From Tachypleus tridentatus (lineage: Eukaryota > Arthropoda > Merostomata > Xiphosura > Limulidae): a stretch of DNA of 64,000 nucleotides. Below, in pieces: positions 1 to 64,000 of the stretch; position 1 is the first letter of the stretch, and the number at the start of each line of letters is the position of its first letter. Made by a program: the position numbers and the translations under genes. Below the pieces are notes generated by a model. The model searched no databases, had not been told where the DNA came from, and saw nothing but the letters and a program-made list of their open reading frames with translations. The stretch lies in the NCBI RefSeq assembly GCF_004210375.1, contig NC_134837.1, positions 160,187,310-160,251,309 of the forward strand. The letters are read 5' to 3'.

Positions 1-3000
1 AATTTCAGTTTGAGAATAGGTGGTAGAGGTCGTGATGAGTAATAAAATTGAATCAGATGTACTCATGTCCCCATACTTGATATTACTGGCACACAAAAAT
101 GTAGCTAATAAAAAGGAGGAAAAAAGTATTGTAGCTCAATTTTCTCTAAATCTTGCCTTAAAGAATTTCAAGTGCTAAAGCTGCTGGGGATTCTCTCTTG
201 TTGTAGATGAGATTTACTTTTAGCATGGTAGTCACCACAGTCTAAAGAAATTCTCATTTACTGTGAGATTTGAATTGTGTATCAGTTTATATATATGGTA
301 GAGCCAAGTGAACTTGTAAGCAACAGTGTTAAATATTGTTATTTAGTAAGATATCATGTTTACTCATCTACATTGTTGAATTTGCTCTGGGAATAATCAA
401 ACTCTTCAAATTGATACACACTTGCTGGGTGAATAGTCACATACACAAATTTGGTACCCAAATATTGGCAAATAGACCCAGCCTTTGTAAAAATGTCCAA
501 GTATTTGCAAAATAGTATGCAAGACTTAACAATTGCAAGTTTCATAAAATAAGTCTCAAATGTTTTTGTTAAGAAATTTTCTTGATGTGCAGAAGTAATT
601 CATATAACTTACAAGTAGAGAGATCTGCTATAAATATCTGTTGAAAATCTTCAGATGTTTTGTTTAAATATGGAAATGGTGAACCAATTTTTTAGTAAAT
701 TGGCAATCAGTGGTGAAGACTTAAGTATCTGATTTATTGTATGTAGTTATGTTATGAACAAACTGGACAGTTTGTGGAATTTAAATGTGAAACAGTACCT
801 CAAGTCTAATTAAAATTGAAAATAACTTCACATGGAGACTAAGATCCATTTGAAATATCAAATGGGTCCACTTCAGAGAAGAAAAACTCTATAGTAAAAT
901 TGAAATTGTAGTCTATTTAGCAGCTCTTAAATGGCTTTTTAGTCTTTCTTGTACAGAATAAAAAGTGATTCATCCACATAAATATCTTTACCAGTTTATC
1001 ACTTTAGTACTATAGTTCCTAGCGCACACTTTTTTTGAGGGGGGGATTAAACCCTCTAAGGTGTAGTCTAGATTGATCATAGTTAAATGAATCATTGGAA
1101 CTTTACTGTTTACTAATTCTGCTGACTGTATTACTCTCTCCATTGGTGTCAATAGATTGCATTTAATAATAATATTAAATATTTTTAATATAAAAGTTTA
1201 AGTTGATCATCAGTATAACTTTATACTGAGGTACCATACTTGGACATAAATATCTTGTTATAAACTTCTAATTGTTTAGCATTCCATCTGAAATTTGTTT
1301 TTAATGGGTATATTAGTAATGGTCACTCTGTAACTGTTCAATAGCTTTACCAAGAGCTTTTTCTACGTCATGAATTTTTCTACTGGTCCACAGTGTTGTT
1401 TATCACTTTAATTTTTCTGCAGTACAAGTTATAACTCCTTTTTCTACATTCTGCAGCCTGTTTTTATCATCATTGCCATAACTATTTTTATTGTCCTGTA
1501 GCTCATTTGCTTTCACTATTATAACAATATTCATCATTCTTTAGTTCGAGCCTTTAGTTGTAAATAATTTTAGGACAACCCAAACTGGTTATGTGTTTTC
1601 ACTTTATAGTAAGTTTCTTTTGATGCAGTGCTTTCTATAGGTCTTGTTTTCAATATATGGAAGCTTTCAACAAATTATGTTAGAATGTTGGCAGTGTTTA
1701 AAATGAGACTTAGTTTGCATTTAAAAATGGACAAAAAAACAATGTATAGATGACAACACTTGAACACCTTGGTTAACTAATAAAAATTATAAACTTGGTG
1801 TTACACTGTTCTAAATCAAATATCACACTAGAAAGCTCATAAACTGATTGCAAATTGATTTTATTGTGGAATTGTATGAGCAGAACATGACCATCCTCTC
1901 TTTGTCATACTTCAGCTACAACCACTTTATTAGGAATATTCTTTTACATTTGTTGTGATTCTATTTGCAATTGGCCTTTTGTTTCAAAGACTTTGTACCT
2001 ACTTTGATGTTATCTCTCATCTTTTACTCTGAGTTAAGATAAAAAGTGAAGCTTGTTTAGCCATTCCAGATTTGCATCTACATTGAAAATAGTACCTACA
2101 TCTAATGTACCAAAACATGCAAAATATTAACTAAAATGAATGCAATGTTACCAAAATCTTTTGAGTGGCTGTTGCTGGGTATAACCTATGACGTTTTTTT
2201 TAAGACTTCACTTTTAAGTTAAACATTGCATGATGTCTTGATTGTATTTCTGTGAAAATCTGAACGTAATGCACATAGAAATATTACTCATTTATATGGT
2301 ACTCTGAATGTACAAATACAGGGTAGGTATCTAAGGGCAATATAGTAATGCATCTAAGTTGGCAAATGATACTTTTAGCTTTTATGGAAAAACAGAAACC
2401 ACTGGTTAGCTTTGAGAGGATAACTGTGGATAATACATTAACATAATTGCCTTGGGAAAATTGTTAAATTTCTCCACATATCTCAAGTTCATTTTCAACT
2501 TGTCGGTTTACGTACATTATTGGATTCATTACTCGTCTTAAGAAAGATGTTTTTTTCATGCAAGTAGCATGATGTGAAGCTGAGTGTAGAAAAAAAGTCA
2601 AATTTTGTAAATTTACTTCACATATAATCAAGAACATCTAGGAAACTGAATTGGCCACTTCCTGCCATGTGTTTTAGAGTAAAAGTTATACATGTATGGA
2701 AGATCAGATTACCTGTAAAATGTTGCCAGTCTATTTGACATTGAAGGCTAAGTACTAAAAATATCTATATACCTCAAGCAGAAGATGTTTTTCTTCCATT
2801 GTTTTCTTATATGTGCATGAATACTAGAGCAAAAACTACCAAAGGAATACTAAAAATGTCTGGGTCTTTTGTGGTACTTTATGGTTTTCATTAATGCTGA
2901 TAAATATTCATTGATGGGTAGAGAGAAGCTACATCTAGGCTGAAAAAAAAGTTGTTTGGAGTGATACATTTTCCAGCATGCAGAGAAAATCATTCTCTTT

Positions 3001-4503
3001 ACTTAGATGAGTTGGAATATAAGATGGTAATGGGTGGATTATCTCCACATTTAACAACAAAAAGATATTTGTGCTGTTTCACAGGGATGGACACTTATTA
3101 TTGTGTAGTCGTTCTGTATGGTATAGTACTGTGATGTACTGCTGTGGTAAGTCTCATACATTTCTTGCTGTCATTCTGTCTGAGGTATTTACAGTGCATG
3201 AAGCAATAAGTTAGATGTATATCATCATCATTAGGGAAAAGATCTCACATTAAACTCCTAAGTTTTATTTTATTGCAAGTTTGTTCTAAGTAATAAAAAT
3301 ATATACAAATCTAATTATTTGAGACTACTTACATTAGTACTAAACTGAAAATGTAGTAATTACTAGAGAAAAGATGCAAATCCATTTTCTTTAAAAAAAT
3401 AAACACCAAAAGAAAAGACCGAGTAATATATATGTGTATACTATATTACTGTCACACAGTGGTTCAGCCTGCAAAATCCCATTTAAAGCTTAATGTTAAA
3501 TTGAATGGAATGTCTTCATTAATAATTTTATGACATATACACAGTTTTTATTATCACTAGGTAGATAAGATCAAGGCTATTAGAAAGATCATTTCTTGAA
3601 TTTTTTAGCAGAAATGACAGGTGAAAAGATAATAAATGTAGGAATTCATATACTTATAGGCTTTAGAATAGATACCTTTGTTATGATACTGCCTCTGAAG
3701 TACACAAAACTACTCAGCAAATTTATAAACTTTCTTTTGTGAGTGTTAAAATTTACTGACTTAATCAATAACCGTATGATCAGACATTTCATTGCACGTG
3801 GCTAAGTATAAAATGTGCTCTGACTGAAACCGTAACTCTACAATGTACATTAGCTTTCCTTACTTTTCTGCTTAAAAACATTACAAATGGCTTTGATACA
3901 ATATTAAGGTATAAATTCAAAAAGGTTGCAGTTAGAAAATGTCTGTAAGAGTTCTTCTAGGATAATGCTCACAGTAAGGGTATGAAAATAACCAGATAGA
4001 TGAGCTGAAATTAATCAAAGAAGGTGGGTAGTTTGCTCAGTACTTAATGAAAATCTTTATGTTGAAATTCATATGAGAAATAGTGTATTTTATTTATGAA
4101 TGTGAAAGATAGTTAAGTTTCACTTTGTCTAAAACTCAGAAGAAAATCACTATTACAATTGTTAATATTATCAACGGTCTTAGTTTCTTATTCAAATAGG
4201 CTTTTGTCTAAAACATTGCAATCAAACTTTGGAAAGAATAGGTTTAGTTTAAAATTTGTGATTATACATATATAATACACACATGCATCTGTGATAAGTA
4301 TGTCGGAATTCAAATTTCATCCTTTCAAAAGTAATGTACAAGATGTGCAACAATAATGATATATGAAGTTTTTTAAAGGATTATAGACTAAGTATTAAAG
4401 TGAGTGATCTGACAGTTATCTTAGAATTTCTTCTATACGTAACTTTAAATTTGCATGTTGTTACATTTCAGACTGTTAAACTGTGTGATATTTTTCTTCA
4501 CAG
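1..4503. other. Intronic or upstream sequence of NDUFAB1, no gene seen
   Basis: AT-rich sequence with only short spurious ORFs. Because the first NDUFAB1 exon found (4504) begins in phase 0 in the middle of the protein, this stretch is most simply the intron before it. I found no exon for the mitochondrial targeting peptide here, so that exon probably lies left of the window. Confidence 0.6.
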
Positions 4504-6115
<1,612 letters not shown>

Positions 6116-6605
6116 CAAGGTATGGCAGCTGCTTTATTTGACATTGTCCAATCAAGTATGTTTTTCCTGTGAAAAAAAAATGTACACAGGTTTTGTGGGG
6201 TGATGCAATTATCCCCTTTTCCTCACATTAAAATTTCTAGTCATAAAAGTAATTCCATTTTCTTGGTAAAGAAGCAAACAAACCCAGAACAACAAGCAGT
6301 AGGAGAGCATAGTTTTGAATAAACCCTGATGTACTACACTTTGTTTGAGAGTTAAGTACATAACATTCTTAAAACAGTTGTAAAGTTGCCAAATTGAAAT
6401 GAAATGTCGGTACTTCTAATATCTTGCTGATGTTTGTGCTTGAAAATGTTTTTTATGCAGGTTATCAAGGAGGTTTAAAAAATCAGCTAGTCTACAACTG
6501 TCAAGATATTTTAGAGCTTTGCCATCAGAGGAGCCTGAGAAATGTTATGTTATTATGCTTAGTTTGATGTAGTTATTATTGAACAATAAAATCTAGATCA
6601 GGACA
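6116..6605 (+). other. NDUFAB1: NDUFAB1 3' untranslated region
   Basis: Sequence from the stop codon to just past an AATAAA at 6585-6590. A possible 3'UTR intron is visible: a caag|gtatgg donor just after the stop (GT at 6120-6121) and a tttttatgcag acceptor ending at 6460. Whether it is spliced cannot be told from sequence alone. Confidence 0.6.
6585..6590 (+). promoter_or_regulatory. NDUFAB1: NDUFAB1 poly(A) signal AATAAA
   Basis: Canonical hexamer 470 bases after the stop codon, followed by a T-rich element (cttttttaac). Confidence 0.65.
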
Positions 6606-6634
6606 CTGTCTTTTTTAACAAGGACACAATGACA

Positions 6635-7258
6635 CTAATACATGTATTACTGATTTTATTAACCTCATTTAAGAAATGTAACAAGGCAACCAACCAATTT
6701 TCAAACCTCGACAGAGGTATTTATAGGTACTCCTCTCACATGCGTATGGTTTTGAAAACGTCATCCAAATAAAACTTTTTTCAATAGTTTTAGGGTTCTC
6801 TGTTCTCCAAGATGTGTTGTTACTAAATGAATGTGTTTGGGGAATCTCCAGCAACCAGGATAGTTTATCACATAATACAAAAGAACACAGTGAAACTTTT
6901 CTGGAATACAAACAAGCCCAGTCTGTAGCCATCTAATATTTTCTTTGTGGAAAACAACTAACAAAAAAGCATACCAACAGGCAGTTGGTATAGATGTGTT
7001 CCTCTTCATTTGCTTGGAAGATAAAACAAAATATATATATTTAAATATATATATGTGTGTGTGTGCTGACACGTTATCAGTAGTTTATCCCATACTCAAT
7101 GAGTTAGAGGATGAGTTTGTGGTTGAAAGAATCCTGATACATGAATGGCTAAGCAGTCAACAAACTCCAGATCTTAGATACTTTGGATGTGGCATACCTC
7201 CTTGGTATTCCATCCATGCTGGTTCAGATATTTGTAACACAGATTGTCTTTTAAATCT
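6635..7258 (-). other. GSPT1: eRF3 3' untranslated region
   Basis: Sequence between the eRF3 stop codon and the presumed cleavage site after the signal at 6655-6660. It holds a TA/TG microsatellite near 7035-7065. Open frames on either strand here have no recognisable content. Confidence 0.55.
6655..6660 (-). promoter_or_regulatory. GSPT1: eRF3 poly(A) signal AATAAA on the - strand
   Basis: The + strand reads tttatt, which is AATAAA on the - strand, about 600 bases after the eRF3 stop. It is the only canonical hexamer I saw in this interval on that strand. Confidence 0.5.
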
Positions 7259-7302
7259 TTACTCTACAACTCTTAAAATTTTTCCTATGGCGATGGTACG
7301 GC
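7259..7302 (-). CDS. GSPT1: eRF3 exon 15: last coding exon
   Basis: 44 nt. Acceptor attgtag, completes Gly552, then [13 protein letters not shown] and TAA at 7261-7259. It matches the conserved eRF3 C-terminus, and a 102-nt intron separates it from exon 14. Confidence 0.95.
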
Positions 7303-10300
7303 CTACAATAAAAATAAATCGTAATTTCAATAATTTTCACAACTACCTACAGTTATTAATAAATATAAAGAAACTACATTAAAAATATTCAACCACTTCC
7401 CTACCTTCGTCTCGTAGTGTAAACCGTCCCATTTGTGGGAATTTTTTAAAAGATTCCATACAAGTCAGAGCTAAACATTCAAATCTCATAATGGCCACTT
7501 GATCCTGCTTTACAAACCGTGGTCGTGTTTTGCTTCTTTCTCCCGATTTTTTATCAATTAGGCAGATTAAGGCCTGGGTTAAAGAAATACAAAATAACTG
7601 TTCAGTAACCTTAGGCATTGTTTCATGATAAATATATATTTTAATTACAAGCTTTATAAGCACCACTAATAACTCCTAAGTAATGCTATTTCACAGCATT
7701 AGTGAACAATTTTTCTGCTCTGTTATATGTAAAAAGGTCCCTCCTTCAATTAGAGGCACTTCAGTGGCAGGGATAAAATGTATGGAATTGTGCATATTCA
7801 TATCCTCAATCGCATTCTTAATTATAATACTTTTTGTTGTGTCACTGAGAGGGTTGTTAAATAAACTTTTCCCTTCTTTGGCTGTCATTGCATCTGCTTT
7901 TCAGAAGACAGCTCTAAGCCACACACTATGACTAGAAGTTTGCTACTCTTCATTATGTTGTCATTAATTACCAATATCCCTTTAACTCTCTCAATATGGA
8001 CTGGGTCAATTTGACCAATCATGTAACCTCATTGTACTCAGTCTTTATAGGTTTGATACTGCTAACTTTTAATAGTGTGTACATCTTCATGAAATTTGGC
8101 AGTCTTTCATTTAACATTAAATTGTTTTCAAGGAAGTATTCTGAATAAAATAAAATACGATTTGCCTGTTGTTTTTTTTTCCAGTAAAACTGTTGTTATT
8201 TTCTGTATCGTAACTCTACAGAATAATGTTGATCAATTTGACCGATTTCATACCCACCAAAAATGAAAAACGAAAAGTAAATTACTCTCTTTTTTACATT
8301 TTAGTAATTTTTATAACAATAAATAAAGAATTTACCTGTATCTTTTGTATTAATGGTAGTAATGCTCAAAATTATCTAACCTTTCTTCAAGTTAATATTA
8401 TAGATAATAGCAAAATATATTGTTGAAAACAAACAGTAGGAAGGGTTTTAAGGGATTACACAAATAATATTTGAGATTTATGGGGATGAAGAATAGTTTA
8501 ATCATAACATGAAATCACTTTGCACTCAGATTAGTAACGAGTATTTTCACAAAAAAATTCTTTAGTAAAAATATTTCAATCTTTACTAAAAGTCTACCAA
8601 ATATTGTGAATCAACACTGTATCAAAAGTTAGTGTAAATACTTAACGTGTGCAAGTGTATAGATGAACTCGAACATATTATAGTGAGCCTGTTGCAAAAC
8701 ATTCAAAAAGCAGACAATTCTGGCTTTCTAACTAAGCACCAAGAGCCATTACAAATTCATCTATGCTAAGTCTATATTTCATGTTGGTAAAAGCTTGAAC
8801 TAAAAGAGGAATAGACAATTCATAGTTTGTAACACAATGTAATATAACATTACTAATTAGCTGAACATTTTGGCTCTCTAAATTATAGATAACACAGAAT
8901 TAAATGTTAGAACTATTAACAAACCCTGAAAGAGAGGATATAACAGATGGGTGTGGCAAGAGGAATTTAATTTTCTATTTTATGGCTCTGTAACCAAACA
9001 AAATTGAGAGATATACAAATTATGGTTTGTGTGAACAATGAGGATTTTATAGTGAGTCATTTAACCTTATTGTGATGAGTCACAGGTTAGAGGCCATGTC
9101 ATCATATTTGTCGACTCGCATTCAAAATTTACTGAACTACTATTTTATGAATTTATGTCACTAAGTTTGATATCAAGCTAGAGATAATAATTCAAAAATT
9201 CATATCATAAATTATTTCTTTTCTTGATTTAAAAGTAAATCTTTAAAAACATACCTAAACATCAATTTTCATATGCCATTTGATATGCTGAATGCAGTAG
9301 TGTTTCAAATTAAATGTTTATGTTGTTCAATTCAAAGACAAACCTTCTTGCTCATAACTTGAGTCTTTAACCTGTTAGAAATTTCTTTTTGTTTTACCCA
9401 AATACAGCTCCATTACTAAACTTATGGATTTATAGGGTAGTGATATAGTAAATTATTATTTTTGGGTTATTAAAATGTACATGTAAAAACTTAAAAAAAA
9501 TCATTTCACATCCATCACATGAAATTTAACGCTGCAGCAACTGAGCATTCTTACATGTTTTAAGAAAAACAAGTTTAAAATCTTATTTTTAAATAGCAAT
9601 AATGTTTGTATATATAAAATGCATTACAACTAAAATGTGATTGTATTTTACAAAATACTAGTTCACTGAAACACAGTCAAGACAGGTCACTTTGTAAAGA
9701 TAAGATCAGTTTATATGATTGAATAAACGTAACGAGTGCATGTGAACTGCATCATTGCAACTTCTATCTCGACTAGCAATAGCTGAAAGGTCAGTATAAT
9801 AAAACTAATAACGTTATGGCATTTAAACTATTTAGATTAAACATTTGTGTTTACAAGTTATAATCATCTGATAAACAATGAAATTTCAGGTAACTATCAT
9901 AGAATAATTACATTGATGAGCTTTAATTATATACAAGTAAGATACATAGTTAGAGTGAAATGTGTGTATAATATGCTATACTAAACAAGGGAGTTGGAGA
10001 TTAAGACAATACTACTAACACGTACACTTACGTATCTCGTATTGATATCTTACTTGAATATTTATTTACTATATCACTTATAATGTGGTTAAATCCTTTT
10101 TGTGAACGTAAAAACTATGTGTGTGTTTTACAGTTCTTCCCAGTCATTCTGGGAAGAAATAAGCATAATTTATATTTGCTTCCTAATTTTATATGGTTAT
10201 TACAAGATTGATAGTGAAAATAACATAAAATAGAACGTATATTCTTAATAAAGATTTGAAAATTATCTGGAGGTTATACACATTTCATATAAAATTAAAA

Positions 10301-13300
10301 TTTTTTCTCATGTATGAAAGTATTTCTAATCTTAAAAATGAAAATTTTTCCAACCTGTGCAGTTGCTGATGGAAATGAATAATAACCATCCACCTGTATG
10401 ATTTTTTTTTTTTTAAACTTAAGTTTTGATGCTTTAAATAGGCTTTCTTTAAACCAGATAACTAAGAACAGTACATTCTTACTCTTTAGTGAAGCTTTAG
10501 TAAGTATTTCAGAATATTTCATGTGACTTTTTGTGTAGTTGTTCATGAACAGTTGTAAATTGAGTGGTTTTTAATAACGTTTGACATGACTTATATTTAC
10601 ACCAAATGAGACTCCTAATTGTAGGTTGAAAGATCTATCAGTGTATCAAATGAAAAACAAAATTATTTAGCATGTTTTAATGTCAAATAAACTGCCACAT
10701 GAGAAAATGAAAAAAACAAAAAACAATTTAAATTGGATATTTTTTATTTCATGCATTTCTTAATAGACTGCCATGAAATTTGTTATGTGGAGTAAGTGTC
10801 CAGCATAGCACATCCAATAAAAATATTAGATATTTTTATTCTGAGAGTCCAAACCACAAAAGGTGGAAAATTGCTAAACTATCACTCCTGTTAATAACCC
10901 AGTGTGTCCTACAGGTCGTTTTGGCTACATGGCACATAACCACGTCTTGATACAAATGTTAATATAAAAAATACAAGAATTTGTATTATCCTTACATTTA
11001 GTTTCTATCACAAATGGCATTAAAGTTATTCATTGATGCTCTAAAACAGGATTCATTACCTAAGGTGAAGAATCCTGAAATACATCTGATGTTGTTAGGA
11101 AGTTCAGATGTACATAAAGACACCCACAAATTTAAGGAAATAAAAACTTACTTTGACTGACACCTCCTCAACGGTTGCATGCAGATGCAGGACAGCTGTA
11201 TAACCCGGACATATAATAGACTTGTGTTCTAATATCACCACCTGTAAGTATGCATTTTCAATAAACTATAGGATTCATTCATTTCTTTAACAAAAAAGTT
11301 AATCACAAATTAAAAATAATCATGTCATATGGACTCTGGAATTCTGGTTATATGAAGTGTACAAATAAGGAATTTTAGAAAAAAAAAATAGCTTATATTA
11401 AAAAAAAATGTATTCACCTGCAGAGATGTTTTGAACGTTTCTACTACTATATTTGACAGTCACACTAAAACTGAAAATAACTTCAAAATTTCTCAATACA
11501 GTATTTTTTCAGCATTAGTGGACACAAGGATAGAATGCCATACTACAAAGACAAGATTACATCAGCTTTAATATAGATACTCCATAATATTAATGCTGTA
11601 TAATGAACCTGATTGATTGGACATTCACAACATTAATTTGAACTACACATTTCAATAACAGCTTTCAAAACATGCCTGAACTTTAAATAGTGTATGTACT
11701 TCAAGATTGTTTTGTTTTCCAATATCTAAGCTTATATTTATCTTTTCTGATCAAAGTTTAGTATTTCCAGTTAACTTTGCAATTATTTTACATTTTTGTG
11801 TCTTGATTGCTTAATTGTTAATTTACTGACTGAACTTAGTTATTGTACTGCCCACAAAGTTCCTGTTATATATAGAATAGTTCGTAACTTTGAAAAGCAG
11901 TACAGCATTAAGCTAACACTGTAAGAAAGAGAAGATTCTGATATTTAACACTTATTAGTCAAGAATAATTCATATGAAAATTAATCACACATACATATGA
12001 AAACATTGAAACAACATCAAGATTTTAAAACAATTCCTCAAAGTTTAGAGGTCATATTTTTGTCATAACTTTTATTTTTGCATATTATGTTTGTTGGAAG
12101 GGTACAGGGATAATCTATGAAAAATATCTGATAAAGATACTTATATTTGGCCTGCAAAAGGAAACTGTTCAGAAAACATAAATATAAGAACTTGTGTATT
12201 ATAAACAAACTATTATTATTAAATGTAAAAGGATCTCAACCAAAAAATATTATCAAAGTAGCATACTAGAACAACTGACCAAAGTAATGGTGATACCAAT
12301 TTGAAAGATAAAACCATTGGTCACAAACAAAGATTTGTCAATCTTGCATTGCTGGTGTTATTTACAGTGGAAAATCAGTTGTTTTTGTTGGCAAGGTACA
12401 AAGAAAAAATCAAGGTAAAGCTGATAAGACATATAAAGTGAAACTTTTAGATGCACAATACAAAAAAAATTAGATGTCTAATACAAGTATTTTATCTTTT
12501 CAATAGTATTATATAAAACAAAATTTCAAAACTTTAAAACCTAAGATTTATATAAATACCAAATCATATTGAAGGTCTCATGAAATTTAGTTAACTATTT
12601 TCATTTTGACTAAGTTATGAAGAAACTTTATTATCAGTCAATATTTTGAGTGTGTTTTTCTTATAGCAAAGCCACAATGAGCTATCTACTGAGTCTACCG
12701 AGGGGAATTGAACCCATAATTTTAGTGTAAATCCAAAGACTTGCCACTGTACCAAGCGGGGGACAAAATCACAACCAATATTATGTGTTGTTTTTATTTA
12801 GAAGTGTAATTGCTTTGGTCATATTGGAAATGTTTAGGTCTGTGGCAAGGATTTCCTAAACCATGTTTCCATGGTTTATTTGTTTTAAATATTTTTGTAA
12901 AGCTGTCTGTATTAACCATCTCCAATTTGAACTGACAAAAAACAGCTAGTTCACACCATCAAACCTTGGATTAATTTTACTGAATAGTGGGATTTAAAGG
13001 TACTTTTGTAATACATCTATGATCACAATTATGAAAAATAATTTTGCAGGAATGATACATGAACTCTTGGATTCACAGTTCTGCAATTAACTAATAGCTC
13101 ACACTGTCTGTGGATCTCTGACTATAACTTAAACATTAAGTTAAAATATGCAACCAAAAAGTAAAGCACAGCTATATAAATGATTGGATAAAACCACCTG
13201 TAAAAGTAATTACTAAACATACCTGAGCATCAAATATTTTTCCTACTGTACATGCATTGTCTGCATCACACAGGACAAAACCTGACTGTACTTCCTAAAT

Positions 13301-16300
13301 GTAAAAAAATTACATCAAGTATCAGGAGTATCAACTGTATACCTTATATGCAAATAATAAATTCCTCAAATAAGAAACCTTTTTACATTTTCTCATTATT
13401 TTATAAATGTATTAGATTAAAATCTATCTTTATAAATATGTTTTGTATTCTTGATTTTTTCATATACTTCTTAGTTTACACAAAAATGAATTTTATTACA
13501 AGTACAGAAAAGAGTAAATTATGTATATTGTGTGCATGTGTATGAATTAAAACATTTCATGAAAACCAGAAATAAAGCTCAAAAGCAATGTTTATCTGTT
13601 GTAAAGGACAAAGCTACACAACGTGCTCTGCCAGCTGCAGGTACTGAAGCCCAATTTTTAGCATCATTAGCTCTTTGACTTACCACTGAACTACCAGTAG
13701 ATCTTTAAAAACTAGTTATTCCTTTATGTTTCATAAAATACACCTTTATTCATTTTTTTAAAATAAAAACACATGCAAAGAAATATTTGATGTTTCATTC
13801 TAAGTTACCTCTTCTTCTACTCCTTTTAACTTTATCTTAACACTATCACCAGAAGTAACCATGTTAACTTCATCTTCATCCATCCACAAAGTTAACACTT
13901 CTACCAGTTTCTGTAAAAACAAAAGAATTCAGCATACTATTTTACCAAACAAATACAGAAGATTGTTACTGATTATTTGAACAATTTGTTTTATGTTACA
14001 TAAAAAGTACATACAATTGTCAAATCTAAGTTTACAATCCTAAGGAAATTACTAGACTAATATAACCAATATCAGGAATGTTAAGTCTTAACCCTTTCAC
14101 GCCTAGTAGGTGTATCTTGCCATTCCTCTAACTGCATATCATAAAAATTAGCAAGTCAAACCCTACTCGTACATAAAACACTGAAACAAACTTTAAAACA
14201 TAAACCACGATAATCATTTAATGTTTTTGAAACTAGATTTTTATGAAAAACCACTACATGACACAAATATACACTATGCTATTAAGAAATAAACCTGTAA
14301 CTGTTGACTTTAAAGCCAGGTTTCATAAAATATTATTCTACAACTCAATGTTTGGTAGTATTTTCTTTTTATTTTACACATTTTATTAAACAAGTAACTG
14401 TCCCAAAAAGAATCAGCACTTGAACCATGCTTTATTTTTCACATTGTTCTTTATTTATATTAATTTCAATAGACATACACATTTTTGAAAAGTTACAAAT
14501 ACAATCACAAGTCTAATAATGTAATGTACTAACTCATGTTTTTGAAAGAAATTCTGCAGTAAAATATCTCATGTATCATTAAAACTAATATAATTCTAAC
14601 CTTACTATATATGATTTACAAAATTACTTCTGTATTTCTTTTGGAAATTCTGTATATTTGCTTCAAACAGACTACTGTTAATCTTTAAGCTAATGCCAGG
14701 GAAAGTGGTAAGATTAAGTTGATTTCAAATTACCACTGGGTAAGGATAGAAAGAATGAAACAAAATTGAATTCACCTGAGGAAAAGTTACCATAAAAGAT
14801 TACATTCCCTCATGTACAGTTGCATTTTCTCATAAATGTTTTTGTATTTAATACATGCAATATGTTCACTTTTATTGGTTATAAATAAAAGAATATGGAT
14901 GGTCAATACATTCCTGATCAGAAAAGCCAACTGAAAAGAGGAAATTCTTTAAGCAAAATTAAATTCTTTGGCAATGCAAGAAAGTAATATTGTGATAATT
15001 TTTGGAAGTTTTAATAATTAGTTTAAAAAAGAAACTTCTAGATTAATTACTTCAACAAAGGAAAAAATAAAACTGAGGGAACTAAGAAAATTAATATATT
15101 ACTTTTAAAGTGGCACAAAACACAATATTGTTGGTTAATTGATATGTTATGAAAGAAAGGCTTCAGAATTAATAACTATAATTAGAAATGTAAAATTCAC
15201 AAAAGAAGCTATGCTGTAAATAGATTGCAAACAACAAAATAGGTCTCAGCTTTCACATGATATATGACAGTCCAAAAAATATTTAAACTCTTCAATAAAG
15301 CATTGTGTCCACAAGTTTGTGAATGTCACTACAATCAAGTCTTCAATTATTTCCTTTTAAATTTAAGACAGAATATTAATCAAGCATGAAACCAGCTATA
15401 CAAAAATTAAAATAAAAAACATGAGAAGTTCATAAGGACAAATTGCCACAACTATGAATTTTCCCTTGAAAAAATTTGCTGTTTTCATCGTTCAAAGCTA
15501 CACATTTGGCTATTTCCATTCTGTCCAAGACAGAAAATCAAATCCTGCACTTTAGCGTAAATTTACTGATGGTACACTGGGGGACTTTTAAAACAAAATG
15601 TACAAGTAATTGTTTTAGACTATTACATATACAAAAAAAAAAGAACTGAATAACAAATCACTTCTTTGAGAAAAAAAATTAATATCCCTCTCAATATTTA
15701 TCATAAATAAATTTATACATTTCTCACCAAGTTATACAAATACGCTTAAAGTACTCACTGATGGTCCAAATAAGATATGTGAAAGACATTTCATGCAATA
15801 ATTTAATGTTTTTAGTAACTCACTCACCCTGATTGGCATTAGAATAAGCTGTTGGCCTCTCTTTACTGCTCCTGATTCAATTTTACCTAGGACCACTGTG
15901 CCCATATCCTAAAGATAAAACAAACTAACTTTAGTTTTTGTATGTTTTGGCAGTACAATGTTAGATTCTGAAATACACGTCCTACTGATATGATATTGTT
16001 TCCATAACTGATATCATTTCATAATTAACAAATACTATTTGTGAGAAAAAAACAAGTATCAAATTATATTTAGACCAACAACCAACAAGTATTCTGATCA
16101 AAACTACTTGTGAAGATGATCCTAAAAATGTACTAATAATTAAATAATGAAACAGAATTTAAATAAACCAAAGATTTAAAATCCCAGACAGAGATTCCAC
16201 GACATATTTTGAGATTACAATCATAACCCATATAAAAGTGGATAATACATAAGTGAATATAGCATCAGACAAGCAGGCAAACTGTAGGATACAAACTAAA

Positions 16301-19300
16301 TAGTAATTAGACTTGAGTGGTCATTTATGCTAAAAGCCGTGACAACTGATGCCTAATAATCGTCTCTTTATCATAAATACTTAAATAATTAATTATTACA
16401 CAGTTCAAGGTATTTATGAAACAATTTTGAAAGTCAACATTTATAACTGTTAGTATAATGTACGTTTATAGGAATCATTGTGCAACATTGCTTCATGCAT
16501 AAACAGTTAAGTAGGATTCATCAATCTAGACATCACATTACTGAAATCATTAGAAAATGCCCATGTAGCTTTTCAGCTATGTTCTTTTGATTGCTAAGAA
16601 ACAATCTTCAATTTTAAGCTTTAATAATCAATCAATCAGCCTACTTAAAAATTCAGAACTAAAAATGGCTTGAATGATATCTTTCAGCTTTTGCTCATTA
16701 TTTTAGCTGAGCAAGAAATAATGGCTAAGAAGTATTTTATAAACATTACTTTTCTCTTAAGGGTTTACTGCTCGAGTAGTTAGTAAGGCCATTACTAAAG
16801 TGCAGCAGGAAACAAAACATTTTAAAATTTATTCACAACACACTCACTCATTTTATTTCAAACTCAGAAGTGAAGTACCTTTGAGCATTAATTTTAACGA
16901 TAACAAAAGACAGCAAAGCAAATAATATATTTATGCACATAAATTATGTAAAAGATTCTTACATAACTTTTTCTCTTATTTTTGAGGGTTCTAAAATCAT
17001 ATTGAAATTTTTAAATAGCAACTGTCACAAATGCTACCTGTAAAGTTAGCTCACACCAAGACATACCTTGTATTTATCTACAACAGGCATTATGAATGGT
17101 CCTTCCACTGATCTGTTTAATGGTGGAAGATTTTCAATGTACTGTAGTAATGAAGGGCCTCTGAAAATCAATGATGTTTCTTATCATTTTAAAAGATCAG
17201 TAGTTCTTTTAAATACATTGCATAAACATTATTGTAATAATTTTTGACATTTCTTTTCCTGAATATTACAGATCACCATTATTTTACTTTTAATACAAAT
17301 ATTTAACAAAACCAATTATATATTTTTTGTTTGTACACAGAGTTAGGGACTTAACATTATTCATGAAAGATCAATATTCTATTAACTTTTTTTAATTTTG
17401 CACATATATAATTAATAATCACAGATCATACAAAAATAAAACAAAGTTGAAGTCATTTAAATAGCTATAAGCTTTGTTTATCACACTTCCATAAAAGTCA
17501 GTTTTCCATTATCCTTAACAGCCAATAAGTGAATAAACTTTAATAATGCCTACCTATACCATGGACAAAGTTTCTCATCTAGGACATCTTTAAGAAAAGC
17601 TCCAGTAAGCCCTGAGCATGGAATGAAGTAAATATCTGTTTTTGGGTTAAAGCCACACTTCTTGAGGTAAGGAACCAATTTCTCTTTACATTCGTTGAAT
17701 CTATGCAAAATAATATCGAACAAATTGACTGATATATTCTAGCTAATCATAACATTTTAAAACAAAAAGATATTTACTACACACACACACATTATTTTAA
17801 AAACAAATGGAGTGTATGCTGTTCACTTATCATTCAGCATATCACTTATAAGACAGACACCTACTGTAGAAGAACCCCAAGCTCCACAACACTACACAAA
17901 CACACACTATAACAAAACATATGTAAAAGCATTTTACTTGACATTGTAAGAGGTTTTGAAAGAAAGAGATGATACATTAAACACAAACAAAGGTTCAAAG
18001 GCAGGACACGAATGGTTACAAAGGACAACACAGATCCTAATTAGGCAACTCAAAGGAACATGTAGGATGTATGATTCAAACAGAGTAGAAAAGGAGGAAA
18101 ATAATAGAGGAAGGAAAAACCTTACTAAAATTGGAGAAATGGAAGCTGTAAAACATGACTGCCTGATAGCAAGACATGACAAAAGTGTACAAGCTTTTAT
18201 CATGAAACCAGATGGAAATTGGGAAAGAAGTAACATAAAAAAAGACTAAAGGTGGAAGGTAGACCATCACTTTTGGTAAATGAACATGGAAGAAGGTCTG
18301 ATGGATTGGAAAAGGAAAGATACAACACATGGAGTCAGTCCACGGACTGAAATAATGAACTTGAGAAAAGCCATGTATGAAAATAGAGTGGTGACATCTG
18401 GATGAACAATGTCTGATTGAGACAGAGACAAAGGTAAATAGAGGAGAGGTTGTACAAGTAAAGGTCAGAGGAAAGGGAATCATGGTTGTACTGGTCAATA
18501 TGAAGTCACAAATAGGATTAGATACTGAGTGGTTTGGATTAGGGAGAGAACACTGCAGAGCAACTGAATAGGAAGATTAGCAAAGGTGTGATGACCCAAC
18601 CAATCTTGACTGAATGTGCATACTCCCAGAGCTAGTAGGAGTGGAATGGGAAACCAAAGGGAAACAAGAGTGGTGTTCAAGTAGGTGGTGAATGTTGACA
18701 TGAAGAGAAGACTCCACGAATGACAAGAGAATGGAAATTTCTAAAGTGTCAAGGTAAGCACCAACTCTCTACTATCGCCAGGTTCCTGTCTATCCACCAA
18801 ACCAGACTAGCCCTGATTGGGGAAGGAAGGATTAAAAGGATGGTCCAAGGGATTTGTGAAGCTCCTTTAAAAGGAATGCATGAAATGAGGACTTTTAAGG
18901 AAGCTCATAACCCCAGAAGAGACAGAACCTCAAGTTATGAGATAATGTAAGTTTAGGGGCTTATGGACTGCTTACTGTATATCTCAAAGATGAAGAGGAA
19001 AAGGAAGGGCCCAATCAAGGTTGGAATTGAAGAAAACTCCCAAATGAACAAGGTACTGAGTGGGGATTAGAATGGACTTCACCTTTATCAGAAATCCCCA
19101 TTGTGCTTCTTTTGCAGGAGGAGATGAGTGTGGTCTTTGAACTTCAAACAGGAAGAAGCAAGCAGGAGATAATCCTCCATATAATGATGAGTGAAAAGAC
19201 CCAGTGAGTGAAGATTCTGGACAAAAGTTCTTACCAACAAACAAAACATATAAGGTGGGGTTAGTTGAAACAGTATGGCTTTAAACTAGAACACTCAACT

Positions 19301-22300
19301 TCTAGCTATAAATAATTATTGACGATGTGGGTACAAACCCTAATTTATATATGTGGAGAAAAATTGGATTCTCATATCTAAAAGGTGTGAAATGTAGACA
19401 AGGCAAAAAAAATTAAGTCCTACATTGACAAAAATTAGGATTACAAGGGACATACTGAGCAATAATTTAGATAGAATACTGAATTAGATGCCACTAGTAG
19501 GAATGATATGTGAAGTAAAAACTATCTAAACATTCGTAGTAGACAAAGTACATAAAGCACCAAAATTTACCTGTTCGATAAAGTACTTAATAATAAAAAT
19601 GAATGTGTAAACTGACTAAAATTACCTAGAAAACAAAATAATAACCATTAAACTTATAATAAACTTAAATTAACTTAGATAACAAAGAACACAAATATTT
19701 AACTTAGCAAATTTCAAGAATTGATAACTTGAAATACAGCAACAGCAAAAGATGAAAGAAAACTAGCAAAATCACCCTTGTCTCAAACATGCAGAAAACA
19801 ATTAATATGCATTGACCAGGGTAACCAGCCCTGCATGCGTGTGTGTATAAAATGATGTGGAAGGTAAAATCTCCTGAAGAGGTGTAGAGTGAAATACCAG
19901 AATACGAAGATGCTTAAAAAGCAGAGTCCAAATTGTCTTCTCCTTGGTAGTATTTTTCCTAAGCAACATTATCAGTTTAAAAGGAAGAAATATAAGAAAT
20001 TGCAGCCAAACATCTTAATCTACCTCATGTGAATTAAGGCATGCACCTCCTCTGCAGATAAAGTCAAACCTGATTCCTGGGAAGTCATATTAGTAGTGTT
20101 GTCAACTGGCACTATCAAGCTGATACACTGAATTGAAATTTACATGAAATTATTTTTTAATTCAGTGACAAGAAACAAATGCAAAAAAAAAATCTTAAAC
20201 AATGAAAGTACAGTGTGCTAGGAGTTCTGCAATGGCAAACCATTCAGATGACAGAAAAGCTTTTTTTATTTATGCATATTAGTACACTTATTATTACTCA
20301 AACAATGCATTCAAGTAAAGACACTTTAGTTACAGAAATTCTGAAGAAATGCAACACAAAAAAACAAACAGACTGTATAAGGGTAGGATACAAGTCAAAG
20401 TTGTTACTGCCAGTCAGAATTTTTTACATTTGATAAATGCTTTACACTACTTTCATGGTTATATAACTACTTCAATAGGTACAGACAAACAATAAACAGA
20501 AATAACTGATGAAAGGAAGACAAGCTATATGTAGTTGAAAAGTAAAGATAAAATATTTAAAAAATAGCAAACATAGGGATGGTTAATAAAAATCATTTAA
20601 AAAGCAACACAAACATTTTCTACACTGTGTGTCTGTGCTATTATATATGGATAATACGAATGCTGTCCCTACTATCTTGTATTGCTTTTTACTCATTGAT
20701 ATTAACCATCCCGACACTTATTTCCTTTATTGAAAGTTTTTCCTTACTTTTTATGCAGTGTTTTAATAGATACAAAAATGTTGTAATCATAACCGAGTTC
20801 CAAATGCAATGATTCAAATTGTAATATTATTGTTTATCAATTATTAACTGGTAATTTCTGTTTTACTCTGTACTTGAGGGAATACCAAATTTGTGTAAGA
20901 AAGCTAACTTCAAGGGGTAATGATACATCATATACAATAGAATTATGATTTTCATATCTTAATAACAAGTTATTAATAATATTTATAAAAGTGGATACTT
21001 CTTTTGAAAGTGTCCCCTGAGTGAAACTGGTTGACATCAATGTTTAGGTTTTTAAGTTATCAATTAATAAAAAAAGATGAAGATAGAACAACAAATAATT
21101 CAAATATTCTGCTGTAATATTTAAAGAACTTATGAGTCAGTCATTAGATATTGTTATAAAAAAAAATCACCATAAAGTTCTGATGATCTACTGAGGAAAT
21201 ATTTCAAATACCATTTTGATGAACAATTTGAACTGTCCAAACACAGGCAATGATACTGCTGCCTGATATACAAGATAAGAGTTTCTTATCATTTTTTGCT
21301 TCAATTTCTTTCATGTTTTTAATAGTTACTTTGTCTGTAAAACCTTGTGTGAACAGACAAGAAAATGAGAATTCTATTATTAGAACAGACAAATTAGGGT
21401 AAATATTTCAAGTGTTAAAACAAAAAAGAACAGGAAAGGGTGACAAAATGTAAACATTAGTCTGGCTAAGGTTAAAGGACAGATTAAAACTGGAAACTTA
21501 AATGGTCATTAATTACAAAAAGTTTGTTGTTCTCAATACTTACTTTTCAACACAGAACTTTTTTTATAATTTGGAAAGTCAGTCAGCAAGAGCTTAAAAA
21601 TAGTCTTTTTAATTTTCTATACTTTTTAAAGCAATAAAGGTAAACATTCTGATTTCACAAGCGGCTTAAATTTTCTGAAGCACTTTTTAAGCTATCAGAA
21701 AAAAAAACCCTATAAAATTGCTTATTTCAGACTGATAAGTAATATATTCTGGATTTATAAAGTTGCAAATCATGTGTAAAATGGTATAAATAAAGAAAAA
21801 GAACTAATTTTTCTCTGTTTTCATAAACTTTTAGCACAAAGCTACTCAAAGTCTATCTACACCAGCCTTCCCTAAATTTCATGTGATTGGTTTGGTTTGA
21901 ATTTTGTTCAAAGCTACAAGAGGGCTATCTGCGCTAGCCATCACCACCCACTGCCAACTCTTGAGCAACTCTTTTACAAACGAATAGTAGGATTAACCGT
22001 CACATTATAATGTCCCCATGTCTGAAAGGGCAAGCATGTTTGGTGAGACCGGGATTCAAACCTGCAACCCTTGGATTACGAGTCGAATGCTTTGACCACC
22101 AGGCAATGCCAGGCCTTTCCAAGTGATAGACTAGAGCAGGGGTGTGCAACAGGCGGCCCGCGGGCCACAACCCGGCCCGCCAAGCCATTTAGTGTGGCCC
22201 TAGTTGTTGTAATCTAACCATGTGGCCTGATCTGTAATCCAACGCAAATGGAATATTTTTAAAAGCATCGATCCTACGGGATTCCCAGGCTTCGACTCGA

Positions 22301-25300
22301 CAAACTTCTAAAATTATCTTTGCTAGAGAGGAGCAGGCCGAATTCGATTGGTCGGCCTTCTTAGGGCATGAATAGGTGACGTGCACTAGCACTATTGTCT
22401 ACGACTCAACGTCATGTCCTGAACCTCGCCTTCGCCCGCTGGCGACAATTTTCCCTAACCTCTGCTGTCCGTCATTCATTATTGGTGAAAATTTTATTAC
22501 CTTTTACAGTTACTACAAGAGATTGAAGGTAAATTGATTATTATTTAGCATATTGTTGTGACTTTACTGAATTTATTAAAATTTTTGCTTTCAGATGCAT
22601 CTGATTCTATGTACAGTGTGACCTCGTTATTCGCGGGGGTTACGTTCTTTACCCTCCCGCGAATAGCGAAAAACCGCGAATATTGGATGCAGTTTTAAAA
22701 CGTATATGTATGCGATTATATACTATATGAAATGCTTCCCAAACACTAATGATACTTATACTCATTGATGCAGTAATATTGCATACTGTTATGTATTTCA
22801 CTAAATTGTACCGTGCGTTACCGGGCTGTGCTTTGCCGTTTGCGTTGTTGGGGAAGCTGAGGCAGTCAGCCAATAGCAGTCCAATCTTGTTTGGTGAAGA
22901 TGACAATTGATAAAAACGGCTTGATTGAGTAAATACAACAGAAATCTCCTCGAAAAGCCCTTTCAGTCTCTGTGACCTACAAAAACGCAGTTTAGAAACA
23001 TGTGTTTCTGTCCACAAGAGGTTCCATGTGTAAATAAATTCTATGTTTTTTTCTACTTTGCTATTTTCGTGAGAATAATTTTTGTTTTGATTTCAGGGCT
23101 AGTAAAATGTCAGCAGTTAAGAAACGAAAAATTGATGATGAGGGAAGGTTATTCAACAGTGAATGGTGCACAAAATATCTTGTTGTCCCACATTATCAAG
23201 GTGTTGTCTGCCTTGTCTGTCAAACTACAATTGCAGTCATGAAAGAGTACAATATTAAGCGACATTACGCAACTAAGCACTCCTCCCAGTTTGATGAAAT
23301 TGTTGGTCAGGCACGAAAGGACAAATTGAACATTTAAAAACATCCATTGAAAAGCAACAAGGTGTTTTACCACTTTCAAGAAAAATTCAGAACTGGTGAC
23401 AAAACTGAGTTTTAAGCTTTGTGAATGTATGGCAGAAAAGGGAAAGCCTTTCAGTGATGGAGAATTTATTAAAATTGTTTAACAATATTCACAGAATATG
23501 CATGTCCAGAGAAAAATATTTGGTGGAGCAAACTAGCCTTTCCCGCTTTACTGTCTCACGCGGGACAAAAGATCTTTCAGAGGACATCAAAGAAACTTTG
23601 AAAGAGAGATTGAATTAGTGTGAAGCTTTCAGTCTGGCTTTGGATGAAAGCACTGATATCAATGACACATCCCAACTTGTCATTTTCATCAGAGCTGTTA
23701 CTGCAGGCTTTGATGTTTTCAAAGAGTTTTAGATATGGCAAGCCTTTCCTCCACAACCACAGGACAGGATATTTGTGAACAAGTGCTTAAGGTTGTAGAA
23801 AAGTGTGAACTGAATCCTTATAAATTATGTGGTGTTACAACAGATGGTGCTCCTTCCATGACAGGTAGGACAAATGGATTCAGCAAGAAATTTCTAACTG
23901 CAATTGGAGCACAAGACATAGTTGTAAGCCATTGCATTATTCACCAAGAGAGCTTGTGCACCAAAGTTCTGGATTTTGCAGAAGTCATGAAAAATGTCAG
24001 GTCAATGCGTAAATTATATTCAAACACGAGGATTAAATCATCGACAATTTAAAACTTTTTTAGATGAGCTGGACAGTGAGTATTCAGATGTTTTGTACTT
24101 CTCTGCTGTACGTTGGCTTAGTAGAGCTGCTACTTTGAAGAGATTCTGGAATCTGCGAGAGGAGATTAAGTTCTTCATGGAGAGCAAATGTCAGAATGTG
24201 GACTTCTTGAGCAATGAGAACTGGCTGAATGACTTAGCATTCCTCACAGACATTACACAGCATCTGTCTGATTTAAACTTAAAACTACAAGGGAAAAGTC
24301 AACTTGTGAATAAGTTGTTTGAGCATATTTGTGCTTTTGAGAAGAAATTGGAACTTTCCAGGTTCAGTTGAGAAGAGCCATATTGACCCATTTTACATGT
24401 CTTGCAACCAGGAAACTGGAATTTCCTAATCTGGATTGCACCAAATATGGAACCAGTGTACAAAAGCTGCGGATGAGTTTGCAAACAGATTTCCAGATTT
24501 CAGACAAACTGAAATTAGATTGAAATTGTTCGCTCAACCTTTTGATTTGGCAGTGGAAGATAGTCCTGATGATTGCCAAATGGAACTCATTGAACTGCAG
24601 GCTGACATGGACACTAAAAGGAAATTCTCTGAAAACAGTTTGCTAGACTTTTACAAACTCTGTAATGCGTGAAAAGTTTCCCAATTTGTCCCGTCATGCA
24701 CAAAGAATTGCCTCCCTTTTTGGTAGCACCTACTGCTGTGAGCAATTTTTCTCCAAAATGAAGCTCATCAAAACCAAATGTAGAAGTCAGCTGACTGATG
24801 AACATTTGACCAGTCAGTTAAGAGTGGCAACCACTTCTGTCAAAGCTGATATTGACAAGCTCTGCAAGGACTCTAAATTTCAAGTGTTGCACTAAAATGA
24901 TCACTCATGCAAAATATAAAATATTATTGCTTGCATTTTGAGAATTTTTTTTAATTTATTGTGCATGTACACGAATAAGCTTGTTTTTTAAGTGGCCCCG
25001 CTTGATTGATGAAGTTGGTTATATGGCCCACCGACGAAAAATGTTGCACATCCCTGGACTAGAGGAAAGGCAGCTGTTCAACACCAACTGCTGCTAAATA
25101 TTGGGCTACATTTGCTATTGATTTACCAAGGAATAGTGGAATTCACCATTACCTGGAAATACTCCAATGGCTAAAAGAGTGACCATATTCAGTGAAAGAT
25201 TTTGATCCTGTGACCTACAAATTGCTAGTCCAGTACCCTAAAAATCAGACCCTTAGAGATGGAATAAAAGGATTACAAAAACAAATAGGTCCAAGATTTA

Positions 25301-28300
25301 GATTATTGTTACTTGGGACACATTTATATTTTTAAAAATCTGAAAAAGTTCACAATATTCATTAACTTGTAGGAAGCATGTTTTTAATAATGAGGTTAAT
25401 TTCTTCTTCAAGCTTTATGCATCAGTTCAAATAATCTTAGAATTTTGTGACAACTAGTGCATAGTGGGAATAATTTATAGTGAACATCAGAATTTAGTGG
25501 GAATAGATTTTATGATATATAAGAATATATATTTACTGATATTTTTTGGAACTAAAGCATTAAAATAAAAAGGAAATTTGTTCCTGATTTGTTGTATTTA
25601 AAAGCACATTGCATTGTTAAGAAGCTCAAAAAGAAGTTTTCAGCTATTTATGAATTATGACTAGAAAATATATCCAATAAGAAGGAACATATAATCAAAT
25701 ATAGAGAACTATCATTTCTTCTTTAATCACTAACATGCTAGAGAAACAACATACATTGGACTGCCTATATGTAGTCCAGGTTAAGAAAATTATCTCAATT
25801 TTATTTAACCCTTTCGCAATGAACTCAGTATAATATATGAGTTCATATACACATTTGCACACATTAAGTATTTACATAACTTTTGATATGGTATGTGTAT
25901 TTTCAAAACATTTGGTAGATGTTTAGTAAAAATTGCAAGTTTCTGTACAAAAATCAGTTTTTTTATTAAATATTTTTACTAAAGATTTGTTTGTTGAAGT
26001 AAAGAGTTTGTTTCTTTACTAGTCCAAGTGCAAAGAGATTTCATATTATGATTAAAAACTATTCTTTGTTAGCAAAATCTTTATTATTTATTTAATCTCT
26101 AAAGCTGCTTAAATACATTTCAAAAATTTGTTTTCAGTAAGGCTATACTTTGTTATTTCCTTTACTCTAACTTTGTAGAGTGTTATTTGAACAATCTTGT
26201 AACCATTATAAAATAAATTAGGAAATAATATGTAGTCATTCTAGCACGAAAAAAGCATAACTTAACCCACTAAGACTAAAGTCTCATAACAAATACCTAT
26301 GTTCATATACAGCATTATATTTTTATTATACTGACATTCCAGTTGTGCCTAGCTAACATTACATAACTTGCATTGGCATAGTGCATATGTAATCGTGTTA
26401 CTTATGCAATAATATAAAACTGACCTTTAGCCTTCACCTGTCTTGGTTGTGTTTTAGTGAACAAGTATTTTGTAATATACAGTTATATTTTAAATGTTAT
26501 ACATTACATATATATAGATTATTAAAATGCAAAGTCAAAAAATGTGTGCAATGATACATAATTAAGAATAAAAACATTTTTAATTCAACATAACTTTTAG
26601 AACTAATATTGCATATTTACCTATCTTCAGCCCACTCAACAGTTGGATCATCCATTTTATTCACCAAAATTACTAAATGTTTTACTCCAGCTGTTTTTGC
26701 TAGCATAGCATGTTCTCTTGTTTGGCCTCCTCTTTCAAAGCCTGTTTCAAATTCTCCTTTTCTCGCAGAAATTACCTAAAGCAGGTTTTAAAACTTCAAG
26801 ATTATATGCTTATGTAACAAAAATAATATCTTTGTACCTATAAAAATTACATTAATGCATATAAAATAAAAAGACCTTTCAGTATTTCTTGATAAGCAAA
26901 ATTAACAATTTTATTACTAACTAACAATCAGGCATTAATATAAAATAAACAAGTGTATTATTAATCTTCAAAAAAGTAACACTGAAACTATTGTTTAAAA
27001 AAAATGCTATTAGAGATAGCAGAAAACTAGATATTATCATCTTTCAGTTTTATAGGGGTTGAATTATGTATCCTGGGTGTCTTCAATTTCAACAATAAAT
27101 GGCAGCATACAATCCATATACACAAATATAAAACAAGTCAAATATATGTTCTAAAATTCATTACACTATTGGTTACCACACTTGTATCCAGAGCTCTAAA
27201 TAGCTTTCTTCAATCTGTCAAAGTCCACACAGGAAAGTTCAATTATTTTAGAACACACTTTGGCAAGATGTTATTCTTCTCTATCTCTATTACCACTATA
27301 ACTGTTGGTTATCACAGCTGTATCAAGAGCTTTTGAAAAAATTACAGTGTTGTTAGGACAATGGTTAAAAATTTGATTTAAGGCTAAATAGTGAAAGGTA
27401 AATCACAGGTGAAACAACAAAATTTTAATTTTCATATTTGGTACAATATTTCAGTGGAACAATTCTGGGAACACTTTGACGTTCCCTTTTTTTGCTTTAA
27501 TAACTGCAGAATAACTGCATTGTTGCAACATATTTAATCAAAGTGTCCTTTGAGATTTTACTCCAAATGTCTCTAACACACACCCATAAAGTTTCTTTGG
27601 AAGTAATCTTTGGTTTGTCAATGTTTTTTATCTATCAAATCCCAGATCTGTTCAAATGGGTTAAGATCAGGGCCCCATGGGAATCATTGCATCATTTGAA
27701 TAACTCCAGAAGCTTTTTTCTTATCTCAGCTAAGTAACTTCTGTATAGGTTGAGTGAATGTTGGAAGTCATTCTCTTCTTGGTAGTTGAATCCTTTACCA
27801 ACATGTAAACCATTTAGTATACTATAATGAATCAGTATTTGATGGCACTTGTGCTGGTCCATTATTCCATCTATTTTGCAAAACTCTCATTTCACTTCAG
27901 CAGAAAAACACCTCCAAACCAACACACTGCCTCCCAAATGCTTCATGGTAGGTACTATGCATTGAGATTTTTTTCACCTTTCAACATATTTCAAATTAGG
28001 ACACATCTATCAATAACACCCTTTCACAAACTGACCAACTTTTTGTACCTTTTAACAAATTTCAGTCTCTTGACAATATTTGAGGATCTAAGTTTTGTAA
28101 CTTCTACATGACCAAGTCTTCTTGATTCTACAGATCTGGACACTTTTCAGTCATTTGGTACATGACCATTTATCTCATGCCTGAGGTAAGTGGCAGGCTT
28201 CCTTCTGTTCTGAAGGCTGCATAAACTAAGATATTTAACATTAGTATCATTAGGTTTAAGTGTTCTGCCTTTTCCTTTCATATTTTCAAATTTACCTCTC

Positions 28301-31300
28301 TTGTCCTCACAAACTAGGGTGTACTTGAATGCATTTGGGGTGCATTTTAAGTCTGTAGCAATTTGACAGAAAGTCCAACCAGCATCACTTACAGCTTTTA
28401 TGCAAACTCTCTGTTCTATAGAATTCTCTACGCTTTTATGGCTGTGGCATAACAACAAAATTTAATATATAGTATTAAACACTCTTTTTTATCAAGGTGT
28501 ATTTATGTAGCACTATGAAATTGTTTTCTTCTAGTATATACTGGTATCATATGCTAGCTCCTTTCTATATAGTTAAGACACTGCATAGGGTACCATGACA
28601 ATTATTTCAGACTCTAAATTTGACTATATTCCTTCAAACAGAACCTTTATGATATACCCTTGGTACAAGTATATGAGTATATTCTAAAGAATAGGTATTC
28701 CAGAACTGTCTTATTAAACTGTCAACAGGGATCAGTGAAGCATTACCATAGTGTTGAAATTTATATTCTGTAATGGCATGGAAGAATTAATCCCATAGAA
28801 TGGAAAGAATGACAATATTCTTTTGCCCTAACACTTTTGCAGAGATACTGTAATTGACTCCTTTTAATTAAGGACCACACAGGTGGGTTCAATTACTTTG
28901 GAACACCTTTTGATAAGGCAAACTATTTTTTTTTTATATATCTGCAATTACAAGCTGTGACACTTAAATAGTGCCTATTATGATTAAACTCAAATGCATC
29001 ATAACTTCACTTTTACTTTCAGTAACCTCATTGAGGTCTAGAACATTCTACAAGCTACAAGGCATTATGCTGTAACAATACATAATTAACTAAATGCGAA
29101 AAATAGAGTGTTTAAGTTATGTGACATCAATTAATAATAAATGATTCATAAACAGTTACATAAGTAAACTTTCCAAAGTTATCACTTTTAAAAATACTTA
29201 ATTTAACATTCACACTTCATAACCATTTAGATAATAAACCTCTCATTAATCTTAAATAAAAAAGTCACATACATCTAACACCATCAGCAACATAACTAAT
29301 GCAAAACATGCTATTAAATCTCTTATAGTACTGCAGTTCTCAAACATTATCTACATGCCCAATCGACAAAGTAATGCTATTCTTAAAATACGAGTCTACA
29401 AAGTTTATTAATGTTATTAGTAATATTTAAACTTATTTAAAACACAATCAAGAAAATATGCAGCATTACATTGAAACTGGATATTAAAATCAACACAATC
29501 AAGATTGTACAACAAAATTATATTAAAACAAAAATATTTCAAATTAGATGCAAAGTACTAAAACAACTGCCAAAATGTAAAAGCAAAAGAAATTAGTTCT
29601 CACCAATACAGCTAAGTCAGCTTGACAGGCCCCACCAATCATGTTAGGAACAAAACTCCGATGCCCTGGAGCATCAAGAAGAGTAAAACGTTTGTGCTCT
29701 GTTTCAAAGTAAGCACGCCCAACTTCCACTGTTTTTCCTTTGTCTCTTTCTTCCTGTTTATCAGTGATATTAACCAATATGTAAAACTAATGTTTTTTAT
29801 AACAAAAAACTTTAATATTTACCTTATGAATTCATAATATTTTCACATACCCAGGTGTTAAGAGCTCCAGTAAAATTATAGATCTCATACCTGATTTTGT
29901 TCAATTACTCAAACGTTATCACAGTGGTAAAACTTGGTATCAAACAGGTAATAAACAATGTGAATCCCCCACGTAAAGGATTTTTAACAAACGCTTTCTT
30001 TGTTCTACAGAGAAGTTAATTACTCAACTATAATGTCCCTAGCTCTACTATATTTAGAAGTGAATAAAATCACTAACTAGTATATTTTATTAAAACTCAA
30101 GGTTATATGAAACCAAAAGCCATTCTGGTATTTCTTTAATCTTTCCAGCTGTTGAACATTATTAATAACCAAAACTGAAACAGTACACAGGGCTAGATTT
30201 AACAAATATCATTATAGTATTTGATCAAAAATATCTATTTAACTCACAGGAATATTCAAAATCAATACATTTTATATATTTGAAATATTGATTAAAACAT
30301 TTCACTTGTGTATTTACAAAACAAGAAATTAATCAGAAACTCGTCTCTGTTCTTCTTTTGTGTTGATTTTTTCATCAACAGTTATTAAAACACAGCTTTT
30401 ATTCTACCACAAATAAATTCCATTCATTTATAAAACAATGCTATAGTAAAACTCACCTGGTTGGTATCTAAAGCCCACGATAAATACCACGATTCTCTGT
30501 TCTTCTCCTTAGCTTCACGTTCATACTTCTCAAGAGTTCGTTTATCAACCATACCAGTCAAATAACTGTCATTAGAGACAAACAACTGCTATAGAAATTG
30601 CCCACAAAAACTAATTTTCTAGAAATGGGTGAACATATACTCTCTTATGTAAATAAAATGACTGAAGTATAATAACGAACTAAATTATATCCATTTTATA
30701 TTATGATTTTATCATGTTTAAAAATATTTATTAAAGTTAAAATATAGTGACTAATACTTTCTGTTGTTGCTGTTCAGCTTACCAAATGATTCATAGATAT
30801 TTGATCATAATAAGAACCACATTACAACTTGCAAACCATAAACTAGGCCTCATAATTACTCATTAAAAGCAATTTCCTCACATATTTTTCTCAAGTGTCC
30901 TTCCCAATCCACTCATACTGACCAAACATTTCAGAAAAAAAATGAGTAAGCATTCCACAAAAGTATTTTATATTTGAAATTATGTTGTGTTTCTAACAAA
31001 ATACATGAAGAGTGCACAGAAGGTTCAGACAAGTACTGTCAATGCACGTGGGAGAATTTAAGCTTTATTTTGATTACTTTTATCTCTGCTCACTCCTACA
31101 TATCAACATTTTAGTTTTTCTTTCAGTCATCTCTTAATTGATTCATATAAAAATCAAACGAATCATTTGCTTAAAAAAATGAAATTGTACATCTGTTACT
31201 ATGCAGCACCACATTGAAGACTGCATAGGAAGTTCATCAAATTTAGTTTAGAGTGGGCAGAATAATCTTCAAAGCAGCAGCCTTTTCTTAGCTTTTTAAA

Positions 31301-34300
31301 AAAAACTGTGATAAAAGGTAAGCCAAAATTAACATAAAATGTGTTTTGGACTATGTTATAACTATTATAACTACAAAACTCCACATATTAGCCACATAAT
31401 GTTGTATATGGTATAGTCAGCATAACTAAATTAGTAAAGATTTAATTTATAAAGCTGTACTCTCATATGAAGGATATTGCAAATCAAATCTTCATAATGA
31501 CCAAGCCTTAGGTAATGAAACTTTTTTTTTTAAATTGCTATAATGAAATTTCTTGGCAAATGCCTAATGTTATTTCTCTTGTTAAGCCTTACTTATGGTA
31601 TAGTCCTTTGAGCTAAATCTAAGCAAGGTCAACTTCAAGAAAAGGTAACTAAATTAAAAAAAAACATCAATACTGAAATTTTTTATTTGAAAAAACTATT
31701 TTTATGATAAAAACTTCTTGACTGGATCAAAAACTTTTGACTCTGAAACTGAAGGCAATCATCTCAATTACATTAGAATACACTGTGGAACCTAGAGCTT
31801 TACACAATATTAATGTGTTACATTATTATATTTTTATTCATTTCTTATCTTTCATAATATTTATCCTTCTTCACAATTTGGGAAAACTATTGCAACAGTA
31901 CATTATTGTCAACAGTTACATTACAGTTGTTAGTCAATGAATGAAATATATTTGTGAAAACCAACAACTTCAAAGGGAGTAATACCAGACACTAATAGAT
32001 TTCATTAATAAAAGACCTGATCTACTTTCACCAGGCAAAACAATTATTCTGCCTTCTGCTTTCACAGGTAATTCACATAAAGAACAGTATTTCCAAGGTG
32101 CAATAGGAACTGTTAGAAAATTTAGTCAACCCAATTTTTCCTTTATTACATTTATGTGCATTAAATAGTCTAAAATCCACTTAGTATGTGTGGAAAATTA
32201 AAATGTTCCAAAAAAAGTTTGAGGATTATATATGAAGAAAATAACTGCAAATGCAAATTGATATCTTGCATACAAAAGAAGAAATGATTGGAAAGATTTC
32301 AAATTAAATTCAGAGAATAAAAATCACAAGTAGTTACCTTTTACACTTAAAATACAATACCCATATCAATGCTGAAGTGTGTTCAAGTGTAAAGTACCTT
32401 TTTACATACATTTACAAGTGATATAATTGTAAAAAATTCAAATTCAACAGCATATCCAAAATAAAAATTTAAAATGGAATGAAATAATTTGAAATATATG
32501 GTTAATCACATAATAAGGTTAACTGTCCATTTTCCAATAGTAGAACAATTATTCTTTTATTGTTGGGTAAGAAGAGCAAGCACTGATGAAAAAGCATAAC
32601 TAGAAAACATTAACTATACAGTTTAGAGATTTTTCCACAAAGGATGTTTCACATATAGACATTCCAAATCATTAAGTGTGGGAAAACTCTAGTAAAGCAT
32701 GGAAGACAAGATAAAGTGGGTGCAGAAATCATTACCAGTTGTCTACATGCTATAAATTCTTCTAAAAAAGAAATGCTACCCGAGATTGTTTTCATCACAC
32801 GCGAAAGAAGCCGTTTCATTTGAAAATTTAAGACTGTTAAAGGAAGTATTTGTTCTACTTGAATTTTCTTTATAATGATATGGAATGGAAAGATGCCTCA
32901 AAAAGGTTACAACTTTTAAGATGCAAGTTAAATGAGACAAGATTTTTGCTTATTCATGTTTCTGACAATAAAGAAAACTTTAGAACAACTTTAAAAAGAC
33001 CGATATTAAAATTAGGAAAAATGGACATGTTGATTAGAAACTAAGAGATTAAGGAAAAGTTAGTAAATGAACTTCATTTCATATTCAAAAATATTCACAT
33101 TAATATGACTGAGAGAGAATATTGAGGTCAGGCCTAATCTAAGAATTTTGATCCCAAGAATTAATATGATGCTATCCGCTCCAGTGCCATTCAACATGTG
33201 AATGCAGTTTTCAATAAAAATAACTTTTGCAATGACTATCAATAATGCTCAAGGCTAAATATTCTATCAAAATGGACTGGATTTATCAGACACAATTTTC
33301 AGCTATGGACAACTTCATATTGAATTTCCAAGAGTCAAAGTTTAAAGATATCAAAGTTAAAATTTTAGAAAATAACAGAGAAAACTGACTAATAAAAGTT
33401 ATTGTAAAAGAAAGTGTAGTCTACAAAGAAATTTTGCAGAAATAAGAACGTATTCAAAACAGTATTAATGCAAGTTACATTGGTATTTCTAGTCTTGTAA
33501 TATTTCAAATGAATTTCAAGATATAAGCAGATGACTATATAATGGAACTTTATGAAATTCACTTACAGAAGCTGCCCACCTATGGTTGACTTTCCAGCAT
33601 CTAAACAAATGAAGAGAATAACAAATGTTCTTTATCTTCTGTTAGACCATATAAAAAGAATTATCACTTAATCAAGAAAATGTGAAACTACTGAATAGTT
33701 TTATGCAGTATTGTATGGTTAATCTTAAGCTGCCTCTGTGTCCATTTGAACAAGTCAGTATCTTAAGCAGTCTGTTAAGCCTAGTTTATCTTATCTAAAT
33801 TAATTTTTCTCAATGTTTTTCACTCTATGCAGGCTTATAAAATGGCCCAAAGAGCCACACACTGAATAAAAACAAAATAAATGAGTAACAATGTATTATA
33901 TAATGAAAAATATGACGAATTATATCTTGCAACAAGAAATACAAAACTTTGTTATCATGCCTATAAACCTACCCGAGAACAATCACAAATGAACGTGCAA
34001 GTTGAAATAAACAATAATGCACAAAGTATCAGTATTCCTTAACAATTTTTGTTTTAGTACTTAAGACTTAAATGTCAGGTATATCAATGGAAAGCTACTG
34101 TAGTGTTTCTTAGTTTCTATATTCTTTAGATGTTAAAAAACTACAGTAAGAAAACTTCTTACAATATCAGTAACAAATTAATTGAGAAAACTAAGTTTTC
34201 ACTCTGATGTTAAATCCTGTTTTCAGGTACATTAGAAGCAAAATTCAACAAATTACTTGCTTATATGTATAATACATTTGGTAATGGTTACATTTTACTC

Positions 34301-37300
34301 AAACTTTTATTTAGAAATGTATATAAAAATACAGTCCACTAGAACAAAATACCTAACATATATAATAAACTTAATACCTACCTACATGACCAATAAAAAC
34401 AATATTAACATGTTCTTTCCTTATTCTCTGTTGTTCATCTTTAGATTTCTTTTTCTTTGGCTTTGGAGTGGACTGAGGTTCCAAACTTTCATCATCATCT
34501 GCTGTTTCAATGTTATTTGTCTCATCTACATCTGCTTCTTCCCAATCTGAAACATTTAAAGTTAACATCAAAAATGTATTTCTCATAATAACATCAAAGA
34601 GAGCCCAATAATTAGACATATGGATTAATTTTCATACACACCTTGTCTAGGTAACTAGTGATAAAACCCAGAAAACTGAAGGATCCTAATGGAAAAAAGT
34701 TATCTATCACCTCTGAAGGAATTAATGTTGGCAACGTAATACTTCAAGATGAAAAATAGTAGTCAGATTAACTGATGAAAAGGATTCATCCCCTTCCCTG
34801 GCTACTATTGTTAAGTATGAAGGATCTGTCTTGTGAAAGGAGGACATAGGTTAAAAGGTAGTGTCCTGTGCACAGGTAGCAAAAACAACTCCAACTGTCA
34901 ACACTAGCAATCCAGCAGCAACAAAAAATAATCCTTAAAGGAAAGGTAATACATGGAATTAATAGATGTAATAAATTAATAAATGGATGATCAGAAAGAG
35001 CATCCATGATCACTTTAATATCCCTATTAGGTAACTGGAACAATCAATTGGGATGGACTCAAAATAAACTAAGAAAGCCAGACAGCAACATGGACTCAAA
35101 TAATTTTTCAACCTCTGGGTATCTGTAGGTAGTTGACAATGATACTGTGGAAGATGCTAAACCTTGTAAAAAAAAAAGAGCCTGGACAAAATGGGTTCAA
35201 ATTCCTAGTAATACACCTTTGTTGACGTGTGCCGTTTTATTATTTTATGAATTTATGTAAAGAAATTTTGAACCAAATTGTAGGTTATAATTCAGACTTT
35301 AATATCATGTATGAGTTTATTTCTTAATTTAAATATAAATATTGAACAAACACATCTAAATATAGATTTTAGTGAATCATGATAGGTTGAATGCAGAACT
35401 GTTTAAAATTAGATGCTCGTGATGTCAAAATACTACGTCTCTAGTTTGTACTAATTAGAAACTGGAATTACTAATACTAACAACCTAGAATATAAAATAA
35501 GAATCCCATAACTTTGTATTTTGCTGATATGGGTTATGCACTGAATAAAACAGTGGCCCCATTCACCTCTTTCCATTTTTGAAAATTGTCCCTTATGTAT
35601 GCTTACTTCAATATATGACATGATTAACCAACTGACAGCTAAGAATGTCCCCCTAGTGGTTTTCTCAGTCATTTAAATCTGTGAAAAGGCTATCACATTC
35701 TTTTGAATCAAGATTTCAAGGTAGGTAGGTTGTGTGTTTAATCAGCACAAAGTTTCATATTTTTTTAAACCTAAACAAGTTACTAAGCATAATAAGTTAT
35801 AGTGGAATTCTGTGGTATCAGTGTAGTTATTAAAATTTTTTTGGTTATTCAACTATATATATAAAACCTAAAAAAAATTTGTTAGATATCCTTCATGTGC
35901 AAAATTTTAATAGGCTTAGCAACTTGTATCCAGCAGTAACCGAGTTCAAAGGTTGTAGTGAGAAGAGATCATTGTCAATATATAACAATAAGTAAGCTTC
36001 ATAATTTATTTCGAAATAATAATAATCTATATACATATATAATGTATAATAATTGAAATATGACAGTATATTACAAAACAATAGTCAACTAAAACACAAC
36101 CAAGACAAAAGACTAAAGGCCAGTCTTATATTATTGGATACGTAACATGATTACACATGTACCACATCAATGCAAGTTATATAATGTTACCTAAGTATGA
36201 CTGGAATGTTAGTATAATAATAAAAAAGTATATACATGTTCATATACAGCATTATGTGACTTAAGGCTAAGTAGCCTAAGCTGGGTTTTTTTGTGATAGA
36301 ATGACTACATATTACATTTATTTCCTAATTTTTTTATAATACTTATGAGATTGATCAAGTGACAGACCCTACATAGTTAGAGTATATAATGAAGTATAAT
36401 CTTGTAAAAGCAAATGTTTGAAATGCATTAAGAAGATTTTTGAGATTAAGCAAATATCTGAGATTTTTGGGATGTAGAAGCTTTATAATCATAACATGAA
36501 ATAACTTTGAACTCAGAATAGTAATAAAACACAATTTTCACAAACAAATATTTCATTCTAAAAAAATCTACATTTTTTGTACAAAATACTTATAATCTTT
36601 ACGAAATGTCTACCAATTCTGTGAGATACACATATTGTAGTTCAAATACTTAACATGTGCAAATGTGTAGATGAACTCATGTATGTTATACCAAGCCTGT
36701 CATGAAAGGGTTAATGGTGCAGCTGTTTTCAAATAACAAAGTATTACCAACAATTTGTTTTTCCCCCAAAGTCTAACCTCATAAATGAAGGAGTTCATAA
36801 CTTACCTGCTGGAGCCTCATCTGCTCCACTAATTTCATCTGTGTTTTCTTCAGGTGACTCTCCATTACCTTTCTCTGGTGGAGGATCTGCAAATAAACCA
36901 AGTTATGAACTTTCCATACTTTTACACATTTGTTTCATACTGCTACAAATGAACAATTCATATGATTTTACCTCTGCTTATGAACATTTTAATTTTCTCA
37001 TTCACAAACAAGAAAAATAATTAATATTAATCATATGGAGAATTGTAATAAATAAACCATGGTTTCATGACCTTCTATGAATATTTGTATTCAAATGCTT
37101 TGATTTTTTCTGTAATATGTTCTTTTCACTTGCATATCAACTATAAATCACAACATTCTTGAATATGATTTAGCTTTATTCTACTTTCTTTATAAGTTGT
37201 GTTGTGAAATGAAAACAATGTTATTTTCATTTGGGAATTTATTAAATTCCAATCATTTTGAGTTTTGAAAAAAAATTTTTTATTGTAAGATATACTTGGA

Positions 37301-40300
37301 AAGAATTTAATTTAACAAGTCGTACTATATAAACATCTCTCACTTTGGCTACTGGCAAGTTTTATGCAATTTAATTTAATTTGTTATGATGATTTTTGAT
37401 AACTATTAAACTGGTAACAATTTGTCTTTATATAACTATTGGTGCTGATTAAGTGCATCTACACATGAATCCAACATCATGATACACATAGGTAAAATGT
37501 TTTGGGCACAAGAAGTCCAATTCCCACAAACCAAAGAAACTAGAGGTTTGCTGTAGGTGGAGAGACAACAAAATTGAGTAAACAAATCATTTTTTATGTT
37601 AAATGGAAAGGTATATTATTTAACACATGAAAATCTGGTAAAAAAAAACTGAAAGTAATAATGCTGTTATAGGTTTTATTTCCTATGTACTATGATAGGA
37701 ATACTACAAATGTTGTTGTCCACAAATCTTTAGTTATGACACACAGTGAAGTGAGAAACTTAAAAAGTGCTAAGTCATTTAATTCCAATTAACATTCATG
37801 TATAAATCATGCTTCTTGTTGCAAATAAAAATAATTCTAAATATTTTTTTTACCTGCCTAGAGTGTGTGTATATTGATTACTTATTACATGCCACAAGTG
37901 TTACATCACTTGATGTATGCTCACCAACAGGAGAAAAGTCATATTCAAATTACTGAATACTTATCTTTAGTAATGAAATACTTTAAGACAATGATAAATA
38001 CATTTATTCACTCATTAATGATTATGATATATATGGAAGACAGTTTTGTTTCCATCTTTAAACTGTGAGTATTCTTTGGCACATAAATCCAACCTGTGCA
38101 TGTAAAGTAATTCTGATATGTTTTTGCTTATTGGTATCCCATACTTAGGGCTTAATTTTCAGTAAATTATTAATGTATTTTACATTAATTGTCAGATACT
38201 ATTTAACAAAGAAATATATTTGCATGTTCTTATAAAAAAAATGCAAAAGCTCTCCAAAAATAATTATTATGAAAAAATTTCTTAAATACTATTACAATCT
38301 AAGATGAGGTGTATTCCTTGCAATTATACAAGTTTCTTTAAATAGCATTGTCCAGCTTCATGTTATTTTTATCATCTTCAAGCCCTAATCCAACCCTCAA
38401 CAAACTAAGCAAAATGCAAGTGCTATGAGTGATAATATAGAAAAAAAACAACACAAAGTATAAGCAGCATGTTTATGAAACCTAAAGTATTAATTTAGGT
38501 GCACACCTTGTATGTTTTTTTCTAAATATTATTATAACTATTTTTAACTGCAAAACTTCAAAATAATTTTTTCTCTAACTTATTTTCATATCAATCATAT
38601 CACAAGAAATAAAAATTTTGAAATTGCTTGATTATATCACATCTGAGATACTAATAATGATTTTATAGCTTTCTGATTGACTTTATTATTAAACTTAGTA
38701 GTAGTGTGTAAGTATAAATAAACAACGAAAGTATTACAAATTTATCATTAGTGCTAGATGTCCAGTTGGACCCACCCCACCCCCACCATCCTGGAACATC
38801 TATTTTGAACAGGTTTCTCAAAGTACAGATCTCTAACAAGCTTTAACATAGTTTACAACATTTATGACTCGCATATCTAACATTTTTTAACTAACAGTAC
38901 TTACTCCATCTACCTGGCTCTAACATTTCTCTATTTTATTTGCTTTATGTATATCATTGTTCATCAAATGCCATGTACCGATTTCTGAATGTGTTCTGAA
39001 ACAATTTTATTTCTATAAATGAAATACTACTACTGATTTTTTAATAAGTTTATTCTTGGTATTTTTAGGGTGATAATGTTTAACTTTTTTAAAAACTTGT
39101 TTGAAAATATCACTAAGTGATATGTTTATTTTCATCGACAGTATTTCAGTAGTTTTAGTAAAACTTGATGGAGAAACCCATGGAATACTGTTGATGTTAT
39201 TACTTTCAGGTTGTTATAGGTTTTGTATTACTTTGAATGTGTGATACATTCTCAAGTACAAATTAATAGGATGTATACAATACTTTACTTCTAAAGGCAG
39301 GATTTCCTCTTGTTTTTCATATATTTTTGCCACAAATTGTATGGGAATTTTATATGTTAATTCTAAGTACTTACACAATTTTCACTCAAATATATTTCAT
39401 TATCAACATTTTGTCATATTCTGACACTTAATGTAATTCATGAAGAAAACTGGTGATATTTTTTATTCTACACAACTGCAGTGTTACCAGTAAACAAAAA
39501 ATAAATTTATACTTGTCAGTTTTTAACCAAATTTTCACACCTATCTTAAAGAATAACCTTATGAAAGTATCACCCTATTAAGAATATATTATCAATTTCT
39601 TGGTTTTCAAGTATTTCTCTGAGCTCCTGTATAAGACTTTGGTGAAACCTTACAATACAATTTCAAGTGTTTAATCATTTAAAAATGAAACACAACTTTG
39701 AAAATAGCTATGAAGATTTATGTAGTGTTGTTCTTCATCTCAAACAGTTGGCAGATGGGGAAAAAAAAAAAAGAGTCAAACAAGATGATTGCCTTGACTC
39801 TGAGTTTGTTAAAAAAAAAATTGGGAAGTTTATACAACAGTAAGACTCCTGGGCCAGATAATGTCTCCAAGAGTTTTGAAAAAAAATTGATTTTTTTTTT
39901 GGAAGTCCTTGAATAATTGGCAGGTGTCGAAGGATTGAAAGTTAGCTAATAATACTCCCCTTTTCAAAGGAGGTAATAAAAATTGTCTCAGTAACTATAG
40001 GCGTATTAGCCTTATATATATAATCAGTTGTGGAAAATATTTTGGAAAGTCTGGAAAAAATGCTTCTTTGAAAAGGTATTTAATAAAGTTTAGAATTTCA
40101 TTAGGTAGTCAACATATTTCACTAAGGGAAAATCTTGTCTTATAAATATTTGACATTTTTTAAATAGGTTACTGTTTGCATATTTGGAGGTAAAATTATA
40201 TATTTGGTTATCTGAACTTTTAGAAAGCATTTAACAAGGCACCACAAAAGGCTTTTTAAAAAATGATTAACTCTGTAAATGTGAGGGATAAGTCAGCTAA

Positions 40301-43300
40301 TTCTACAGAAGAATGGCTCAATGGAAGAAAGCAGAGGTTTTAAATAGAGTTCAAACTGGATCAGTTATAAATGGAATACACCTTGGGGCTCAGAATCTGT
40401 GCTTTTTTTATTTACATAAATGATACAAGAAGGAAAAGTTAATAAACTACTTAAGTTTGCAGACATTAAGATCGTGAGTTTTGCTATCTGTGAAGAGGAT
40501 ACTGTTGCTTTATGAAAAGATTTATATAATTTAGTAAGTTGGGTAAATAAATGGTAGATAGGTTTTAATTATAATAAATACAAAATCATATATGTGGGTT
40601 TTCACAATTAAAATTATAAGTGTAATTTAAATGGGAATATCCTTAACAATATCATGAAAGAAAGGAATCTTGGTGGAATGGTTGATCAGTCTCTGAAACC
40701 CATTTAACAGTGTGCTGTTACCAGTGAAAGGTCAAATATAATTTTAGGTTCAATCTACAGAAATATTGAATACAAGTCTAGTGGTTACAATTTCATTACA
40801 CAAGTCAGGCCACAATTGGAATATTGTGTTCAATTTCAGGCTTTTTATCTTAAGGGCACTGAATTGTTAGAAAGAGTTCAGAGGACTACAAAAAATTAAG
40901 GTCTCTGAAAATGTATCCACTCTGATTGATTGATTCATTTAGTGTTTTATGGCACAAAGCAGCGAGGCTATCTGCGCCAGACATTCGGTAAAAATGTAAA
41001 ATAAATAAATGTACTAATAGACATAAATGGAAATGAAGGTAGAACAAAAAAGTATAAAACCAATGTTGACACCTAGTCTACAATGTTAAGATAGAAGGCA
41101 GAGTATAAGAAGTTGTAAGGAATTTACTCTAGCAAAAAGGTAATGATCATAACCCGCCAGGAAGACAAACAGGTAAGTTCAAGAACCACCGTCAATCACC
41201 TGAAGTTGGTCTTTCCAGTCCTGGTTCCAGGTTATGTGTCATAGCAACCAGTATCAAAATGTAAAAGAATAGAAGTTTTAAAAGATACATAGCAAAATTG
41301 TAACAATGAGTAGCCAAGTGTCCAGTAAAAAGATAAAGTCAAGTAAATGGAGTAAAATTTGTAAAAGTAAATGAAGGTAAAAACAAAACAGCAATTAAAA
41401 CAGAAAATGGTGTAAAAACCAATGGTGACATCCAGTCAACAAAGTTGTAAAGGACTACCTGTAGCAGAATGGTAATGATCATAACCCGCCAGGAAGACTA
41501 ACAGGTAAGTATAAAAACCACCGTCAGTCACCTGAAGTTGGCCTTTCCAGTCCTGGTTCTGGGTTATGAGTCAATATGGCCAGAACTAAAAAGTAAAGTG
41601 GTAAAAGTGTGAAATGATATGCAGCAAAAGTATAATAACAACTCGCCAAAACGACTAACGAGTAGTTCAAACGGATAGTTCAAACAGTAGCGTTAGTCAC
41701 TTGAAGTTGGCCTTTCCAGTCCTGGTGTCGAGTTATTTAATGTTCTGGCCATTGTCCAATGTCATATTGAATGAGAGAGATTAAAACTGTGAAAAAGGAA
41801 CCACAATTAAAAAGGTGTAATGAATAAATATGCAACACTTAAATGAGATTAAAAAGATTAATGGCCATTAAAAAATTAAAAACATTATCAAGTTGGACAG
41901 AGTCACCATCACCAATAACTCTGTCCAATGTTACAGACTGACCCTGGGAAAAAATATGTTTAAAATATTGCCGTCGTTGAGAATTGTAACGATGGCAAGA
42001 AAGTAAAACGTGGCTGATAGTGATTTGAGTGTTACACAAACTACACATTGGTGCATCAGTTCCAGATAAAAGAAAATGATGAGTTAAAAAACTGTGACCA
42101 ATGCGTAGCCTAGTGAGAACAACTTCCTCCTTCCAAACTTTACGGAAGCTAGATGGACAAAGTCCAATTTTGGGTTTGATTTGAAAACGTTTGTTGTCGC
42201 GTTGCTCACTCCAAGTGGACTGCCAGCTGGCACGGAGCTGAGCCTTGAAGACAACACCATAGTCCATGTACAGAATAGGCATAGGAGTGATGGTGCTGAA
42301 GCAGACATATTTAGCTGCCATGTCTGCAAGCTCGTTCCCTCGAATACCAAAATGGCCTGGTATCCAGAAAAACTGGATTGAAGTAGCTGCTAATGAGAAA
42401 TGGGCCAGTCGGTTTCGAATATCAGCGAGAATAGGATGTGAGCTGACGTGTAGCGATTCCAAGGCAAGTATAGAACTAAGCGAATCAGTATAAATAGTGC
42501 AGTTGGAGTACTGCTCAGCTGCAATATGATCCAGGGCAAGAGTATTGGCATAAAGTTCAGCAGTGAACACAGAAGCTGTAGAAGGAATTCTGCGCACAAC
42601 TACTGACTTATAGCAAACCATAGCAGAGCCCACTGAATTACCTGATTTGGAACCATCTGTATAAATGGGAACTGAATGACTGTTTGAAAGATATTCATTG
42701 AATAAAAGACGGTACTTCCAATCTGGAGTATCTGCCTTTTTTAGGTGACTGAAAGAAAGGTCACATTTGGGGGCTGTAATAAGCCATGGTGGGATGGGCC
42801 GACCTGTGGAATCTGCAATGTTATCCAAGGACAGACCCAATTCATCCAATTGCGCCCGGATGCGAAGGCCAAACGGAGCAATGACAGATCGTCTGTTCTG
42901 AAAAAGTACTGCCCACCGAGGAAGAAAAACACATTTCCAGGTGGGATGCTTTGGTAAGGAATGAAGTTTCGAAGTATATTGTAAAGATAGTTGCAAACGG
43001 CGAAGGTGTAGAGAAGGTTCATGAGATTCAATGTATATACTTTGAACTGGTGAGGTACAGAAAGCCCCAGTGCAGAGTCGAAGTCCTTGGTGATGAATGG
43101 GGTCCAGCATCTTTAAGGCCGAGGGTCTGGCAGAGCCATAGACCATTGATCCATAATCGAGTTTCGATCTAATAAGAGCACGGTTACTTTTAACACTGAA
43201 CAGCGATCTGCCCCCCAACTGGTAGAAGAGAGAACACGGAGGATGTTCAATGCTCTTGTGCATTTGACCCGAAGCTGCTTTAAGTGTGGTATAAAGGTCA

Positions 43301-46300
43301 GTTTACGATCAAAGATAAGCCCCAAGAACTTGGTCTCCGGGACCACTGGCAGCAAAACTTCACCGATATGAAGTTCAGGATCAGGGTGAATACCCCGTCG
43401 ACGGCAAAAGTGCATGCATACAGTTTTGGAGAGAGAAAAATTAAAGCCGTTCGCCAGAGTCCACTTCCGTACACAATTGAGGGCAGTTTGTAGTTGCTGC
43501 TCAATATATCTCATGTTTGACGACTGACATGAGATGTGAAAGTTGTCGACATACAGCCCATTCGCAACAGTGAGAGGGAGTTGTTCAGTGATGGCATTTA
43601 TCTTTATACTGAAGAGTGTAACACTCAATACACATCCTTGAGGGACTCCAAGTTCCTGTACAAAAGAACGGGAAAGTGTCGAACCCATACAAACTTGGAA
43701 TCTCCTGTCCATTAAAAATTTTTTAATAAACATGGGTAGATGGCCATGTAACCCATATGTATGGAGGTCTCACAAAACGCCATACCTCCATGTTGTGTCG
43801 TAAGCCTTCTCTATGTCAAAGAATATTGATACAAGATGTTGGCGGTTGAGAAAGGCTTCTCTGATAGATGTTTCAAGATGAATTAGGTGGTCTGTGGTGG
43901 AGTGCTGTCGACGGAACCCACACTGGGTGGGCGAGAGGAGGTTGTTTGATTCAAGGAACCAAACAAGACGAGCATTAACCATCCTTTCTAATGTCTTACA
44001 GAGACAGCTCATCAAAGCAATTGGACGGTAGTTTGAAGGAGTCTTGGGATCTTTCCCTGGCTTAGAGAAAGGTAAACTAATAACCTGGCACCAGGCATCA
44101 GGAAAAACATTCTCCTGCCAGATCCGGTTGAAAACAATCAGAAGGACACCAAGAGAAGCAGGAGATAGATGGTGCAGCATGTCATAATGAATATCATCAG
44201 GTCCAACAGACGTACTGGCAGACCGATGAAGGGCCATTTTTAGTTCCACCAGGGTAAAGGGACAATTATAGTCAAAGAAACAGTCAGTTCGAGAGGAAAG
44301 AGGTGATCGCTTTGCCCGAGTCTTGATGGCCAGGAAGGTGGAGGAACAAGCAGAAGTGCTAGATACCCGGGAAAAGCTTTCACATAGAGTGTTAGCGATG
44401 TTCCGAACATCAGTCACCTCCTGACCATCAGAGAGTAAGATCGAGAGGGGGACAGAATTGTAGTGCCCATTAACCTTTCGAATCCTGTCGCGTATGATCT
44501 TGGAACTGGTGGTAGAAGATATGCTGGTTGTGAATTTAATCCAAGATTCCTTCTGGCTTTGACGTCTTATCCACCTAGCATGTGCACGGGCCCGTTGGAA
44601 AGCAACCCGGTTTGAAAGTGTGGGATATCTACGAAAAGTATCCCAGGCCCGCTTTTGAGCCTTCCGTGCTAAGTGGCAAGCAGGATTCCACCACGGACGA
44701 GGATATCGTGGGAAAACGTGTCGAGGTTTTAGGAATACACTGAGCAGCTGCATGTGTAATACAGTCAGTTACCGCTGCTACACAGTCGTCTATTGATGGC
44801 TGATTTACGATGACAGGATCAAGTTCTGCGAGAGCAGTGAAAGTGGACCAGTCTGCCTGATCCAGCTTCCACCGGGGCACGAGGGTCGGGTGGCATCGAC
44901 CACGGCCAGTCTCTCTCAAATAGTTCGGAAAATGATCACTGCCTAGTGGATTACTGTCAACCCTCCATGAAAAATGGGAGAATAATGAAGGGGAGCAAAC
45001 TGAGAGATCAATAGCTGTAAAGGACTGACTAGGTGCATGAAAGTAAGTGGAAGAACCAGTATTGAAAAGAGAAAAATTGTGATCAGAGAGGATCCGCTCT
45101 ACAGATCGGCCCCTCCCATCAATAACAGCACTTCCCCAGAGGGGATGATGTCCATTAAAATCCCCTAGGATTAGAAATGAAGATGGCAACTGTTCAACGA
45201 GAGCAACAAGATCTGATTGATCAGGGGATAGGTACAGAGAACAAACAGTGATGGTATGACCCAAGGAAACACGGATGACTACAGCCTCCAAGGGTGTGTT
45301 GAGTGACAAAGACAGGGTGGGCACATGTTGATCAACCAACAGTGCCACCCCTCCATGTACTCGACCATCACACAACCTGTCAATTCTGTACAGAGAAAAC
45401 TGCCAAATGGAGACAGTATCAGCAGTTTTGAGAAATGTTTCTTGTAAAGAAAGACAAACAGGATGGTAGGAAGCAATCAGTGTTTTGATATCATCCAGAT
45501 TAGAACGTAAACCTTGACAGTTCCATTGTATCAAGGTAGCCATTTTTAAGAATGGGTAGGTGAAGTGGCTGGAGAACCCTTCGGTTTACGACCACGCCTT
45601 TTTTCTTTACTGTCTTTAGTCGGAGGAAGTCTATCAACCCCCATGGATCCTGCTCTGGGTCGGGTGGGCAGGTTTTTGTCATTGGAAGGGGAATCCAGTG
45701 ACTGAGGATGCAAACGAATAATTGTTTTGTCTCTTGTGGTGGGAGAAAAAGATGTATCAGAAGAAATGCCTGTATTTGAAACTGAAGGACATGGATCTTG
45801 AGGTTTGTTGGAAGGTATGGGAGGAACAGAGATGGGTGTGGAAGTCGATTCATCAACCTTTTAACTACGGAGGTCAAAAGGCTTTTCATTTGTTTTGAAA
45901 ACGATTCTCTTGGAGGCACAGAGAGATCTGTCTGCACTCCCACTGTAGTTGTGAAATGAAGTGCAGCAGCATATGTCCGAGATGGAGTTGTGGACAGCAA
46001 TTTCCGAGCCTCAGGATAACTAATGTTATGTGTCGTTTTTAAACACTGCACCTCTTTCTTCCAACCATTTTGGGCAAGAATGAAAGTAAGAGGGGTGAGA
46101 ACCATTGCAGTTTACACAATGTGGGTTCATGTCACAGTCATAGGCATCGTGGTCCTTGTCTCCACAACGAGCACATATCAGGGAACCACGACATGATGTC
46201 TTTTAGTGGTCTGACATTGGAAACATCGAAGAGGGTTTGGTATGTATGGCCGAACCCTGCAAATGAGATAATCTGCCTTGATGGTGGCAGGTGCACATGG

Positions 46301-49300
46301 TGAAGTAAATGTCAAAACGAGGGTATTTGTTGGCAGTGTAACTCCATCTTTGCGAGTGGAGATGCACCTCACTGCAGAAACTCCTTGAGTGGAGAGACCA
46401 GCGAGAATCTCTGACTTGGGAACGTTCTTCAAATCCCTTTCAACAGTAACTCCTCGCGAAGAATTCAAGGTAGCATGGAGTGTAACCTCAAGAGGTATAT
46501 CCCCAATTGCCTTTGAATTCAAGAGGAGTTCACTGTGTTGAAATGTGGATGTTTCAACCAATATGTGACCAGATCGAAGTTTCTTTACTGACTTTGGAGA
46601 GCCAGCAACTCCCTCTAGTCCCTTTTGAATAAAAAAAGGGGACATTTGCCCTAATTGTTTTTCCAAAAGTGAATGTAATATAAGAAAATGAGGTGCGTGT
46701 GTTACAGATGTTGAAGATTGCTGTTCTGAGTATTCAAGATGTGGTAGTTTACCCATTGACTGTTTTTTTACAATTTTATTTAAAATTTTTGGAGGATCCA
46801 TAGGAAAAAGAAAAAATTTCGGTACCCACTGACCCCACCCACCATGGAGCCCTACAAGGGGATGCACTACAAAGTCATGCAAGGACAATGCAGCAACGCC
46901 AGGGTTTCGTGAGCACTATACCCAAACACCAGCATCAGGCATAATGTCCACAACACCCGTTGAGAACTTCCAACACTGGTACTTGGTTGACTCTAGCCCA
47001 AGTGGACCAGCCGATTGACCCAAGGGGGGCCACCCAAAGGCCGCCCGTCTACAGGAATTCGAGGCCAAAGTGGTGTGTAAGGGTTGGACCCCTCAACCAC
47101 CAGGATCCTCTCCTCCCCTTCACGGGTCGCCACACACGGCAAACACGTGGGTGGATGTTTAGATCCCAGAGAAGGTAACCAGATAGAACAGAACCTTTCC
47201 TGGGAGGTCCCCTCACCACGTACAGGAATCCACACCGAGGGGTCCACTTTGAAAAAAGAAGTTAGGGGTAATTTGATTAAGGTGTTTAATATTGTGAAAG
47301 GAATTGATAGTGTTGATGAATCACTTTTTTCATGCTTAAGTGATAACAGTAGAATGAAGGACACAAATTTTGACAAGGTAGAAGTTAAATTTAATTTTCT
47401 AACAGGGTGATTGGCCCCTGGAATGGGTTGCCTTAGGATGTTGTGAAGGCAGTAAATTTAAATTATAGAAAGCTGGATAAGTAAATCAATGATAAGGGCT
47501 AACTTTAAGATATTTCATTCAAGCTTATTTATTTAATATTTTTAGGTTAGAGAATTGGACAGCCAGGATGGACTTATTATGGACAATAAGTCCCTTGTTG
47601 TCCCTAAACATTAAGTAATAAAGTATATACAATTGAACAGATCAAAAATTAGACATCACATGTTGATAAATATATAGATTTAAGTTTTTATTTTACTTTA
47701 TGCAAATGTTTCTTTCATTGTGAAACTATTTTATCCTAAAAGAAAAACATTTTTATTATCTTTGTCTCAAATATAAAGCATGGAGTTATTACATATTTGA
47801 ATAACAAAATGTGGGTATCGTGTAATATTTACATTAGCAATTCATCTGCCAAACAGGAAATATTCACAAGACTAAAGATAAATATTTTCTGCAAACTTTT
47901 TCACAAATGTGCAGTTGGCAAACTTTAGAAGCTGTCTCTCCTATAAAAACTGAAAACTTAAAAAACAATATAACAAAAAATACAGGAAATTTAATACCAC
48001 ATTAGAATAATGAAGTGACTAAAAAAGTTAAGATTGTTAGCATACATTCATTTGACTGTTTTGTATTTTACAGGTTGTAGGAGGCTTGGTGTACTAACTG
48101 ATTAATGAATACCAACTAATCAATTAACAAACAGCACTAATCATCCAGCTCTAAAAAGTTCATTAGTTGATAGAAAATTGTGATTTCAAAGAAATTCACG
48201 ACCAGACTATGACCTTTCCTTTTGTCATATTTCAACCAATTTTTAATGTTTTTTTTATCTTATTCACAAACAGTTTTTATTTTCAAAGGCTTCATACCTA
48301 TTTTTTCTCAACTGCTTGTCTTTGACAAAAAATTAAAGCAATTGTCACATCTCGAAGGAAATCAGAATATGGTGCATACAGACATGTTATTTGTAATTCA
48401 CATAGTATTCTGAATATGCTATGGGCTTGACCTCTATACTGTTACAGTATCAGGTCACCTAGTGACTGTTCTAAGGATAACATAGTGCATTTGAATTGTC
48501 TGACAATAATTCTGATTGTTTCAATCAGAAACCATTTATTTTAAACATTGGTAAAAAACAAAAAAATTCAACTGAAACAGACAGTTGATCAAGGAATGGA
48601 TTCACAGACAACCTATAAATTTCCATGTTGAAGAAAACATTCTTAATTAGGTAATTTTTATAATTTTTTTATGAAATATTCCAATGAAACCTTATAATAT
48701 GGGTGTGAATATCCATTTTTCTAAATTCTCAAAGTTTTCCACTTCTGCATAATAAGTCATTATTAACATGCACATCATAAGCAACAGATGTCAGATAATT
48801 TCTTGTTATTTTTATAACAATGCCGATTTTCAAAAATATCAAAATAAACAACTTATCTAACAGTTCTTTTACATTACACAACCACATTACCTTAAGACTT
48901 AACCTGTTTTAAACATCTTAGAATTAAAGGCTCTCACCACTGTTAACAGTTAATGGTCAGATGTCAGTATTATTAACAAGTCCTTATTAACTAAAGTTTA
49001 CAAAGCTATAGTTTATCTCTACCATGCACATGAAAATAATACAATCACAAGTTGGCAAACATTTGACTTTTAGTGGTGTGAATACGTTCCTCAAAACATC
49101 AGATCATTACCACAACCCAACCTGACTAAGGAATAAAGTATTTTTTTCACCAACAGCTGCCAAATGAACATTTCAACACTTCTTGAGGTCATATGACTTA
49201 CTCCATAAGAACATAAAACAATGGCAGATACAAGTTTGTTGTTACTCATATTGTGATTAGTTCATTTTTATTTTGTTGAAAATCGTAACATTTCACTTAG

Positions 49301-52152
49301 TTGTTCAAAGAAAGAATTCAGTTTAAATTATACCAATAAAATTACATTTTTACCTGTTACTATATCTTTATTCATTATGCAACTGCTAAGTAAATATTTG
49401 AATGAATCACTATTGCTACATCTTTAGACAATGGAAGCAAACAGATTTTTGTATTTACAAAACATCTTTATGGGTATTATGCATCCTTTAATGGGATAGT
49501 GACTGAATTACAGGTTACGTGTTGAAGCATATATGCTGATTTACTATATGTTTGTTGTAAGTAGAACTTTATGTTTTCACTTAGCAATATGCATGTTGGT
49601 TTTTATCCATGCAACATATACAAGAGCTTTTTGAAAATCGTAGTCCTGCAATCCAGTAATCAGATCAGGTGTGATCCTATACATTTCAAAATCACAAAAA
49701 GAGAAAAATCCTATTATTCTCCTGTGATTTTCAAATCTGAAGAACCAGGTTTTATCATTTTAACTATAATTTACTTCTATTTCTCCATTTAGGTAAGTAT
49801 TTGTGGTTGTAATGCGCAAGTTTATAAAATTAAGTGCTAGGCATTTCCATAATGGCACAGATTTTAGGACTAGAACTGTTCATCTAAATTGTGCTTAAAG
49901 TTCAAGGCATAAAAACATGTTTATAGTATAAATGAGTGTTCCACAGTCATATTCATGGAAAAGACAGTCAGTCATGTTTCTTTCACCCAGTGTAATAAAA
50001 CAAAAGTTACTCAAACCTTTTTAACTCTATGTCCTAATCTTGAAGATAATTCCAAAGTAAATAACTAAAACACGTTATATATATGCAAAAATGGCTCGTT
50101 TGGGTTGAGAAAATGTTTTACATAGAAGAGTGAACAACATTTCGACCTTCTATGTAAAATATTTTCTCAACCCAAATGAGCTGTTTTTGCACATATATTT
50201 CTCTACAAGTGGGTTTTCTCGACATCACTGATTAAAACACATTATTGCAATAATAATTTAATCAAAACTAAAATATGGAAAATAAGAAAGTGACAATGAA
50301 AAATACTGCATGTGTTAAAATACATACAATTTTAAAGAAGAATGCATTTTATTCAGCATTGGTAGAAATTGACTGATGTGCTCAAATTATTACTGTAACA
50401 GTGAATTATAACTACTTAGTAGTGATGTAATTCTTTTTTGTTTATATAGTGAAGATGGAATCTATAGAATATTGAAATATGTATCTATGTACTTTTCTGT
50501 TATAAATAAATAATGTTGTTCAAGTACTGTTATCCTTCCTTATCATGAAACTTCAAACAGTGATTGCTTATGTTCAAGATGAATTTTCTTTCTGTGAAAG
50601 TTTCTTCTAAGTCTTATTCTAGAAAATAATTACAGCAAGCAACCTCAGGCTTCAATAATTAGAACATTCTAACTCACATTATTAAATCTTTACTGGATTG
50701 AATTTCACAGTTTAATTTGCCATGAATGGTGCAGACTCATGATTGTAAGGGTAAATTTTAAACTGGTGTTTAGTTACTTTTTATTAAATGAATTGGATAA
50801 AATAATAATGACATACAGCTTGATTTTGACAACTGGATTAGTAGAGCTTTAGTTATTTTTCTTCTATTCATTTTGAAATTCTTTTCAGTGAAACTTTCTT
50901 GAAACTTCATGCAAATATATAATATATAAATAATCATTAAAAACAATAACAAACTGAAATTTGGGAAATATGGTGTTAAAAAGGTTTGAGGGATTCTCAG
51001 AATTGGATCAAAAACTTACATGAAATTAACATGGATATGAAAGGAACGGTTGGAAAGTATTGTTCAGATTTAATTTTATATTTCCAAAACTGATACTAAA
51101 GCCTTAAGGGAACTACTATGATCAGATTCATGGAAATGCTTTATAATTAACAATAACATGCAAATGGTCATTACAAACAAGGTATGTACCTGCAGATAAG
51201 TTTAAAGTCTACTATAATGTTTGTCATTTGAATTGTCTCTTAATAAACTTGAACTTGTAAGAAAACGTTTTCTGTAGTCTGTAACCCATAAAGTAATGCT
51301 ATGTGAATAGCAAAAATCATTAATAGAAAGAAAAAATATATTTCCTTATTTTCATACATTATTAAACAGCAACAATACTAATAAAATGGATTATTTAATA
51401 ACTCATTTCAAACAATAAATTACCTAAAAGTTTATGAATCTTATGTTCTACTAGCTGAGCTACCTAGGGTAGTTATGGATGTCATGTGTAAATAAAACCA
51501 TGAAATTCTTACTTAATACAATGACATTTGGTAAATAATTACTCTTATTTGGCACCTAGTTACTTGCCAGATATTCCCATAACTAACTAAACACAAAGCC
51601 ACGAAACTATAAGCTATCTGAATTGCATATCTAAATGATAAACAACTTCAGTCTAAATGACCAAAAATGCATACCCTAAAATTCAGATATAAAACCTTAA
51701 AGCGTGTGTTCTTTGATCACCGATTCAGAGTGATTGTTAATTTAGTAGTGTTAGTACTTTATATCAGGTTTAATAATAATTAAATAAATATTATCATGAT
51801 AATAAAATAACGCAAAATTACATGGAGAAGTAAGCTCATATTATATGATATAAGAATAACTATTCACTAATCTGGTTGAAAAAAAAACAACCAAAACTGT
51901 CGATTTTTCGACATTCACTGCCAGCTATTATGATTATTATTCGTTACCCGGAGCCAGCTGGCCCTCGTCACCTTCTGCTAGTTGAGCTTTTGCCGCAGCA
52001 AGAATTGCGAAAGATGGCACAAATGGCGGAGCATCCACGTTCAGGCTTGATAGAGATGTCTCTAAACCATCATCACTGCCACCTCTATCATTTTCCATTG
52101 TTTCTTGCTCCCATGAATCTGGAGCTGTTTGTCTTTCCAGAGTATTCTCCAT
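7259..52152 (-). CDS. GSPT1: Peptide chain release factor eRF3 (GSPT1), complete, 15 coding exons, 565 aa
   Basis: GTPase of translation termination. It binds eRF1 at the ribosomal A site and its GTP hydrolysis drives peptide release; it also links to poly(A)-binding protein and mRNA decay. All 15 exons join with compatible phases (total 1698 nt including stop). Residues 37-46 form a PAM2 motif (L37, N38, A41, F44, P46). An acidic and lysine-rich linker runs to about residue 138. GTPase motifs: G1 GHVDAGKST 148-156, switch Thr206, G3 DAPGH 225-229, G4 NKMD 287-290, G5 SGL 329-331. Two beta-barrel domains follow, and GRFTLRD (544-550) is the conserved C-terminal segment that contacts eRF1. The start ATG at 52152 has G at -3 and +4; the open frame extends upstream only to a TTG. 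It is shorter than human GSPT1 because the N-terminal extension is shorter. Introns are full of transposons. Confidence 0.96.
7405..7573 (-). CDS. GSPT1: eRF3 exon 14: domain 3 with eRF1-binding motif
   Basis: 169 nt. [52 protein letters not shown]. Donor gtaggg. Reading through it gives a false C-terminus (REVVEYF); the true end is in exon 15. Confidence 0.96.
7574..11151 (-). other. eRF3 intron 13 with copy 1 of the AT-rich TTAA-type repeat
   Basis: No exon seen. The stretches 8440-8700 and 9100-10250 share extended similarity with 35220-36710 and, inverted, with 25809-26480. A perfect 10-bp hairpin lies at 10134-10158 (arms ttcttcccag and its complement, 5-nt loop). Confidence 0.5.
11152..11241 (-). 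CDS. GSPT1: eRF3 exon 13: domain 3
   Basis: 90 nt, 30 codons. [20 protein letters not shown] then [10 protein letters not shown]. Acceptor cttacag, donor gtaagt. Confidence 0.96.
11242..13222 (-). other. eRF3 intron 12
   Basis: AT-rich intron. Apart from a SINE-C copy near 12653-12766, I see nothing recognisable. Confidence 0.6.
12653..12766 (-). mobile_element. SINE-C (tRNA-derived) copy
   Basis: On the - strand: a tRNA-like head, including a B-box-like gggttcaattcc segment, then a short tail ending near a gctttgctataag motif. Closely similar to 59324-59437, and more distantly to 15480-15598. Confidence 0.7.
13223..13294 (-). CDS. GSPT1: eRF3 exon 12: domain 2/3 junction
   Basis: 72 nt, phase 0 at both ends. 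[19 protein letters not shown] then IFDAQ. Acceptor acatttag, donor gtatgt. Confidence 0.93.
13600..13705 (-). mobile_element. SINE-B (tRNA-derived) degenerate copy
   Basis: The reverse complement aligns with the copies at 52675-52801 and 60630-60752: an A-box-like gttcagtggtaag, the body segment ggcagagcac, and a gtgtagctttg tail. It is heavily mutated, within the 514-bp intron 11. Confidence 0.6.
13809..13910 (-). CDS. GSPT1: eRF3 exon 11: domain 2
   Basis: 102 nt, phase 0 at both ends. [17 protein letters not shown], then [17 protein letters not shown]. Confidence 0.93.
13911..15827 (-). other. eRF3 intron 10
   Basis: AT-rich. A TTAACCCTTTC terminus like that of the TTAA-type repeat occurs near 14092-14102, and a degenerate SINE-C at 15480-15598. 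No coding signal otherwise. Confidence 0.5.
15480..15598 (-). mobile_element. SINE-C, degenerate copy
   Basis: Order of blocks matches the SINE-C copies (tail caaagctacac, body, then a tRNA-like head ending gtacactgggggac on the + strand), with many substitutions. Confidence 0.5.
15828..15908 (-). CDS. GSPT1: eRF3 exon 10: domain 2
   Basis: 81 nt, phase 0 at both ends. [20 protein letters not shown] then LILMPIR. Donor gtgagt after AGG. Confidence 0.95.
15909..17066 (-). other. eRF3 intron 9, nothing recognised
   Basis: AT-rich intronic sequence without long ORFs or repeats that I recognise. Confidence 0.6.
17067..17160 (-). CDS. GSPT1: eRF3 exon 9
   Basis: 94 nt, one base then 31 codons: [17 protein letters not shown], then [14 protein letters not shown], the entry to beta-barrel domain 2. 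Donor gtatgt. Confidence 0.95.
17554..17700 (-). CDS. GSPT1: eRF3 exon 8: G5 motif and end of the GTPase domain
   Basis: 147 nt. [20 protein letters not shown], then [14 protein letters not shown] and LCPWY. The upstream intron (17701-26620) is 8.9 kb and carries the hAT/SINE nest. Confidence 0.96.
17940..19260. other. Unidentified purine-rich, higher-GC segment in eRF3 intron 7
   Basis: About 1.3 kb that stands out from the AT-rich intron: higher GC, and the + strand is rich in A and G. Moderately open frames exist on both strands (for example 17956-18249 + and 18076-18498 -), but no translation shows a domain I recognise. It may be an old unclassified repeat or a transcribed non-coding insert. 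Confidence 0.4.
19261..21830. other. eRF3 intron 7, left part, nothing recognised
   Basis: AT-rich sequence with short chance ORFs only. Confidence 0.55.
21889..22115 (-). mobile_element. SINE-A copy nested in the outer SINE-A
   Basis: Complete head (ending ggcattgcctgg on the - strand, B-box-like gtttgaatccc) and tail, but part of the central body between the ctagcc and atcaccaccc blocks is deleted. Similar flanks (atttcatgtgat on the left, tttccaagtgat on the right) look like a decayed target duplication. Confidence 0.75.
22614..22690 (+). mobile_element. pogo/Tigger-like transposon terminus inside the hAT element
   Basis: Starts CAGTGTGACCTCG right after a TA, followed by three related blocks (attcgcggggg, ccctcccgcgaatag, accgcgaatattgg). 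This layout parallels the ends of Tigger-type pogo elements and contains an internal hairpin. I could not find the opposite terminus, so the right limit is unknown; the insertion could reach about 23030. Confidence 0.55.
23107..24895 (+). pseudogene. hAT transposase remnant (BED-type finger to hATC domain)
   Basis: Transposase of the kind seen in GTF2IRD2/ZBED5-like proteins. The N-terminus at 23107 reads [13 protein letters not shown] and includes a C-x2-C...H-x4-H finger (CLVC ... HYATKH). A stop follows at 23335-23337, and the rest is spread over different frames: 23421-23618, 23735-24052, 23994-24371, 24436-24672 and 24665-24895. The last part includes the C-terminal dimerisation region ([29 protein letters not shown]). 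It has several stops and frameshifts, so it is certainly not functional here. Confidence 0.85.
25809..26480 (-). repeat. Copy 2 of the AT-rich TTAA-type repeat
   Basis: Begins CCCTTTCGCAATGAAC directly after TTAA (25805-25808) and is the inverted counterpart of 36075-36710. Blocks such as the acaaccaagaca / ggtcagttttat segments occur in both, with the same spacing order. No ORF. Confidence 0.55.
26621..26775 (-). CDS. GSPT1: eRF3 exon 7: G4 motif
   Basis: 155 nt, phase 0 in and 2 out. [33 protein letters not shown] and [11 protein letters not shown], including the guanine-specificity motif NKMD. Confidence 0.97.
27168..27345. repeat. Direct repeats beside the Tc1 remnant
   Basis: Two similar blocks, ttggttaccacacttgtatc (27168) and ttggttatcacagctgtatc (about 27304), lie 136 bp apart. 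A block near 27229 (cacacaggaaagttcaatta) recurs, diverged and in the same orientation, near 28874 (cacacaggtgggttcaatta). They may be remains of terminal repeats of the IR/DR type. Confidence 0.35.
27420..28470 (-). pseudogene. Tc1/mariner transposase remnant
   Basis: Reading leftward, the N-terminal helix-turn-helix region ([31 protein letters not shown]) runs on to [15 protein letters not shown] and [14 protein letters not shown] (about 28458-28147). Broken frames contain [11 protein letters not shown] and [11 protein letters not shown]. Near 27640-27690 is a degraded form of the Tc1 signature WPxxSPDLNPIExxW (seen as [13 protein letters not shown]). Multiple stops and frameshifts. It lies in eRF3 intron 6. 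Confidence 0.8.
28471..29603 (-). other. eRF3 intron 6, right part, nothing further recognised
   Basis: AT-rich, apart from the repeat block near 28870-28930 noted with the Tc1 remnant. Confidence 0.5.
29604..29753 (-). CDS. GSPT1: eRF3 exon 6: switch I Thr and G3 motif
   Basis: 50 codons, phase 0 at both ends. [20 protein letters not shown], then [11 protein letters not shown] and [17 protein letters not shown]. Donor gtgaga. Confidence 0.97.
30457..30565 (-). CDS. GSPT1: eRF3 exon 5: switch I region
   Basis: 109 nt: one base, then 36 codons ([20 protein letters not shown], then [16 protein letters not shown]). Near-identical to animal eRF3. Donor gtgagt. Confidence 0.96.
30566..33566 (-). 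other. eRF3 intron 4, nothing recognised
   Basis: Three kilobases of AT-rich intron. Short ORFs (for example 32850-33044 +) have no recognisable content. Confidence 0.6.
33567..33600 (-). CDS. GSPT1: eRF3 exon 4: 34-nt micro-exon with the P-loop
   Basis: Acceptor gtttag, donor gtaagt. Completes Asp151 and encodes [10 protein letters not shown] plus the first two bases of Leu162. Both neighbours require exactly this phase. Confidence 0.93.
34382..34546 (-). CDS. GSPT1: eRF3 exon 3: linker and start of the GTPase domain
   Basis: 165 nt, phase 1 in and out. An acidic stretch, then a basic [18 protein letters not shown] segment, then VNIVFIGHV, the first strand of the G domain and the start of the P-loop. 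Confidence 0.93.
35220..36710 (+). repeat. Copy 3 of the AT-rich TTAA-type repeat (eRF3 intron 2)
   Basis: Similar in order and content to 8440-8700 plus 9100-10250, and inverted relative to 25809-26480. Its right end reads catgaaaggg followed by TTAA (36711-36714), the mirror of the left end of copy 2. There is no coding capacity, so it is a non-autonomous element if it is a transposon. Confidence 0.55.
36806..36886 (-). CDS. GSPT1: eRF3 exon 2: acidic linker
   Basis: 81 nt, acceptor tttgcag, donor gtaagt, phase 1 in and out. Encodes a Pro/Glu/Asp-rich segment ([14 protein letters not shown] followed by [12 protein letters not shown]). Linker sequence is poorly conserved, so the call rests on phase, splice sites and composition. 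Confidence 0.82.
36887..39690 (-). other. eRF3 intron 1, left part, nothing recognised
   Basis: AT-rich intronic sequence with no exon-like signal that I can defend. Confidence 0.55.
39700..40915 (+). pseudogene. CR1-like LINE reverse transcriptase remnant, 5' part
   Basis: Broken frames give familiar CR1-clade RT pieces in order: [61 protein letters not shown], a degraded FxIYINDT, and then [11 protein letters not shown]. Many stops and indels. The element is cut at 40921 by the 6.3 kb LINE and resumes at 47243. Confidence 0.85.
41040..41763 (-). repeat. Tandem repeats in the LINE 3' region
   Basis: A unit of about 330 bp recurs. The block ataacccgccaggaagac, followed by acctgaagttgg and cctttccagtcctggt, occurs at about 41149, 41477 and (diverged) 41640. 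An upstream block with aaaccaatggtgacatcc-type sequence occurs at about 41058 and 41428. Confidence 0.75.
41839..45543 (-). pseudogene. LINE ORF2: endonuclease, reverse transcriptase, RNase H (inactivated)
   Basis: Starts [15 protein letters not shown] at 45543. The endonuclease has catalytic blocks [21 protein letters not shown] and GSDHFP. Near 44720 the frame shifts. RT follows with [29 protein letters not shown] and FFDIEKAYD, then a TGA stop at 43767-43769, where the family usually has Arg. GVPQGCVLS comes next, with YVDNF where active RTs have YxDD. After another frameshift near 43150-43260, RNase H is seen with YTDGSK, FTAELYA, YTDSLSS and [10 protein letters not shown], and then a C-x2-C...H...C motif ([17 protein letters not shown]). 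Its job would be target-primed reverse transcription of the element RNA. Confidence 0.9.
45546..46888 (-). pseudogene. LINE ORF1: nucleic-acid-binding protein with zinc knuckles (frameshifted)
   Basis: The N-terminal half is open from about 46888 ([12 protein letters not shown]) or, more plausibly, from the Met at 46801 ([14 protein letters not shown]). A first CFQC knuckle is broken by a frameshift near 46190. In the next frame are [14 protein letters not shown] (C-x2-C-x4-H-x4-C) and [14 protein letters not shown], then [20 protein letters not shown] and TTVGVQTDL. The stop TAA at 45548-45546 is two bases before the ORF2 ATG. In this family ORF1 protein coats the RNA. Confidence 0.82.
47243..47620 (+). 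pseudogene. CR1-like LINE remnant, 3' part
   Basis: Continuation of the element cut at 40921: [20 protein letters not shown] and then [19 protein letters not shown] match the C-terminal part of CR1-type RTs. The tail includes a degraded conserved end ([18 protein letters not shown]). The join with 40915 restores the expected order of the family. Confidence 0.82.
50079..50197. repeat. Long inverted repeat (fold-back), arms about 50 bp
   Basis: The left arm 50079-50128 (gcaaaaatggctcgtttggg, then ttgagaaaatgtttta and catagaag) is nearly the exact complement of 50147-50197, with an 18-nt spacer (agtgaacaacatttcgac). It is followed by tctctacaagtgggttttct. Likely one end or solo copy of a repeat family; no coding content. 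Confidence 0.75.
51424..51475 (-). repeat. Degenerate tRNA-like fragment (Met-like)
   Basis: The - strand reads ggtagctcagctagtagaac followed by a stem-loop-like agattcataaactt, with CAT in anticodon position. No convincing B box or acceptor stem follows, so this is a tRNA pseudogene or SINE head, not a gene. Confidence 0.35.
51948..52152 (-). CDS. GSPT1: eRF3 exon 1: N-terminus with PAM2 motif
   Basis: 68 codons plus one base. Begins [16 protein letters not shown], and APDSWEQ resembles the start of vertebrate GSPT1. It includes the PAM2 segment [10 protein letters not shown]. Donor G|gtaacg is a weaker match to consensus than the others, but the phase requires it: G plus AT of exon 2 makes Asp69. 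Confidence 0.9.
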
Positions 52153-52674
52153 TACAAAATACTTTTCTGAATATAGATACTTCAATATGTAAACTTAATC
52201 CTACGCTAATAGCAGAACACACATTTACAACATACGAATCCGCGTGTCCAACTACTCGTTGACAAAGCGCATGACCAACAACATAGATAATGTGAAAAGT
52301 GCTCGATTTTTCAAAGTATGGAAAACAAAAATTTTATACATAATCCCCGTCAATATAAAATATAAAGATTTATGCTGATGAAAAAATAATAAAGCAAATG
52401 TTAGTTATAATAACTACATCTAATGGTATTACATATTTAGATCTTTTCAGCTTTGTTTTATGAGCGGTTAAATTTGGCGAAGAAATATAACAGTTATAAA
52501 CATAATAAATGCAATATTTAGGATTTATTTGTATTAAAAAGAAGTTCATAAAAAAAAATAACGCGTTGAGAGGTATGATGCCCCACTCTCTGTACTTTGA
52601 GAGCCTTATCGCAGAGACCGAAACAGTGCTAAGACGTCCACTGGAATTTTGATTTATTTCTTTTACATTATTTC
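52153..52674 (-). promoter_or_regulatory. GSPT1: Presumed eRF3 5'UTR and promoter region
   Basis: Sequence directly upstream of the eRF3 start codon on the - strand. No TATA box or clear initiator is visible. The stretch 52200-52310 has a few CpGs and could hold the transcription start. The position is inferred only from the start codon. Confidence 0.35.
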
Positions 52675-52801
52675 TTTCAGTTGCACAGCGGTATGTTTGC
52701 AGACTTACGCCACAAGAAACCGGGTTTCGATACACATGGTGGGCAGAGCACAGATAACCCCTTGTATAGTTTTATATTTAATCACAAACAATTAATAATC
52801 A
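52675..52801 (+). mobile_element. SINE-B (tRNA-derived) copy
   Basis: A box (ttgcacagcggtatg), B box (gggtttcgatac), body ggtgggcagagcacag, tail agataaccccttgtatagtt. It closely matches 60630-60752. Confidence 0.8.
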
Positions 52802-52875
52802 TTCAAGTGAAGAACAAATTAGTTACACAAAGAAGTACCGCCATTACCGGACTTAATTCAAAAATTACTGCTGGT

Positions 52876-52898
52876 GTTTTTTTTTTTTTTTTTTTTTA
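52876..52898 (+). repeat. Poly(T) tract
   Basis: About 20 consecutive T, possibly the old poly(A) tail of a - strand retroposon; no element is recognisable beside it. Confidence 0.5.
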
Positions 52899-53096
52899 CG
52901 AATTCTACATAAATAGCCTACAGAATATGGTGACTCATTAAAGGTATTTGTAGTATTATACTATTGGCAAAACACTTGACGGCATGGAAAGCACTGGAAA
53001 TATATTTACCTGAGTTAAGGTTACCATAAAATACGGGCTCGACAGTAGTGAAGTACAAAGCGAATCGATTTGTGAGTATGGTGTCTGCACTTATAA

Positions 53097-53326
53097 GGCC
53101 CGGCATGGCCTAGCGCGTAAGGCGTGCGACTCGTAATCCGAGGGTCGCGGGTTCGCGCCCGAGTCGCGCTAAACATGCTCGCCCTCCCAGCCGTGGGGGT
53201 GTATAATGTGACGGTCAATCCCACTATTCGTTGGTAAAAGAGTAGCCGAAGAGTTGGCGGTGGGTGGTGATGACTAGCTGCCTTCCCTCTAGTCTTACAC
53301 TGCTAAATTAGGGACGGCTAGCACAG
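53097..53326 (+). mobile_element. SINE-A copy, lacking the LINE-like tail
   Basis: Head ggcccggcatggcctagcgc (A box), an anticodon-like loop ctcgtaa, and a B box (gggttcgcgccc), then the full central body ending acggctagcacag. The usual ctcgag...ctttgcgc tail is missing. The loop suggests descent from tRNA-Thr(CGT). Confidence 0.88.
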
Positions 53327-53343
53327 AAAATCCATCAGTAAGA

Positions 53344-53568
53344 TTGTTTGTTTTTGATTTTTGCGCAAAGCTGTACGAGGACTATCTGCGCTAGCTGTCT
53401 CTAATTTAGCAGTGTAAGACTAGAGGGAAGGCAGCTAGTCATCACCACCCACCGCCAACTCTTGGGCTACCCTTTTACCAACGAATAGTGGGATTGACCG
53501 TCACATTATAACGCTCCCACGGCTGGGATTACGAGTCGAGTGCCTTAACCACCTGGCCATGTTGGGCC
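53344..53568 (-). mobile_element. SINE-A copy in inverted orientation, B box deleted
   Basis: Full tail (ttgcgcaaagctgt ... actatctgcg) and body, but the segment that holds the B box is deleted between ccacggctg and ggattacgag. It sits tail to tail with the copy at 53097-53326. Confidence 0.88.
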
Positions 53569-54240
53569 ACTACGTCACTGATTGAGGTATTTTATTTGTA
53601 TTTATCGGGTAAAACCGAAAATTAGAAGCACTATATATAAGACTATTTTATTTAAGTAAAATTAAGTAAAAGTATTGTTGTTGTATTTTGAGACTGGGAC
53701 AGTCACATTTTAAATACCCGGTATATATTCTGGACTTTCAAACGTTGGCTTTATTTCTTTAATACACACTTGCAATAATATACACAAGTGTCGTCCTAGT
53801 TTTAATAAATTAAGCCTATGCTTATAAAATTTTCTGGCACGTTATTGTTATTTTGTATACATTCCTCGATAAATTACATTTTCTGCCCTTCCGCTAATAG
53901 TTCGGATCACAACGCCTCATGAAGGCTTTTCTTTCCTCGTGCATAGCTATTCCACCCAATTAATTGAAGTTATTTAACGATTTAACGAAATATTTGTGTG
54001 TTCCTAAGTTTACCCGAGGCGCCAAGTAGTCGGGCCCGTCAGGCCACATCCACCTTTGTTTTCCCTGGAACTTTGAACCACTATGTAAATGGCTTATCCA
54101 AACTATAAGATTATCTGACCCTTGTGTCACAATACACTTACGACATTGCAATCTGGTGCACATCTTGCTATTCACAATCATTAGCCACGCTTTAACCTCA
54201 ACCACTAACCAACAATACCGTAAAATAATGTAATAAATGG

Positions 54241-55100
54241 CGAATCGAACTTAACACTACCAAAACTCAAGCTATCATATTCCTCAGAAAATTCAACATA
54301 TAATTAACAAAATTTAACAAGGTATTTGTGAAATTGAAAGAAACACCATTTGTTTTCAAAAACACTGTTAACTTTTTGTCATCATTTTTGTATAAAATTA
54401 TCCCAGGCCCCACACTCCAAGTCTTCAAAATCGGACAAATAACTCACGCTGCAGAACTCTCGCCGTAAAACTGACTTTTATTAAGTACATTAAAGACTAC
54501 GGGGCTTGGTATGGCCAGGTGGTTGGGGCACTTGACTCATAATATAAGGGTCGCGGGTTCGAATCCCCGTCACAATGTGATAGTCAATCTCACTACTCTT
54601 TGGTAAAAGAGTAGCCCAAGAGTTGGCGTTGGCTGATTATGACTAGTTGACTTCCCTCTAGTCTTTCTGTGATAAATTAGAATAACCCCAGATAGCCCTC
54701 GTGTAGCTTTGCACGAAATTAAAACAAACAAACAAACGGAGACTACGGAGCTGTGATAATGTGTAATATGGTCGAGAACTTCCAACATAAACTCCAGGCA
54801 TTACAAAGGAGCACAATCTGCATAACTCTACTTCGACAATAACACCCCTCTAGATGTTGCATAAACGAAAAAGGCATTTACCCTCAATTAACTTCAGATT
54901 AACGAAACTTGCTATTAAATTTTGCTGCCACTCTGCCAACAGAAACACGCAAACATTACATTTCGCTACCTTAGCAGCCACTCTCTTCTCTTGGCAAAGA
55001 TATACTTTCCTCTGTCAATAAAATCGCCAAAATTCAAAACTAATCCACTAAACATAAAGCATCTGTTAACCTCTATTTGGCTCATATAATCGCTTTTCAG
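54241..55100 (+). pseudogene. LINE reverse transcriptase remnant, split by a SINE
   Basis: Broken frames on both sides of the SINE at 54503-54739 read like the C-terminal part of jockey-type RTs: KTQAIIFLRK before it, then FIKYIKDYGAVI across it, and HKLQALQRSTICI after it. Stops and indels throughout; both limits are uncertain. Confidence 0.5.
54503..54739 (+). mobile_element. SINE-A copy with 9-bp target duplication
   Basis: A box (ggtatggccaggtggtt), B box (gggttcgaatcccc), body, tail cagatagccctcgtgtagct, and a simple-repeat end of aaac units. Flanked by AGACTACGG at 54494-54502 and 54740-54748. Confidence 0.92.
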
Positions 55101-55753
55101 CCTTCCTATTCTAGGTCAAGGAGTTTAGCATAATACGTTAACATCATGGTCACTAGTTAGGATTTAATGTGGCTCCCAACTAATGAAAATGGGGTTTGAC
55201 CCAGGTTTTTTCTGGTGCTCTCTTTCCCTCATATCAAAATCCAATTGGGTATTGTATCGCCAGATCTCCACCCTCTGTAAAAGTTTTCCGTTTGTTACTA
55301 TAGTAACATTCATTTCTTCCTTCGTTGCCTTTACCAACACGTTAAGTGTTTTCTTTATTCAGATCGCGTTGCTTAATTAACCTCACTAGGTTCGGGGCGA
55401 TGGAGGGTTGTTGAGTCATCGAGTAACACTGGAATTTAATTTAAAGATTGTACTTTAAATTATATCACAAAATTTATCTCAATACCTTCAAACTGAAATT
55501 GGAACTCTGAACCAGTAGTACAATGTCATTCACCAGTATGTAGTTCCAACCTCCTTAACATTTTTCACTAGCACTCAGGTATTTAAACAAACTGTGGAAA
55601 GTGAATTTCTATTGAATTTCACACAGTTTACGGATTAACTTCCAGAAAAACCCAAATAAAACTTCACTGAATGAAAATTGTTGTTAATTCCAATTAAACA
55701 TCTGAGCAAATTCTTTGACGGGGCTTTTTTATTGAGTACTTCCACTTTAGAGT

Positions 55754-56032
55754 AGTTTAATTTGCTTGCTTGGTATCAATTTTGCGCAAAGCTACTCGAG
55801 GGCTATCTGTGCTAGCCGTCCCTAATTTAGTTGTGAAATACCAGAGGGAAGGTTACTAGTCATTACCATCAATCACTAACTTTTGGGCTACTCTTTTATC
55901 AACAAATAGTGGGATTGATTGTACATAATAACGCCCCCACGGTTGAAGAAATGAGAATGTATAGTGAGATAGAGATTCGAATCCATTATCCTCAGATTGA
56001 TTGCGAGTCAATCACCTGGTCATGCCGGTACT
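55754..56032 (-). mobile_element. SINE-A copy with target duplication
   Basis: All SINE-A blocks are present in reverse, though the head is degraded. Flanked by CTTTAGAGT at 55745-55753 and 56033-56041. Confidence 0.88.
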
Positions 56033-56643
56033 CTTTAGAGTGGAAAGGCCGTTCCCGCGAAAGAGTGCAAATAAGCAAAAAACGTAACGCCTCTTTTACG
56101 CAAGTTTAATATGCCATTACACAGTTACACCGAGTTCAAGCTTTTCACATACCATACCTGTACGACGTACGGTTCATAAGATACAGGAATATTTGTAGTA
56201 CGGCATGTTTAGTTGTACAATGAGCACTTTGTTATTTCCCGTTTTAATTAAATAACATGCAGCTATTTGTATGACTTACGCACGTGTATGTTGAACATAC
56301 AAGTATTTCAGAATTATGAATTTTGATAACTGGCGTTCATAGACTGGGTGGGTGTCTTTCCTTTGATCGGTAATTCAAAGTTAGGAACTAGAGCGGATAG
56401 CTTTAGCAACTTTGCCATAAATACAAAATACAGTTATTCTTAAATATTTATATAACTTGTAAAAAACGTATACATTTCTTGAACAAACGAAACTGGGGCT
56501 TGAGAATGTTAATGTTTGTTTTTAATGGTAAGTGTTCAGTGCATTGGTCTTTCCCGAAGTAAATCATTATAGAAAGATTGGAAGTCCAAGTTATTATTTC
56601 TAACTTAATTTTATTATTATGTGTCGAAATTACTGTAATAACT

Positions 56644-56920
56644 GTGGTTTGGTTTGTTTTGAATCTCGCATGAAGTTATACGAGGGTTCTCTGTGTTAGC
56701 CGTCCCTAATTTTGCAGTGTAATACTAGAGGGAAGGCAGCTAGTCATCACCACCCGCCCACAGCTCTTGAACTACTCTTTTACCAAAATAGTGGGATTGA
56801 CCGTCACATTATAACGCCCCCACGGCTGAAAGGGCGAGCATGTTTGGTGTGAAGGAGGTTCGAACCCGCGACCCTCAGATTACGAATCGATAGTCTTAAC
56901 CACCTGGCCATGCGAGGCCC
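56644..56920 (-). mobile_element. SINE-A copy with target duplication
   Basis: Complete copy: tail, body, B box (ggttcgaacccgcg on the + strand) and the head ending gcgaggccc. Flanked by AATAACT at 56637-56643 and 56921-56927. Confidence 0.9.
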
Positions 56921-56927
56921 AATAACT

Positions 56928-58785
56928 ATAGATGTACCAGTATGAACTCAAAACATTTTCACGTTGAATGTTTAGTGTTTAACTTAAGCCTTTTCCTTTT
57001 TAATTTCTTGACTGGTTTCTTTATAGCTCTTTCGTATGGTGGCGTAATAGTAACATCACTTTTATAAATGATCAGAGTGCTAGTTGTTTTTGGGGACAAA
57101 TAATGATTTACCTGTTTAATATTTGCGGTAATATGGTACATGCTGCTTAATGAATAAATCATGTGATTTATCTTCACTCTTCAGTGGACGTCTGGACTAA
57201 TACCTATATACAAAATAATCACTGGCTTCAGAATTACTCCGGGTTAAGATGGTATATTTTATATTTCTTGACAGCAATGTAATGAACGTTAGTATGGAGT
57301 AAACTGTTTGAAAGCTATTAAGAGTTTGAGAAACTAATGAGAATATTCAGAGTTTAGATGAATATATTTATGAAAAAGAAGAGAAAATCAGTTCAGTAAA
57401 ATGAAAAGACTTTTAAAAGCAACATAATTTTATAGTTCATTTTAATTGAAATTTTATTGACTCTTTTAAGGCAACTTATTCCGCTTATTGGTAGAAATTA
57501 ATGGATTAATATTCTAAAGTTTACAAATGTAATTGTTAATATTTTTTGCTAACATATTTCAATCACAGTATCAACACATCTACAGTGCTGTCCAAGACTT
57601 TGTTTTGAATATTATTTCATGAACAGATTGGAAAACCAAGACTTAAATGCTATTTATAGTATATGTATGTATATTTTTACTTTATATTCAGTAGAAGGAA
57701 GTTTTGAGAAAGCTACTTTCTTTAGAGTGCATTCTTTTAGAAATTAGATTTATCACTAAAGCGCATTTTTTCTCCACATTGTAATCGACATTTTAATAAT
57801 AGATAACATTTAATGAATATTATATGGAAATTCAAGGAAGACGAAATCACACATTTTTACGCAACTGATACCTACCTAAAAAGAAAAAAACAACAGATAT
57901 TTGGAATGATTTTTCTATTATAAATGAATAAAGTAAATGAATTTTACTTTAATAACGTATCCCAGTTTTAAATACTTCCAACTTGTAACCACTACATAAC
58001 TGCTCTTATCTTTTCTCAAACGTTCGAAGATAGCACTAAAATAATATATTTAACACCTCTAACAGCTTTAGAAGGAGTGGGTGCTTTTTCTTTCTTCGAA
58101 GCGTTGGGAAATGAGACTAACCACTGGTCAGAATGTTTGTGTGTTTAAGTCATGACCTTCACTTTAGTGTGAATGAATAAACCACCAAGGGCTACGTTTG
58201 ACCAGACTCCACTAAGGTTAGATTTGTTGAATATATTTGGGGTTGGAAAGGTTATAAACCTTTTGACATTCATACTAACATAGTGATAATTGTTTCATTG
58301 CTGTATATTAGCCCAACAAAATATAGTGAAAAATGAGTTAAATATTGTAATAACGAGCTTCTGTAATACAACAGGTCTATTGTAACACAAACAGGTAGTG
58401 AAAATGACTACAATTGTTTTTAGTGCTATAACTCATAAATTAAGTTTATGGTGCTGAGTAGTGTATTTCGTTAGAGATTGTTAATGAGCATCATCACGAG
58501 TGAACAAATAATATTTTCTTTTATTTAGTACTATTTCCAAAACACTACATCAGAAAGTGTCGGGATGCAAAACAATTACATGCACATTGGCATTCCAAAT
58601 GAAGTTTTCTGGGAATTTATATTTTATAAATTTGTGATGAACTTTCTCCAAAAAGATACAAAATTATCTGAACCAAATATACAGCTTAGTTATTGTTTCT
58701 AGCAATATTAGTTTGACTTTGTTGAAATTACTTCCAAAACTTTTACATAATCGTACTATTATTAAGTAATAATAAATATGGAGAC
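56928..58785. other. Intergenic, nothing recognised
   Basis: AT-rich. A lysine-rich short ORF at 56959-57177 (-) has no family resemblance and no splice context I can defend. Confidence 0.5.
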
Positions 58786-59062
58786 GTTTGTTTGTTTGTT
58801 TTGGAATTTCGCACAAAGCTACTCGAGGGCTATCTGCGCTAGCCGTCCCTAATTTAGCAGTGTAAGACTCGAGGGAAGGCAGCTAGTCATCACCACCCAC
58901 CGCCAACTCTTGGGCTACTCTTGTACCAACGAATAGTGGGATTTACCGTCATATTATACACCCCACGGCTGGAAGGGCGAGCATGTTTAGCGCGACGCGG
59001 GCGCAAACCCGCGACCCTCGGATTACGAGTCGCACGCCTTACGCACTTGGCCATGCCAGGCC
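58786..59062 (-). mobile_element. SINE-A copy, the cleanest in the window
   Basis: In reverse: a GTTT repeat, tail cgcacaaagctactcgaggg, body, B box region, anticodon-like loop, and head ending ggccatgccaggcc. Flanks aaatatggagac and aaatctggagac look like a 12-bp duplication with one mismatch. Confidence 0.92.
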
Positions 59063-59323
59063 TGAAATCTGGAGACATGACAGTAGCTCCAAACAAGTGA
59101 GAAAAGTGAATTACTATGATGGTATAAATATTCAGCTTCGGGGGTTCGCCCAAATCTGAGGTATTACCACAGTTGTTGTAATGCCAATTTTCCTATGTCC
59201 CTGAAAAAAAACACACTAAACACTCTGACATCGCATAGAAAAAGGCAGTTGACTGTTTGTCATAGATTCAAAAATAATAAGTCAAAACGCGTTTAAATTA
59301 TTGATCTTATAACGGGGGAGGTG

Positions 59324-59437
59324 TGTGTGTTTTTCTTATACCAAAGCCACATCTGGTGAGCCCACCGAGTGGAATCGAATCCCTGATTTTAGGATTGTAA
59401 ATCCGTAGACTTACCGCTGTACAAACGTGGGGCTACT
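59324..59437 (-). mobile_element. SINE-C (tRNA-derived) copy
   Basis: The - strand has an A-box-like tacagcggtaagtctacgg and a B box gggattcgattccac, then a short body ending gatgtggctttggtataag. Best-preserved member of the family seen at 12653-12766. Confidence 0.78.
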
Positions 59438-60629
59438 AGAGTAGATACTAAATAAGTAACCACCTTTTACAGATCAGCTTCAATTGTCGGAAATGATTAA
59501 TTTCGACACTTTAGGAAGTACTGAAGTTATGTATTGCTAAAATCTGTTTTTCGTTTTTATCCACCCCCTAAAATAAAAAGGTAGTTGCACTATCTATTGA
59601 CTTTTTATTTGTCGAAAATCATATGGGGCTCATTACTCGATTCCCTCAAGCGTACAGTCTGTATGCTTGTAGTAATGATAATAGTAGCTGATCCCTTACA
59701 TCTACGATCTTCAGTTCTTTTTTGGGATTCTAGTATATTTAGGTTAACGTACAAATAAACGTGAGTAACTAGTGGAGTGTAAAATCATGATAAGTATGTG
59801 ACTGTGTGGTTCACAATTTTTTGATGAATTTGTTGGAGAAGCAATAGTCAAATGTTGGAGAATCACTGAATTTACTGAAAACCACATCAGCAGAAACTAT
59901 TTAACTATATATCATGAAACTGGACTATGATATTAAAAGCGAATAACAGTGTGGTATCTTAAGAACGTATTTAATCAAACGTTTATACTCTAACCATAAC
60001 ATCACTAAATATTTGATTTGAATCAAACCAAACATAGAAACTATTCTGAGCCATTTATTTATGGATATGCATTCAATGGATTATATATCTGGGAAGTTAT
60101 GGAAAAGAAGACATGTTGATATGCCTGACCCTTGCAAGGTGCATTGAAAGGTCATTACCCTGGAACAAGTTCTTCAAGCAGTGCGTCTTTTGAAAAGTTG
60201 TTCTCAATTTATATCCATCACTTCTTTTCATTTAAATATATTATGCACAACGGGTTATCTGGGCTGAGCTTACCATAGGGATATAACTACAAATTTTAGC
60301 ATTGTTAGTCATCCTTCTTATCACTGAGTGACGAGAAGGGGATAATAAAGTTTCAGTAAACCTTTCCTCGAAAGGAAAGCAGAACTTTAAATAGTAAACT
60401 TTTATATTTTAGTATATAATTCTAAGAACTGATGATTGAAAGTAACTGAGAGTATACTACAATATATTAACCACACTTCATCTACCATTTCCATTGCGAC
60501 GAGTCTTTCCACTAATATCATGTTTCATTTAAGTCATTTACAAACCAGAATATTACTAAATTTTTTTAAAAACTTTGTAAGAAATAAGAGCTTAGTACAT
60601 TGAAATGTGAACAAAAGGCTCTGCTTCTC
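59438..60629. other. Intergenic, nothing recognised
   Basis: AT-rich sequence without ORFs or repeats that I can name. Confidence 0.55.
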
Positions 60630-60752
60630 CCCCAGTGGCACAGCGGTATGTTTGCGTACTTACAACGCTAGAAACCTTGTTTCAATACCCGTGGTGGGCA
60701 GAGTATAGATAGCCCATTGTGCAACTTTGCGTTTAATTACAAGTAAAACAAG
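60630..60752 (+). mobile_element. SINE-B (tRNA-derived) copy
   Basis: A box (agtggcacagcggtatg), B-box-like gtttcaatacc, body ggtgggcagag, tail agatagcccattgtgcaact followed by ttgcgtttaatt. Matches 52675-52801. Confidence 0.82.
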
Positions 60753-60960
60753 AAAAAGGTCTAATATTTTAAATTCAGAATCTCAATAAGAATTCATGAC
60801 TTTGCATTTCTTAACATGTAGAAATGAATTCAAATATTTCTGGTTGAAATATGTAGACTGAAAATATTAATACGAGTAAGGAATATTTCTTTTCAGTCTT
60901 AGATGTCTTAAATATCGTAAGAAGCTAAATCCGTTCCTTACTTTGCATTCCTAATTAACT

Positions 60961-61015
60961 ATTGGCTCTTTCTTCACGTGATCGAAATTACCGAGTCTTA
61001 CTGGGCGCCATTTTG
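60961..61015 (+). promoter_or_regulatory. Candidate promoter: inverted CCAAT, E-box, YY1-like site
   Basis: Within 55 bases: ATTGGC (60961-60966, inverted CCAAT), the palindrome TCACGTGA (60974-60981, E-box/M-box of the MITF-TFE and USF type), and GCCATTTTG (61007-61015, YY1-like). They stand just before a probable first exon with a strong donor and are CpG-bearing in an AT-rich setting. No TATA box. Confidence 0.45.
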
Positions 61016-61153
61016 AACCGGCAAAAATAAGCAAGTAAATCGTTGGGTCCCTTTATTAAAGTGCAAGTGTGGTGATTAAGCAGAAAGTGGCAAAGTGTTC
61101 ATACCAATTCGAGAACTGTATTGTAGCTGGCTGTGTTCTAAAGAGTTAGAAAG
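61000..61153 (+). other. Probable untranslated first exon of an unidentified gene
   Basis: A stretch of more balanced composition that contains no ATG and ends in a perfect donor, aaag|gtaagta (61150-61160). This fits a 5'UTR exon that splices to the signal-peptide exon at 63924 or 63941. The left limit is approximate. Confidence 0.5.
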
Positions 61154-63923
61154 GTAAGTACTATGAGATTCAATGACAGAAATTACAGAATTTCGATCTG
61201 TAATTATATTTTGTCAAACTTTTGTGATAGAAAGCTGTATTCTGTCTTTCCCAATGTTCTCATATGAACATGATTTTCAACTGAAATTTGAAAGTCTTGT
61301 ATGATTATTTCATACTAGTGTTTATACAGTGTTATTGGTTAAAGCTATTCGCAGATCAAATTTGCAACGATATTAACATTTAAATTGTGAGGGAAAAAAA
61401 ATCCTGTTTTATTAAACCGCCTCTTTGTTACATATATTTTCCAAAGTTATGAAGTTTATTATTAAATCACATCAGCAAATGATGTTTACAAAATGTATGT
61501 TTATATAATTATAACTTATGCTTTCTCTCTTAGATACTTAGTAACACAACTGCAAGTTTAATTTACGAATATCGGAATATAATGTAGTAATTTATGTTCG
61601 AAGAATGTTTAACATATATATATCTATATGAGTGGGCATATCCTTATATACATACATACATATATATTAACATAGACCCACATACATACCTGTTTGCATA
61701 TGTGTGTATAAACACATAAAACTGTTACATTGATTGCTTAACTAAGTCCTAAGGCATGGTTACGATGTTAATGTAGTCAGAGAGAGAAGGACTAGGTTGT
61801 TGACCTAATTATACAAAGATTAAATGTTACAAAATCAACAGTGAAAGGCAATACTAAATCAGAAATCTAGAGTGAAATGTTAATTTTGATGGAGGTATGA
61901 CTATTTATCCATAAAGAAAAAAACAACAAACAAACGATATACAGTTATTTTGAAATAATTATTGTATTTGTATTCAAATAGCGATTAGGCTATTGGATTT
62001 CTCATTTTGTGATTCATTTAATTTTGGATCCTATGTAAGTTTTTTGTAAATCTAAAGGAACTAAAAGTAGGCTATTTTCAGTTTCCCTATTTTCTTAATA
62101 TTAATCACTACAGTAAGTAGTAAGAAGAGACAAGTTTCTTCTTAACAGTCTTATTGAATTAAAATGAATTCAAACGAACTGTAATTATACCTGAATTCGC
62201 TACTCAAATGTAAAGCGACAAAAGTTTCTGGATTATGCAAGATCAAGCAAATCTCTGAGAATGTCAGACAGTGACAGTGTCATAAAGGTGAATATTTGAA
62301 GGAAAGGCCAGTGTTGTAAATTGCAATAAGACTGTTATTTTAAAATTCATCTGATTTCATAAATTATTACCAGTGTATTTTTAATCTTCGAGAAAAGAGA
62401 CGCTTAATAGGATCAGAAATCGTTTACCGAAGCCTGCCAAAAGAAATAGATAAACTTATAAAAATAAAAAGTTTATAATACATATAATGCTTGATACTGT
62501 AAATAGTATTTAAATAGTAAGCTTCACAACAGACTAACAGTATTCTTCTTACTGTGGGTGTCGAAACCATAAACTTTCTACAGCGTCACAGGGGGACCAT
62601 TGTTAGGTTTTTGATATTTTCAACCTGAACCGAACCTTATGTGACACGTGCTGAACGTTTAAGTCAGAACATAACCATTATTTAATTTAGAACTGCTGTC
62701 TAGTGAAAGGATAAAATGCAATAGGATCACTTACTACCCTTCAGGGTTATAACGATTTCATAGCTAAAAGTGAGGAGCGCGTTCAACAGCATATCGCGGT
62801 TCCAACCTCTCACCTTCTGTTTCACACCCAGACACACTAACTACTCGACCATGCCCAGCTGAATATTTACTAGTTACAAGCAACTTTAGTTGAATTAAAA
62901 TATAGTGTTTTGTAATGTCCTAAATAATTACACGTTTTGTCCTGCGAGTAAAATACAAAACTCTTCAGAAGGTTGGTGTTGGTGTATTGATTGTTTGCTG
63001 GGAATTTAAGTTTGTACCATGTTTTTTTATGTTTCACTATGTCTTCGATTCTTATAAATACGGTCTTTTAGTTCTTATTGTATAAAACTTCATTCTTGTA
63101 TGCTTTTGTACGTCCTACTAATTTAAAATACTTTATAACAGATTAACACTGAGAGATTTTTATCAGATGGTCCCAAATAATACGTTTAATTAAGAAAATA
63201 TATTTTATTAAAATAAAGTATAACGTTGGGAAGGTAAAATACTGTAAGTAATTCAATTAGAACTTATAACAGAAAATGGACCTTATTTTTTGGAAAAGAA
63301 TTTATAGAAGAAAACACTGAAGTAGTTATGTATGTTCTATAAGACTATATACTTTTCAAAACAGTCTTAAGTGAGATAGAATCCAACAACGTTGACGAGT
63401 ATTTGAAGCATGAAAAATAATTGTTAACCAGGCCTACAACCAATAAATGATAATGTACCGTTACTAACAATTCTTAGCACTTAAAATCGTACAGTTGGCT
63501 AACCATCATTATTGGGTACGAAAATTAATAGAGCAAGATGTTTTGGAAAGAAAAGAAACAAGAATTCCTGTTAAAAGTCGCATGAACCAAAGTATTTAGT
63601 TTATTTATATATGAAATATTTCTAGTTATCAACTTATAATCTAATTGCAGATATAAAGCTTCAAATACTATTATCAAATTATGGTTAACTAATAGGCTTA
63701 ACTCTCAATTAAATGATATCAAATTGTATAGGTAGATTTGTAACTTGTGCTTGAATTACTAGATTTAAACTGACTCGTTAAGCAGTGTTCAAAGCACATT
63801 TTTTTTAGATGATAAATAATTGACTGTTTGTTCAGATCATTATTGCAAGTTGCGAACAACCAAATGCACTTTTTTTCACTACTGAGTTAATAGAAACTTT
63901 AAACACTGAATGTTTATCTACAG
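61154..63923 (+). other. Probable first intron of the unidentified gene
   Basis: AT-rich, with an AT/TA/ACAT microsatellite at about 61612-61690 and a degenerate tRNA-like SINE head at 62776-62862. No coding signal. Confidence 0.4.
62776..62862 (-). mobile_element. Degenerate tRNA-derived SINE head
   Basis: The - strand reads tgggcatggtcgagtagtta, then a B-box-like gaggttggaacc. It resembles the SINE-A head but has diverged and lacks the body and tail. Confidence 0.45.
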
Positions 63924-63943
63924 GTCCTGCATTTTTGCAGATT

Positions 63944-64000
63944 ATGTTGTCGTTACTACTTCTGGGCTGGTTTGTGACAGTGGCAAATACACAAGGTAGT
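63944..64000 (+). CDS. N-terminus of an unidentified secreted or membrane protein, cut by the window end
   Basis: An ATG at 63944 follows two possible acceptors (tttatctacag ending 63923, and catttttgcag ending 63940). It encodes MLSLLLLGWFVTVANTQ, a short hydrophobic run ending in small and polar residues, typical of a signal peptide. The next bases are G|gtagt, so the exon may end at 63995 or the frame may run on; the window stops before this can be decided. With the probable untranslated exon at 61000-61153 this looks like the 5' end of a gene transcribed rightward, divergent from eRF3. The product cannot be named. Confidence 0.6.
   Translation, partial: MLSLLLLGWFVTVANTQGS

Follow-up and report, generated by a model that had tools for sequence, protein, structure and literature searches.

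In this study, we describe a short interspersed element of Tachypleus tridentatus, SINE-A, which has its 3' end in common with a non-LTR retrotransposon (LINE) located nearby. Both elements lie in one stretch of 64,000 nucleotides, the whole of which was analysed and is hereafter called the window. The 3' end of SINE-A probably derives from the 3' end of this LINE family, which has the layout of the I superfamily, or shares an ancestor with it. The shared tail is best read as the sign of a SINE-LINE partnership, in which the partner favoured is this LINE family or one closely related to it. The case for it includes a tail match confined to the final 60 bases of the 6317-bp LINE and the position of the motif inside an insertion bracketed by a duplication. 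Against it count the short homology (~32 nt), the unlike terminal repeats, the single LINE copy and the four of seven SINE-A tails which do not rise above background. A shared 3' end is described as a known mark of SINEs which use the reverse transcriptase of a LINE (PMC3747384).

Extent and coding capacity of the LINE

The LINE is degenerate, has a length of 6317 bp and an APE-RT-RNase H layout, and occupies positions 40926 to 47242 on the minus strand. Its boundaries were set by eye and then checked by script. A target-site duplication flanks the element, TCCACTCTGA at its 3' end (40916 to 40925) and TCCACTTTGA at its 5' end (47243 to 47252). The two flanks, whose likeness was first noticed by eye, have TCCACTYTGA in common, with 9 of 10 bases equal. 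A script that compared 40905-40940 with 47230-47275 found no other pair of 10-mers differing at one position or none. Since 5.7% of 2000 random draws of equal size hold such a pair, the duplication on its own is moderate evidence for the insertion boundaries. In an automatic duplication search of wider flanks the TCCACTYTGA pair stayed below threshold and was not listed; the search returned only an A/T-rich 12-base match (40888/48325) together with its shorter and shifted forms. The end of the LINE at about 40926 holds give or take a few bases, because the terminal repeat merges into the duplication. This outermost part (40926 to 40949, minus strand), beyond the hairpin described below, is made up of a brief AT-rich spacer and an AATC-type repeat.

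Because the duplication brackets the whole LINE, tail included, the tail motif belongs to the LINE's own 3' end. That the motif is instead carried by an independent piece of SINE adjacent to the LINE was considered and ruled out, as the duplication encloses the motif. An older coding region of LINE-like appearance can be followed by eye in remnants on the plus strand, at 39600-40915 and again at 47253-47640. The 6.3 kb LINE seems to have inserted into this older region, and the interruption of the region at the LINE lends the boundaries further support, likewise by eye. Two short pieces of the older region were given to Pfam and had no match.

Nine pieces in all were submitted to Pfam, and four of them, all from the LINE, have matches, which are ordered along the element as APE endonuclease, reverse transcriptase (RT, two pieces) and RNase H. 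These four read on the minus strand. The APE-type endonuclease piece of ORF2 lies at 44632 to 45585 (PF14529, E 3.2e-18; PF03372, E 4.7e-16), the first part of the RT at 43773 to 44768 (PF00078, E 3e-14) and the second part at 43116 to 43769 (PF00078, E 1.3e-13). The RNase H piece (41842 to 43302; PF00075, E 3.7e-13) also includes a C-terminal Cys/His motif, seen by eye. The first RT piece matches the R2 and LINE-1 ORF2 proteins of known structure as well. Two probable ORF1 pieces have no Pfam match, among them one at 46181 to 46915 (minus strand) with a CxxC near its end. An APE-RT-RNase H layout marks the I superfamily, and APE endonuclease, RT and RNase H are all found in the ORF2 of this LINE. 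The expected RT motif is YxDD; in the second RT piece it reads YVDN by eye. The coding pieces are spread over several frames or broken by a stop, and the motif is altered, so that the copy in the window is very probably dead, as the sequence-only reading had proposed.

The 3' UTR (40926 to 41838, minus strand) contains diverged internal repeats at offsets of 169 and 332 bp, whose best 60-base stretches are 80% identical at offset 169 and 92% identical at offset 332. A motif like CCAGGACTGGAAAGRCCAACTTCA occurs in it three times. Tandem Repeats Finder did not report these repeats, though blastn and the offset comparison show them.

Among the first 20 matches of a blastn search of the window with the LINE, nothing appears but the element and its internal repeats. 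Seven fragments elsewhere in the window were obtained by tblastx (14-37 residues, 27-48% identity); they were taken for noise of linked short pieces. A second LINE end with a SINE-A-like tail was not seen within the 64 kb of the window. Apart from the LINE, two overlapping open frames at 23714-24371 (plus strand) resemble, by eye, a protein derived from a transposase, and the first of the two has no Pfam match.

SINE-A copies in the window

A BLAST search with the 58.8 kb copy as query revealed seven SINE-A copies in the window, at 58.8, 53.1, 53.4, 54.5, 55.8, 56.7 and 21.9 kb. The 12 rows also include a weak match at 25057-25147 (71% over 91 bases), which was excluded from the alignments and masked in the tile scans. 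The copy at 58786 to 59064 (minus strand) is full, with a putative tRNA-Thr(cgt) head, the shared tail blocks at 58811-58839 and the target-site duplication GTCTCCAKATTT. A second full copy, its tail decayed, lies at 56644 to 56920 (minus strand) and has a possible duplication, AGTTATT, abutting both ends. Three copies carry an internal deletion. One of them (54503 to 54739, plus strand) has a decayed tail and the duplication AGACTACGG; another (53344 to 53561, minus strand) has a near-intact tail; the third (21826 to 22116, minus strand) has two consecutive tail blocks, the first of which joins the body via an apparent deletion between GCTAGC-like words (21826-21945, minus strand). The near-intact tail at 53344 faces the copy at 53096 to 53331 (plus strand; 3' limit approximate), so placed that 53096-53561 holds a tail-to-tail pair of which one member is without the distal tail. 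The remaining copy (55761 to 56010, minus strand; 5' limit approximate) is older and has near-intact tail blocks.

Target-site duplications were clear in two of the six copies scanned, the 53.1 kb copy being outside the scan. One belongs to the 58.8 kb copy and has a score of 9.5, which 3% of 300 random flank pairs equal or exceed; the other belongs to the 54.5 kb copy and has a score of 10.5 (2% of the 300 pairs). The duplication of the 56.7 kb copy (score 7) is weak, because 48% of random flank pairs score as high. For the copies at 53.4, 55.8 and 21.9 kb the flank scan gave no convincing duplication. Two features characteristic of a SINE, duplicated target sites and a simple repeat at the 3' end, are seen in SINE-A.

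Four of the seven heads were given to ARAGORN. At a threshold of 80% two of the four were called, both as Thr(cgt); at 65% all four were called, three as Thr(cgt) and one without an assigned type. Neither ARAGORN at default settings nor Rfam at gathering scores reported a tRNA in the window. The head of SINE-A is thus predicted to be tRNA-Thr(CGT)-like at lowered ARAGORN thresholds only, and by eye at least two variants of it can be told apart in the alignment. SINE-A presumably resembles chelicerate repeats. Words of SINE-A had no exact match in the literature, and among the matches listed, going by titles and the first lines of abstracts, none describes SINE-A, which does not show its absence from print.

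The shared tail and its predicted hairpin

The tail blocks of the LINE lie at 40950-40979 and read tggcacaaagcagcgaggctatctgcgcca on the plus strand; in the minus-strand sense they are GCGCAGATAGCC, TCG and GCTTTGTGC. In the 58.8 kb SINE-A the blocks lie at 58811-58819 and 58828-58839. Blocks common to the LINE 3' terminus and the SINE-A tail, to which the sequence-only reading had pointed, are thus present at 40950-40979 and at 58811-58839. Alignment of the final 60 bases of the LINE with the 58.8 kb tail gave a score of 33 over 32 columns, with 27 identities, 2 mismatches and 3 single-base gaps. None of 5000 dinucleotide shuffles (maximum 25) reached this score, nor did any of 20000 mononucleotide shuffles, the highest of which scored 26 (Gumbel p ~1e-6).

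For the family as a whole, a majority tail was built from the seven SINE-A tails with the LINE left out; one of its columns was a 3-3 tie of T and C and was set to T, which matches the LINE. It was preceded by a majority tail from the 8-row alignment A1, in which the LINE was one row and the 53.1 kb copy was left out, since the distal tail is absent there. The majority tail made from SINEs only scored 33 at the LINE end, a value attained by 0 of 5000 shuffles. Among 12234 other non-SINE tiles its top score was 24. Another LINE of the window as a better match to the SINE-A tail was ruled out, no other non-SINE tile exceeding 24 with the majority tail, against 33 for the LINE end.

Single tails differ in how well they match. 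The LINE end scored 33 with the 58.8 kb tail (best other tile 21), 31 with the 53.4 kb tail (26) and 28 with the first 21.9 kb tail (26), and in each case 0 of 5000 shuffles reached the score. The 55.8 kb tail scored 23, as did its best other tile (2/5000 shuffles). Lower at the LINE end than elsewhere were the second 21.8 kb tail (22 vs 27; 2/5000), the 54.7 kb tail (20 vs 27; 26/5000) and the 56.7 kb tail (10 vs 24; 4354/5000). Three of seven tails therefore stand above all tiles, one ties and three, all decayed, fall below, with better chance tiles elsewhere in the window than the LINE end. A 3' end common to SINE-A and the LINE is seen above all background with the majority tail and with these three single tails. 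The blocks had been said to occur in every tailed copy. This is true of four near-intact tails and is overstated for the family, because three of the seven tails are decayed and the 53.1 kb copy is without the distal part.

The two shared blocks of the LINE pair with each other as the arms of a predicted 3'-terminal hairpin (40950 to 40979, minus strand; -15.7 kcal/mol). A 41-nt piece with this hairpin had a z of -3.37, none of 200 shuffles folding equally well, and a 60-nt piece a z of -2.77, with 1 of 200 shuffles equally good. The same arms are able to pair in SINE-A copies, where competing folds are equally good. Two pieces of the 58.8 kb tail gave z values of 0.59 and 0.52 and the 55.8 kb tail 0.69; the 53.4 kb tail (z 0.46) has a best fold which includes the shared stem. 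The 54.7 kb tail reached -3.05, but with a different hairpin, and no special fold was found in the 21.8-21.9 kb tails (z -0.85 and -0.15) or the 56.7 kb tail (z -1.06). The shared stem is the best fold in few SINE-A tails. Three versions of the majority tail differ in their best fold: in one it includes the shared outer stem (-9.6 kcal/mol), in the second part of this stem (-8.5), and in the third it is another hairpin (-10.4). Across the LINE and the seven SINE tails, the named stem, which was picked from the same sequences as those tested, pairs in 83.3% of cells, vs 25-51% when slid; shuffling the columns gives 84.8% on average, and in 479 of 500 such shuffles the pairing is at least as high as that observed. 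None of nine stem pairs changes on both sides, and little covariation is to be expected because copies decay independently after insertion. From these folds it can reasonably be inferred that SINE-A and the LINE may share a 3' stem-loop, predicted to be strong in the LINE and weak in SINE-A.

Enzyme source and known SINE-LINE pairs

The terminal repeats of the two elements are unlike, AATC in the LINE and AAAC in SINE-A. An identical terminal repeat in both partners, as in the TS/RTE pair of tobacco and not known as a requirement of the class, was not found. Because of this difference, and because the homology extends over only ~32 nt, the LINE copy seen here is probably related to the LINE that supplied the enzyme and not itself the supplier. 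The sequence-only reading had suggested that both the parasite and its host enzyme source are seen in the window; what is supported of it is that the tails are alike beyond chance, that the motif sits at the LINE 3' terminus and that this LINE copy is broken. As the immediate source of the enzyme, this LINE family is a candidate.

The enzyme may instead have come from another subfamily of this LINE, or from a related family, with an AAAC end, which would make the window LINE a cousin sharing the hairpin core only. We consider the chances of this to be evenly balanced. It agrees with the unlike repeats, with the short homology and with the lack of any second LINE end with such a tail in the window, but no LINE ending in AAAC was seen in the 64 kb searched. 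Such a source narrows the best explanation and does not exclude it. According to PMC8010984, LINEs are said to swap the tails of SINEs, which would also allow SINE-A to have changed its partner later. Transfer in the opposite direction, in which the LINE acquired its tail from SINE-A, e.g. by template switching or by insertion beside a SINE remnant, is unlikely. Seven SINE-A copies in the window and a LINE that carries only the last part of the SINE would suit it; the longer and better-folding hairpin of the LINE, and the duplication which puts the tail within the LINE insertion, speak against it. Chance or convergent likeness of two short sequences, to which the shortness of the match and four single tails no better than the best unrelated tile might point, is highly improbable given 0 of 5000 shuffles for the majority tail and for each of three single tails and given the location of the match at the LINE terminus.

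Under the favoured partnership, the LINE RT would have attached to the 3' hairpin in the LINE's RNA and likewise to that of SINE-A RNA, and target-primed reverse transcription would have begun at the simple repeat adjoining the hairpin. A further and rather doubtful suggestion is that a LINE of I-superfamily layout may recognise a compact 3' hairpin and not the terminal repeat, the SINE keeping the core despite AAAC vs AATC. If true, the window would show a minimal recognition element of ~30 nt for an RNase H-bearing LINE.

A pattern of the hairpin and a core word of SINE-A had 0 matches in viral contigs and prokaryote genomes. Two ORF2 pieces of the LINE gave 2 and 5 pattern matches in viral contigs, and no relative was confirmed among them. 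Little can be read from this search for relatives, because neither collection extends beyond viruses and prokaryotes.

A further pair whose LINE bears RNase H would help to define recognition by I-type reverse transcriptases; beyond this question, there is nothing unusual in the pair, whose kind of relationship is well known. UnaL2 of the eel is an L2-type LINE without RNase H. UnaSINE1 and UnaSINE2 are like SINE-A in having their 3' end in common with their LINE, UnaL2 (PMC3747384 Table 1), and for the eel experiments are described which support the use of the LINE enzyme by the SINE (PMC3747384). In tobacco, TS and its RTE partner share ~100 nt and end in the same terminal repeat, compared with a shared stretch of ~32 nt in SINE-A and the LINE (PMC3747384). 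HaSE1 of Helicoverpa armigera is, like SINE-A, a tRNA-headed SINE of an arthropod with a LINE-like tail, that of HaRTE1.1; it differs in that its partner is an RTE LINE (PMC3272025). Gecko of Aedes aegypti, a close published precedent, is paired with the I-clade LINEs I-74_AAe and MosquI (PMC3747384 Table 1). In that 2013 table of SINE/LINE pairs it is the sole entry under Protostomes, and its LINEs are of I type. Gecko and MosquI are alike to the pair described here in comprising, in an invertebrate, a tRNA-headed SINE and a 3' end common with an I-clade LINE (PMC3747384), a likeness by description and not by sequence, with the window LINE placed by domain layout alone. Set beside these systems, SINE-A and its LINE look like a new example of a well-known relationship.
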